Assembly: GCF_000143535.2 (NCBI RefSeq)
Contig: NC_037315.1
Span: 930,001 to 994,000 of the forward strand
DNA: 64,000 nt
Direction: 5' to 3'
From: Botrytis cinerea B05.10
Lineage: Eukaryota; Ascomycota; Leotiomycetes; Helotiales; Sclerotiniaceae
Shown here: positions 1-64,000 of the stretch, piece after piece
How the letters are laid out: every line of letters begins with the position of its first letter
Numbering within the stretch: position 1 is the first letter of the stretch
The notes under the pieces: generated by a model
Seen by the model: only the letters and a program-made list of their open reading frames with translations
The model's database searches: none
What the model was told of the DNA's origin: nothing
Position numbers and translations under genes: made by a program

Positions 1-494
1 ACTCTTCGTCCTAACTACCACTCTTACACCTTCTTGTTGCTGCCACCAATGCGCTAACATTAAGGTTTTCTCAATTGCTTTCCCCGTTCCTTTCATTACT
101 ACTTCTTCGCCATTACCACTCCCTGATTTTCTTTCCATCCTACTTGTCTTAATGCCTTCTTCGATTTCTCTCATCAACTCTCTGTCTGTACTAGGCAAAA
201 CTGTAGGCCCGGCACGAAATTCTGCGCCATCTAGGTATTTACGGACTCGTTTCACGATGGCAATGAATTGCGATTTGTCAGAGACGTACACGACTTTCTC
301 GGAAGAGGAGCGGGGTGACGCGATTGCGGGGTGCAGAAGGGGTCGCTTTTGGATTCTTTGGTCTGCGCATACGAATTAGCATCAATTAAGAACCAGAGAA
401 TCAAGGGAATCAAGAGAATCTTACTCTTTCCTATTCTTGGCAGTTTAGGTTTCTTGTCGTCCTTAGCGGAAAGTGAAGGTAGTGTGCGAGCCAT
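1..494 (-). CDS. POP7: RNase P/MRP subunit POP7 (Rpp20-like, Alba fold), 3' end cut by window
   Basis: Subunit of nuclear RNase P and RNase MRP, which process tRNA and rRNA precursors; it normally binds the P3 arm of the RNA with Pop6. Two exons are read on the minus strand: 494-425 and 362 to beyond position 1. The intron 424-363 has GTAAGA at the donor, GCTAAT as branch and CAG at the acceptor, and splicing keeps phase 1. After a short basic N-terminus (KKPKLPRIGK, then RPLLHP) the Alba-type core is plain: VVYVSDKSQFIAIVKRVRK, then GTGKAIEKTLMLAHWWQQQ and VRVVVRTKS. The GKAIEK segment is the family signature. The C-terminus lies outside the window. It is head-to-head with the RAV2 gene. The identification rests on motif recognition and is fairly secure. 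Confidence 0.85.
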
Positions 495-844
495 TTTTGT
501 GCCGGCCACGATGCGGCTCTGATTTTGGTTTTGGCTGCGATTGTTTGTTTGCAATTCGTGCTCATTAATGTAAGAAAGTATGAGTAGAGTATGTGGTGTG
601 AGAATTGATGCACAAGGGATCAGAAAGTAGATGTGAGAGTAATGAAGCAGTATAGAGAAGGTCTGTAATTGCGATTTGATACATTAAATTGATACAGCAA
701 AGTTCTGAATTAAGACACTCACCGCCCGGCAGAATCTATCTTACACTAACGTCATAGGCTATAGATAGATGGGCAGATCCACCAAAGTGCAGCAATCTAC
801 ATCATCCCGAAGAACATTTAATTTCGCATCGACAATATATCGAT
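495..844. promoter_or_regulatory. Shared divergent promoter region of POP7 and RAV2
   Basis: The 350 bases between the two divergent start codons must hold the 5' ends of both housekeeping genes. No convincing TATA box or ORF is seen. Inference from layout only. Confidence 0.45.
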
Positions 845-1931
845 ATGTCTACTTCCGTCTGGCCGTCTTTACCTGTCCATGAGTTGAGGAAAGAAGAGGA
901 CGATTCCACGGTATATATCCACTTGCTTCCCCCCACACAATCTCATCTAAACAACAAGCAGAAACTAACTGTCAATCCAGGAACGCGAGCTATCATGGCT
1001 TCTAGAATCACTACAGGAAACATTGGCTTCACTAAAGACGGGCTTAGAAGATTGTTATGCCCTTCTCGCGCCTGTTGAGCCGGGGTCTACACTTGTTATG
1101 TCGTCACCTCGTTCCGAGTATTTGAAGGGCCATATTACTCGTGTTGGTACTCAGGTCGTTAAAGGAGTTTGTCTTCCCCTTTTCCTTACGTTATTCATAT
1201 CTTCAACTTCCTTCTTCTGCCCCAAGCCTCAAATTCCGAATTGAAGCTCTTTCAGCGATCGCTAATAGTCATCTCTTCAGACCCTCCACCTGCGCCTCAA
1301 ATCTCTCCCACCGTCCTCATTTTCACTGTCGCCGACTTTACCCCTTCTCCTCGAACCGCTCACTCAACTCCGCACACTCCTAAATCAAAGTCTTGATTGC
1401 GTTGACATAACTCGCTGGACTGGCGATCGTCATTCTGCGCCTTTTATATCCTCCCAGTTGCATCTCCTTCATAGTATCCTCACCGAGGCCAAGCTCGTCC
1501 TCAAAGGTCCCTCTCTCCTCGAATCCCCCACACAAACCCCCGCATCTTTGAACTGGGCGCATAACCCTGTTGATCCGAATACTTTCGCCCCATCCTTACC
1601 ATCCAATGTCTCTCTCGATCTTACTATCTCCGATGGTTCTTTACTGCTTACGATACGAGTTCTTGAACCTGTCGCACAACAAGTCAATTTTGGGAGCAGG
1701 ATAGCTTTCGCAATAGGAGCTCAGAGAAGATTGGAGCACGATGAGATGGATGAGGTCTTTATGTTCAAAGGGGAAGAGGTTAGGGTTAAGGAAAAGGTCA
1801 GGGTTGAGAGTGCGGATCCAAGGTTGATGAGTGTTTTGGCTAAAGTGGCAGCCCTGGAGCATACCGTTGAAGGGGCGAGAGCAGGCTTGAAAATCGTTAT
1901 GGGAAGTGATGGACTGGAGGCTGAAGACTAG
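845..1931 (+). CDS. RAV2: RAVE complex subunit 2 / Rogdi homologue
   Basis: Subunit of the RAVE complex, which promotes assembly of the V1 and V0 sectors of the vacuolar H+-ATPase. Three exons are inferred: 845-910, 981-1166 and 1281-1931 (300 codons plus stop). Introns 911-980 and 1167-1280 keep the frame; the second has donor GTTTGT, branch GCTAAT and acceptor CAG. Rogdi-family landmarks appear in order: YALLAPVEPGSTLVMSSPRS, then KGHITRVGTQVVKG at the exon 2 end, RLKSLPPSSFSL at the start of exon 3, DITRWTGDRHSAPFISSQL, PVDPNTF, and near the C-terminus EEVRVKEKVRVESADPRLMS followed by AALEHTV. Length (300 aa) fits fungal Rogdi proteins. The first exon is only 22 codons. Exon 2 was placed by homology to the family pattern, so its boundaries are inference, but all phases agree. 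Confidence 0.85.
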
Positions 1932-2472
1932 TGGTGTGTTTGGTACTACTTCTAAAGAGTACCAGTAATCAAAATCTGCTTAATATCAGACGATGATTTT
2001 TCATGGCATCACTTAATTTAGGCTTGAAATCTTTGAATGTAATGCTTAGGAGGTCTACATGGCACGCCTGCAAGTTGAAACGAAAGCTGTTAAGGATTAT
2101 CATAGAAGTATTTCCAGCCAGGTAAAGTGCAGCTACATTAGGAGTTAATCTAGGTTCTGCGATGATACCATTTGAATTGTTCTGCGGTTTTGGACTTTAT
2201 ATTTTCATTTCTACCAAGCTTATTAGCGAGCGATTGGAATAGATTTCGATCAGTCAATAATGTCTGGCTCTGCAAATTCTACTCCGGAATATGTATGCAT
2301 ACTTCAGAATGTAATCTTATGTTTCAATTTGCAATAGATATAGATTATCACCTCAATGATATCTCCCGAAATTTTTGGCGGCATTGCAGTTGAAATCTTC
2401 TCCAAATTCCAAAGTCAATACATCGAAGTCATTCACGACAGTTTTCCAACCCCTTCCTTTTCAAGCGCCCAC
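1932..2472. other. Intergenic, convergent 3' ends
   Basis: Lies between the RAV2 stop and the 3' end of the NRPS-like pseudogene. AT-rich; no ORF or repeat that I can support. Confidence 0.5.
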
Positions 2473-4867
2473 CTACTCAAAAATCCACTTTGCAATCCAC
2501 TCCCTTTTCACGCCCTTGAAGTCGTTCAAAGCCTTGCTTGCCTTCTTGGTCTTTTCTGTTTCTAATACATTACCTTCCTCGCCACCTCCAAGCACATCTT
2601 CGTAGAACTCTAACAGTTTGGCTGCGGGATTATTTTCCAAGATCTTATCCAATTCTCCATCCTTCAATACAGTCCCAGCTCCTGCTTTGAGCTCTACATC
2701 TTGCCTGAATTCGCGATCCAGATATCGAGTGAAACGACATCAATTGATTTGCTGGAAATAGAACATAGATCCATAACCAGCTCCTCTCGGACATCTTCCC
2801 AGCTCTTGGGATTAGGATTCAAAGAATAAAAGACCCGAACTGACCTTACTTCATGTTGGACATTATTGGTCAGAGCCAAGTCTGCGATAATATCTGCAAG
2901 TATATCTACCGGTACCCAATCAATTTTTCTAAGGCTCGAGCCTAAATAGCTAGGAATAGAACATAAATGTATACAACTGAGAACGAGGCTTGGAAACCAT
3001 TCAGTCTTGTTCCACAACCCTTTACATCTTACCGGACCGGCTATTTGACCGACTCTTGCGAGGGAGAATTCATACCCATGAGGTAAAAACTTATCTGATG
3101 CGTAAGAGATAAGAAGTTTGGAGATGTATTTACTTTCCGCGTAGCCATTTGGACCTACGATAAATTTATCTGGCTCGATCGATGGGTGGATTATATTCTT
3201 GGGTGTACTACCAGGCGAAGTTCTGTATCCCATGACGCAACTAATCGAGGAGATGAAAAACAACCTCCTACCTGCACTCGATACTGCAAGCGTAAGAAGA
3301 TTGATCAGACCTTCGATGCTCAGACGGAAAGAAGGCAATGATAGATTGAAATTGACAAGCCAGGCATTATGAATGATGCGAGTTGCTCTTATTAAGTTGA
3401 TATAGTCTTCTGTACGAAGTCCAAGCTGCGGTTTTGAAAGATCCGTAGTGAGGAATGTAACTCAAGAATCGGCAATGTCTGCGGATTGGTCTCGAGAGTC
3501 TCTGAGATTTCTACCTAATGATGAGCGGTTCAAACAGTATATATGAGCGACTCCTGGAGTTAAGAGAAGGCTCCCTAGAATATAGGAACCAAGCGTGCCT
3601 GTAGAGCCAGTCAAGATGACGATTTCATGATTCGTGTCAACTTTCCTGTGGGAGGTTGGGGAAGGTAGAAGAAGCGAATCGATACGGCTTCGAAACTCTT
3701 TGAGCATACTGTCTCTCAATTGACCCGTAATCTGTTGACTGTCTATAGATTTCTCGTCTGTCAAAATCTTCACGGCAGTGCTTGCTAATCGAGCAATTGA
3801 TGGATTTGTATAGAGCGTACTTGAAGTAATTGATGCAATTCCAAGGCCATGACGAAGCTTTCTTACAACTGTGAGAGCCTGTAGTGAGTCCATTCCCCAA
3901 GCGAAAATGTCCTCGTTCATATCTAGACTGGTTATCGGCAATAAAAATAAACTGGAACTCACGTGGAAGGGTGGGAAGGTTAAAGATACTCTTTTTCCCT
4001 CATACATTCGATGTTGACTCTCGTAGCCAGCTGGTGGGTCTAGGGCCATCAACGCGATCATTCTTTGAGCAGTTTCATGAGTCCAGATCATAGGCTTTGG
4101 AAATCCAGTTGAACCAGAAGATGCCTTTTTTAGTTGTAGAAGCTTTTGATACACAATGATTTTGGGATCACCCAGCTTACACAACGACGAAGGGCTCTTG
4201 ATTCGCTTTAAAGAAAGTTTTATCAAACGTAAAACATCTTCTCTCATTCTTAAGAATATCTTCAACATTTGGAACCTCAACGACACGAAGATCAGGATTA
4301 GCTTCGAGGGTCTCTGTGATCTCAGGGGGACGGGGAGTCGGTGATAGAATAGTTCTACATTTTAGGCGACCGAGCAGGTTTGTTTGAGCTGCGACGCTAT
4401 TTCTGGGGGAGGTGGGGAATATCTTTTAGATTTTAGCATTGCATGTTCATGATAAAAGAAGTATTTGAATTCGATGAATATAGAGAAGGATATTAGCAAT
4501 TGGGGGCAGACTGGTGCCTATGTATAGAAAAAAATACAGGAAAATTTCTCACCAAATAGCCAGATTTTACGGCACTCAAGATCAGTGCTGAATATCTCAG
4601 ATCATTGGGCCCGATATAGGCTAGGACCTCGAAGTCTTTCGCAGGACCCAAGGTTTCGTGCATCCACCACGCAACACAGTCAACAGCGCTGGCAAAATCA
4701 CCAAACGTGATCTTGCGATAGCCATGATCGTATGTCAAAGTAGAAACCGGATACTCTGCATAAAAAGCCTCTGGATCAACCTCGGCTATATGGTCAATAA
4801 TATTAGGAACGAGTTCATCTCTCCAATTTCGAGAAGTCATAGTTAGCGAGCCCCTAGTAGTTAACAA
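2473..4867 (-). pseudogene. Decayed NRPS-like reductase (adenylation - carrier - thioester reductase)
   Basis: Relic of a fungal A-T-R enzyme of the aminoadipate-reductase-like group, which adenylates an acid, loads it on a carrier domain and releases it by NAD(P)H reduction. The N-terminal adenylation part starts near 4867/4837 (EVLAYIGPNDLRYSALILSA). After an intron it continues with FPTSPRNSVAAQTNLL and, after a second intron, with the core SSGSTGFPKPMIWTH and then TFPPFH. Directly after that, near 3950, the carrier motif appears (MNEDIFAWGMDSLQAL), so the second half of the adenylation domain (YGPTE-type and GYxTGD-type motifs, catalytic Lys) is missing. The reductase follows (EIVILTGSTGTLGSYILGSL). 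An in-frame TGA at 3462-3464 interrupts it, and the same frame continues down to 2694 (FFISSISCVMGY, GPNGYAESKYISKLL). A frameshift near 2720 separates the C-terminal tail (AAKLLEFYEDVLGG), which ends at 2473. With at least three lesions it cannot make the full enzyme. Confidence 0.8.
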
Positions 4868-5423
4868 GTAGATCCCTTATACTTTAACCGTCTGTAGTCT
4901 CTGGAGCGCGACAGTCAAATCGTGATGTGTACAATTATGAAGAAATTCCTTGGCTTCTGTTTCATTTGGCAGTTTATAGAAAGGTGTTCTTCAGATGTAC
5001 ATAAGTAGCTGTCTGCCGGCAATGACGGCATCAGTAATACTGGAGCCAACCAACATGTAGCCAACAAACGATTGGAAATTTATATTACCCACCGTCATTC
5101 AGTTTGACAAGCAAAGATATACAACTAACAAGCAATCAATTGACTGGCGCAACAGGACTCATTATGGAGAAGGCAAAGATCTCGAGGACAGTACGTACAG
5201 GCAATTGCAAACGAGATGTAGCCTGGTAGCTCATAAAGTGGATGAAACGAAAATCACGTGTGATTCTCTATCCCCAGCCACACCTCACCCTGGATTCCGA
5301 TTTGGCAGTGATACAGTTATTGATCAAACCATCAAAAACCATCAACAGCGGTAACTTTCCAAGAAGCAATTACAACCCTTACAACCAAATCAAGTTATTG
5401 TCACAACCTTCCCATTCATCAAA
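4868..5423. promoter_or_regulatory. Divergent promoter region between NRPS-like relic and aminotransferase
   Basis: 556 bases between two head-to-head gene starts. A CACGTG-like core (atcacgtgtg) occurs at about 5253-5262. Nothing else recognised. Confidence 0.35.
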
Positions 5424-6991
5424 ATGACAATCCGGCCTCCATTCGGCCATCGCATGCGTGACACCCATTTCCAATTCTCTCCCAGCTACACACCTCTAAA
5501 CCACGGCTCCTTTGGCGCGTACCCACGTCCTATCCAACAAGCTCAAGATGCATTTCAGAAGCAATGTACTGAAAGACCGGATACATTCTACGTCTATGAT
5601 CTCCCGGAACTTGTTGATAAATCACGAGAAGCCGTTGCGCCTCTTCTAGGTGCTGATCCCAAGGAAGTGGTTCTGATCCCGAATGCAACGACAGGGGTAA
5701 ACACTGTGCTGAGAAATTTAAAATGGGAAGAAGGAGATATGATCGTTTATTTCAGCACAATATATGATGCGTGTGAGAAGACAATTGAAAGTGTAAGAGA
5801 GATGTTAGGAGTAGAAGTAGCGACGTACTGTCAGGTATTGGAGTTTCCGATTAATGAGGAGAGTCAATTAGGAGAGTTCAAGGAATTTGTAGAGTTGGTA
5901 CAAACGATGGGTACAAAAGTTAAGTTGGCTATATTTGATACGGTAAGGTTGCCTCAGTATTACAAATGGAGTCACTTCAAACTGTCGGTAGTTCTGACAT
6001 TACCCCTCATGTATTCTTTCAGTGCATCTCATTTCACCTTGACTGCTGATCATGATTATCTTACAATGTTGATAACAGGTCCTGACATTCCCCGGTGTTC
6101 GCATGCCTTGGGAGAAGCTAGTACGGATATGTAAAGAACTAGGTGTCTTGAGTTTAATTGATGGTGCTCACGGTATCGGACACATCGATCTCACACACCT
6201 TGGTTCAGTCAGTCCCGACTTCTTCGTCAGTAATTGTCACAAGTATGGCATCTTCTTCTAATCAAAGCCGCATTCTAACCTGTGGCAGATGGCTATATAC
6301 CCCTCGCTCGTGTGCAGTTTTCTATGTACCCCTTCGCAACCAAAATCTCATCCGCACTTCCCTTCCTACATCTCACGGCTACCGCAAAAGCTCCGAGAAT
6401 GACACTCTGGAAGATATCAATAACTATTTCGTCTCAATGTTTAACTTTGTCGCAACTATTGACTACACACCATATCTATGCATTCCCGCAGCAATATCCT
6501 TCCGTAATACCGTTTGCGGCGGCGAAGCATCGATTCGTCAATATTGTTTTGATCTCGCTAAAATCGGCGGTAATCTGTGCGCTTCAACCCTGAATACGCA
6601 TACTCTTCCCATCTTGTACGGAAGAGAAACAAGTTTTACTAATATCAAGCTACCAATACCCTTTTGGCATGATAGCAGCGACAAGCCTCATGTAACATCC
6701 GAGCCGACAGCATTCAAACCCGCTGATGCAGAAAAAATCAAAGTATGGCTCAACAAAACCGCAGTCAAAGAATTTGATACCTATCTGCAAATTGGATGGC
6801 ATGCGAATGTACTCTGGGTCAGGTTGAGCGCGCAGATATATCTTGAATTGAGAGATTTCGAGTGGGTAGGGGAGAAGTTAAAGGGATTATGTGAGAGAGT
6901 TAATGAGGGAGAAGTGGAAGGAACTAAGAGATTAGATTTATCGGAGGTTCCGGAGGCTCAGGAGTTGGGCATCTGTGGTGGCGCTTTGTAG
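5424..6991 (+). CDS. Class V PLP-dependent aminotransferase (isopenicillin-N-epimerase-like)
   Basis: Fold-type I PLP enzyme of the class V aminotransferase / cysteine desulfurase superfamily, of the fungal group often annotated as isopenicillin N epimerase-like. Exons 5424-5942, 6079-6242 and 6289-6991 give 461 aa; introns 5943-6078 and 6243-6288 have GTAAGG/CAG and GTATGG/CAG ends, and phases 0 and 2 agree. The N-terminus shows LNHGSFGAYPRPIQ, typical of the family. NATTGVNTVLRNL is the cofactor phosphate region. IDGAHGIGHIDL carries the PLP-contacting Asp. SNCHKWLYTPR, formed across the second intron, contains the predicted Schiff-base Lys. Further on are LPTSHGY and, near the C-terminus, the substrate-side segment RLSAQIYLE. 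The frame is intact, unlike the divergent neighbour. The substrate cannot be told from sequence. Confidence 0.85.
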
Positions 6992-7635
6992 TGATTAGCT
7001 TGACGATTGGGCTGTGAATCATTCGCCCGGGTGGATGAAACGATTGGTAGTTGATTCTGCCGATGGAGAAATCATGAACCGCATTTTCTTTTCGCCAAAT
7101 GTGAGGGGTATGGACGATGAGATATCATCGTGAGAAGATTAAATGTGGCGCTTCGCTTTTATTTCAGCAAGTTTCATGTGACATATGTCGTTAATGAGAG
7201 GGATTCAAGGACAGGATTTTTCTATATATTAATAGAGAGACAACTCTACATAGACCGTGATTAACAATTACATTCCTACCTTTTTAGTTAATTGATCGAG
7301 ATAACAGCCTGCAGATAAGACCATTTTCACCGCTGTTCAGGAAAGTCACACCAGCGATCACTTGAATAGCTTTCCAAAGAGAGTAAACCTTCGGTGATGC
7401 GTTTCAGTACTCTTAAACTTCTTAGCTATCTCTTCGAATTAGACCATATGTAATAATCACCGGAACACGATAGGTTTTCCCAGGAACTTTTCTTCTCTGC
7501 TCGAACCTTAAGAATTCGTACTGTAGCTTCCGAAGATTATATATATAGAACTCATATTACATCTTCACATTTTCCCCTTGAAAGTTTCACCCACCAAATG
7601 TCGACAGATTAACAGGCATAAAGACTTTAACTACA
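6992..7635. other. Intergenic, convergent 3' ends
   Basis: No supportable gene. The plus ORF from 7578 is a shadow of the minus-strand membrane-protein gene. Confidence 0.5.
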
Positions 7636-8382
7636 TCACCCATCGTCCCTATCTTTCACCCACCGCCCATCAAAATCCCCCACATAAAACACACCACTCC
7701 CCATCTCCTCACTCGTACTATTCCGCCACGCAACTCCAAACGGTAGATCTGACGGCATTCCCTCCACAGCCCTATTCCAGGCTACACTCAGACCTCCACA
7801 AACCACCATGGCGAAGAAGCCAGGGTGTGTGGTGGTGTAGAGACCGCATGAGGTCGCACAAGTTTCAAGACCCGCAACAAAGACTAGAACGAGCATGCAG
7901 CCGAATAAAAGGACGGTGTAGATTTTGTACCAGAGACTTATTGTACATTGGATAATGGTGGTGGTGGAATTATTGGTCAGGAAATAGAATGTATAAATGG
8001 GGATTAGACAGAGGAGGAGTAGGGTGAAGAATATGACGACGAGGAATTGGGTAAGTGTGAAGAATAGATTTAGAGGGTAGGATGAAGCTTTATAAGGTAG
8101 TAGATAGAGAGCTAGAGCCAGAAGAGCGAGTAGCGGAAGCAGAAAGAAGAACCGTACAGTTATACCACGCCAGCTACGGGGAGGGTAGAGATCGAGCAAG
8201 TAGACTGGAAATGGTTCGAGAAGCCCGAAGCTGAGAAGGGTACGGCTTGTTGATGATTTGCGCGGATTTATTGTGCTAGTGAGGCTGTATCGATCACAAC
8301 TTTCCATATCTGCGTCACTATCGCCATCGATATCCATATCCACGTATGAATAATCATCAGATATCCAGACTGCGGCAGGCAA
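7636..8382 (-). CDS. Orphan polytopic membrane protein, 248 aa
   Basis: Not recognised as a known family. A single uninterrupted frame encodes an acidic, Asp-rich N-terminus (about residues 9-30), then a Ser/Thr-rich linker and four hydrophobic stretches that look like membrane helices: about 76-97 (FFFLLPLLALLALALYLL), 104-133, 150-172 and 184-200. A soluble C-terminal tail of roughly 40 residues ends in charged residues (GRWVKDRDDG). No signal peptide is visible before the first helix. Composition and ORF length support a real gene. The start could also be an internal Met at 16 or 26. Confidence 0.6.
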   Translation of the reverse strand: MPAAVWISDDYSYVDMDIDGDSDADMESCDRYSLTSTINPRKSSTSRTLLSFGLLEPFPVYLLDLYPPRSWRGITVRFFFLLPLLALLALALYLLPYKASSYPLNLFFTLTQFLVVIFFTLLLLCLIPIYTFYFLTNNSTTTIIQCTISLWYKIYTVLLFGCMLVLVFVAGLETCATSCGLYTTTHPGFFAMVVCGGLSVAWNRAVEGMPSDLPFGVAWRNSTSEEMGSGVFYVGDFDGRWVKDRDDG

Positions 8383-8425
8383 TCTTAATAATCCCCATAT
8401 ATAGCTAGTGGTGAAAAAAAGGTTC

Positions 8426-9015
8426 CTAGAGAGATTGTATTAGAATAGCTATTCCGTTCAACCCGTTAACCAGTTGCAGAGTAGCTTGCAGCCCTTGCAA
8501 TGAAGTCGCCGTGGTTTCAGCTGAGGTCTTCGAAACCCAAACCGCATGCGGAGAACTAGGAATGCGAGAACAAAATCGTCCACTTTTCCGCATCATATTT
8601 TCGGAGCCATCCCAACCACTCGAAGTTCAAAATTTGCATTACTAGCTGCCATATTCGCAGAGTTACATGCCTTCGACCGTGTTCGTCGATCGATGACTGA
8701 GAAGTAACGCCATAGTATCGAAGTAGGATTATAGTGGCCGAGACGCTCGTGCCAACGAGGTCGTGGGTTAGAGAGATAGACGGGCGATGGAACTCCAGCA
8801 ACGATATGAACGATGAGGGGAGCTAGACAGAGTGTAAACAGATTTATCCATTCTACAAAGAGGATTCCAGATGCTTGGTACGTGAATGGAAGAACACCAT
8901 TGCATGGAAAGTAACTGCTCATTGTATGATCTTGAGATTGGTAATGAATTGGAATCGACAGAAAATAGAGACTATCATTATCGAAATGAACGTCTGCGAG
9001 AAGTTCGTTATTCAA
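8426..9015 (-). pseudogene. Apparently decayed gene for a small membrane-associated protein
   Basis: The frame from 9015 reads about 130 residues of protein-like sequence, including a hydrophobic segment (FTLCLAPLIVHIVAGVPSPV) and a patterned stretch RPRWHERLGHYNPTSILWRY followed by FSVIDRRTR. Close to 8630 this frame becomes unconvincing, while another frame opens with GWDGSENMMRKSGRF and runs to a TAG at 8426-8428. Just upstream of the new frame, TTT TGA ACT sits where an aromatic codon such as TGG would fit. I read this as a 1-nt frameshift plus a nonsense change. The idea of one continuous ancestral protein of about 190 aa is inference. The alternative is a shorter intact protein ending at 8593. 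Confidence 0.4.
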
Positions 9016-9827
9016 GTTAACATTGATGCAAGGCTCAGATGATTACACTGGGGGAAAAAAAGGTTGCAATTCAATGTCGCACAGCAAAGCTCATGTTTGT
9101 CTTGAGCACCCACTATGCCACAATTCTTATCGGGATAGGTAAGCAGCATACTGGAGATAGGTATATAGGTAACCCAGCTATTGATTACAGAACGGAGAAG
9201 AAATCAAAAATTCTGGTAACAGGCACTCGTCGTGTACTGAAACTTTCATGAAGTAAGTCGACATCGGCCCTTTACACCCCTTCGTGGAGGCCCAAATGCA
9301 AGAAAGTTTGCAGTGAGCCGGTGCTGCGCCTTAATCCACGTTAAGCAAACACCACTGCGTTTATAGAGCTGAATAGAGCTTTTGAAGCTGATGAGATACA
9401 ATCGATGTATAATGTCGTGTATGTGAATACAGAGTGACAGAGTACATACTGCAATACTTTTGTCATCTCGGTACGAGCCGAGACTGGCGGGAGCGCTAGC
9501 GTAACCCTTGTTTGATAAATTTTCCATTCAATCTCACAGCATTACCCAGTAGAATCAAGCTTGACTCCACCTGTTTATTGTGTTAAAATATTTGCATTTA
9601 AATTCCTTACAAGCTTCCTTGGGTTTTGTCAATTTCTTAATACATATATTAACCAGCGTGCTGATCTTGTCCCTCAAGTTCAGAGCTTGGTATCGTCCAT
9701 TCAACTTTCATCGCTTCAATATCGCACTTCAGTAACTAAATTTGCCTTGGTATCCGCAACGCTCACGTTTAATGCATAAGTTCAATTCTCCCGCCGATTC
9801 TGATGTCCTATCCATGCAAATATTAGA
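9016..9827. other. Intergenic
   Basis: Between the decayed gene and the 3' end of the NIPSNAP gene. Short ORFs on both strands lack codon bias or motifs. Confidence 0.45.
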
Positions 9828-10925
9828 TCAAGCAACTGGACTCCATGGCATTGGAATCAACACTCGGCTCTTCATATTTTGAATCAATGGCACAGTCTTG
9901 TGAACCGTATCTCCCCAGCCCTCTATCTCCCAGCTTTGCTCTCTTCTCTTTTTTCTCTCCTCTAAATCCGCGAATTGCCACAAATGATGCACAGTGTTTA
10001 ATTCTCCGATTTGTACAAACCATGCTCCAACGCCTTCCATGACTTCTCTGCGAGCCTTTAGACCGCGGCGCCAATGAGTCTCCCACTCTAAGAGGTTACC
10101 GGGATGCAATGTGTACGAGCGTAATTCAAAGAGACCACCAAGGTCACGGGGTGCAGTGGTTGGCCAGAAGGAGAATTCTTGCATAAGAGAAACGTTCTTC
10201 TTTGTAATGAGAGACTTGAGTTTCTTGTCGAATTCCTGGAAGCCAGGCTGTGATGCGATACTGTGAAGGGAGTCATGGTAACCGTGATATCTTTGGTATT
10301 CCCAAATGTGAACTACAATCATTTATCTGTCAGCGTCTGTAGGTGGAATAAATTCAAGGGTAAACGAGGATTGGAGCGTACCAAAAGTATCACAATCTCC
10401 AACCTCTGTTCTCCAACTTCCAACTAAGTGTACTTTATTCTCTTCCATTCCCGCCATCTTGGGATACCATTCCCCGACCAGTTGGACATACTCATCAACC
10501 TTATCTGGCTTGACCTCATGAAACACGATCGAGTGTACATATTTGCCTCTAGCCAAAACCTGACTGAAACTCTGTTCAATCTCCTTTTCCATCTCACGAC
10601 CTTCAGGAGTGCCATAAATTAAACTACTTAATTTTCCTTTCTTCTCACCATTTTCGTTCGTGTGCTCTACTCCATTTAGTGTATGGTCCGCCGAAGCAGA
10701 GTTTTGAGCTTGGGAGGACAGTTTGGACTCACTTGCAGCTTCTTTCTTACGATGTTGTTCTGCGATTCTTTCTCGAAATTCTTTCTGCTTTGCATCGAAT
10801 GAGGCCACACCTTGAGGGGTGATATTTGACAGGGCTGGTGTACGAGAGAGAGAGGTAGATGTAGTCGTGAAGGCTCTAAGAGGTTGACTCGTGATAGAGC
10901 TGCGTGCGATTCGTCGTGTAAACAT
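9828..10925 (-). CDS. NIPSNAP family protein, mitochondrial
   Basis: NIPSNAP proteins are mitochondrial proteins with ferredoxin-like alpha/beta barrel domains; their biochemical role in fungi is unsettled. Two exons, 10925-10382 and 10312-9828, are joined over intron 10381-10313 (GTACGC...TAG, phase 1), giving 342 aa. The N-terminus (MFTRRIARSSITSQPLRAF) is basic and hydroxylated, as expected for a mitochondrial presequence. A low-complexity linker follows, then a first domain (KYVHSIVFHEVKPDKVDEYV). The second domain is the diagnostic one: FELRSYTLHPGNLLEWETHW, AWFVQIGELNTVHHLW, then YLDE-like FADLEERKKRREQSW and the ending VLIPMPWSP. The diagnostic YHGYHDSL and HIWEYQRY segments are created by splicing. 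Family call is firm. Confidence 0.9.
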
Positions 10926-12072
10926 TCTGAGGTTCTTGATTGATTGTTGGTGTGGTCAATAGATGTAACGATTATTGAAATTGTTGGATTGGTTGAAGGA
11001 TGAATCCGTTTTCGTAATTGAAAGTTCCACAATCTTGGAGACGTGATGGAAGGAATGTCGCTTGGTTAATTGAAGAATTGAGGTTTTGTTCTCCAATTGT
11101 CATCCAATTGTCGTAGAATGGGTTATGTTGTATCTCCGTACTTTCCAGAGCGCGGGTATGATGTCGTTGCCGTGGTTTATTTACCTCTTCTCGTCTCGTC
11201 TCGTCTCGTCTCGCTCGTTTTTCGAATGCAAAGCAGAAATGGTATTCAATGTTCTCTTAAAGAATCGTTCTTGATTTCTCCTATCTATTTCGGAGATGCA
11301 ATCAACAGAAACAAAGGAAGATGGAAGCTGCAAAGTAGGTTTGGCTTAGGTTCAACAAGTTCGGCGCACAAGAAACCATATAATTGGCTAAAATGGAATC
11401 CAACAAGAGCAAGCTTGTCTAATACCCCGCACTTTTGGCTGTTTTGTCCGTCTTAAAGTATAAAAACGACTATCAAATGGTGAATAGCTCGAGCGGGAGA
11501 GAATCCAAATTGTATGTGCAGAAATAGATTGGTTCAAAGTTTTGTGTGGTTACAATGTTTTGGAGGTGTGATGTGAGAGAAGAGAGGAATTGGTGAATGA
11601 ACTGAAAGAGGAAAACAGGACAACCAAGCTGCAGCTGGGCAGTGACGAAAGTGAGGAGTAAAGCAAGGATGTGGTGGCTCCATTTCGGATGAGGGTCTGC
11701 GGGCGTACGGGCGGCTTAGAGTTTCTTGCGGAGACCAATCAAGATTGAGATTTCGCCTTGTATCCATTTGATTTGTATGGGGGAAGGGAAGTCAAGCTGA
11801 AGATACCGACACACGTGAAGGGTCCACGTGAAGACAGGCCAATGATCAAAGACTAAACCGAATGAGGAAACTGTAAGCTTTGAGCCTCATATTTCAGGCA
11901 TTTGGCTTCTCGGGAAAACGTGATATGCCACTAACCCAAATACATTCTAGCCTTACTTTGTTGCGGCCATTCCCATAGTCGACCTCACTACCCATTATCG
12001 ACATCACCACCGTCTAACCTCCAATCAGTCCTCCGGTACATTTTCAATCGTATCCCACAGCACAAAATCACA
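10926..12072. other. Divergent intergenic region, NIPSNAP / ATP18
   Basis: Holds the promoters of two nuclear genes for mitochondrial proteins, transcribed away from each other. A short ctcgt pentamer run lies near 11190-11216. The minus ORF at 11534-11767 is proline- and histidine-rich low complexity and not supported as a gene. Confidence 0.45.
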
Positions 12073-12564
12073 ATGTCTTGGTTAGGAAAGAAGTTCCCTG
12101 CGCCTGTCGGTATGTGAAGCCATTCAATCGCAAGCTGTGAAAAGCTTTCGTTCCGCACTTTTCCGATCTCCAAGTAATGTTTACTGACAAAACTGTGTTT
12201 CTAGCAAAGCCAATGGCTCCTTTCTTCGTTGCCGGTATGTTACTTTGAGAGCCAATCATCCCGGGTATATCACGAAATGCGAAGGTCGAAAGCATCTGAA
12301 ACTGGGGAGGAACGGCAAGGCTAGAGCGTGAACTATGGGCTAATATTACTTGGGGAACTAGGTGCCGTCATCATGTACGGAATCAACTCTGCTGCTATCG
12401 CAATGTCCAACAGTACGTCTATTCCATTGCGTGTCTGCGAACATGGACCGTAAAAATATGCTTGTGAAGAGATGCTGACAAGAATGGCTATCATAGGCGA
12501 GGAGTTCAAGAACGACCCTAGAAACCCAAACGCAAAGACCCCAAAGCCAGCCGAGAAACACTAA
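12073..12564 (+). CDS. ATP18: F1Fo ATP synthase subunit j/i (ATP18), 61 aa in four exons
   Basis: Small single-helix subunit of the membrane Fo sector of mitochondrial ATP synthase. Exons 12073-12109, 12205-12234, 12362-12412 and 12497-12564 give 61 residues. All three introns have GT...AG ends (GTATGT, GTATGT and GTACGT donors), and each junction keeps the frame. The protein starts MSWLGKKFPAPVAKPMAPFF, has one membrane segment (AGAVIMYGINSAAIA), and ends in a charged tail with NDPRNPNAKTP. The start MSWLGKKFP and PMAPFF are the conserved subunit j signature. Because the exons are 30-68 nt long the gene is easily missed by ORF finding; a minus-strand ORF across exon 4 is only its shadow. Confidence 0.92.
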
Positions 12565-13785
12565 ATGGGAGAAACGTATGATGGGGGGCATGATGACTGG
12601 GAACTTCCATAGATCGAACCTATGATAGATCGGTTGAACGGGGCATTCGTTCCCGTGATGGATGATGTGTAAATTAGGAGACAATGAAATCATCTGGTGT
12701 CCTATAAAGGAAGATGTTACACTGTGATCTATCATCCAAGTTTGAGGATACTAATGATATCTTGAGTTTGACCTGAAAATTAGTCGTTTCGAGCAAAACT
12801 TCATGGCATGAGGGTGGGGGGACTGAGGGGCATTGAATGAATAGCCTCGAGCGGGGATATTGCATGCCTAATAAGTTCTATTGTATCTTCTCCTTCTCAC
12901 CATGGTACGAGTATAAGGGTGTAGTATGAAACATTTGTCTTTGAAGTTGTATTTTCAAAGATGTGAATTGCTTTGAATTTAAATTGATTAGTGGCAATCA
13001 ATGATTCCCGTGTTGTTTTCATATTAGGAAGGTAGTCTTGCAATATCAAGTCCAGTGAATTGATGAAGCATGTCTTATTTGTCTATGCTGCCCTTGTCGA
13101 TTTCCTGATATACTTTAATCATTCATCTGTCTCCATCACGTAGCATGAATATACAATTTGCAGGTGTTAAGAACCTAGGCCTTTACGTTCAAGAATATCG
13201 AAAACCTACCTAATAGTCATGCATTCTCTCTCTCTGTATGTGCATTGTCTGTATCAAAGTAGACCAACTAGTTTGTCTAAAAACTGAAGTCGAGTCATGT
13301 GAAGTGTCTCATAACCAGTAGCACTCATCTCTGTTTGTCTGTTGCCCAAAATTATTCATACAGAACTCATCTCCGACCTGACAATTCCCGGAAGAACCCG
13401 AGGATATAGTGAATTCAAATTATGACACTTATGACACCTGATTGACCTTCCTGTTGCCTATGGCTCGACCCTGCACGGACCCCATAGCAATCTTGAATCA
13501 TAATAAACACTCCTCTTCTCATCGATTCTCAACTTCGATCTACAAACCTTTTACTTATACTTCTAACAAACAACTTCTTTTTCGACAAACTTGCAAATCT
13601 ATTGTTGTTGTGCTTGTCACAATAACTGTAGTTTTTGGACTACCCCTTCTTTGACATTGTACAAAACCTCCATCCTTTTGCAAGCTTCCACAAGTCTTCA
13701 ACTTCGAGCCCTTGACGTGGAAAGTTGAAACTCCAGTTGATCAATCCAACTTACAGAGATCGATAAGCACCTAAGCACCTACTGT
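12565..13785. other. Intergenic with leader of the next gene
   Basis: Contains the ATP18 3' region and, from about 13440, a C/T-rich stretch typical of a fungal 5' leader. A 70-codon ORF at 13442-13654 could be an upstream ORF but has no motif. Confidence 0.4.
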
Positions 13786-16700
13786 ATGACTTACTGCAGA
13801 ATGACACGCCAACCTTCCGATCAGTCTCTTGACGCTCCTCACCAACCCGCCAACCCTTTCCCTATTCCTACTACCCAATCTGCCCTTCCTCCCCAAAAGT
13901 CTGCTGCTCAACAAACATCATCATCTGATCATGTTTGTAAGTCCACCAATGTTGTGTCCTGCAGCGTTGAACAAGGCCAAGAAGATGTTTTCGTACCACC
14001 TCCACGATTGACATACTTGGATTTGTTGATCATTGAAAATTCAGGATTTCCAAGTATGGCTGAGTTCGAGATCTTCCTCCAGCTATACCAGAAATCATAC
14101 TATCATATGGAACTAGCGGAACGCAAAAAACTCTTCCAGCAAGTAGAGATTCTTCGACAAAGCATGCGCCATCCGCAATCAATTCAAGCGCTGGTAGAAG
14201 CACAGCAAAGTATTCAAGCCGGTCAACCATTCCTCAGCCTCAAACATTATGCGAACTTCAGCCGAAACGGATACATGCTTACCTCCATGATCAGTCGCTG
14301 CCTCAATCTTACCTCTTTTGCTCTGCAGCGAGCCGTTTTTAACGCCGCAGCAGAAGTAACTAGGAACAGTGACAAGTCAAGCATAGCAACTATTTCAGGC
14401 AAAACCTGTGAAGACATCGTAAGCATCCTTCTCTTCGTCTTCGTCTTTGTCCACGAAATGAACTAACGTTCATATCAGTTATCTCGTGGTGTGCAACACT
14501 GGACTGCTGAGGATATCTTAAAGCTTGAGACAATCGTCTACATCCGCCCCTCTGAGCACCACGTCAACAACCCTCCATCTAAGGTCACTACACGTACTGA
14601 TTTGTCACCTTTCTCGTACAAACCACTTCCTCATTGCCCAGATCCTCCTATGTATCGAAGTATGAAAACCGAGTCAAACAATTCAGCTTTATCCTTGCAA
14701 CAACCTTGGACATACAGCCAGTGTTTGGACTACCTTGCTGGTCGCACAATAGACTTCATGAATTCTCGTAATCCAGAAGCTTTCTTCTTCAGCTTACCTT
14801 CCGACGACAAGCTGCAAGGCATGACAGCGGATCAACGCGCAGAGTTTGTTCGTAAGCATATTATAGAGCAAGATGCAAAGCGTGATCTATCAAAGTCAGG
14901 CAATTGTTTGTGTCCTGTTGATTCGAAAACCTCCGAGCGTCTCATTCAAGGTACACAAAGCAGTCTACTTCCGGAGCTTGATACTACTGCATCGACCTCA
15001 AAAGGCAACCCTTACATCCAGGGAACCCTTGACAATTATCGAAACCGCAAAACCCACGATATCTTCAGTAGTGGAGGTAGACATGGATTTCAATCACCAT
15101 CCATCTCTAGTGCAGATTGTGGAAGTGGAATGGGATATAGACGTCAGCAGACATCGAGCATTGCCGCAGATGACGGATGTTGCGATTCAGACCTAGGAGA
15201 TGACGATGATTCTGATTGGGCTCCTAATCAATCTGAAAATTTGAGTCCACCATCGAGATCAACAAAGCGCGTATCTTTCGCTACATCGGCGACAGATATA
15301 CCAGGACATCTTCGCGAACGGGAAAATACTATCATTGCGTCTGATTTTATCTCTTTTACAGAATCAGAGTCAGGGAATGATCATGCAAACACTAAAGACA
15401 ATGAATCATTGAGCGAAAGCATTCGCGATCGTCAAGATTTTCTTTGGACAGCTCCTGTAACTCATGCTGCTTCTGCGGTCGACGTTTCACTCGCTTCTGG
15501 TGATGAAAATAATATTCTTGTCCCAGTTAGCCCACCTCGTGCCTCTGTCTCAAAGAGAAGAAATAGAAAACACCCATCGACTCGAAGTCATCGAGTAGCT
15601 CAACCAGGTGCTCAACGACGCGGTGGGGACTTTAATGCTTTGCTCGATACCTTGGAGAAACACCAGTTGCAATTGGCCTCACTTCCAAAATTAAACAATG
15701 AGAATGTCGATTTGTGGAATGAAAATCTTCAAAAGGCAACCAAAAAATCTCAAGGTCTTAAATCCCAAGAGGCTTTGTTTCCCACTTGGGAAGAGGTTCC
15801 GCTGCAACAAGGCAATTCAGATGTTGGACATGCTGTTCAAGAAGACTCGATGCTAGCCATGCAAGAAATGTTACTGGAGCAACAAAAAAAGAAGAGAATC
15901 CAATTATTGCGAGATCAGGCTGTTCTACAAGCTATGCTTGTCTCAAAAACTGGTCCAAAGAATGAGCATGACCTTAAAGCTTCAGTATATAAACCGGCAT
16001 TGTTAACAGTGGAACAGGAAAGCAAGAATCAAGTTGAATCGAAACGCCAAGAACAGGTTACTATGCCAGCTACTTCTCTCTCCTTGGAGAAAGCTAGTCA
16101 AACAAAGCCTGTAGAATCTCTTGCTTCTCTCGAAAATGGCCAAACTGTTTTCAATGGTCCCCCAAAATCTGACGGTCTCACGTTGAAGGAGGCTCCGCAA
16201 TTCGAACTTGGTCGGTTTGGAAAGCTTAAGAACCGTTCCGCGCTCCATGCTCCCCGTGTTGGAAAACTCTCTGCTTCTTCCAGGGCTCCCAAAGACTTGA
16301 AAAAAGATAGGGCCGCCAAGTTCGATGACCTTAAGAAATTTGCGGATGAGTTCAAGATGTCCACTCCAGTGCCAAGTGACATTGCCTTTATCAATCACGG
16401 TGAGATTCCCGTAGATGGCTGGCAAAATCACTCTCGAGACCGTGCTAATACTTGCGATAAAGGCCCTCTTCTTATTGCTATCAAGGAAGAGAATCTTCTT
16501 CGTGCTAAGGGTGCTGCAATTGATGAGTCTAAAGCGAGAAGAATCTCAGTTGAAGAAGCTACTCGTCTTCTTGCTGCTCAGAAATTGGCTAAAGAAATTT
16601 CGACTGCTACAAATTCCGCAACTGGTACAACTCCTCCCATTCCTGCAAGTCATCGATTGAATGATTTCAATTTCGGCATTACAGCTACAACATATGATCA

Positions 16701-16866
16701 AGACCGTTTCATACGAATTACCAATAGCAGCTTCAAGAGTCATAATGCTAACCATGGTATTCACAGTTTCGAACAAGGCGGTTCAATGAATGCTGAGTGC
16801 AGTAGTCGTTCTGAGAGATCGAGATTGAGATTGAGATTCGATGACTTGAGTGGCGAATTGTTCTAG
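13786..16866 (+). CDS. Orphan large, mostly disordered protein, about 1006 aa
   Basis: No known domain recognised. Two exons, 13786-14418 and 14479-16866, are joined over a 60-nt intron (GTAAGC, branch ACTAAC, acceptor CAG, phase 0). The N-terminal 70 residues are rich in Pro/Gln/Ser. A compact-looking part follows (about 75-245): LTYLDLLIIENSGFPSMAEF, then helices with AERKKLFQQVEILRQ, continuing across the splice into RGVQHWTAEDILKLE. The middle is Ser/Asp-rich, with an acidic patch DSDLGDDDDSDW near residue 445. Around 670-695 a Gln/Lys-rich helix (MQEMLLEQQKKKRIQLLRDQ) is a likely short coiled coil. The C-terminus ends in basic RSRLRLRF. The start may instead be the Met at 13801. It could be a nuclear or scaffold protein, but the sequence does not say. 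Confidence 0.7.
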
Positions 16867-17613
16867 GCAAGCGATGATTGATGATGGATACGAATATTGC
16901 GAATTGATAAATGGATAAGATATAATGGGAAAGAAACAACTCCTCGAAGTTCTGAGATACATGCCGCTATAAGGGTTGTGAAATGGAGGTCAAACGAGTT
17001 GTGCCACATATTCAAAGCCAGGGAGACTCTTAACTAGTTACTCTATGGAGAATTGGACATTAACGTGGACATCGCAGGTAGTCTAATTCATTAGTTAAGC
17101 ATATACAAAAGGATCTTTGGTTCTATTGATTGATCTGAAAATTCCAGTTTCTACTCAGGTGGCTCTCTCTACTCTATCCATTACTACATGACCACGTGCT
17201 AGTGGCTAGCGTGGATAACGCGAATTTATTGAATAGATTCACTTGCGAGAAATAGTCTGTAGATAAGATTTGTGGTTTTCTTTCCCTTCTGTTTTCTATG
17301 GCTGGGTAAAGTCTTTGACCGCCGAGAAGTTCCCGGTAGAATCCAGAGAAATACTTTGAGGGCGAATTTTGAGTCTTTAATATTTTCAAGTCGGTTTTAT
17401 CTAGAAGTCACCGTTGCTCTCCCTTTTGCACCAGTTGCCACCTCGATTTACTTCCCTCTCCTTCCCTCTCACACTTCTCTCCAGCTTTGCAGTATTACGT
17501 GCAAGTTGAATTTATCTCGTCGGATATCCAATCTAAGTGGTATGTTATCGTTTAAATTCATCATGTGTATTGAAATTCTGACTTGCCAATCCCCTCTAGA
17601 TTCCACAAACAAG
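16867..17613. other. Intergenic, with a probable 5'UTR intron of the next gene
   Basis: A GTATGT...CTAG intron at 17540-17599 lies just before the chosen start at 17614. A pyrimidine-rich tract at about 17410-17490 is compatible with the transcript leader. The ORF continues upstream to 17272 but is not protein-like there. Confidence 0.4.
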
Positions 17614-19007
17614 ATGTATTCCCTGTTTCGCGTTCCCAAACTACATTTCAACCCTCAAGTACATACCGAAAGACTCATTGTTTTCCTGGCATTTCGCAAA
17701 GACTTCTTATTGATGTCCTATGGTGACCTCCTTCACTATGACAAAAAGAAGAATCGAGACGAATTATTGAAATCTTTCGATCCTCAATACATTGAACAAC
17801 ATCTACATGGAATTTCATTCAAACATATGTGTGATCTAGTCAAGGATATGTGGACCGCAAGATACTTCCATCCCAATTCGGAAATAACTAGGTTTTTCGA
17901 GGGCGCCTCCTTTGAGCGACAGCAAGATCCTGCTTTTCGAAGACTTATCAATGTTCCACCATTAGGAGAGGCATTGGAAAGTGATATCTGGCGATTGAAC
18001 CACCAGCCATATTATAAGCCGCGTATCACCAAATCTGGCAGGATTAGAAAATTGCATTCAACACGTCTACGTTTTTTGCCAATTAGGGAACCCTTTGGTC
18101 CCGATCTTATGTTGAACTTTTCACCAGAATCCGGTCCTTTCCAACCTTTCCTTGGTCCTTACGAAGATGATTATGAGTGCAGCACAGCGCTTCCCTTCGC
18201 TCTTCAACATTCCATCCTCACGACACTCCAAGATCTCACCGAAGAATCTCTATTTAGCTTCGCATCCCGATACTTTCCTGGCTACCTAGCTTTGAACTTC
18301 AAAACTTGCCCTAAGTCTATGGAGCTAAACACCTGGAGATCGCATCTACACATGAACGCTCCTTACATCCGGCAAAATCTCACCTCTGGTTTTGTTATTG
18401 ACGACTTGCATTTCTTTTTGCATCGTTTGGAAACAATAATAGACCTAATTGTGCGTCGGAAACAGGGTAAGCAGACTGAATCCACTCTCAGTTTTAGGAT
18501 GGATCAATGGCTAACATAATCAGGGATTCCTATTGAAGCAATCAATAGTATGTGCGCAGATAGCATTTGCTTGGCAAGAGCTTTAGGAGACCCACGAGCA
18601 TTTCTGCTGGGAATCATACAGGAAAAGGTGCTCATGGTTTCGGAAACACTGTAAGCCATTTATCAATATATATCGTTTCTCTCACATGCTTTGAGTTTCG
18701 AAATATTCCTCCTCGCTTCTTGATAAAGCCATTACCGGTGCTACGAACTAACTCATTTTTTCACACTAGGCTACAAATACAACCTCTACCTCTCCATTTT
18801 TCCTCCCTTGAAATCGGTCTGACGAGGAAATGTAACCTTCAGATCTTCATCCAGGCCATATCTGCTTCACGCATCCTCATACGCTCCGCAGAAGGAACAA
18901 TACTTTACTCGGAGAGATACTATGAAATTACTAACATGCTACATCGCTTAGAAATTTATAATGAAGAGAAGCGCGCACCTCCGACCTATGCCCCTTTCTA
19001 TTATTGA
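17614..19007 (+). CDS. Orphan protein, 405 aa, three exons
   Basis: Family not recognised. Exons 17614-18466, 18524-18650 and 18770-19007 are joined over introns 18467-18523 (branch GCTAAC, acceptor CAG) and 18651-18769 (GTAAGC...TAG), with phases 1 and 2 consistent. The start MYSLFRVPKLHFNPQVHTER follows a putative leader intron; the open frame upstream has no coding character. The protein is rich in aromatic and basic residues, with segments such as RRLINVPPLGEALESDIWRL, LQDLTEESLFSFASRYFPGY and, spanning the first splice, KQGIPIEAINSMCADSICLA. No signal peptide or clear membrane helix. It looks globular, so a fold search may place it. Confidence 0.6.
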
Positions 19008-20177
19008 TACTAAAACTCAGAGCATTTATCGATCGACTGGGAGACTTATGAGCAAGAATCAAACGAATGAAGTGTCTGACCTTTGGTCTTCCGTCTATTA
19101 TCGAGGAGCATAATGAGCAGATTTCGAATGATGATGAGAACACTGAAGCATAAAACCATCAGTAGAATAGTGAGAGGAGTTAGTTTCTTTTGCGAGATAG
19201 ATAAATCCTTGGTGGAACACTTGATTTTTCACTGGTGTCAGATCGAGGATTGTGGGTGGCTCGAGTAGGATGATGAAAAATGGATGTAAGTGAACATCAA
19301 CGATACTTTAATGGATACGGAAATTCATTTATTGAAAAATTCCTTCCATTAAGTGATATTTTATCTAAAGATGTTGTTCTATAGATTGGCAAAAATGCAA
19401 ACGAATTTTAAGATCAGTTTACTAGTTCTTGAGAAATGCAAAATTCCCGGATTCTGAAATGCTTTTGATTCGATCGCTCGTGGCCCAATAATTCAGAAGA
19501 CATCATAAAATAAGAAAGGACATATTCCCGCAAAGGAGATCATGGAAGAATAAAAAATGGACTACGAATGATAGGCTTCTCAAAAACTATGAGATAGGGG
19601 TGAGATGACGGGAAGGAATAAAAGCCGCTTTGATCCTAAGTATGTTTTTTTACTACAGGCAATATCTGAGAATAAGGAGACTTTCTCACATAGATAATAA
19701 TCTTTAACATCTACTCGCTTTCACGGCGGAACAACTAGGTTTTGCCCTTTATGTTATATCGGTTTCTTGTTTTTGAACTAATCGTCAGTTAGACTTCACA
19801 ATACATTCTGAACAAGCCCGTAGTCAACCTCTCTATCAATGTACCATAAAACTTCTTTGTACTTCTTAGAGCATCCCAGCCTTCATGGCCTTACATATCG
19901 AGTATCAGGGTTCAGTTGGCAAGAATCAAATTACAGAGATGTTTGATGCTTGATGTGGAGCTCTTTCAATCTACTTCACACGTAGTTGCTTCTTTCATCA
20001 TTGGTTTTAGGAAATTTCTTTTTGTAAGTGATCCAATCAATAATTACCTTTCCACCACTTCCACCCTAACCATATAAGCAGATGAAAGTACTCTAAAAAT
20101 GATCACACGAGATTTCAGCCAAAACATTCCAATACAAATTAAGTCCTCCAGACTTCTCAGCATTAGCACAATTCAAT
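19008..20177. other. Intergenic
   Basis: AT-rich, with no supportable ORF or repeat. A small ORF at 19083-19268 is not convincing. Confidence 0.45.
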
Positions 20178-20753
20178 ATGGACGGTGGTCTTCTTTGTCT
20201 CTGCGACATCTGCTGTACTGAAGACATGTCAGAAAACTCAGAAAACTCACTATCGCAGTCGCCAGATGACGGTGCAAAACAAACGGAAGAAGAGCTAGAT
20301 AAAACGTATGGCCACTCGTGCGCTAGCGTCCTTGAATCTGAAGAGGATGACGAAAGAACGAATCAAAATTTAGACCACGAGTATGAGTTTCTTGAGAATA
20401 ACTTGAGAAAAATAGAGAATAGAAAGTTTGGACGGATTTCGGATGATGAAGATGAAGTTATGGAGAAGAAGTTCGAAGAAATGGATAAGAGGAATGGAGA
20501 GGGGTTTGAACGCTACATGATGTGGCTTTCGAGGGGCGGGCATGGGAGCGACAGCAGTAGTGACTGTGAGATGGATGTCGATAATAATGATGTGAGTGGA
20601 TTTGAGAGTGACAGAGATGAGAATGAGTACCAGGATACCGGTGATGGTGATTGGGAATGTTCTGCTGAAGAGTTGGAAGAGGCTATGTGTGAGGATGAGC
20701 TTTTAAGGTCATTGTATAGTGACGGTGGACATATGATGGAGTGCTGTATATGA
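20178..20753 (+). CDS. Orphan very acidic protein, 191 aa
   Basis: Unrecognised. A single exon encodes a strongly acidic protein. It opens with a Cys-rich start (MDGGLLCLCDICCTEDM), then Glu/Asp/Ser-rich sequence with repeated acidic runs (ESEEDDERT, ISDDEDEVMEKKFEEMDKR, DSSSDCEMDVDNNDV, CSAEELEEAMCEDELLRSLY). It has one helical segment near residue 115 (RYMMWLSRGGHG). Overall design resembles a disordered nuclear or chaperone-type acidic protein, but no function can be claimed. The next gene downstream on the same strand encodes a basic orphan. Confidence 0.5.
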   Translation: MDGGLLCLCDICCTEDMSENSENSLSQSPDDGAKQTEEELDKTYGHSCASVLESEEDDERTNQNLDHEYEFLENNLRKIENRKFGRISDDEDEVMEKKFEEMDKRNGEGFERYMMWLSRGGHGSDSSSDCEMDVDNNDVSGFESDRDENEYQDTGDGDWECSAEELEEAMCEDELLRSLYSDGGHMMECCI

Positions 20754-21121
20754 AATCTACTTGACGAACAAACCCAAGATGAAGGAGGTAATCTCACGTG
20801 GGATGACGAGAATCGGACAAATCATTGAAGTCTCTAAATATGACACACCCTATTATGCGCTGCAGAAGCAAGTTGAAAATGGGCTATTTATTTATTTTTT
20901 GGTTCCAATCCATTTTTGGAAAATTGAACTTGTTGTACGATGTACTTATTATGTGGTGCCGTGCTGCCATCTCAAGATTCTAGTACGGTCAATTCCTGTT
21001 TCTTGTTACTTATTAAATTGATATTCACGCTTTCCACAAGCCGAAAAAGTACAACCACACCAAGTATCTACGCATTCACGCTCATTGAAATTCATTCACT
21101 TCTCCATTGTAGAATCCAAAG
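20754..21121. other. Short intergenic region between two co-oriented orphans
   Basis: 368 bases with no feature beyond an AT-rich stretch near 20880-20930. Confidence 0.4.
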
Positions 21122-21814
21122 ATGCCGGCTCCCAAGCCCCATAAATTACAGAAACCAAAAAGGAAAGACCCAGGCACAATTCTCAAAAGGTCGCTTTCCT
21201 CCATTACTGTATCTTTGGCAAGATTTAGAAAAAGAAGGCCATCAATTTCAGGAACAAAAACTCAAAGCTCGGTGATCACAGCTACGCATGAAAACATATG
21301 TGCTCTTGGTCAAAATCGTGTTTCTACCAGAGTGCTCATCGAGATCAAAGAATATTCACCATCATTAGAGATCTCTATAGGATCTATCATGTCAATGAAC
21401 CCAGAGACAAAATACACAGGCTGCTGGAGTTCGGGCACAAAATCTACCTCATCTCTTTCGAGTGGTTCAAACATGGAGACTGATATGCACATACCTCGAA
21501 AATTCCTTCGACCCATCACTCCTCTGTCGTCAGATGCAAGTTCAGATGATGAACTCCAGGGCCGCAATTTTCATTTCCCTGCAAAACTACCTGAATTTCA
21601 GAGAATGAATATGCAGGATGATTTTATAAAGAGTCTGATAAGAAAGCTCACGAGAGAGAGGCGAGAGACAAAGTTGGTATTGCGAGGCTCAAAGAGACAC
21701 AGATGTCTGGCTACGGTGAGAAGAGTTATGGATAGTGGGTGGATCATTCAGTCGCAGGTTTTAGGAAAGCTCAAACAAGGGAGGAAAAGGAAGTTGGATG
21801 AACAGAGCATCTAG
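21122..21814 (+). CDS. Orphan basic protein, 230 aa
   Basis: Unrecognised. The N-terminus is highly basic (MPAPKPHKLQKPKRKDPGTI, then RFRKRRPS), compatible with a nuclear localisation signal. The middle is Ser/Thr-rich. The last 70 residues form a Lys/Arg-rich helical part (FIKSLIRKLTRERRETKLVL, then LKQGRKRKLDEQ). Single frame with no visible intron. Weakly supported as a protein gene: intact ORF, good Met context, consistent bias. Confidence 0.5.
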   Translation: MPAPKPHKLQKPKRKDPGTILKRSLSSITVSLARFRKRRPSISGTKTQSSVITATHENICALGQNRVSTRVLIEIKEYSPSLEISIGSIMSMNPETKYTGCWSSGTKSTSSLSSGSNMETDMHIPRKFLRPITPLSSDASSDDELQGRNFHFPAKLPEFQRMNMQDDFIKSLIRKLTRERRETKLVLRGSKRHRCLATVRRVMDSGWIIQSQVLGKLKQGRKRKLDEQSI

Positions 21815-23490
21815 CTGGATTTTGGTGGTAGCTTTATGCGTATATTTGATCAGGGAGTTGGAACTTGCCATACTGTCAGTTACCGCATGATAGAAATATC
21901 AAAGTTCACCCCTGCTGATTACTTCAAATGTTTTGATCGATTTGTTGCACTTTGCATGACATATCAATGGTTCCTTATATCTAAGTTTCCACTCCAGAGT
22001 CGACTTACTTTTGGTTATCGGTGACGAAGTGAACCGATTTGCAGAATCTGGACTCTATAAATTAGATCTCGTTGACGTTTTCCAAATGATCTCTCAGACT
22101 CAAGCCGGTACTCCCGGTTGATCATTGAACCAGTCCTGCAACAATCCTCCATTCCAACATGCTAGCATATATACGTACAATCTGATGCTTACATAATGTT
22201 ACGGGTCTGGGGATGTCTATTAAATGGTATGCGGCCTATGAATACTGAAACGATGAAGTGCAAATTTTGTGAAATCTCTCATTAGTTGTATTGCAGTGTA
22301 TCCGATAATATGTTCACTTTTCAGACTTTGTCACTATTGGAAGCTCACTAAAAGATAGATAAGTACATCTAAACGTTAACATTGATGAAGAGTTTAAACT
22401 GTAACGTGATGAATGTATCGGTGATTTCTGCTCTTTCCTGCCCAACAACATTTAAACCAATGAACAGAAATGCACTCTTCCCGCACACAAGATCTCCGGG
22501 CAAACAGAAAGAGTGAAAGATACCAGTAGCCAGTAACTCCAGAATAATAGAGATGAAAACACTCCCCCTTATTACCATTAAGTAAATAAGGGTGGAAAAA
22601 ATAAAATAAAAATAAAACAAAACTCCGCCTACAAACAAATCCAAACCCATCATAAGGAGTTTAAGATTTAATCTACAGATATCATTGACCCCAATCGCTA
22701 ACACCTCCAAGCTATTTATCACAAAAAGTATTAACATATTGGAATTAACACAAATCGCCGCAGTTCTCCACTCGTTCGACCCCCAGTTTTCGCTTTGTTA
22801 ATCAACACAGCGTCACCAATCGAATTGTATATACGACGAATTGCTAAGCGAGGTGCAGTGAAGAAGCGCCCCATACATTTACAAAAGAAAACTTGCGCTC
22901 TCGAGAAATTGGATCGGGGGTATGTGGGCGTTTGCTGGAAGGTTCGTTTGCGTATTTGTGTCGTGTTGCAAAGTAGACATTAAGCGAGGGGTTGGCCATT
23001 CTCCACTTTGACTTTCAAAAATAATGAGATCATCAATTTGCATGTGAGTCGATGGAATCGGTACGAGTGAAATGCTTATTTGCCTTGCAGATTGCGAAAA
23101 TAGGGTCACGATCCATTAAATCCTTTTAGCGATACTAATATCAACTTGGGTATTCACAGTACATTATAACATTAGAATGTCGAGCGAACACGAGAGCGCT
23201 TCTCGAAGAAGTTCCTGTAAATATTGACTTTATTCAGGGCCCAATAAGCGTAGTGGAAATTTCGAGCTGTTCATTAATCTTTCCTTTACTCAAGAATTAC
23301 TGAGCTCTTGGTGATTCTTGTTGTAGTCTGTCTATTAATGTTCCATGCCGAAGATGATTCAATTATTGTTTCAAGGTTATCGTCACGCGTTGGCAATAGG
23401 AAACACATAGCTTGATTCTAAGTTTGGTGAACTCTGTGTATCTTCAAAAAAAATGCCATTCTCGAATCTTATATTCTTCAAAGGACAAAT
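21815..23490. other. Intergenic, about 1.7 kb
   Basis: No supportable gene. The minus ORF 22369-22737 is hydrophobic by AT composition only. Confidence 0.45.
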
Positions 23491-25307
23491 CTAAGGACTT
23501 AATCTCTTTGGTGTTCTTGGGTAATCGCAAACCAAATGCACACTTGGCAAATTCAAATACCAAGCCACAACTCTATCCAGACCAATTCCTCCGCCACCGT
23601 GAGGTGGTACACCGACACTCTTAAATACATCGACATATTCTTTGATACCAGGTTGGTTGGGGTCCAAGCCCTTGGATCTAATTACTTCCTCCAGTTGCTC
23701 TGGTAAATGTAATCGTTGACCACCACTCAAAATTTCTTGTCCGCGCATCATGAAATCATATGCATTGGTGACGGCAGGATTTTCGGGATCCGGCATCGCG
23801 TAGAATGGACGGGCATCGACTGGGAACTTGTCGAGGACATAGAAATCGGTGTTAAACTTCTTACGAACGAGTGCTCCGAGGGCCTTTTCCTGGGGTGTGC
23901 TCATATCTTCAGTGTCGGTAACATTTCTAAATTCTTCGGGGCCTTCTTCGCGAAGAAGCTTTTGACCTTCGGCGAAAGTAAGACGGACTTCCTTGCCAGC
24001 TTCGGGAAGAAGGAATTCTTCAGATGGGTAAATTGAGCGGACAAGCTCAATTTCTTCACGGTAGTTCTCGGCAAGGTTGCGGAAGATGAAGAGAAGGACA
24101 CCTTCGAGCATGTGCAAAACTTCGTGATAATGTTCATCAATTTCCATCTCCAAATCAAGACCAATGAACTAAAAATATTATTAGTATGTCATCGTCTTTA
24201 TAGAGTGGGATTCATTACCTCGGTCATGTGTCTTGGAGTATTTGAATTCTCTGCACGGAAAACAGGTCCAACACAGTAGACTCTCTTTCGGCCTCCGGCG
24301 ATTTCAAATTGTTTGTAGAATTGTGGGGATTGGGCGAGATAAGCTTCTTTATCGAAGTATGGCATTCTGAATACATTTGCACCGCCTTCGGAAGCAGCTC
24401 CGATCAAGCAAGGAGGGTGAAATTTCTTGAAGCGATGGCTTCTCAGATAGTCGCAGAAGTAGTCCTCGACAGCGATTCGGATGTCAGCGATAGCTTGGCT
24501 GACAGGTGCTCGTTTGTGCATAGCGGGGTTGTTAAGGTGGGAGGCCAGACTGGCTGTTGGGGTGCCTTCTGTGACACTGAGACCTATACAGATGTTAGCT
24601 TATTAGTAGTGGTCATTGTAGCTTATTTACTTACCGGCAGCAGCTTCACTAAGATCTTCTTCCTCATCCAACTTGCCTACAGCTCTGCTCGCTGGTCCTA
24701 ATCCCAATCCCAACATCTCGGGCGCTGCAGCTACTAAGTAAACCTTTCCGAGATGCAATTCGAAATTCGAAACCTTTGTACTCTTAACGGGCTCCAATGG
24801 TTTCTGCACAACAGCCTCAACCGCAACAAAACTCTCCAACTTTAACCCTCCAATCCATTTGACCATTTGTTTGCTAACTGGCTTCCCCTCCGCGCTGGCA
24901 CTCACAACACCCTGGACTGTCCAGTTGCCCTCCTCTCTCAGCTCGACGAACGCCATCTTTGCTCCTTGCATTCGTGCATTTTGAATCCATGCGCGAACCT
25001 TGATTGTCTTGCCAATGTGCTGTTCTCCGATCTCCCTTAGATGTACACTTTCGGCTTCAATCTTAGTGGTATGTTTAATTTGTCCGTAATTATCTTTCGC
25101 AAGATCTTCGGCGGCAGCAGATCCAGCGGCAGCTTGTTTAGCAGCTTGCTCGGCGGCTTTGCGTGCCTTTTCTGCTTCCTTCTTGGCTTTGGCTTCTGCT
25201 TTCTTTGCTCCTTTCTTAGAGGGTTGTGCGGGGTCTTCACCGGTAGGTGGGGCCCCACCAGCTGCCATGGCGGGGTCGGTTGGAATTTCTTTACTTGGTT
25301 CCGCCAT
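23491..25307 (-). CDS. DED81: Cytosolic asparaginyl-tRNA synthetase
   Basis: Class IIb aminoacyl-tRNA synthetase charging tRNA-Asn in the cytosol. Exons 25307-24635, 24583-24219 and 24168-23491 give 571 aa; both introns (51 and 50 nt) have GTAAGT/GTAATG donors and TAG acceptors, and phases agree. Residues 1-85 form a Lys/Ala/Glu-rich extension (KKAEAKAKKEAEKARKAAEQ) typical of eukaryotic cytosolic enzymes. Residues about 95-205 are the OB-fold anticodon-binding domain (IKVRAWIQNARMQGAKMAFV, ELREEGNWTVQGVV). The catalytic domain has PCLIGAASEGGANVF, motif 2 (GPVFRAENSNTPRHMTE) and motif 3 (GGGGIGLDRVVAW) near residues 537-549, ending in YPRTPKRLSP. Motifs are complete, so it is predicted functional. 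Confidence 0.95.
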
Positions 25308-26552
25308 ATTTGCGAATAGCTGTAATACCGAGTGGTGTTGAGTAACGACCTTCGCGTTTATAAATAAAGTAAAAAAAGATTGAGGGGTAACTTTTGTATA
25401 AAGTTGTGGTCATGTTATGAGTAATGCGGCAAGAATTTTAGCGCCAAGGTCATAGCTTTTTTTCTGGCAGGGATCCTAAAATCAACAACTTCAATCATGG
25501 GAACGTCATCGCCGACGTTGTTGTCTCTATTGTTTCTTGAATATAACACATTCTAGCTGCTGAGAGAAGCACATTCAACAGTCACTTCAAAATGTAGGCA
25601 AAGAAAGTCATTATCATATCGACTTTAGTTGATATCATAACACGTCCAGCCACCACCTCAACTGCAATCTTTGCCCGGCTTATCATGATGGATTGATGCG
25701 GTTTGTGACGAAACAGGTACCCTCAACCCGCTGCGAAGAGTCATTAGGGGAACTTACAGATACATAAAACTTGTCTACTTCCCTAGCTAGAGTAACAACG
25801 AGGTCTGAAGGCCTTTCTGGGCTTTCTGGTTTGCTGGGAACAAATGTCTCCCCTGAGTTAAGCACTCCTTCAGAATGCATTTCTTACCAGATATCATTAC
25901 CTCTCTTGAGTTTAGTGCCTTTACTGATTTTGACAGTGCTCCTCTTGAGGTGAATGCTGCTTCTGGATCAATTCTTTCTCCTGGATGGATTGGTTCTCAG
26001 GAGTCGTTCGCTCGTTCGTTCTTGGCACAGTGTGACTGCTAGGTCAAACACACTCTCTAATTTATTCAGCACTTCCTATTTGAATTTTTTCTTCAATCGA
26101 TCTATTTTTTTCTTTCTGAATCTACTGCCTGCACTATATTGAGAAGTTTCTCTAAGCTCGGAACTCTTCTTGAACTGATTAGTTCTCCTTTTAAGTCAAG
26201 GACTTCTCTTAAATTAACTGCTAAAGTCTGTATTCAGACGCCATAAACTAATGAGGAATTCCAACAAGCATTCTTTTGCCAAATACCTTTTAAATTCACG
26301 AATAAATAAGGATTTATTTATCAAGTTTGAACACAATTTTCGAGTAGTTCTACTTGGGAATATTCTACCTGCGATGGATAATTTTGCGCATATGTCCTCT
26401 TCTCCCGTACTTCTAGATGACCGACATAATCATCCCATTCATCATTAACTTTTCCCGAATCCTTTTCCCAAAGAGAACATCAAGCAAGTTTATAAGCCAA
26501 TTGATACTTTTTACAAAACAAAAAAACACTACTTGAGTGATATGCCAGAACA
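25308..26552. other. Intergenic, AT-rich, possible gene or transposon relic
   Basis: On the minus strand between about 26200 and 25680, short protein-like pieces appear in shifting frames with stops (for example CLTQGRHLFPANQKAQKGLQ in one frame and SGETFVPSKPESPERPSDLV in another). This may be a decayed coding sequence of unknown family. Not strong enough to call. Confidence 0.3.
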
Positions 26553-28093
26553 TTACAATTCGACAGTAGGGACTCTGAACGTCGTGCTCATTGGTGAGCA
26601 AGTTCCCTCCTCACTGCTAGATTCCTCAATCTGGGTGAAATCTTGGGGACTGCTACAGATATAGATAGTACCCGTTTGGTTGGAAAATCCGTTAAAATTT
26701 GTCGCTGTAACTGAAGTATAAGCTGTAATTATAGTCAGTCAACCATCAGGAAAAGCGGGTCGGTCTGATTTTTTACCTCCCATATTTTTGTACACCAAAA
26801 AATCCCCAATTTTAACTTCGCAACCGAAAGTGGTGCTCCGACTCACACAATCTGTACTATCACATGTTGGGCCCCAGATCTTGTACGTGTGATTCCCAGT
26901 CTTGCGTGCCATCGTGGTATTTAATTTGCTTCTGATCAATGTTGGCATAAATTCTTCCTTTTCAATAAGCCCATTCATAAAGTTTCCGTATATACCATCG
27001 TTTTGATATAACATTTCTAAAGTTTTGGAAGATTCTATCGTCGTTGACACTCGGCGTGCTATAATTTTGCAAACAAGTGTGAATGCGCTGCGCGCATAAA
27101 AACGTCCAGGCTCTGCAATGAAAGTTGTTTGCTCTGGAAATGCTGCTTCGGATATGGCGCTAGATACAGCTACGGCCATTTTTTCAAATGCAGATTCTGT
27201 GGACTGAAAGCCGCCGCCAATATCGACAATTCTCAAGGAGAATCCTAAAGATTCTGCAATATCCCAGACCACTCTGGAATGTTCAACGGCTTTTCGAATC
27301 ACTGCAGGGTCTGAAGCACCCGATCCTTGACATAAAGTTAGCTTCTTAGCACATCATCATTATGGGAGGGCTCGCTACCAATATGAAAACTAGTTCCAAC
27401 GACGTTCATACCGAGTCTTTTTGCGCGTACGAGAAGTGCTTGAGTCGATTCCAGCGGCGCACCGTATTTGTCTCCTAGAGCAACAAGAGCACTGTTATCA
27501 TTTGCAAAAATTCTAAGCATCAGTTGTGCGTTGGGCATGTATTTATTTATGCTATCCAGCTCGTCGAGGTTGTCAAAGGTTGTCCTTCTGACGCCGACAT
27601 TGTAGGCAAAAGCAAGTGCTTCGGGTGCCTTGCATGGATTTGCAAAGATAATGCTACCAGGATCAGCACCCAATGATAGGACAGTATGCATTTCCTCAAC
27701 GGAAGCGCAGTCAAATCCAACGCCAAGTTGCATGAGTATTCTCAGCATGACAGTGTTAGTATTGCATTTAACGGCTATTTTTGAACATCAGTTCCCTAGA
27801 ATACAAGAATAGCTGAGCTTCATCTCACCGTAAAATGGCCGGACAAAAGGCAGATGAGATACCCAAAGATCATGTTGACGCCGAATCGCTTCTATATCTA
27901 CAACGAAGAATGGATCGTTGAAGCCAATTATATGTGGAAATTGTTCTATGTGAGCAACATGTTGGTATATGGTATTATTCAATAATTGTTCCGCGGATTC
28001 TGGTGATTCTCTGAAAGTACTGGTAGTTAAATCCGACATAGCTGAAAGATATTTGTTGATTCCACAGGAATTCGAGTCTGAAGCACGCAGCAT
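26553..28093 (-). CDS. ODC: Ornithine decarboxylase
   Basis: PLP enzyme converting ornithine to putrescine, the first step of polyamine synthesis. Four exons, 28093-27829, 27774-27379, 27325-26777 and 26722-26553, give 459 aa; three introns of 53-54 nt have consistent phase 1. Key residues: the PLP Lys at about 91 in FYAVKCN, created by the first splice; GVGFDCASVEE; SFHIGSGASDP, created by the second splice; the phosphate-binding IVDIGGGF at about 255-260; EPGRF at about 292; and the catalytic Cys at about 375 in WGPTCDSTDC. The last exon supplies NMGAYTSVTATNFNGF. All active-site motifs are present. The start at 28093 (MLRASDSN) was chosen over 28192, where the sequence looks non-coding; the Met at 28039 is an alternative. 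It sits alone between gene-poor flanks, so it could be the single ODC or an extra paralogue. Confidence 0.92.
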
Positions 28094-29695
28094 CTTCGTG
28101 AGTTGGATTTTGTAAGATTTTATGACAATCAATTTTAGGGGAGACCCTGTACGTATTTGTGCCACACTAAACTTTAGACCTACAGGGTACACTAAATCTT
28201 AGATATTGGCTACACCAAATCTGAGATCTATGTCTCACATCATACAGCTCGTACCGAAAATATATGTCTTACTACGGGAAATTTTACTTGTGGCTTAATA
28301 CCTTGACAACTGCACTTTATAGAATCCTGAAATTTTGGATATGGCTGTTACAGACATATAAATGAATTCTCTTTTCATTTGTTACGAATTTTGCAATGGC
28401 CAACAGAAAAAATTAACGCGGCCAGTTGAAGAAAAGACGGCGGCAATTATAGGTCATTTTCTCAGAGATGACATGGTGGCACCTCTTTCAATTCATTTTA
28501 TATTTACTTTATAAGGTTCTGCCAAAATTCCCGGCATATTAGCCACGGGTTGTTCAAGTTGAGGTTTATCTATTCAATTTTGAAGACATCATTGCCATGG
28601 CGAATAAATCAGAAAGATGAAATGTCAACGCGGAGCAGACACTATCGGAGTGAGACAACTTTCTTCAGGGGTATTACTCTTGCAAAAACAACCTTTATGA
28701 AGACCATTGAAGCGGATCTTGGAATCCAAGAATACTAAATTCATGCGCTCTAGATGTTAATGCTGTCAATACGCTTCAATAAATTTCAGTTCAGGGACTC
28801 TAAAAAAAAAAATAGCAGCCGCGGCCGTGAAATGTGTAAGTGATGATTCTGCCAAATTACTATTGGAGTATCAACAAATTTCCAAGGAAACATGACGAAT
28901 ATTTTGATGTTGCACAGTGTTCCTGCCTATTGTTGAAGAGTATACCCTTATTGGGCCTGACAATCACGCCAATTCATGGGGAAATACATACTATTTAGAG
29001 AAGATCGATGACCATCTGAAACATTTCCATTTTTTCAATGCCGATCAATGCTTATCCTCAGGAAATTGCTTCCGTTTGTGGCCCGTGTTACAGTGACTTG
29101 ATGAATGGTCGACAGAGCAACATTGTCAATCTACATGAATATTTCTACGTCACATGGTCCAAAATCAGTTTTAGACATTGAGGTACTAGGTACACAATAA
29201 AAGAACAGCCCATTACAAATAAAAACTACATTCGTGAAGCGTCGGTAGAAATGAATGCACACGTAGCCATCAATGAATTACGAATTTGTTTTATGCAAGA
29301 ATTTTTGCAATTGTGGAATTAAAATGCTATCTACAAATCTTTGAATAGTACTCAGATTTCTTCAAAATCTTCGCGCTAAACTACGTTTCCATCACCCCAT
29401 ATTCCTGCCTATTCAACCCTTCTTTTTCCCGAATCAAATTTTGATAAAAAATATTCATCTCATCCGATAAATCATTTCCCAGCCATATGCAGTCAATCTC
29501 AGCAGCGGGGATTCTCAAAGCTTATTCGCCCTTGTCCTTCAAAATGCTCTTCCTAGTTCCCCATCTCGACCCTTTTCATTCTTTTTTTTTTTTTTTACCT
29601 CACCTACTACAATTTTCCCTCCAAATCCGACCCTGATTCCTCCCTCAGAGCTATCTGAGCTTATTTCGATAGCCTGTTCCCAAAACACCAATACT
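28094..29695. other. Intergenic, about 1.6 kb
   Basis: AT-rich, with poly-A and poly-T runs (28801-28812, 29580-29597). No supportable gene. Confidence 0.45.
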
Positions 29696-31369
29696 CTAAA
29701 GCTTGCGAGTATTCAAATCCTCCCATTTTGTCACAGCATCTTGTGGAGACGGCGGTGAGCGACGAGCTTTGCGTAGACTTCTTACTACTTTTGAATGATT
29801 GATCTTCATTGCATTCATAACATCAGAAGTAGACGGTGAGTTGTTACTAATGGGGCTTCGTCTGCTACTGCTGGGAGATGTAGCTACAGACCCGGTCTCG
29901 GATGCCCTGCTTGCTGATTTCAACAACTTTTGATGTCGAGTCAGGGAAGTTCTTCGTTGGCGCTCGGACAATGGAATGTCAACCTCCATTTCATCATCAA
30001 GATCCATTGCGTCTCCATCGTCGAAGTAACCAGAAGTATCATTGGTTAATTCTGTCGGGATTTGAATGGGGGCAGGTGAGGTGTTTGTCATGCATGGAGA
30101 GACAGGATCGTCGATTTCCATGGAATCTTCATCGTAAACTGGATTAGGAGCAACGATTGAAGGAGTGTCAAGCATAGCATTTGGAGTTTCATTGCTAGCT
30201 GAGACGGTTCTGGCTCCAGCCCAAATATCTGGAGTCTTTTGTTCGGGTTTCTGCTTACGGAGACTCTCATATGGCACGTATTGACGAATCTCAGGCGCAG
30301 AAAGGGAGTGATTTGGGGCGCCGTTCCGTGAACTACTATGACCCTCAGAATATGACCTTGATCTAGGTTTGGGCTGTGTACATTGAGACTGGTAAAGGCT
30401 CTTCCATTCACCATTGGGAGGTGTGTCAGATGTAGAGTAACGACGGCCTGTGGTGAAATCCTTGAGCTTGGGCACAGAAATGAATCTCGAACCGGCATTT
30501 GTTGGTTGTGCAGCCTTGTGGTTCTGGATTGGAGCAGGTGCGCCCTTTGGTCGACGGAGAGCCGATGGGTTGTAAACGTTGCTCTTTCCTCCATGCTTGG
30601 AAGTTGAGGAAATCATAGTCATGTAAAGACTTTTCGTAGGACGTGGTGTACGACTGCCAACTGTAGGTTGCGCGACGTTTGATGGACGGTTTGGCTTTGG
30701 GGCCGCGGCCTTGGGAGATTGATTGGTTTCTCCCCGTGATTCAGGGAGACACTCATTAGTACTGGGCGATTTCGAAGAGCTGCTTTGAGTTGTAGATATG
30801 AGCCCGTCCTTATTGAGAATCGGCAACCCAATAGCCGTTCTAAACCAATCGCTCACCAGATCCTCGTCTGTGAACTTCTGAAGATCACTCATCAGGCTCA
30901 ATGATGGCGAGAAAATCTTATCCATCCACAGTTCATTGACAATATGCTGCAGTCTACCAAGGTCAACTCCATACAGCTTGCAAATGTTCTTCAAGAATTC
31001 TCTTCCGAACATTTCAAGCAGAGGCAAACTTTCTAATCCCCAGCTGTAGCTGTTTTGTTGCCTGCGTGTCAGCGTGGAGAAGCGAGTGCGGAACATGAGA
31101 ACTACTGAAAGACGCTCGAAGTTCTGAGCTGGGTCTTGATGCAATGGCAGTAGAGACCTCAGTTGTTGAATGTCATCCTGTTTGGATGCTTCGGGTTGTT
31201 TGGGAGCCTCGATTTGATTCGAAGCAAGAAGGTGTGCAACATATTGCTCCCTGTTCCTCTCCCGAAAAATGTTCTCTTCAACCTCGCGTTCGGCATTGAA
31301 TTTTCTACCAGCTTTGCCAAATTTTGCAATCCAACTTTGTAGATCCATCTTGTATCTGGCTGTGACCAA
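29696..31369 (-). CDS. Orphan Ser/Pro-rich protein, 557 aa
   Basis: Family not recognised. One uninterrupted exon. The first 190 residues look folded and helical: MDLQSWIAKFGKAGRKFNAE, FERLSVVLMFRTRFSTLTRR, GREFLKNICKLYGVDLGRLQ, ELWMDKIFSPSL. The rest is Ser/Pro/Thr-rich with basic stretches and an acidic patch (DDGDAMDLDDEMEVD) near residue 455, ending in basic VRSLRKARRSPPS. The start at 31369 may be replaced by the Met at 31348, which begins the better-looking helix. A disordered tail on a small helical domain suggests a regulatory or scaffold protein, but this is inference. Confidence 0.6.
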   Translation of the reverse strand: MVTARYKMDLQSWIAKFGKAGRKFNAEREVEENIFRERNREQYVAHLLASNQIEAPKQPEASKQDDIQQLRSLLPLHQDPAQNFERLSVVLMFRTRFSTLTRRQQNSYSWGLESLPLLEMFGREFLKNICKLYGVDLGRLQHIVNELWMDKIFSPSLSLMSDLQKFTDEDLVSDWFRTAIGLPILNKDGLISTTQSSSSKSPSTNECLPESRGETNQSPKAAAPKPNRPSNVAQPTVGSRTPRPTKSLYMTMISSTSKHGGKSNVYNPSALRRPKGAPAPIQNHKAAQPTNAGSRFISVPKLKDFTTGRRYSTSDTPPNGEWKSLYQSQCTQPKPRSRSYSEGHSSSRNGAPNHSLSAPEIRQYVPYESLRKQKPEQKTPDIWAGARTVSASNETPNAMLDTPSIVAPNPVYDEDSMEIDDPVSPCMTNTSPAPIQIPTELTNDTSGYFDDGDAMDLDDEMEVDIPLSERQRRTSLTRHQKLLKSASRASETGSVATSPSSSRRSPISNNSPSTSDVMNAMKINHSKVVRSLRKARRSPPSPQDAVTKWEDLNTRKL

Positions 31370-31410
31370 AGAGTCGAAGTGGAAGTTGATAGAAGTTTTT
31401 GAGTTTTGTT

Positions 31411-31444
31411 TGAAGTTGTTTGAAGTTGTTTGAAGTTGTTTGAA
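31411..31444. repeat. 10-bp tandem repeat in the 5' leader of the 29.7-31.4 kb gene
   Basis: The unit tgaagttgtt occurs three times in a row plus a partial copy, about 45 bases upstream of the start codon on the minus strand. Confidence 0.7.
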
Positions 31445-31782
31445 TAACTTGTGAGTGTAATTTGATATCGAAATTTGGGTCGATGAGAGACTTTATATGT
31501 TTTGAAAGTGTCTTTTGACAAGAAGCCAAATGAATGGGATATCAAATTCTTCGATGGAGGAGCAAGACCTTAATATATGAATGGGGACCAAGAACGACAG
31601 GTGCTAGTGTATGATTTGCTTATCAAATCGCCGTGTGTGTATGTGTTTACGGCGTTGGTATGGTAGGGTGAATATGTCAGCAAAATGTCTTCGGTGCAAG
31701 ATCTTTGCTGCAGTGAGAGTCGTATCAACTAGTTTCTGTCTCTTTCTATGGTGGGAGCGATAGCAGACTTATATACTCAAGA

Positions 31783-32110
31783 CATTTTCAACATAATATC
31801 CTAGTTACGGTTCAGACCGTACCAACTACTTGATGTTTCTCAAATTCGCGAGCCAAATGCTTACATTAGCACGGTATTTTCAGTAGAATATCTCTACTGT
31901 AGTTCAGACCGTACCAACTACTTGATGTTTTTCAAACTCGCGAACGAAATGCTTACATTAGCATAGTGTTTTCAGTAAGCTATCTCCACTACGGCCAGAA
32001 CCGTATAAACTAATTGATGTTTTTCGAACTCGCGCAACATTATGCGCGACATCATTCTTATAACAGCACAATACTTTACCAAAACCTCTTTCCTACACTG
32101 CAGACCGTAT
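31783..32110. repeat. Imperfect ~92-bp tandem repeat, three copies plus a degenerate fourth
   Basis: The block cagaccgtaccaactacttg recurs at 31813 and 31905, with a diverged form at 31996 (spacing 92 and 91 bases), and only cagaccgta remains at 32101. Each copy also shares gatgttt(t/c)tc.aa.tcgcga and aaatgcttacattagca. Copy 1 contains a short perfect inverted repeat, TACGGT-ttcag-type spacer-ACCGTA. It lies 0.4-0.7 kb upstream of the minus-strand gene. Confidence 0.8.
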
Positions 32111-34016
32111 TTGCCCCCTAAAGTGCCTTATAATTTCGCTACGGTTGTCCCGATTCCCAATGTGCCATCACATCATACCCAGAAAGCGTGCCTCCCAATA
32201 TCCAGGCAGCTATCTATCTACAACCCTAAGATTCACCGTATATAGCTCGGTTAATTCACTCTAACTACTCACTCCAATTATTCGAGAGAGGGTAGGTATG
32301 ATACATCATTCTAAGAAAGTGTGACTAGGCTATCATCGAGGAAATGGAATGTTGAAACTGGTTGTATAACTAAACTAGATGAAAGAAAGCGTAGTACTAC
32401 CCTGACGGTCACAATCGACGATATTGCTTTTTATCTAGAGAGGCAAGTAATGTTAAAGGAAGAAATGTCTAGTTCCTACTTACATACATTTCACTACGCA
32501 ACTAGCGCTCTCGCTAAATCCCCACAGTAGAAATGTGCCGTGGGTCATTCACTCTCGTGCAGACAACAACCAACCAACTACATAGCTAACAATCACGAAG
32601 AAAAAAACCACATGATATCACAATCTATTACCAATCCTTCCTATCCGCCGTGAGAAATCCAAAGGTTCCACAAGATACACACGCAAATCCCATCCATTCT
32701 CATTCTCATTCTCATTCCCCTCCTATCCTATCCTAACCAACCCATCTCTCCACCCACCAGCCCGAGCCTTCAAATCACCAAAACGAGCAGGAAGCATTCT
32801 CCCGCACAAGCAAAAACAAAAACCAAAAAAAAAAAAAAAATCGCAAGCCTCCCTCGGTACCCCCACTTCGAATATTGCGAATCGCGTAATCTCCCCAACG
32901 ACCCGTCCAAAGCAAACCATCAGGCGACAAGATCCGAGGAATATGAATCAGGGGACTGGAAGCACCCAAAGATTCATATATCCATCCAACCTACTAATAA
33001 TAATTAACTTACCTCTACTTCATCCACAACCTTCCCCTTTCGCATTCTCTGTTCGCTCCAAGCTCAATCCCTCAATCTAACTCAATTAACTTGTTTCCTC
33101 CCATCTCCTCACTCGCCCGCTCTACAATCAACACCAAATCCCCACGCTAACAACTGGCCACTCAAAAAATAATTCCCTCCAACCCCTAATCCACATACAC
33201 CCTCCCCCCATCCCTCCCTCCCAATCTCACAAAATTTTCATATCCTCCTCTCTTCCTCTGCTTTCCGCCCACTGAAAAATGGCCTACCAACCCACAAAAT
33301 CCCAGCATCTTCACAAACAAAGTACGATTCCATCCAGCATCAACTACTTGCCTATCCAACTTGCAATCCATTCAATTCAATTTAATACCTTAAGATGGAC
33401 TCAGATACAAAACACCATATACTCATCGATGCAAAACTCTTCAGATTACATCACATCACACCCGTATCTCAACTCCCCTCACGTTTCAACCACCAAAGAT
33501 TTGACATAATATGTAAATTGAAAAGAAGCCCCAAAGTTCTACATACATACATGCATACATACAAACAGCAAACGTCCACTATTAATCATTACCACAGGCA
33601 TCATCAAAAAGAAGTCAAGGGTAGAATGATTCCCTCCTTGCCTTCTTCCGTTGCACTTTCTCCATATCTCCAATCTAGCCAATGTCAATCTAGCTAGGTA
33701 AATGCAAGTGAATACCAAACCCAAGCCAAAACCCAAACCATGCGAGGACATACATGCCAATTAAGTTCAAACCAATCCATTATGTAACCTCCAAACGCCC
33801 AGAAAAATATCAATTAGCCCTCAAAACTTCCAATGGAAGTATGTCACTCTCAAAACCCTTCTTGCCCAATGAATTCATGCAACGCTATTATGCATTTAAG
33901 TTATTTACCCCCAACTCCCTATACACCGTACAATATGATAATTGATCAAGACTCGCTCTAGCTTATCAATCCATTAAGCAAATCTTGAAAGAACATGTCC
34001 TACCTCGACCATCAGA

Positions 34017-37000
34017 TCAATATTCCGTTGATGGTACTTTACGCTCCGCACATGAGAACAAGTTTATATGATTATCGCCCCTCGCAGCACAAGCCAACAT
34101 CATCCGATGCGGATGAAAAGCCGTAGCTGAAATGGGTGATTGACGAGCTTGATGTAAGAAGCTCGAGTATGGCTCTACTCTTGAGAGTTCTCTGCCATCG
34201 AAATTAAAAACCTTGACTGTATGGCTTCCAGTGCCACTACAGATAAAATTAGTATTAATTCAAGGAGACAGAAAGGAAGTAAACTTACACAGCAAATACT
34301 GGAAGATGTTCATGGGTGCTTGCAGTACGTAGAGTATCCTTCGTAGCCTGAATAACTCGCAGTGGTTTGTCCATTCTAATATCCCAAAGTTTAACTTTCC
34401 CGTTACGACTGGCGGACAGAAGCTCTCTTTGACCACCTCGTTGCATATGCACACTCTTGATCCATACCCTGTCAGATTCGTCTTTCCATTTCTTAACCAT
34501 AGCTTCTTGTGGCTTGTTTCTAGCATCAAATACTCTTATGGCTCCATCACCAAAACCTGCCACGAAAACATTACCTGTCATTTGATCAGAAGTCAAGGAC
34601 GTGACACAAGAACCAGACCGAGCATTAATATCCACGACACAAAGCTCTGGCGCCGCAGCCCACACTCTGATCACCTTTACATCACCGGCTACCAGAAGCT
34701 TTCCAGTAACTTGTTGCCAGTCAAATACCATTCCAGAATTGACGTTACTTGGGACGAGATGTGTCAAAGCTCTCCATGCCGAAGCGACCTCAATCTTTTT
34801 GTCAGAATCATAATTCCTATAGATACGAATGACACCATCCGAAGACCCCGTCAACAAGAAGGCTTGGTCGTCCTCATTGATAAATTGGAGATCGCTAATT
34901 CTGGAACCTTCCGGATTACCATTTGAAAATCGGCTTAAACGGTCTTGCTTCTTCCAATCCCAAACACAAATCGTATCGCGATCATCAGACACAGCAAGAT
35001 GATCTTCAAATTGATGGAGAGTCATTTTTGTTGGTTGGCTAGAGTTATTGAAAAATCCAGTAGCATGTGTCCATTTGCCATTACCAGCGATTTCTTTCTG
35101 GGGTTGAGTGTCGCGGAGAATTGCTTCATTCCTTGATCTTCGCCAAAGTCTTTCGTTGTAATCAGTACTGCCGGGCTCCTCAGCTTCGTTTGGCTTCATT
35201 TGGGGTTCGCGGAAATATTCAATCGACCATTCCAGGAAAGTGCTTTCCAATGGTATGGTACATGGTTCTGATAGGTTTCGAGGTTGAAAGCCGCCCGATG
35301 TTGGCTCATTTGCTGCATGGTATGTGCCTGGGGTCGATGCGATGTCATTTTGCTCCGGTGGGGAGTTAAAGTCTGGCGGAAGACGTGATCGCGCTGGCAA
35401 AGAATTTCGATTTAGGCCAGGCGACTTCAAACCAGATCTTCCGGTTGAGTCAGGTGGGGTCACTTCACCAGTAGAACCACCGAAAGGTAGGGTAAACAAG
35501 TAACTAGCTGTTCTTTTAAGTAAGCCTTGCTGGCTCGACTGTGTGCTTGACAAGGTATCCTGTCGAGTAGGTGTACTGGGTCTTGTTTCCGATGTATGTG
35601 ATTTCGATGCCTTTGGTTTTGCTGAGATGCGACTTATGTCATCAAATAATTTACGGGCGGCGGCCCCAACTGGCGAGCGAAGGAGTGATAAATGGAGGGC
35701 ATCCACGATAATGGTTGCATTGCGCTGGACTTCAGGATGTGGATCGATTGCCATTATTAGAACGTGTTTCCAAACCACGGCAAAAATGGAATTGTGAGAC
35801 AAGCCCTGAGCTGTGGCTTTGATGGTACCATCCTTATTTCTGTTGTCCATACGAGCATAGTGCAATCCCATTTTGTGATCATTTCCATCGTCGAGAGGGG
35901 GTGATTGTCTATACTCTCGTTCCTCCTGCAGCTGTTCGAATGCCACTACCCAGAATTTACTCTCATATCGATGTATAAACTTAGAGAAATACACTAGCAG
36001 TTCTTTGCGGACCATAGCATTTCCATCATTAGCTAGTTCTATAACGGTCCACGATATTGACTCCTCATTTCGAGCAACTTCGTCTGTCAGGTCGGGGATT
36101 CCCAGAAAAGTTGTCATGGCGTATAACATGGCAGCTCTGACTTCGCAGCATACATCGCGAACCAGACCGGATAATTTTGCAGGCGCATTCTCTCTGATAC
36201 CTCGCCATTTCGCTTCAGGGAGATCATTCCAAAGCTGACTGATACATAGACACGCCCATTGTCGCAAGAGTGGGTTGTCTGCATTCTGCAAGTGCGTCAA
36301 ACAGTAAGTCATGATATCTGTTTGGTTGCAGACATTTTGACCTTGCTTGTATCCATTGCAGAGCATAGCTAGAATAAACGCACACATAGCTTTGTGTTCA
36401 AGGCTATCCACTACTGGAAGACCTTCATTGGGCTTTAATATACTTGAGAAGTAGTTGTAGCCACTATCTTTCAACAAATCTTGCTGACATGTGAGATCAA
36501 CAGCCAGTACACGAGTCCAGATAAACACCATCACGGGCTTCAATTCTGCTGCGGCTGATTGTAACAATTTCAAAACGTATGGAAAGATGCCTATGCTCAA
36601 AGCAAGGTTTACAGCCCAAGGGCCCATGTCAAGGAACTTCCCTAACAGTATCAAAGCTCGTACTCGATGCTGTTGACTAAGGAGAACTTGAAGAACAACT
36701 GGAAGCTGGTCGGGAGCTTTGTGAGTTACAGCGCCCTGCGTCAGATAAACCTCAAACGCTGTTAGTTGTTCCGTGAAGAAACTGGAGTTCTGGAATTCAT
36801 AATCTGGAAGTTGTCCAGACTCCTTCATCTCTAACGATGGCAATTGAGCCAAAGCCATTTCTACGGCTAAATCCCAACTTTCCCAAAGAGAATGTTGATG
36901 AGTGTCTGGAAGCTGCGGGTATGATTGTGGGTGGCATCCATAAGCTGACATGATTCTCTGCGCTAACAGAAAGTTTCTGAATAGAGCTGCGACCATCAAA

Positions 37001-38890
37001 TCTTGTCTGAAGAACTTCCTGAACAAGGGCCTAGGGAGGGTAGTCCAAGCTATGGTATCTGTAATGGCTGTAAAGATCCAGTTTAGCTCTCCTAGAGGAG
37101 TCCGCCTTTCTTGTAGTCTACCGGGAAGCTTTTTGGCTCGCTCTGGTGATACTTGTGATGGGAGAGGATTTTGTAGAACGAAAAACCACAAGGCCATTTC
37201 AATAGGGGTTGTTAGGCATGCTGTGAAGACATCAGCAGGAAGTAGAGGATTTGTAGGTAGGTTTTCCTTTATTCCACATGCTGCCAGGTGAATGTAAGGC
37301 TTATAGTTTGTAACTACATAATTTGGATCCTTTTTCGAATTTTCAAGCTCTTCTTGTTCATGCTTGTCAACAAAGCGATGAAAGTTATTCAGGATGTTAC
37401 CGGAATCTGAACAGTCCCAAACGAAGAAAGTGGGTGCTTGAAGCCATGTTTGTAGATCATACAATGATACCGGAATGTACTGCGTATAGTTCTTGTTAAA
37501 TACCCAAATTTCACCAGATGAAGTAGGCTTTGGGACACCATGGCCATTGTAATGAAAGAGAACTCGTTCTTCTTTAGCATTCCGACGAAGTGATATGCAG
37601 AACTTCTTCGTCTCTTCAACGGATGGATCCAAATATTGCTTGTATCTTGTTCGAATGGCCAATGTCTCGTATTGGGCTTGTAAGGATTTTCCAATTGTCT
37701 CGAGAGCCTTTTGTACAGGAGGGTGTGAAGGATCCTGCCAAGCCTCCAACTTTGCACCAGGTGTAGTCTTCAGTTGATCAGGCGGTTCGACTCCAATATT
37801 TAGGCATATTGCCAGTGCTGCGGACACGGTTTTTAGACGATCCTTCATCCGCCAATCCTGAAGTTCATATCCCAGTGATTTAGGGTTGCCCGTCGTTTCG
37901 TGTCGTTTATCCGTAAAGTACATATACCAGTTCTGTTGTACGATATCAGTACTTGTTTCTAAGCCTACGCCCACAAAGTCGACTCCAAGCGCCCAGCCCA
38001 GTGAAGATCGGAGGCGGCTATGTTGCGCTCGACGGAATGCTGAGCCGTTTTTGGAGACTGCAATCACACATTCACATTTCACACAGAAATAGTCTGCGCC
38101 TTCCCGATCTTCATTTGCTACGGGCGAGAAAAAATCGAAGCTTTCAACAAAAGAGTAACTTAAACTCCAAACATCAAAATAATCGCCCATGCTTCGGAAA
38201 GGAAAGGATGTTATGAGATATACGGGATAACAGTTTGCTTAGGTCGAGGGGTTGTCGGGCTGAAAGAGTGGCATAATCAAAGGTGTGGTAGACTGATGCC
38301 GGACCGAGATACCATCATTGAAGGAAAGAACAACTTACATTTGCTAGTTGCGAGACATACTCTTCAGATGCATAATTAGTTCCAAACCCGTGCCTTTCTC
38401 CCCAATCTTGTATATCTTCTTCCATATCTACATTTGTATCATCGCCCCTCGGTCCATAGTCACTCTTGGATCTTTGAAGTAATGCAGCTGGTCTGCGCCG
38501 TATTCTATCCGGCTCCGAATCGTCTTGTGACGATTCTGCGGTAGCTCCAGCCGAAGTTGTTGGCCGTGTGCTTGATCCATTCTGGGATGTACTATTACTG
38601 CGATCCAAGTTCGCCGGCGCATATGCAGATCCAGCTTCTACGCCGTTAGCAGGCTGGATTGGATCATTGCTCACAGTATGCCTCGAATTCATGGTTCCTA
38701 ACGTGCCATTCATACCATTCATTGCTGGGCCTGAATGTGGCAGCTGTTGTGAGTTCGGCGCAGTGGCAAACGTATGGTTTTGAGGTTGTGGTTGTTGACC
38801 TGAAGGTGTATTTAAATTTGGAGCGGGATTTGATCGGTGTAGGTTGTGTTGTTGGCGGGGAGCTCCATGCTGAACGGCAACTGCTGTCAT
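34017..38890 (-). CDS. KOG1: TORC1 subunit raptor (Kog1/Mip1)
   Basis: Scaffold subunit of TOR complex 1, presenting substrates to the TOR kinase in nutrient signalling at the vacuole. Exons 38890-38339, 37932-34289 and 34236-34017 give 1471 aa; introns are 406 and 52 nt (GTAAGT donors, phases 0 and 2). Residues 1-165 are disordered, then DWGERHGFGTNYASEEYVSQ leads across the first splice into the raptor N-terminal conserved, caspase-like domain: NWYMYFTDKRHETTGNPKS, LFHYNGHGVPKPTSSGEIWV, FFVWDCSDSGNILNNF. HEAT-type helices follow to about residue 900 (for example LLVYFSKFIHRYESKFWVVA), then a Ser/Pro-rich linker. The C-terminal seven-bladed WD40 part includes DRDTICVWDWKKQDRL, LLTGSSDGVIRIYRN, FVAGFGDGAIRVFDARNK and, in the last exon, GSHTVKVFNFDG and SATAFHPHRMMLACAARGDN. 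Full length for the family; no lesions seen. Confidence 0.95.
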
Positions 38891-41835
38891 GATCTTAAAT
38901 GGGAAAATTTACCATTCTTCAACGTGAATCGCTCATTGGATACTTCAAAGTTGCAAAATTAGATAGATTGAGGCGGTCGAGAGGGCGGTCGAGGTATCGG
39001 TAAGGCTTCACGATGAGTTGGTTGGAGGTCCGCCGGAAAGATAGTCTGTATCTGAATCTAACGACCGTTAGGTGGGAATTAACCTTCGAAAGACAGTCGC
39101 ACGCGTAGATCAAGAGAGCCAACAGCTGAGTGGTGATTACTCAATGACGTACAATTGGTGAATTATATAATAACACGAGTGAAAAGAATTCAATTTCGAA
39201 TCGAGGCCGAATTTATATTGTTATAGCCAAGTGAATTTGAAGAATATCTATGTGTGGAGAGGGCACCTAGGCATGTACACTGGTGGTACCTGTAAATTGT
39301 GAAAGTAGCAGTATCTTTATCACTATCATACCCTGAAATTAGATGTCACGAGCTGGGAATATTTATTAAATGCAATACAACGACCGCCTTACAAATTCGA
39401 CTTAGCACAACCGAGATCCCGCACTATGTACCGACGCCACAATATCATGTGGCTGGTGTGGGCTATTTGTCTAGCTTCCAGCATGGATGACAAATCATGC
39501 AGTTCCTTGTCGTAGTGGCTCAGAACCGATGAGGTGGGATGAGATAAGCTGGCGATGGAGATGGAGATGGCGGTGCTATACAGGTTGAAAGAATCGGGAA
39601 ACCTCAAACCATATATATTATGAGTAGCTATTGAGATTCTCAAGGTGAATGAAGTAGACCTTCATTTCCACTTGACCCTCTCCCCTCTTCTTCCTTCTCA
39701 GTGCATCGAAAGAACGACCTGATACAACAACGTTGCACTCATTCTCAATCTACCTGACTCCCCAGCTTTCTCCTCCACTCAACTACTAGCGATCAATATA
39801 TCAACTCTGGCTGTGAATTTCGTATATTTCATACACGATGCAAGATATTGTGACCGGAATCTTGAGGTGCGCAAAGGAGATCTGATTGTTGCCTACCACC
39901 CAGAGTTTCGGTTACCAGGGAGGAAACGTAGGAATCGTTGTACCATCCAGCACCTACACGTTCGTTACCTTGTTCCAGATAGTATCTTTAACGTCCTTGG
40001 AGGATCACCGTCTACCATGCATTGGCATAAGTGTATTCAATATGTAGGTCATCATCTAGCAAGCAATTTCATAGGATTTTAGCCGCCAGAACTTTGAACC
40101 CCCAAACAATACACCTCCAATCATATGCTGTGTGTTCTGTTTCTTCTCCAGAGTAGGTGCTAGACGAAAATAGAGGGAATTGGTTTACATGAAGGTGTAA
40201 CCGTTTCCCCGGATCCTCCTCAGCTTGAAAAGATCTTAGAATGGTACTGCATAGAGAAACAGAAGTGGCCAAAAACTTTATTTGTCGATCTCGTGGATAC
40301 ATCGCCACTGCATCGCCCAGATCTCTATCTCTCCTCATTTGTTGAATGAGGATGTAAGAAATATGACAGCATGCAGCCGGACATTTCAAGATCAAACGCC
40401 TAGCCATGATTGGGCCTATAGGAAAGCAAACGTATTTGGCCGAGCCAATCTTCTGTCCACCTATTGCAGCAATGGACGCCGACGCACTGCCAACCCGGGA
40501 TTATGAATAGATGATCGCCTTCGTGAGAGATATTTGGTTGGCTGGATAAGTCGGATTGGAGGCATTGCTGCATGCTAACCAAGCGGGTGCCGACATATTT
40601 TGTAGCTACGATTCAACCCCCTTCCACATGGACCCCCTCAGAGATTCCATCCATTGTTCGAGAAGGATGAAGATAATTCTCTCTGGCGAAAAAGATGTCT
40701 GGTTCGAGGAAAAGGAAACATTGAAAGATTTATCGCTATTTTCACCGTAGTCCGAAAGCATCGCAACGCAAAGCAAGGGCCTCCAATGTCGATACTTAAT
40801 TTGATAGCCCTACCCATAAATTACTTGGGTGTTAAATGAAACTTCTAACCGTCGATCGAATGGAGTAAAGTGCGCATGAGTGAGAAGATGATGAGTGGAA
40901 CAGAAATGAAGGGGAAATGGCCCAGAGTCAGGGGTACATGACAATGGCTGGACGTGAACGATGAGCGATGAACGATGAACTATGAGAAATCCCACGTCGT
41001 ACATCGCACATACAATACATATCCTATTAGCTTTGGGGAGTTGGGGGACATTGACGAGGCATCGGTATCGATCGCAGAAAGGTAGTACTCCGTGCACACA
41101 TATGAATGAACGTGAATATGATATGATACGGGTGTACAGACGCGGAGGCTGCAGCACTGGGGAATCTTGATTCAGTTTCTTTTCCGCCATTGTGATTCCA
41201 TTGTGATCCTCATCCTCATCCTCTTCCTATAAGACAAGCCAAATTGGGACGTCTGCGGTCTGTCTAGGGACGGAGGAAAAGGGCAATGGCAAGGTTCATC
41301 TCAACGTGAACCGTTTCCCCCTTTCCCATCTCTTCCTTCTGGCTGGGCAGGAAGGGAAGGCCGTTGGGTGGGCAGACAAGCAGACAAGCACACAAGCACA
41401 CAATACACTTTCTTGCACGTCAATATTAAGCCTTTATTTGCACACCATTTGACGAATCTATCCATTGTCAGGGTATTGTCAGGATTGGATTCTCAACCCC
41501 TGGCACATCTCATTCCAAAATTGTGGTTCTTTGGTACCTGAACGATAAAACAAGGCGTATCACCATGCTGGACGGAGGAGCAGGCCATTAGATGCAGGGT
41601 AGTAACATTTTATACTTTGGAGTGTTTCTGTTCGACGACTCGTTAAGAGTCTGTTGGACTTGTGTCCTCCTGGGCAAGTCAGTTCTTCGTAGACTCACCC
41701 ACGGTGCTTGCGTGCGTCGAGGCACGGCGGGCTTCCAGAATCCGGACAAGCGATAAAGATCAGTCGTAGGTAGATACCTAGATACGAACAGGAGACCAGG
41801 AGAGGAGACGAGACGAGACTCAACGCATTATCCAC

Positions 41836-41875
41836 CACTCACTCACTCACTCACTCACTCACTCACTCACTCACT
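41836..41875. repeat. (CACT)10 microsatellite
   Basis: Ten perfect tandem copies in the presumed leader of the Kelch gene. Confidence 0.95.
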
Positions 41876-41944
41876 CCCTCTCTCCCTCCCAATTGACCCA
41901 GAAGAGTTTGTCTTGGAAGAGAGAAACTATCACATCGCATCCGA

Positions 41945-42050
41945 TCTCATCCCATCCCATCCTGTCCTGTCCTGTCCTGTCCTGTCCTGTCCCATCCTGT
42001 CCCATCTCATCCCATCTCATCTCATCCCATTCCATTCCATGCCATCATCA
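41945..42050. repeat. Degenerate C/T-rich pentamer repeat
   Basis: Runs of catcc, tcctg (about seven in a row from 41959) and catct/cattc variants. The ORF across it (41893-42303) is a product of the repeat. Confidence 0.85.
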
Positions 42051-42556
42051 CGCTCCTAATCTCCCCCATTTTCATCATCGCCAAACCAAAACCACTCTAA
42101 TAATCCTCGGAGCGTTGTGCTACCTTTTCTTTTTCTTCCCCAATAATTTCACCGGGTGCTTCGAATCATTCACAACACGATTCAACGGTTTATTTGCTTT
42201 TCATTTTTATTTTTATTTTCATTTTCGTTTTCACATTCATATTCATATTCATATTCACATTCACATCGTTTCCTTCATAGAGACGCGGAATAAAATACCA
42301 TAAAATAAAAATAACCAACACTTCTAAATCCCAGCCATTTCTAAACAGCAAGAACCCTGGACGTTGGCTCAGACTTAATCCCTTTTCCTGAGACTTTCCA
42401 AACCAAGTTTAATAATAATCTCGAATTTCTCAAACATAAACAACAATCGTGTGTATTAAACGAATTCGCTATCTCGTCGAAAAGAAAAGCAAACATTTAT
42501 CCACTTGCGCCGCCGGCATTGGGAAGAAGTGAAAGTGGTTGGCCTCGAATGGCACG

Positions 42557-45500
42557 ATGGCATTCCTCTTCAAGAGTAAAAAGAATGCAGATAAGGCTCA
42601 AGCCTTGAGAGATGGCGGGAATGGGGCTCCTGGTTCACAATCGTCCCTCCAGAGTGAGAAAAGTCGTATGCCGCAACAAGCTGAGAGGACGACGACCCCT
42701 TCGAGCAGTGTCAACAATTCCATTACTTCGCTGCAAGGAGGCAATCCAGCGACGCCAAGCCCCGAACAATTAAACGGACGACGAGGACCAAACCCAGAGC
42801 AAGCGCAGGATCTCGCGGTGAGTGATTAGCAATATTTTTTTTTTTTTTTTTTGAAATTCGCAGATCGCAATTACCATGTTGAGATTGGATCCAAATACTG
42901 ATTGATGATGTCTGTGGTATAGCTGCGAAACGGCGCGCCGCCGCCAACACAGCCAATGAATTCAAATCCCAATTCCTCATTATACCCGTGGTCGCAGCGA
43001 AGAATAACATATACAACTAATCATCCTCCTCCGTTTCCTCGATATGGCGCCGCTGTCAATTCCATGGCCTCGAAAGAGGGTGAGATATACCTCATGGGAG
43101 GTCTCATCAACAGCTCAACAGTAAAGGGGGATTTATGGATGGTAGAAGCAGGTGCAAATATGGCATGCTACCCATTGGGCACTACATCTGAGGGTCCAGG
43201 ACCAAGAGTCGGCCACGCGAGTTTATTGGTGGGAAATGCTTTTATTGTGTATGGAGGAGATACCAAGATGGAGGATTCTGATGTCCTAGATGAAACTCTA
43301 TACCTCTTGAATACCTGTAAGTCAGCCCGGCTACAGATTGGAAACATGCTAAAGAGTTATTAGCTACGAGACAATGGTCAAGAGCTGTCCCAGCAGGACC
43401 GAGACCGGCCGGAAGATATGGGCACTCGCTGAATATTTTGGGCTCAAAGATCTATGTCTTTGGTGGTCAAGTCGAAGGATATTTTATGAATGACCTGGTT
43501 GCATTTGATTTGAATCAACTGCAAATTCCGACAAATAGATGGGAAATGCTTATAAAGAATAGTGATGAAGGTGGACCTCCTGTCGGACAAATACCCCCCG
43601 CCAGGACAAACCACTCCGTGGTCACTTTTAATGAGAAGCTTTTCCTGTAAGTTTCCAGTAACGAAACAGTTGATAGCCCGAGCGACTGCTGATTCTTTTA
43701 GATTTGGAGGAACTAATGGCTTTCAATGGTTTAATGATGTTTGGTGCTACGATCCGATCACTAATGCATGGACTCAACTGGATTGTATTGGATATATTCC
43801 AGCTCCTCGAGAGGGTCATGCCGCTGCAATTGTCGACGATGTAATGTATATTTTCGGTGGTCGAACTGAAGAAGGTGCAGATTTGGGCGATTTAGCAGCA
43901 TTCAGAATCTCATCCAGGCGTTGGTATACCTTTCAGAACATGGGGCCGTCACCTTCTCCACGCTCTGGACATAGTATGACGGCGTATGGCAAACAAATCA
44001 TCGTTCTTGCCGGGGAACCAAGCACAGCAACTCGTGAAGCTCAAGATCTTGCAACCGTTTACGTTCTCGACACAAGCAAAATTCGATACCCCAATGATCA
44101 GCAGTCATCCCAACAGCCTCAACAAGCTGCTGTTAATGAACGTGTGCCTGGTGGTAGACGTCCAAGTGCAGGTGAGAAGAGTGGTCCAGGTCCGCGAAAC
44201 ATGGGCTCTAGGGAAAACTCCGCATTACCAGAGCCAAAGAAAGGCAACGGTCCACCCAGAGAGGGCACCAATAGCCGAAATGGTGGGCAGCCAAATGTGA
44301 ATGGTAACGACTCCAACGGCATTGCTCCTGGTTCGGCTCAACCTCAAGGCCCACAACCCGGTTCGAAACTACCTAGAGCATCAATGGGACAGCCTGGTCC
44401 ACCACCGCAACAACAAGTACCAAATCCTCGAGGTCCTAACGCTGGTCCTAATGGTAGAGGCCCCAGAGGTCCCCAAGGTCCTCAAGGTCCACAGGGTCCA
44501 CAGGGTCCACAAGGTCCACAAGGTCCTCAGAATGCCCAGGGTCCTCCAGGGCAAGGAAGACCCAACAATCAATTTGGTCCTGCTATCGATACCTCTATGC
44601 GAAACCCCAAATTGGAGAATATTCCTCTGGCTCAACGAGCACTCTCGCCCGCACAAGAAGAAAACTCCCAGGCTCGAGAGAGTCCAGTCACCAGTGGCCC
44701 ACGTCCTCCACTTCAAAATGTTTCACAGCAGGAGCACCAATCATCACAGAACCAAATTCCTCCTCAGATGCAAGCTGGAGTTCCACCACCATCACAACCA
44801 CCACCACAATCACAACCCCAACAAATCGCCAAATCCATAGCAAGGCAAGATTCCGATTCCCGGCAACCTCAGCAAATGCCAAAGTCAATAAGCAGGCAAG
44901 ATTCCAACTCTCAGCAACCGAGTGGCACCAACTCGAGAGCTTCGTCGAAACAAAGACAGCCTCGTGGTCAAAGTTCAGTGGATAGTAATACAGACGCTTC
45001 TTTGAGAGATGTTATGAGTCGTCAGGTGTCGCCTCCTCCGCCTACAAGACAACCAAGCAACCCTCTTAGTCGAAGGACTTCGGCCAGGGGTTCTCAAACT
45101 GTGACGTTGCTAAAGGAATTAGATGCTGCTAGAAACAGGAATGCTTGGTATGCTTCGGAGCTTGAACTTGCACGAAAAGCTGGATATACACCCAACCCTT
45201 CAACCAGTCCTATGCTAGATCAAAAAGCAGCAGAGTCTTTCGATGACGATGACAAACCACTCATTGAAGCACTTTTGGCAATGAAAGCAGAGCTAGCCAA
45301 TGTCCAAGGCTCAATCGACAAACAAGCGGTTCTTGCAGCAAAACAAATTGCTGAGGTCGAAAAGCAACGAGATGCAGCCATCAATGAAGCGGTATACCAT
45401 AAAGCAAAACTTGCAGCTCATGCTGGAAGTCAAAGTAGCACGCCGCAGCCCGACAGCGAGAACAGGGACATCGAAGCCATGACAAATGATCGATCTTCGG

Positions 45501-47578
45501 ACATCAGTAGGAAATTGGCTGCCGCTCTAGCATCGCAACGAGATCTGAAAAACAAGGTGGATAGTCTTACCGCTGAGCTCGAAGCTGAAAAACGTGGGAG
45601 ACAACTCGCCGAGGATACTGCCAATATCACACAATCGCGAATGGCCGAGCTACAAACATACAAACAACAGAATTCTTCCGAGGTTGAACTTCTCAAAGCA
45701 GAGTTGCACGAATTAGAAGTTGCTGCCAGGGAAGAGGCGATTGTTTGTCAAGAAGCCGTCGCAGCCGCGCAGCTTATCCAAGCTGAAAAGGATGAATTGG
45801 AAGTACGGCACAAAGAAATATTAGGCACTGCGCAAGATCATAGCGAGACATTCGAGTCGCTCCGGGAAGCCATAACGTCGTCCGCCGATATGAAGAACCT
45901 ATTGGAACGAAAACTCGATGAGGAACGTGCTTTACGCGAAACGGTTGAGGAAAAACTCTCTGCTCTTAGAGCTGAGCACGAAAATCGTACTTCCGAGTTA
46001 GAATCCGTTACCCGACGTCTGAGAGATGCCGAAGAAATTGCTGAACAACATGCAATTGAAGCTCGAACTCACAAAGAAGCAGTGCTATCTGGCCTCGATA
46101 AAGTCTCGAGCAGTAAAGATCTTGCGCCAAAGGATTCCGCCAGAGACGACCGCGCTTCAGCCCTCGAGGCACAAGTCCAGGCTTCTAATGCCTTGGTTCG
46201 TAAATATCAAGCTGCAGCGAATACTGCTTCAGACAAGCTTCGAAGTGCCGAAGAACGCATTGCTGGGCTGGAGGCTTATCAAGAGCAGGCAAGTCGGGAA
46301 GGCATGTCTATTCGAAAGCAGCTCCAGGCATATATGCGTGAAACACAATCACTCCAAGCTGCTAACTCTGATATGAAACATCAGCTTGCTAACCAACAGT
46401 TGGAGACGAATGCAGTCAACGTACAACACAACACTTTGAAGGATATTCTTGGTGAGCGTGGCATCAGTCCTGTAGGTGCATCAAGGACTCGAGGATTGTC
46501 TAGTCCTCAATCGGGTTCCAATACACCAGATATGGCACGTCTCCGTGAACTTGAACAACAACTTGCAGCTAGCATGCATTCACACCAAGAAACCAAAGAA
46601 GCCTTTGAGAACCGAGAGCAAGAAGCCGAGAGTGCTTATCGCGAGAAGTTGAGTCAACTAGAGAATGACTATCAATCTGCCGTCCACTACGTGAAGGGTA
46701 CCGAAAAAATGCTCAAACGAATGAAGGACGAACTGTCGAGATACAAGCAAGATAACACACGGTTGAAGGAACAGCTCACGGCTGCCGAGGAAAGATCTAC
46801 AGCAACGAAGTCGCCTACGAGCTGGGAGAGTGAGCGTGCCGGCTTAGTTGGTCAGATCGAGACACTCCAGTCTGAGATTAATACATCCACTATACAAATG
46901 GAAAAGCAATTGACAGATGTTCGAAAGGAATTACAAGACACTCAAACTAGCAACTCTGAACTGAAGCAGAAGTATGAAGAGTTAGAAAAGCAATTGGCCT
47001 CTAGCAGTGAACAAGCACGTCATGAGCTTGACCAATTGCAAGAAGAAAACACTCAGTTAGAAAAGCGTGCTCAAGATGCTGAGGAAAAGGTCTCATTGCT
47101 ACTTGATCAAGTTGAGTCGTCAGTTGATAACTACCGTCGCCAATCACGTAATCTCGATAGCATGGTCGGAGCGACTGCTCCTTCTACAAACCAACGAAAC
47201 TCAATTGGTCATGAATCGGTATCTGAATCGTCGATGTATGGCGGTGCGAACGATAACCGCAATAGCATGGCTTTAGATAGTCTTGCCTCGGAATTAGAAA
47301 CGCTACGAACGCAATGGGAAACGACAAACAAGAACTATAGACTTAGTGGTTTCGGTGATTTCGAGGAACGACCTACTACCAGCAAATCCGACGCCGAAAA
47401 TGGTCCTCAGTTAAGTGGTAGTCTTGCAGATTGGAGAAAACGATTAGATGCCGAAGAGCAAGAAGCTAAATCAAGAAAGGGAAGCTTGACTGGTTCGGAA
47501 AGAATTATGAGTCCTACTGGCGGTAGAAAGGATTCTAATGCTGGTGCATCAACCTCAAATCAAGTCAATGTACTTTGA
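42557..47578 (+). CDS. TEA1: Kelch-repeat/coiled-coil cell-polarity protein (Tea1/Kel1-type)
   Basis: Cell-end marker type protein: an N-terminal Kelch propeller joined to long coiled coils, which in fission yeast travels on microtubule plus ends and positions growth sites. Exons 42557-42817, 42923-43316, 43364-43646 and 43702-47578 give 1604 aa; all introns have GT...AG ends and matching phases. The start MAFLFKSKKNADKAQ is the in-frame ATG. Kelch blades: RYGAAVNSMASKEGEIYLMG, PRVGHASLLVGNAFIVYGGD, RYGHSLNILGSKIYVFGGQV, LFLFGGTNGFQWFNDVWCYD, PREGHAAAIVDDVMYIFGGR, PRSGHSMTAYGKQIIVLAGE (about residues 110-460). A Pro/Gln/Gly-rich disordered part follows with a collagen-like GPQ run coded around 44461-44530. 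From about residue 820 to the end lie heptad-rich coiled coils (for example KVDSLTAELEAEKRGRQLAE). Kel1 and Tea1 homology cannot be separated here. Confidence 0.92.
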
Positions 47579-48688
47579 TTTGGTAGTAATAACATTGGGG
47601 GTTGGGATTTCGGATAAAGATATTTGTTTAATTGTTTTAGATTGATTGCTTCATTACTTTGGGAAGGGGATTTTGAGCTGGGTATCGAATTATATACATA
47701 CATGGAAAGAATTCGGGATGGCCACCACATTTTAATGAATTTATGAGGATAGGGAATAAGATAAAGATACCGAATGGAGAGGAAGATATTGAAGCAAATT
47801 GTGTGTTTTGGTGGTCCGGCTACCTTCTTTCTTCGTTCTTCTTTATTACTGTTGTTTATTTGGCAATTTATACACTGTTGCTTCTTGCATATAATTCATT
47901 TGCTTGCTTGGTGGGTTATTTTGCTGGACATGGAGAAAAGATGAGGGGAAAATATCACATTTGCATTGCTTTCTGACTTTTTATGTGTTTTGTAACTTTT
48001 CTTCGTCTTTTGATTCTCCTCTTTCTAATGGCGTTGCGGTGCATTGTCTCATGAGTCAACTTCTTTATCATATGATGGGACTTTGTTGGATTGCACATGG
48101 CATTGCACTGCATGGTTTTTTTTTTTTTAAGCGAGGGGTAGGATCTCTTGGATCTCGTCGGAAAAAGATCTGATGGGTGGTGGAATTGTTGTAGAGAGTT
48201 AGTCATGCATTTGGCTGAGGGTGGTAAGATGAGAGATACATTCTCTTTGAGAAAGGGGATTTGCTTGGGATTGAGTTGGCCGGTGTGATTAATATGAGGC
48301 GATGTGGTAGGAGTAGTTTATGAATAGCACTAGTAATCTTGTTACTAAATTCATTATTGCTTCTGGTTGTTGTTAAAAAAAATTGTTTGCGAATTTGGGA
48401 AAGGGAAAGGGAATTGGAATTGAATTGAATTGAATTGAATTGGGATTTGAAAGGTGGGTAGAAATGATGATGAGGATAACGTACTATAGCATTTTACTTT
48501 TGTGGTAGGGTGGAGTGTTGCTGTGAGAGGGAGTGTTTGTGTGGATTAGAGGGTGAAGATGGGTGGATAATGAGATGGGGGGTGGTTGTGGAGAGGAGGG
48601 GAGAGGGAGGGTGGTTATGGAAGATGGGAGATAGGAGACATTAGCGAAAATTGAAGAATTGATGAGGACTTTTTATATTTTTGAGATT

Positions 48689-48769
48689 GAGACTTTGAGA
48701 CTTTGAGACTTTGAGACTTTGAGACTTTGAGACTTTGAGACTTTGAGACTTTGAGACTTTGAGACTTTG
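48689..48769. repeat. (GAGACTTTG)9 minisatellite
   Basis: Nine perfect 9-bp units in tandem. Confidence 0.95.
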
Positions 48770-49301
48770 GGACTGGATTGTGAGACTTTGTTTGTCTGTT
48801 TGTTTGTTTGTTTGTTTCTTGGTGATTATATATTTATGTGTGATTTGTAATGCGTAATTTGTGAGTTATTATACATTCCATATTACTATATTGTATATAG
48901 TAATAATCCAGATATAATCCAAGTGCAGATGCAAATTCAAGTCGGGAGAATAACTCTTTATTTGAAGTGCGGAAGTGCGGAATGGAATTCTTTCTCGGGG
49001 TTTGGTATGTGTGTGTGTGTATTTCATCTATTTGTATGTGTATGTTTGGAGCTTGTTTTGTTTTGTTTGGTTTTGTTAGGGGAGAGATTGGTGTTGGGGG
49101 TTGGGGGTTGGGGAAGGATTAGATAGATGGTTATAAATATAAATATGGGATTTGTGTGTATGGGTTTGTTTTTCTGGGGATATAGTTCTTTGGATAGAGT
49201 AATAGAGAAAAGGGGATTGGGAGAGGAAAGGGGAAGGGGGAGGGAAAGGGGAAGGGAAAGAGGTATTCATTGGATGGGAGTGTGGTGATTTGATATATAT
49301 A

Positions 49302-49304
<3 letters not shown>

Positions 49305-49338
<34 letters not shown>
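49305..49338. repeat. (GT)17 microsatellite
   Basis: Perfect dinucleotide run. Confidence 0.95.
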
Positions 49339-49340
<2 letters not shown>

Positions 49341-49760
49341 CTGTGTGTGTTTATGTATAATGCTCTTTTGTTATATATACTTGGATATTAAATACTTGAT
49401 CTTCGTTGTTTTCTACGAGAAGAGGAGAGGAGAGGAAAGGAGAGGAGGATAGAGAAGTGCGGTAGATGGATATCTAGAGGTGAAGACTATTGGTTGTAAA
49501 AAAGGGGGAGAAAGAAATAGTATAGGAATTATAGAGGAAGAATAGAGATATATTTGTAAAGCTTGTGTTGTAGTTTTGTGTAGATAGATGTATGAATAGA
49601 TAGTTGGATGGGTGATGGGTGTGTATGTGTATGTATCTCGATTCTTGGGTTGTGTAAATATGAATTTGTTGGATTGGATTGGGTCGGATAGGATCGATCT
49701 GATTTCATATTTGATTGTTTATATACTTTTGTTATTGTGGTGGTTTATTCTCTTGTCTCG

Positions 49761-49827
49761 TCTTCTTCTTCTTCTTCTTCTTCTTCTTCTTCTTCTTCTT
49801 CTTCTTCTTCTTCTTCTTCTTCTTCTT
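49761..49827. repeat. (TCT)22 microsatellite
   Basis: About 22 trinucleotide units. It creates a poly-Leu ORF on the plus strand, which is an artefact. Confidence 0.95.
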
Positions 49828-51282
49828 TCTAAGACTTTTTTTCATTTTAATTTCATTATTTTATCATATCATATAATATCCTATCATCATTCCATCATAT
49901 TATACCCACTATACTCACCATATCCATTCAGATCTCCAGATCCCTCGATTCACTTCCCAAACCACAAGCTGAGAATCGGGGCTTTGGTCAAGGCTCAGAG
50001 GATATGGTTGTATCTATATACCGAGTGTTATGTATAAGGGATGGTTCATAATGTGTATTGTGTGGATTTAACCGATTTTGTGGGTTGGATTGGATTTGGA
50101 TTTGGATTTCTAAATTTTGAGATTTTGAGATTTGATGTGATGGGATGGGACGGATGGATTTATAGGGCTTAGGGTTTAAAGGGGGTAAGTGTTGGTACGA
50201 GAAGGATACGGAAGACGTAGCACCCACGAATATCGTAGGTCCTGTATGTCTAATTGTATTCTGTCTAAAGAGCTAGCTACGTATTGAAAGTAGTAAGCCT
50301 TATAAGGGCTTACAGAAAGAGCTAGTCTCTTTCGCATTCGCTTAGGGCTTTATTATAGTTGCTATATTATAGTGGCAATTGAATTGAAGTTATTCACTCC
50401 GTTCACACAGTAAGACGTATAGACGTATGAATGGATGGATATATAGTTCATGATGAGTGAGTGCTCGCGGGTGTTTAGTTGAGTATTTTAAGAGAGAGAG
50501 AAAGGAAGGGGAGAGAGGTTAGTCTAGATTTGATATCGAATTATTTTGCAAATATGCCCCTGAAAAAATATCATTTGATTTCGAAATCAATATTCTCGGG
50601 TGACATCATGTTGTATTATTACATCATGTATGTATACATCCCTTTAATCTCGGGAAGCGAATCTAGCTGTAAGGTTCAAGATCTAACTATTTCGACAGCA
50701 CTGTACTATATACATCCCCCCCTCGACTAACAAAATCATAATTACAATCACAATCAGAGAAGGAATATACACACACACACACATATACATTAGAACACCA
50801 AGTAATCGATTAATTAATTAGTTAATTAAATCAATCACACTACAAAAGAGATAACAAAAAGATGAACATACGTACTTGTATTTCGTGATTACACTGGGTA
50901 GATTAGTGTCGTTATATGTTTTTTTCTTGCTCTATTCATCTATCTGTTTATTTTTTTAATGGTGGATTTGAAAAATCGTTACGAGAGACTCTTCTCTTCT
51001 CTTCTCTTCTCTCCTCGTTAGATCTTCTAATCTTAATCTCAATCTGAATGAATCGCGTTCTTCGCTCTCGGGAACGAGAATTTTAAATTCACTTTTCCGG
51101 TCGGTGAGATGGAATGGAATGGGATGGGGTCAGGATGACGAATGGGGCGTTGGGGCGTTGGGGCGTTGGATGGTGGTGGTGATACTGGGAAGGTGGAAGG
51201 CAAGATCAGGCTAGCTGGTAGGGGGTCTGGGGTGGCGGAGGGGTCTTGTGTAATGTGATGTGAGTGTGTGATTTGAAGAGGG

Positions 51283-51338
51283 GTATGTATGTATGTATGT
51301 ATGTATGTATGTATGTATGTATGTATGTATGTATGTAT
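51283..51338. repeat. (GTAT)14 microsatellite
   Basis: Fourteen perfect tetranucleotide units. Confidence 0.95.
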
Positions 51339-53088
51339 ATGCGGCGTAGAGTAAAGGATTGATTCAGCAGGTCGGATTCGGGGTTAGCTGAATCAATTTC
51401 GCCTCTTTGGATTTTCTGATTTTGGTTGAGGCGAATTCGAAGAAGGGGCGGAGAGGAGTGGCTGTGAGTTAATGTGATGTGTTTGATAGATGGATGGATG
51501 GATGGATGAAGGGGGTGATTGATGTGGTTGAAGTTAAATTGATTGATTGGTTTGTAGATTAGATCTTCGAGTGTCTAGAACTATATTTATATTTATATTC
51601 ATATTTATCCGGAATGGATTGCTTGAATTACTTAGGTGTAGGTACCTGGGTAGGTAGTGAGATCAATATCAATATCGAGATCAGTATTATTAGTATTAGT
51701 ATCAATACGTGTAGATACTATTCAAGATGAATAAGGTGTTGCTATATTAGTTTATAATGAATATATAATTATTAATTACTCATGTTTGATATCTAGATAA
51801 TGAGCAAGTAGATGTCTATCTATTTATATTCTACAACAACACATACCGCACTAATCTCTCTTAATATTTGAGAAGGTTTCTAAATATTCATCAAGTATCT
51901 GACTACCTAATATATCTAGATATCCAAGGAACCAACCGAAACAACCGGGTTTCTAAGATTACTGATTAGGAGTCAACTATTTTATCTGCCGGTAGATCTC
52001 TTTCTCTATTTTCTTTTCCGAGAATCAAAAACGGAATATGGGTTTCGGATTTGATTCCGGATGTGAATGAAGAATGGGGATGTAGGGGTTCTAATTTGGG
52101 GGTTCTTATAGATAGGTAGGTAGGTAGGCACGTGGCAGGTATAATGTGATGTGATATGTGATATGATATGTTGTGGATGGAGAATAGATTTATATTTATA
52201 TTTATATTTATATTGATTGCGGGTTTATTTATAAATGAGGGGTATGATTCTTGGTTTTGATCTTGGCTTGGTATCTTTTTTGATGGTGAGGCGAGGGAAG
52301 TGAGGTTGATAGTGGGTGCGTGGATGATTGTGATAAGAGAGGGGAAGGGAGGGAGGTAGAAGTAATGGATAAGGAATCATTGGCTTGGTGGATGTATAGA
52401 TGGAATGATTATTGATGAGGCGGATCGATTGATTGATTGATGAGTGATGAAAGGGTGTAGATATATATATGATATATATGATATGTATGATATATATCCA
52501 CCAACGATTGAATGCATATATATCTCCCCCCAAAAAGTATCCAGCAAACCTATCTACTCACACAAACGAGGCAATCAATCAACTCATCCCCATCCAGCCC
52601 TACAATTACTACTTCTCCCTCCTACCTATTATCAATCTCAGCCTTCCCACGCCTACCCTACCCAGGCCCACCATATCAACCCATTTTCCAGACCGACCGA
52701 TATATTGATCTTGTGATACGATACGATACGATACGACACAATAGGATAGGATGTAATACGCACACAGCTCACACAGATACAAATACCGACACCCATAAAT
52801 TTCATCTTCAGCTGTACGTGTAATCTAATCTGTGAGTGAAAAGAGTAATATGTATGGATGTAGGTAAGACGTCCGTCCACTAGGACCCTCCATGTATGTC
52901 AAATCATCAGCCTCAACCCGCAAGACCAAGACCAAGACCAAGAAAATCTGTCTGTCAGTCATACGGAAGGAAGAAAGGAAGGAAGAGGGGAAAGAAGGCT
53001 GAGTAAATGAGTAGAGAGATTTTTCTTTCTCGGTATCGAGATTTGGAAAGGTAGTATTACGGAATCTTGATATAGGATTGGCATCGGT

Positions 53089-53150
53089 GTGTCAACGGAT
53101 TAGTAGCAGGCTGTAGAATCACCAACTTACAGGCCATAATAGTATAGAAG
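53089..53150 (+). mobile_element. Old LTR fragment of the Gypsy family
   Basis: Begins tgtcaacggattagtagcag and continues gctgtagaatcaccaac, matching the first ~60 bases of the LTRs at 60135 and 60905 with scattered changes. Weak similarity may extend to about 53220. It keeps the block that the 5' LTR at 54219 lacks. Confidence 0.75.
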
Positions 53151-54218
53151 AGTAGAAGGTGATAGAGATTATATAAGAAAGTCTTTATATATATCATAGT
53201 CATAGTCAATCTAATAGCTATACTTAGTGATTGAAAGTGAATCACTATATAGCGATAGTAAGGTATAAGAATGTATTTGAGCTATAATATAATATAAGAG
53301 TTAAAGTAAAAAAGGAGAAAAAAAACAATGGATTTTTAGTTTATAAAAAAGAGAAGTTATAAGTCCTAATGTTGTTTGGTTATGCGACTCATAGGTCACG
53401 TGTTTCTCCGCGCATAATAGGTTTATTGCTATAGAATTTAATAAGATTTCGAAGATATATTAATATAATAGAGGGAATCTATCGAATAAGTTTTGAAGCT
53501 TTCAACTCTTTTAAAACTCTCAACTCTTTTAAAACTTTCAACTCTTTTAAAACTCTCAACTCTTTTAAAACTCTCAACTCTTTTAAAACTTTCAACTCTT
53601 TTAAAACTTTCAACTCTTTTAAAACTCTCAACTCTTTTAAAACTTTCAACTCTTTTAAAACTCTCAACTCTTTTAAAACTTTCAACTCTTTTAAAACTCT
53701 CAACTCTTTTAAAACCTTCAACTCTTTTAAAACTTTCAACTCTTTTAAAACTCTCAACTCTTTTGAAACTCTCAATTCTTTTAAAATTTTCAATTCTTTT
53801 AAAACTTTCAATTCTTTTATAGCTCTTATAGCTTTTGAGAATAAAAGCTCTAAAGGGAATAGTTTTATTATAATATATTAATATAAAATTAATATTAAAT
53901 CGATTATTTATTCAATATAAAGTTTTTATATTATATATATAACTTTATTTTCAAAAGAATATTAATAAGGAATTAATAAAGAGTCTTCTTATACTCTTTT
54001 ATACCCTATTATAGACTAGTTGTTATCTTATATATATATATATATATATTCTTTATAAATGAGAAGATAGAAGAAAGATGAGGAGGGATTCGAAAGTAAA
54101 ATATATTTTTACCTATTTTTATTTTTATTTTTTTATATAGTTAATTATATAAAAGAAAAACCAATAGTGACTTATAAAAAATATAGAATTATATCTATCT
54201 ATGATTTATATATATATC
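53151..54218. other. AT-rich block between LTR fragment and Gypsy element
   Basis: Very AT-rich (notably 53820-54210), with a (TA) run near 54033-54048 and the 18-bp minisatellite. No gene. Composition is compatible with repeat-induced decay of older insertions, which is inference. Confidence 0.5.
53499..53822. repeat. 18-bp minisatellite, 18 copies
   Basis: Unit ct(c/t)tcaactcttttaaaa. Units differ almost only by C/T (G/A) changes, and the last four are the most diverged. The unit length is a multiple of three and lacks stops, so both strands stay open (LSTLLK and KELRVL/KELKVL hexapeptides), but no sign of real coding exists. Confidence 0.9.
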
Positions 54219-54698
54219 TGTTACGACGGATTGGTAACAGGTCAACAGAAGTCACGGGACAACAGATCAATCTTGGAATTAAGAGGAATATAACTTTGCA
54301 AACTTCTCGCGAAGTTATATTTAGGATTAGAAATGTCCTAGGGGACTAATTTCAGGGATAAGAACGATAAGCTAAGACATTGGAACTCACATGACTTGGG
54401 CACGTGATGGAGCGTCAGGGAGCGCCAGCGCTCCTGGAGCGCAGTGCGATCCATTGCGATCCATCATGTTGAGAGTATTCGGGGATTAGCATACTGAGGA
54501 CGAAGATCTATATAAGGGAATGGGTTTCATTATAATGTAGAGCTTCGTGCTCAAGAACAATCATTAGTTTCATTACTATAGTTACGAGAATTGCAACCCG
54601 TTACAACCTTATTGAATTCCTACTTGAAGTCTAGTCTAAAACCACCTCGAGAGATCTCTAGACACTTCCACGTGACCCTAGAGGCAGCTCCTGTAACA
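54219..54698 (+). repeat. 5' LTR, 480 bp, short-U3 variant
   Basis: TGTTACGACGGATT start, TGTAACA end. From the TATA box (about 54509) to the end it is nearly identical to the 3' LTR. Upstream it lacks a block of roughly 130 bp present in both other LTRs and has its own sequence before the TATA box. Confidence 0.9.
54509..54555 (+). promoter_or_regulatory. LTR TATA box and probable start of the element RNA
   Basis: TATATAA at 54509-54515 is followed 38 bases later by GTGCTCAAG (54547-54555). That site is conserved in all three LTRs and is complementary to the primer-binding site, which points to an RNA 5' end near 54545. Confidence 0.55.
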
Positions 54699-54708
54699 CT
54701 TTGAGCAC
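54699..54708 (+). other. Primer-binding site, self-priming type
   Basis: Directly after the 5' LTR stands ctttgagcac. TTGAGCAC (54701-54708) is the exact reverse complement of GTGCTCAA in the LTR at 54547-54554. No TGG-starting tRNA complement is seen here. This is the arrangement known from Tf1/sushi elements, where the RNA 5' end primes minus-strand synthesis. Confidence 0.55.
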
Positions 54709-54749
54709 CATTTCTGCTTCAAGTACCGATTCGATAACCAACCGCTAAT

Positions 54750-57700
54750 ATGGCATCCAGAGCTACCGCCACAGGTCAGCCTACCGGAGATACCAACGAC
54801 ATCGAGATGACCGATGCCCCAAAGGAGATCACTATCAACGAAACCCTTAAGATCGCCTTACCAGACAAGTACCAAGGTAGTCGACAAGAGCTCGATACTT
54901 TCCTCTTACAACTTGAGATCTACTTTCGATTCAATGAGGACAAGTTCACTACCAAGGAATCCAAGAGTATATGGGCCGCATCATACCTTCGAGGTGAAGC
55001 AACCAAATGGATCCAACCATATTTGCGCGACTATTTCGAGCATGACGATAAGGATCGCATGCAACCCACCCGAACAATCTTCAATAGCTTTGAAGGATTT
55101 AAGACAGAGATTCGTAGAATCTTCGGAAATTCCAACGAGCTAGAGGTAGCGGAAGATAAGATCTTCAACCTCAAGCAGACAGGATCAGCATTGAAATATG
55201 CTACGGAATTTCGAAGATACGCTGGAACAACCAAGTGGGACGAAATCGCTATCATGAGTCACTACCGCAAGGGACTCAAACCAGAAGTCAGACTGGAATT
55301 AGAAAGATCTGCCGAGAGTACAGATCTGAACGATCTAATTCAGGACTCCATCGAATCAGATGATCGTCTCTACAGATATCGACAAAGCCAGAGATCATAC
55401 AAACCCCAAGGAAATCAGAAGCAAGGGCGTTACCGCAAGAATGAGGGTAGACCACGTTACAATCCACAAAGATACGGAGACCCCATGGAACTAGACGCTA
55501 CGCACTACACAAACGGGAACGATGACTCAGAAAAGAGACGAAGACGAGAAAACAACTTATGCTTTGAATGTGGAAAAGCAGGGCACCGAGCAGCAGACTG
55601 CCGAAGCAAGAAGACAGGAGGAAAAAGGGGCAACTTCAAACCTAAGTTCGGCAAAGGCCAACTTAACGCTACCTTTACAATCCCAGAAAACCCAACTAAA
55701 TCCGAAAATACTGAGACTTTCACCGTTGAGGAATTCCAGCAATTACTAAAGGAATTACCACGAAATAAAGAGGGCATGAATGCAATAGACTTATGGGAAC
55801 AAGAGTATTACAGAACCCCAACACCCTCTGTGACAGAAGAAAGTCACCAGGACGAGGCAGAAGCGGACCACGCCACGATGAGCTGGACAGCTTGCTATGA
55901 TGAATTCTGCGGAATCCATCGATCAGATAAAGAAGCAACCGGATGGTTCCCCAAGAAAAGGAAGACGAAGAACCATCAGAATAATGTAACATGCACGGAT
56001 TTAACTTCAAATATAACTTCGCGAAAAGTTCGCAAAGTTACCCAGCAGTTGAATGCTACGGGACAAGCAGGACAGATATACTGCAAGGTTCAGATAAATG
56101 GACACATACAATCAGCCATGATAGATTCAGGGGCTACAGGAAATTTTATTGCACCAGAAGCTGCAAAGTACTTGGAAATACCACTTCAGACGAAACAATA
56201 CCCCTATCGATTGCAGTTAGTTGACGGACAGCTAGCAGGGTCTGACGGAAAGATTTCGCAGGAGACAATCCCAGTACGAATGGGCATAACCCAACATACA
56301 GAGGTTATACAGCTTGACGTTGTGCCATTGGGCCAACAACAGATCATCTTAGGAATGCCATGGTTGAAGGCACATAATCCGAAAATAGATTGGGCACAAG
56401 GAATTGTGACATTTGATCAGTGCAAAAGCGGTCACAGGGACACGCTAGAGGCGTCCGCGAGACGTAACACGCGCCAAGGAGAGTTGAACGCGAACAACAC
56501 CGGCGACGTAGGACACCCAGTCCAGGGTCCTCCATTAAGAGCGAAGGCCAGTACACCTCCTCTACAAATGCAGAAGCCAACGACACGGCACGAAATCGCA
56601 ATCGAGGCAAAAGAAAGGCCTACGATACCAGAACAGTACAAGAAATATGAACATGTTTTCAAAGAACCAGGGATCCATGAGGCTTTACCGGAACACAAGC
56701 CATGGGATCATGAGATAATATTGGAGGAAGGCAAGATGCCTGTGCACACCCCAATTTATTCAATGTCAGCCGATGAGTTAAAAAGGCTCAGAGAATACAT
56801 CGACGACAATTTAGCCAAGGGATGGATCAGGGAATCCGCGTCCCAAGTGGCCAGTCCAACTATGTGGGTACCCAAGAAGGATGGACCCGATAGACTAGTT
56901 GTAGACTATAGAAAGCTTAACGCACTCACTAAGAAGGATCGATATCCACTTCCATTAGCTACGGAATTAAGAGATCGATTAGGCGGAGCTACGATATTCA
57001 CCAAGATGGACCTACGTAATGGTTACCACTTGATCAGAATGAAGGAAGGCGAAGAATGGAAAACCGCTTTCAAAACAAGATACGGGCTATACGAGTACCA
57101 AGTTATGCCGTTCGGGCTAACCAACGCACCAGCTACTTTCATGAGGCTTATGAACAATGTGTTGTCACAATATTTGGATACTTGCTGTATATGCTACTTG
57201 GACGACATCCTAGTATATTCAAACAACAAGGTTCAACACATTAAGGACGTTAGCAGCATCCTCGAAAGTCTATCCAAAGCAGACTTGCTGTGCAAACCAA
57301 GCAAATGCGAATTCCATGTCACAGAAACAGAATTCTTGGGATTCACCGTATCAAGCCAAGGGCTCAAGATGAGCAAAGACAAGGTTAAGGCAGTGCTCGA
57401 ATGGAAGCAGCCGACCACAATCAAGGAAGTACAATCCTTTCTAGGATTTGTCAACTTCTATAGAAGATTTATCAAGGGTTATTCAGGGATTACTACACCC
57501 TTGACCACGTTAACCAGAAAAGATCAAGGAAGCTTCGAATGGACTGCCAAAGCACAGGAGTCATTCGATACACTCAAACAAGCAGTGGCAGAAGAACCAA
57601 TACTGTTGACTTTTGACCCAGAGAAAGAAATCATAGTGGAAACGGATTCCTCAGATTTCGCTATAGGAGCAGTTCTGAGCCAACCGGGCCAGAATGGAAA

Positions 57701-59618
57701 ATACCAGCCAATCGCATTCTACTCCCGAAAACTATCACCAGCCGAGTTGAATTACGAGATATATGACAAAGAATTACTGGCGATAGTCGATGCATTTAGA
57801 GAATGGCGAGTATATTTGGAAGGATCGAAATACACAGTACAGGTGTATACAGATCATAAGAACTTGGTTTACTTCACCACAACGAAGCAGTTAAACAGAC
57901 GACAGGTCAGATGGTCGGAGACCATGGCCAACTACAATTTCAGAATTTCATATGTCAAAGGATCAGAAAACGCTAGAGCCGACGCTCTTAGCCGAAAACC
58001 AGAATATCAAGAAAACAAAACGTACGAGTCATACGCTATATTCAAGAAAGACGGCGAATCACTGGTCTACAATGCACCACAGCTTGCAGCAACACACCTG
58101 TTGGAAGACAACCACCTCAGAAAACAGATTCAATCACACTACGACAAGGATGCTACTGCCACACGCATACGCAAGACAATAGAACCAGGATTCACTATAG
58201 AAAATGATACCATATACTTTCATGGAAAAGTATACATTCCGAGTCAAATGACCAAGGAATTTGTGACGGAACAACATGGGTTGCCGGCACATGGACACCA
58301 AGGAATTGCAAGGACATTTGCAAGAATACGGGAAATCAGTTACTTCCCACGAATGAGAACGATAGTTGAAGAAGTTGTTGGAAATTGTGACACCTGCATA
58401 CGAAACAAGTCATCACGACATGCTCCGTATGGTCAGCTCCAGACCCCAGACATGCCTTCTCAGCCATGGAAGTCCATCACATGGGACTTTGTGGTCAAAC
58501 TACCACTCTCAAAGGATCCTACTACAGGAATTGAGTACGACGCGATACTCAATATAGTAGACAGGCTAACGAAATTTGCATATATGATACCATTCAAGGA
58601 AACATGGGATGCTGAACAACTAGCATATGTGTTCCTAAGGATCATAGTAAGCATACACGGAGTACCAGATGAGATAATCTCGGATCGAGACAAGCTCTTT
58701 ACCTCAAAATTCTGGACTACCTTATTAGCACTTATGGGTATCAAGAGAAAGCTATCGACATCTTTCCACCCACAAACAGATGGTCAAACAGAGAGGACCA
58801 ATCAGACAATGGAAGCATATCTTAGATGCTATGTAAATTATCGACAAGACAATTGGGTAGAGCTATTACCCATGGCACAGTTCGCATACAACACATCGGA
58901 AACGGAAACCACGAAAATCACACCAGCACGAGCTAATTTCGGGTTTAATCCACAAGCGTATAAAATCCCGATACCACAAGAAGTTAATGCCGAATCAGCG
59001 ATAGTACAAGTCGAACAGCTGAAAGACCTCCAAGAGCAACTGGCTCTTGATCTAAGATTCATATCTTCCAGAACAGCAGCGTACTACAATACGAAACGTA
59101 GTATGGAACCTACGCTTAAAGAGGGGGATAAAGTTTATCTGCTACGACGAAACATCGAAACCAAGAGACCAAGCAATAAACTCGACCACAGGAAACTAGG
59201 ACCATTCAAGATTGATAAGGTAATAGGAACGGTTAATTATCGATTGAAATTACCAGACACAATGAATATCTACCCAGTATTCCACATATCCTTGCTCGAA
59301 CCAGCACCACCAGGAGCGCCAAATGCGCCATTTACAGAAATTGAACCAGTCAACCCAAACGCCATATACGATGTCGAAACAATACTAGACTGTAAATACG
59401 TCAGAAACAAGGTCAAGTATTTGATCAAATGGTTAGACTACCCACATTCAGAAAACACATGGGAATTCAAGGAAGATCTCAGCTGCCCTGAGAAGTTACA
59501 GGCATTCCACCTGAAGTACCCACACCTGCCAATAAAGCCTCAATCTCAGCGTCAGACAACGGGGGCAACGAAGGATCAAAAGCGAAAGAATCATCGCCAG
59601 CAGCAACGGAGGAACTAG
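54750..59618 (+). CDS. Gag-Pol polyprotein of the Gypsy element, 1622 aa
   Basis: One frame, no frameshift between gag and pol. Gag occupies about residues 20-260 (capsid-like helices, YLRGEATKWIQPYL), with one CCHC zinc knuckle at 271-284 (CFECGKAGHRAADC). The aspartic protease has IDSGATGNF, with catalytic Asp at 459. Reverse transcriptase spans about 690-880: VDYRKLNALTKKDRYPLP, FGLTNAPATF and the YLDD box at 816-819. RNase H follows (VETDSSDFAIGAVLSQ, TDHKNLVYF). Integrase has the HHCC finger (His 1176, paired Cys 1213/1216) and a D,D-35-E triad at Asp 1246, Asp 1312 and Glu 1348, with FHPQTDGQTERTNQ around the Glu. The C-terminal chromodomain starts near 1540 (VETILDCKY, YLIKWLDYPHSENTWE) and should steer integration to marked chromatin. 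All catalytic residues are present. The last 47 codons overlap the antisense ORF. Confidence 0.95.
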   Translation: MASRATATGQPTGDTNDIEMTDAPKEITINETLKIALPDKYQGSRQELDTFLLQLEIYFRFNEDKFTTKESKSIWAASYLRGEATKWIQPYLRDYFEHDDKDRMQPTRTIFNSFEGFKTEIRRIFGNSNELEVAEDKIFNLKQTGSALKYATEFRRYAGTTKWDEIAIMSHYRKGLKPEVRLELERSAESTDLNDLIQDSIESDDRLYRYRQSQRSYKPQGNQKQGRYRKNEGRPRYNPQRYGDPMELDATHYTNGNDDSEKRRRRENNLCFECGKAGHRAADCRSKKTGGKRGNFKPKFGKGQLNATFTIPENPTKSENTETFTVEEFQQLLKELPRNKEGMNAIDLWEQEYYRTPTPSVTEESHQDEAEADHATMSWTACYDEFCGIHRSDKEATGWFPKKRKTKNHQNNVTCTDLTSNITSRKVRKVTQQLNATGQAGQIYCKVQINGHIQSAMIDSGATGNFIAPEAAKYLEIPLQTKQYPYRLQLVDGQLAGSDGKISQETIPVRMGITQHTEVIQLDVVPLGQQQIILGMPWLKAHNPKIDWAQGIVTFDQCKSGHRDTLEASARRNTRQGELNANNTGDVGHPVQGPPLRAKASTPPLQMQKPTTRHEIAIEAKERPTIPEQYKKYEHVFKEPGIHEALPEHKPWDHEIILEEGKMPVHTPIYSMSADELKRLREYIDDNLAKGWIRESASQVASPTMWVPKKDGPDRLVVDYRKLNALTKKDRYPLPLATELRDRLGGATIFTKMDLRNGYHLIRMKEGEEWKTAFKTRYGLYEYQVMPFGLTNAPATFMRLMNNVLSQYLDTCCICYLDDILVYSNNKVQHIKDVSSILESLSKADLLCKPSKCEFHVTETEFLGFTVSSQGLKMSKDKVKAVLEWKQPTTIKEVQSFLGFVNFYRRFIKGYSGITTPLTTLTRKDQGSFEWTAKAQESFDTLKQAVAEEPILLTFDPEKEIIVETDSSDFAIGAVLSQPGQNGKYQPIAFYSRKLSPAELNYEIYDKELLAIVDAFREWRVYLEGSKYTVQVYTDHKNLVYFTTTKQLNRRQVRWSETMANYNFRISYVKGSENARADALSRKPEYQENKTYESYAIFKKDGESLVYNAPQLAATHLLEDNHLRKQIQSHYDKDATATRIRKTIEPGFTIENDTIYFHGKVYIPSQMTKEFVTEQHGLPAHGHQGIARTFARIREISYFPRMRTIVEEVVGNCDTCIRNKSSRHAPYGQLQTPDMPSQPWKSITWDFVVKLPLSKDPTTGIEYDAILNIVDRLTKFAYMIPFKETWDAEQLAYVFLRIIVSIHGVPDEIISDRDKLFTSKFWTTLLALMGIKRKLSTSFHPQTDGQTERTNQTMEAYLRCYVNYRQDNWVELLPMAQFAYNTSETETTKITPARANFGFNPQAYKIPIPQEVNAESAIVQVEQLKDLQEQLALDLRFISSRTAAYYNTKRSMEPTLKEGDKVYLLRRNIETKRPSNKLDHRKLGPFKIDKVIGTVNYRLKLPDTMNIYPVFHISLLEPAPPGAPNAPFTEIEPVNPNAIYDVETILDCKYVRNKVKYLIKWLDYPHSENTWEFKEDLSCPEKLQAFHLKYPHLPIKPQSQRQTTGATKDQKRKNHRQQQRRN

Positions 59619-60057
59619 AAGCTTGTTCCTTTTCTCTCTCAATACGCTCATTCTCCAACCGCTGCTCCTCAGCTTCAAATTCCTCAAGGGCTTCAATTGT
59701 GTGAAGGTCATGCTGAAGCATCTTCCCAGCCTTCTCTCGCAAAACTCGCTGCTGACGACGAAGTCGAAGAATCTTGGCCATGGCCTCCTCCTCCTCGCGA
59801 CGAAGACGGTCTTCCTCGGAATTGACACGAGACCAGTCACCAGCAGAATGGCCGTACACATCACAGCGACCACTACCCACGCTCTTTATACATTCACCAC
59901 AACGTGCAGCATTTGGAAGAACTCGGCACTCGAGGTTCTTCTCCAAACATCGACTACACTTGTAAGACATAACGACACCTTTTTCCTTGGAACGAAAATA
60001 AATATTTTGGCGACTAGTAACAGATTTGGAAGTACGAATAACGGACATTGCAAACAC
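59479..60057 (-). CDS. Antisense ORF in the Gypsy element: Zn2Cys6-like plus coiled coil, 192 aa
   Basis: Runs opposite to gag-pol between the end of pol and the 3' LTR, overlapping the pol 3' end by 140 bases. Residues 34-65 have the spacing C-x2-C-x6-C-x8-C-x2-C-x8-C (YKCSRCLEKNLECRV, then ARCGECIKS and GRCD), which fits the fungal binuclear zinc cluster formula. A charged helix with heptad-like leucines follows, about 80-145 (RLRRQQRVLREKAGKML, then EEFEAEEQRLENERIEREKE), and then an acidic, Ser-rich tail (DPSLPPLSDAEIEALLAG). Starts at 60057, 60048 or 59970 (MSYKC) are possible. Transcription would have to come from the 3' LTR on the antisense strand. I recall a report of an extra gene (brtn, from memory) on Botrytis Gypsy3/Boty elements; this is probably it. 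Function unknown. Confidence 0.65.
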   Translation of the reverse strand: MFAMSVIRTSKSVTSRQNIYFRSKEKGVVMSYKCSRCLEKNLECRVLPNAARCGECIKSVGSGRCDVYGHSAGDWSRVNSEEDRLRREEEEAMAKILRLRRQQRVLREKAGKMLQHDLHTIEALEEFEAEEQRLENERIEREKEQASSSSVAAGDDSFAFDPSLPPLSDAEIEALLAGVGTSGGMPVTSQGS

Positions 60058-60121
60058 TACGGATGAAATAAATCAAGTGGGAAGACGTACTAATATAAAC
60101 GCTTGGGGCAAGCGCTAGGCT

Positions 60122-60134
60122 AAGAAGGGGATAG
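60122..60134 (+). other. Polypurine tract
   Basis: aagaaggggatag directly before the 3' LTR, the expected plus-strand primer; one T interrupts the purines. Confidence 0.7.
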
Positions 60135-60747
60135 TGTTACAACGGATTAGTAACAGGCTGTAGAATCACCAACGTATAGGCTATAATGGTATTATAGGCC
60201 TCAGTGATTCAGCTGCAGTATACCGGGGGACACTAGGCACCCAAGGAAAGCCTCAGGCATGTATATAGTATTAGTCATAGGATATCCTAGAAGCGTAGGA
60301 TACAGTTCCTAGGACAATAGGTCCTAGGAAGCACTGAACATAACTTTGCAAACTTTTCGCGAAGTTATATTAGTAATATCCCAGGGGATTAGCCCCAGGA
60401 TAACAGATAAGCTAGGATACGGAAGACACGGGAACAGGTATCACGTGATGGATCGTCCCATCAATCCCACCGATTATTATCAATGGGATCAGTGGGATCC
60501 CATCACTCCCACCGCTCCCGGTGAGTGGGATCGATGGGACAACAGAGTACGAAGGTCTATATAAGGGAATGGGTTTTCTTGTATGTAGAGCTTCGTGCTC
60601 AAGACAACAATCATTAGTTTCATTACTATAGTTACGAGAATTGCAACCAGTTACAACCTTATCGAATTCCTACTTGAAGTCTAGTCTAAACCACCTCGAG
60701 AGATCTCTAGACACTTCCACGTGACCCTAGAGGCAGCTCCCGTAACA
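60135..60747 (+). repeat. 3' LTR, 613 bp
   Basis: TGTTACAACGGATT to CGTAACA. Closely matches the solo LTR at 60905 in its first ~300 bases and the 5' LTR from the TATA box on. Between them lies an own cassette of inverted gtcccatc/gatgggac repeats. Confidence 0.9.
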
Positions 60748-60904
60748 TTAATCTCTTACTTCTAATTTATATAAAGATATTAGAAATATAATTAAATTTT
60801 AAAATCTTATATCTCTCTTTTCTTTTCTTATTCTCTTTCTAATTCTCTTTCTTAAATTTTTCTATAAATTCTAATTCAAATTCTAATATTGAAAAACATC
60901 TAAA

Positions 60905-61478
60905 TGTTACGACGGATTAGTAACAGGCTGTAGAATCACCAACGTATAGGCTATAATGGTATTATAGGCCTCAGTGATTCAGCTACAGTATACCGGGGGA
61001 CACTAGGCACCCAAGGAAAGCCTCAGGCATGTATATAGTATTAGTCATAGGATATCCTAGAATCTTAGGATACAGTTCCTAGGACAATAGGTCCTAGGAA
61101 ACACCGAGCATAACTTTGCAAACTTTTCGCGAAGTTATATTAGTAAGATCCCAGGGGGTTGGCCCCAGGACAAAAGAATAAGCTAGGACACCAAGAGTCA
61201 CGGGATTAGTGTCCCGTGATGGACAGCTCAGGAACGACAGCGCTCCAGGAGCGACCGGCTGTCCCAGCTGTCCAAGTGAGACGAAGATCTATATAAGGGA
61301 AGGGGTTTCATTATAATGTAGAGCTTCGTGCTCAAGAACAATCATTAGTTTCATTACTATAGTTACGAGAATTGCACCCAGTTACAACCTTATTGAATTC
61401 CTACTTGAAGTCTAGTCTAAACCACCTCGAGAGATCTCTAGACACTTCCACGTGACCCTAGAGGCAGCTCCCGTAACA
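60905..61478 (+). mobile_element. Solo LTR, 574 bp, with 5-bp target duplication
   Basis: TGTTACGACGGATT to CCGTAACA, flanked on both sides by ctaaa (60900-60904 and 61479-61483). A clean solo LTR left by recombination between the LTRs of a full copy. It keeps the TATA box and the GTGCTCAAG site. Confidence 0.92.
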
Positions 61479-64000
61479 CTAAAACAACTATACCTCAAAC
61501 ATTATATATTTGCTTACAAATACATCTTCAAATCTATCTTTATCAATTTTTTTCAATTCAATCAATTGACTCTATCATTATTATAAATCTTACCCTAAAA
61601 CTAATTAAACCATTAAAAAGCTTTCAATTGCTTTAATCTAATTAATTCTTTTTTAATCGAATTTTCTTTTCTTTTAAAATTGTATACTGAATTGAAATTT
61701 CAAACTTCCTCATCAATCAAAACAACCCTACCCTAACATCAGCATATTATTTATAATCAATCAAAAGAGGTTTTATAAATCTACAAATATAAAAATGGCC
61801 TGCTATATAGATATATGATTATATAATACATCAGTACTTTTCCACTTCGTTTGCTTCTACGAATCCATGATTACATAATACATCAGTACTTTTCCACTTC
61901 GTTTACTTCTACGAATTCATTATCAAGCCTCAGATAATCCATTAATCGATAGTGTTTATTCCATCTTCCTGTAGAAATCTTGACTGGTGCTTATTTTTGC
62001 TCGGGAGTCAGTCAGTGAGTGAGTGAGTGAGTGAGTGAGGCTTTTCAGTTGGATTTGAATTTGGATTTGGATTTGACACAAGTGACTCGAGTAGATAGGT
62101 ATCTAAGGTAGATAGGTATCTTCGCTACTCTTACTATCATATCCTTATCACAATAAGTATTTTTACCTATCCATCTATCTATCTGTCTGTCTGTCTATCT
62201 GCGTCATGCTTTTTTTACACAGTAGTTTCAGTATCCGTTTATAAAGTGGAGGACGGGGATAGATACTAGATACGTAGTCAGGTACGTACGTAGATAGAGG
62301 TCTTTTGCCCCTCTTTTAGGCTTTCATTTATTCATTCTTTCGGCTGTCAGGCTTTCCCCCTTGGCGGTTGGTTGGGCGTTGAGTGGAGGTTTTAGGGTTA
62401 GTTTTGTTTTGTTTTATGCGTGGAGGGATGGGATGTCCTAGATAGATAGATAGATAGATGGTGGTAGTATGTGTGTGTATGCATATATATGTAGGTATGT
62501 ATGTATAATTTGACGATGATGATGATGACGACGACGACGACAACAATGCTGATATGAATAGAGTGAACAGGGTAATGATATTCAGAATACTGATATGATA
62601 TGATATGATATGATAGTTATCAAGCATACCAAGATATTCTCTCCCGTCTACCCCGTCTAGCCATCCATCCATCCATCCTCATCTCAACCAGATCGATTTG
62701 CACAGTGTTGATTGAGCACTGATATCTATAGTTAATAGATATCTACAATACTAATGATAACTAACCAAAGATACTTTGCTGATCTGAGTGTGAGTTTGGG
62801 TGAGGATCTCGACTGTCTGTGTGTGGGGGGATAATGTGAATGTGAATGTGAATATGATAACAATTTTTGCATAGGTAGGTACGTATATAGTGGTAATGAA
62901 TATATAACTATGTTTTTTTTTATTGTGTGATACTTTGGAGTGATTTTTAGGTGTATACGATATGTGTGCATAGGTAGTTTTATTAACTAGCTTTGATCTT
63001 TGATCTTTGGGTTTATAAATTTGATCTTTATCAGAGCGTGAGAGTTTGATCTTGATCTTGATCTTGATTATGATCTTGATTTTGAGCTTGGACTCTGAAA
63101 GTTATGGCTTGTTTGTCTGTCTGCTTGCTTGCTTTCGTGGAGTTTGGTAGCATTGGATAAAGGAATACCTACAGACTTGGAGATGGTAAAGAAAGATATG
63201 CTTGCTTGGGTTCTTTCTGTCTGTTGGTTTTGCTGAATGCATATCGTATGAATGTGCGTATGGTATAGGGTCGTGTTTTATATGTGATGTGTAGGTAGTG
63301 CTAATATCCTTCTATCATATCCTCATATACGTATGTATTCATATACTCATAGTCAGTCTCAATCACATCCATCCTTTCACCATCAATCCCATAATCTCAT
63401 CCCGTCCCATACTCAACCGTTTCACCAATCCCTCACTCACCAACCCATTCGATTGTGTTGTCGTTGCATTGAAATTGTCACTGCAAACCCCAAGCACTGT
63501 TCCATTTCTGATACGTGAGTGGACTTCCCTAGACCCATTCCCTCGCTCCCTCCCTCCATCCATGGCTCCAGGAAAGATCTTTCAACCTATCAATGACGAA
63601 TGTCCAGGATGTGTTCGCGATGCTTGAAATACCGGTCACGGATCTTGCCTAGAATGGCTTGGGGAGAAGATATCTTGGACCCGAAAATGTCTTGGTGCTA
63701 AACTATTTATGGCATCAGGTGATGAGGGTTTTTCTGGACTTGCGCTGTGCTGTGTGTCGGTGGAGATGGAGTTGGAGGGGATTATGTAAGGTGGTTTGGG
63801 TTGGGTTGTGATTGGGTTTGGATGGATGGTTTGGATGGGAAGTTTGGTAAGCAGGTAGGTAAGTGGAAGGCAAGGAGGAAGGCAAGGAGGAAGGCAGGGA
63901 AGAAGGCCGGTGGGAAAGCAAGTGGAAGGCAAGGAAAGTAGAAAGGCAAAGCAGAAAGTAAGAAGGAAGGCAAGAAAACAAGAAAGTAAGAACGTAAGAA
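61479..64000. other. Gene-poor right end with microsatellites
   Basis: AT-rich to about 61950, then simple repeats: gagt x7 (62011-62039), gata at 62440-62458, gat/gac trinucleotides at 62512-62542, gatct(t) at 62990-63080, and an aaggc/aggaa-rich purine stretch from 63860 to the end. A C/T-rich leader-like stretch at 63360-63560 precedes an ATG at 63562 (MAPGKIFQPINDECPGC), which could be the first exon of a gene. Its frame stops after 21 codons and no following exon could be found, so it is not called. Confidence 0.45.

What the first reader, a model, noticed from the sequence alone, without database searches (positions are those of the whole stretch)
58228..58248. Pol frame contains, in antisense, the sequence of small-RNA effector Bc-siR5
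The 21 bases at 58228-58248 (start aagtatacattcc on the plus strand) are the exact reverse complement of Bc-siR5 as I remember it: a B. cinerea small RNA reported to enter plant cells and silence a host wall-associated kinase gene, and described as coming from LTR retrotransposon loci. If memory is right, this copy is a possible source locus, and its small RNAs must come from antisense transcription of the integrase region (HHCC finger side). An exact 21-nt match by chance in 64 kb is very unlikely.
Basis: partly seen in the sequence, partly recalled or inferred. Interest (0 to 1): 0.85.

Follow-up and report, generated by a model that had tools for sequence, protein, structure and literature searches.

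The report
Mobile-element source of a fungal siRNA
The 21 letters sit in an ordinary protein-coding stretch of a jumping gene present in many near-identical copies in the grey-mould fungus, so this copy cannot be singled out as the small RNA's source; the same jumping gene also carries a backward-facing, DNA-binding-like gene that seems to be exchanged between copies together with its own promoter.

Summary
It is no single locus: the genome holds 27 exact copies, all in near-identical surroundings, of the Boty-like/BcGypsy1 kind where read. It spans codons 1160-1167 of gag-pol, at the edge of the integrase H2C2 finger, and is no more conserved than its surroundings (49% of neighbouring 21-mers have as many exact copies). 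Identity with printed Bc-siR5 could not be tested (supplements closed). 'Must come from antisense transcription' is not supported: these siRNAs need BcRDR1 (PMC10766185, passages), so sense RNA suffices.

The element does carry an antisense gene, brtn (known). Not described in the passages I could read: its product has a six-cysteine, Zn2Cys6-like motif and exists in six old types, each beside its own short-repeat array upstream of the LTR TATA box (22 of 23 cassettes match), on gag-pol 97.4-99.7% identical between types. I read brtn as a promoter-specific self-regulator that moves as a cassette with its promoter. This is inferred, not shown.

The parts
58228..58248 (-). 21-nt stretch named in the finding; a small RNA of this sequence would be antisense to pol; codons 1160-1167 (KVYIPSQM) on the + strand
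54219..54698 (+). 5' LTR, 480 bp, type A
   Evidence: TGTTAC...GTAACA; matches at 100% the LTRs of the five type A copies
54401..54506 (+). type A repeat array (CGCTCC/GGAGCG and GCGATCCAT) between CACGTGA and the TATA-like box at 54507
54750..59618 (+). gag-pol in one open frame, 1622 aa: gag, CCHC knuckle, protease, RT, RNase H, H2C2, integrase core, SH3-like, chromodomain
58236..58415 (+). integrase H2C2 zinc-binding domain (residues 1163-1222)
58706..58862 (.). interval in which the copy passes from type A-like to type B-like sequence (recombination join)
   Evidence: A-like sites run to L037:5079, B-like sites start at L037:5235 (one later A-like site, 5754)
59479..60048 (-). antisense gene brtn, type B, 189 aa, six-cysteine Zn2Cys6-like motif, coiled coil, acidic C-terminal part; overlaps the 3' end of pol
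   Evidence: (homologue named 'Putative BRTN')
60135..60747 (+). 3' LTR, 613 bp, type B
60442..60555 (+). type B repeat array (TGGGAT/ATCCCA) upstream of the TATA-like box at 60556
60905..61478 (+). separate solo LTR, type A', flanked by the 5-bp duplication CTAAA

Best explanation
The 21 bases are an ordinary piece of integrase-coding sequence in a Boty-like (BcGypsy1) Ty3/gypsy retrotransposon of B. cinerea. Steps: (1) many near-identical copies, most with an open gag-pol, exist (shown here for sequence only). (2) Their sense RNA is copied by BcRDR1 and cut by Dicer into 21-22-nt siRNAs with 5' U (from papers for the class; inferred for this 21-mer). Nothing marks the site itself as specialised. 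The element also carries an antisense gene, brtn, which most likely encodes a Zn2Cys6-like regulator acting on the repeat array in its own LTR promoter; gene and array travel together as a cassette that is exchanged between gag-pol backbones (sequence types and mosaic copies shown; binding and regulation inferred).
For: 27 exact copies, 96-100% identical over 221 bases. All 20 copies read whole are LTR elements with gag-pol and an antisense ORF; 18 of 20 have gag-pol open to its end. BcGypsy1 is the subfamily said to bear brtn (PMC8365987 section 22). Site conservation is unexceptional: 27 of 40 copies exact, and 49% of 1,101 neighbouring 21-mers reach 27. BcRDR1 dependence: PMC10766185 passages. 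No milRNA-like single stem; no Rfam match at gathering thresholds in 54000-61500. brtn: open in 20 of 20 copies; 0 of 2,000 base shuffles open for each of 6 types; dS above dN in the 7 of 8 compared pairs whose N-terminal parts differ; six invariant Cys in 7 of 7 and the spacing in 25 of 31 aligned proteins, the window's included; type matches adjacent array in 22 of 23; arrays non-random in 6 of 6 types, P <= 0.004 against 1,000 base shuffles.
Against: Printed Bc-siR5 letters were not seen. No small-RNA reads could be mapped. In the 13 older copies the site mismatches less than average (11.7% against 21.0%; 5.7% of windows are as low), a weak hint of constraint, which may be the protein's. 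For brtn: Pfam Zn_clus scores below its cut-off (best E 0.07, 2 of 7 members); Foldseek found no match with E <= 0.001 and VIA Z for zinc-cluster chains is only 2.1; neighbouring sequences match by linkage anyway; one copy (L045) pairs protein C with array D; in 4 of 20 copies the 5' LTR array does not match the protein; the similarity-matrix test is not significant (51 of 720 permutations).
Confidence: 0.72

Rival explanations
1. Antisense transcription starting near the 3' LTR, for brtn, reads on through the integrase region and pairs with sense RNA, so convergent transcription supplies the dsRNA for the siRNA.
For: A conserved antisense gene ends 1.2 kb downstream of the site and points at it. 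PMC7264820 (passages) proposes this route for antisense genes of LTR elements in general.
Against: Retrotransposon siRNAs are lost without BcRDR1 (PMC10766185 passages), which pure convergent transcription would not need. I saw no report of an antisense transcript reaching 58228, but made no search for one.
Confidence: 0.2
2. One reading: the 21-mer is not Bc-siR5 and is just one of thousands of 21-mers in the element.
For: No held main text prints it. The site shows no special conservation, and 36% of antisense 21-mers in the 1.1-kb region begin with U.
Against: Element class, length, 5' U and species fit what papers say of Bc-siR5. My recall agrees, which is not independent.
Confidence: 0.1
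3. The 21-mer comes from a hairpin (milRNA-like) precursor on the minus strand.
For: The minus strand folds somewhat better than shuffles (z -2.1 to -2.8 in the three minus-strand stretches folded).
Against: The 21-mer spans the loop and 3' side of one small hairpin and the 5' side of the next, so it is not one arm of a stem. No Rfam match.
Confidence: 0.03
4. brtn and the LTR arrays are linked only because they are neighbours; brtn does something else (for example nuclear import or chromatin targeting) and the arrays bind host factors.
For: The protein's start and the array lie only about 0.3-0.4 kb apart; one mismatched pair exists (L045); permutation test 51 of 720; in 3 of 8 type pairs compared (those with type A or E) no conserved stretch separates the two.
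Against: In 5 of 8 type pairs compared, the two divergent islands are separated by 200 bases or more of 94-100% identity, so exchange does work between them and still 22 of 23 pairs match. A Zn2Cys6-like motif with a coiled coil is the layout of fungal DNA-binding regulators (recalled).
Confidence: 0.45

Closest known systems
Bc-siR5 / Bc-sRNA5 of Botrytis cinerea
   Same: Retrotransposon-derived, 21 nt, in the species of the window; the 5' U fits
   Different: Printed letters not seen here; 27 genomic copies, so no single source locus
Boty-like / BcGypsy1 elements with antisense gene brtn (Zhao 2011, not held; cited in PMC8365987, PMC7264820, PMC4227169)
   Same: gag-pol with chromodomain, antisense ORF between pol and the 3' LTR, species
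   Different: Six cassette types with matching LTR arrays, and the six-cysteine motif, are not described in the passages I saw
BcGypsy3 (PMC8365987)
   Same: Siblings as siRNA sources
   Different: The paper used a 4.98-kb internal part and a 258-bp LTR piece; here LTRs are 480-613 bp and the internal part 5.4-5.5 kb
Plant LTR elements with antisense ORFs (Grande, RIRE2, Retand; PMC7264820)
   Same: Antisense ORF between pol and 3' LTR
   Different: No promoter-array pairing in the passages seen
Fungal Zn2Cys6 regulators (PUT3, Pho7, HAP1, and chain 1cld, which I recall as LAC9)
   Different: Below the Pfam cut-off; weak structural scores; encoded antisense in a mobile element
Lambdoid phage immunity regions (repressor plus operators; recalled)
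   Same: Works-like idea: DNA-binding protein and its sites exchanged as one cassette
   Different: No homology tested or expected; function here untested

Membership tests
Bc-siR5 source sequence | Letter-for-letter identity with the published small RNA | not testable with these tools
   Original papers not held; no main text prints it; supplements closed
Bc-siR5 source sequence | Lies in a B. cinerea LTR retrotransposon, antisense strand starting with U | tested here: met
   class description
Bc-siR5 source sequence | 21-22-nt antisense reads at this copy | not testable with these tools
Ty3/gypsy chromovirus | gag, protease, RT, RNase H, integrase, chromodomain in that order | tested here: met
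BcGypsy1 / Boty-like | Antisense brtn between pol and 3' LTR | tested here: met
   20 of 20 whole copies and 3 further cassettes; homologue named Putative BRTN
BcGypsy1 / Boty-like | Falls in the BcGypsy1 clade of the published tree | not tested
   Reference sequences lie in supplements, which were closed
BcGypsy3 | 258-bp LTR and 4.98-kb internal region as cloned in PMC8365987 | tested here: not met
   LTRs 480-613 bp in the 17 copies measured, window 480 and 613 bp
Zn2Cys6 (Zn_clus) proteins | CX2CX6CX5-12CX2CX6-8C (spacing recalled) | tested here: met
   7 of 7 aligned proteins from six types have all six Cys; 25 of 31 aligned proteins, window included, by a slightly looser pattern
Zn2Cys6 (Zn_clus) proteins | Pfam PF00172 above its curated cut-off | tested here: not met
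   Window protein E 2.6, 8.7 bits against 21; best of 7 members E 0.07
Zn2Cys6 (Zn_clus) proteins | Binuclear-cluster fold | tested here: inconclusive
milRNA hairpin | Mature sequence in one arm of a single stem | tested here: not met

The most novel reading that the evidence does not exclude
The Boty-like elements fall into 'immunity groups': each carries an antisense-encoded Zn2Cys6-like protein that recognises a type-specific repeat array in its own LTR promoter and sets that promoter's output, and the protein-plus-array cassette is exchanged among nearly identical gag-pol backbones, so that related copies escape each other's control. The sense transcription that feeds siRNAs such as the one in the finding would then be set copy group by copy group.
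Probability: 0.35. Interest if true: 0.8.

Novelty: new variant of a known kind. Interest (0 to 1): 0.5.

Why it matters
The retrotransposon origin of such siRNAs is already known; what matters is that no single copy can be called the source, so small-RNA effectors of this fungus should be treated as products of a copy family. If the antisense gene really controls its own LTR in a type-specific way, it would be the switch on sense transcription of these elements, would give a function to an antisense gene that a review (PMC7264820, passages) lists as of unknown role, and would be a eukaryotic parallel to phage repressor-operator exchange. Each type's protein and array can be tested directly in yeast.

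Tried and rejected
Special conservation of the 21-mer: rejected. It is exact in 27 of 40 copies, as are 49% of neighbouring 21-mers. The lower mismatch in the 13 older copies (5.7% of windows as low) is weak.

Hairpin precursor: rejected. Rfam: nothing at gathering thresholds.

Looking for the printed letters: six spellings and five shorter spellings, two terms required with the species name as sixth term, found no paper. Weiberg 2013, Wang 2017, a DOI tried from memory as a tomato cross-kingdom paper, and Zhao 2011 are not held.

Testing Bc-siR3.1/3.2 on this element: not done, because their letters were in no text I saw.

Pairing with the AT5G50290 transcript: not done, no plant sequence at hand.

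Protein-array similarity matrix: r 0.57, 51 of 720 permutations as high, not significant.

Dropped before counts: homologue alignment A2 used 30 of the 34 proteins found plus the window's; P0030, P0031, P0033 and P0034 (short or remote) were left out before the 25-of-31 count. The homologues include proteins of the same fungus and are not independent. In the gag-pol comparison one of 20 copies (L035) was left out because it has indels. Divergence profiles were run for 10 pairs; the two with L045 are not in the 5-of-8 count. Array shuffles keep base composition only, not dinucleotides. The 3' cassettes of 4 of the 27 exact copies were not read.

Full report
What was checked. The 21 bases at 58228-58248 are present as described. 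They occur once in the window within three mismatches, and in none of 100 shuffles. The window is G000:C6:930001-994000 of a 42,630,066-base, 18-contig genome. That size fits B. cinerea B05.10 (recalled), and several close homologues of the antisense protein are named from Botrytis cinerea, one 'Putative BRTN'. The genome holds 27 exact copies of the 21-mer and none of its backwards control. A 221-base probe finds 40 places (40 of 42 candidates scored): the 27 with the exact 21-mer are 96-100% identical to the probe, and 13 others have 1 to 6 mismatches in the 21-mer.

What it is. The site lies in the single gag-pol frame 54750-59618, with Pfam matches from gag to chromodomain. It codes KVYIPSQM at residues 1160-1167, where the H2C2 finger begins (1163). 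The site is not special: of 1,101 21-mers in the surrounding 1.1 kb, 49% are exact in at least 27 of the 40 copies.

Is it Bc-siR5? I could not see the printed letters. Passages of PMC10766185 say Bc-sRNA5 is retrotransposon-derived, silences AT5G50290 (a wall-associated kinase), is lost in bcrdr1 mutants, and that a decoy RNA against Bc-sRNA3.2 and Bc-sRNA5 in plants reduced lesions. PMC10312686 passages place Bc-siR5 in extracellular vesicles and in plant AGO1. PMC8365987 (abstract, sections 5, 6, 22 and passages) names BcsRNA3.1, 3.2 and 20 as BcGypsy3 products, and its main text does not hold the names siR5 or BcsRNA5. It states that 29 of 48 retrotransposon effectors map to BcGypsy1 and BcGypsy3 and that BcGypsy1 bears brtn. 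The window element, with brtn and long LTRs, is therefore of the BcGypsy1 kind. If the letters are right, siR5 belongs to BcGypsy1, not to the much-studied BcGypsy3 (inference).

How the small RNA is most likely made. For the class, papers show dependence on BcRDR1 and on Dicer. A sense transcript is then enough; antisense transcription is possible but not required. The minus strand around the site folds into two neighbouring small hairpins with the 21-mer across their junction, which speaks against a milRNA. All of this is inferred for this exact 21-mer.

The copies. Of the 20 copies fetched whole (20 of the 27 with the exact site), 18 have gag-pol open to its end; two have early stops. For 17 of the 20 the simple LTR pattern found both LTRs; in 15 of these 17 the two LTRs are identical, and the two that differ are the window copy and L041. 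L047 also has unlike LTRs. Of the 15 with identical LTRs, 14 have matching 5-bp flanks (not L034), so most are young insertions. The window copy has a 480-bp type A 5' LTR, a 613-bp type B 3' LTR and unlike flanks, ATATC and TTAAT. Its gag-pol follows type A (83 of 95 informative sites against L034 and L031) and between 58706 and 58862 switches to mostly type B. It looks like a recombinant; the 21-mer lies in the type A part.

The antisense gene. Each of the 20 copies has an antisense ORF of 189-206 codons between pol and the 3' LTR, overlapping the pol end. It is the only one of six frames without a stop in 18 of 20 copies; the two type B copies have one further open frame. Base shuffles of six representatives were never open (0 of 2,000 each). 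In the pairs whose N-terminal parts differ (7 of 8 compared) synonymous change exceeds amino-acid change (for example A/A' dS 2.16, dN 0.23; C/D dS 1.06, dN 0.35); in several pairs dS is saturated. The six types are therefore old and kept as protein, while their gag-pol backbones differ by only 13 to 123 of 4,728 bases between types (19 of 20 copies compared). All seven aligned proteins keep six cysteines in Zn2Cys6 spacing, as do 25 of 31 in a wider alignment that includes Monilinia, Sclerotinia and Stromatinia proteins. The model has an N-terminal helix, two short helices at the cysteine pairs, long coiled-coil-like helices and a low-confidence C-terminal helix. Against this, Pfam Zn_clus is below its cut-off and structural matches are weak. 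So it is Zn2Cys6-like, and not filed as a Pfam member.

The matching arrays. Directly upstream of the LTR's TATA-like box each type has its own short repeats: A CGCTCC/GGAGCG, A' GACAGC/GCTGTC, B ATCCCA/TGGGAT, C 13-bp CCGACTCGACTTG, D 12-bp CCGATCGACTTG, E CTATCC/GGATAG. In each of 6 types the top six-letter repeat is rarer in base shuffles (P 0.000-0.004 of 1,000). The protein type matches the array of the adjacent 3' LTR in 22 of 23 copies read (20 whole plus 3 cassettes; 4 of the 27 not read) and that of the 5' LTR in 16 of 20. The exception at the 3' LTR is L045, protein C with array D; C and D arrays share repeats. In 5 of 8 type pairs compared, the protein's N-terminal half and the array are two islands of low identity separated by 200 bases or more of 94-100% identity; in the 3 pairs with type A or E the region between is divergent too. 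L041 shows a cassette exchanged within an insertion that kept its flanking duplication (5' LTR C, 3' LTR D, flanks CATTC). Linkage alone could still explain much of this, and the matrix test is not significant.

Known or new. That brtn exists, and that such retrotransposons make siRNAs, is in print. In the four held papers with the word brtn that I opened (PMC8365987, PMC7264820, PMC4227169, PMC5987419), the passages I saw mention no cysteine motif and no LTR arrays, and PMC7264820 says no clear similarity is described for such antisense products. Searches (10 of 684 listed; 15 of 126 listed; 10 of 10 listed) showed no paper in their listings that pairs brtn with Zn2Cys6 or LTR-promoter terms; PMC7772216 was listed for brtn and was not opened. 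Zhao 2011 itself was not readable, so priority is uncertain.

Verdict. The handed finding alone would score about 0.3. The cassette system raises the whole to 0.5.

Noticed in passing
window 54286-54321, 56009-56040, 60336-60371, 61106-61141: A near-palindromic 31-nt stretch in the LTR U3 has an inverted copy inside gag-pol (94-97% complementary). In one search the U3 copy was found in 18 of 20 copies (not in the two type E), the full gag copy in 6 of 20 (5 type A copies and the window copy).
   Followed up: partly
window 60905-61478: Solo LTR of type A' with the perfect flanking duplication CTAAA, 157 bases after the 3' LTR of the element.
   Followed up: yes
L041, L045, L047: Further mosaics: unlike LTRs in L041 and L047, and protein/array mismatch in L045.
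   Followed up: partly
L028-L030, L051-L060: All 13 older copies carry the same A at the 16th base of the site, where the 27 young copies have G, so in this genome the exact 21-mer is private to the young group.
   Followed up: no
G000:C13:52800-53800 (L065): Several LTR pieces, of types B and C, in both orientations packed within about 1 kb.
   Followed up: no
window 53500-53900: A tandem array with an 18-base period just upstream of the element.
   Followed up: no
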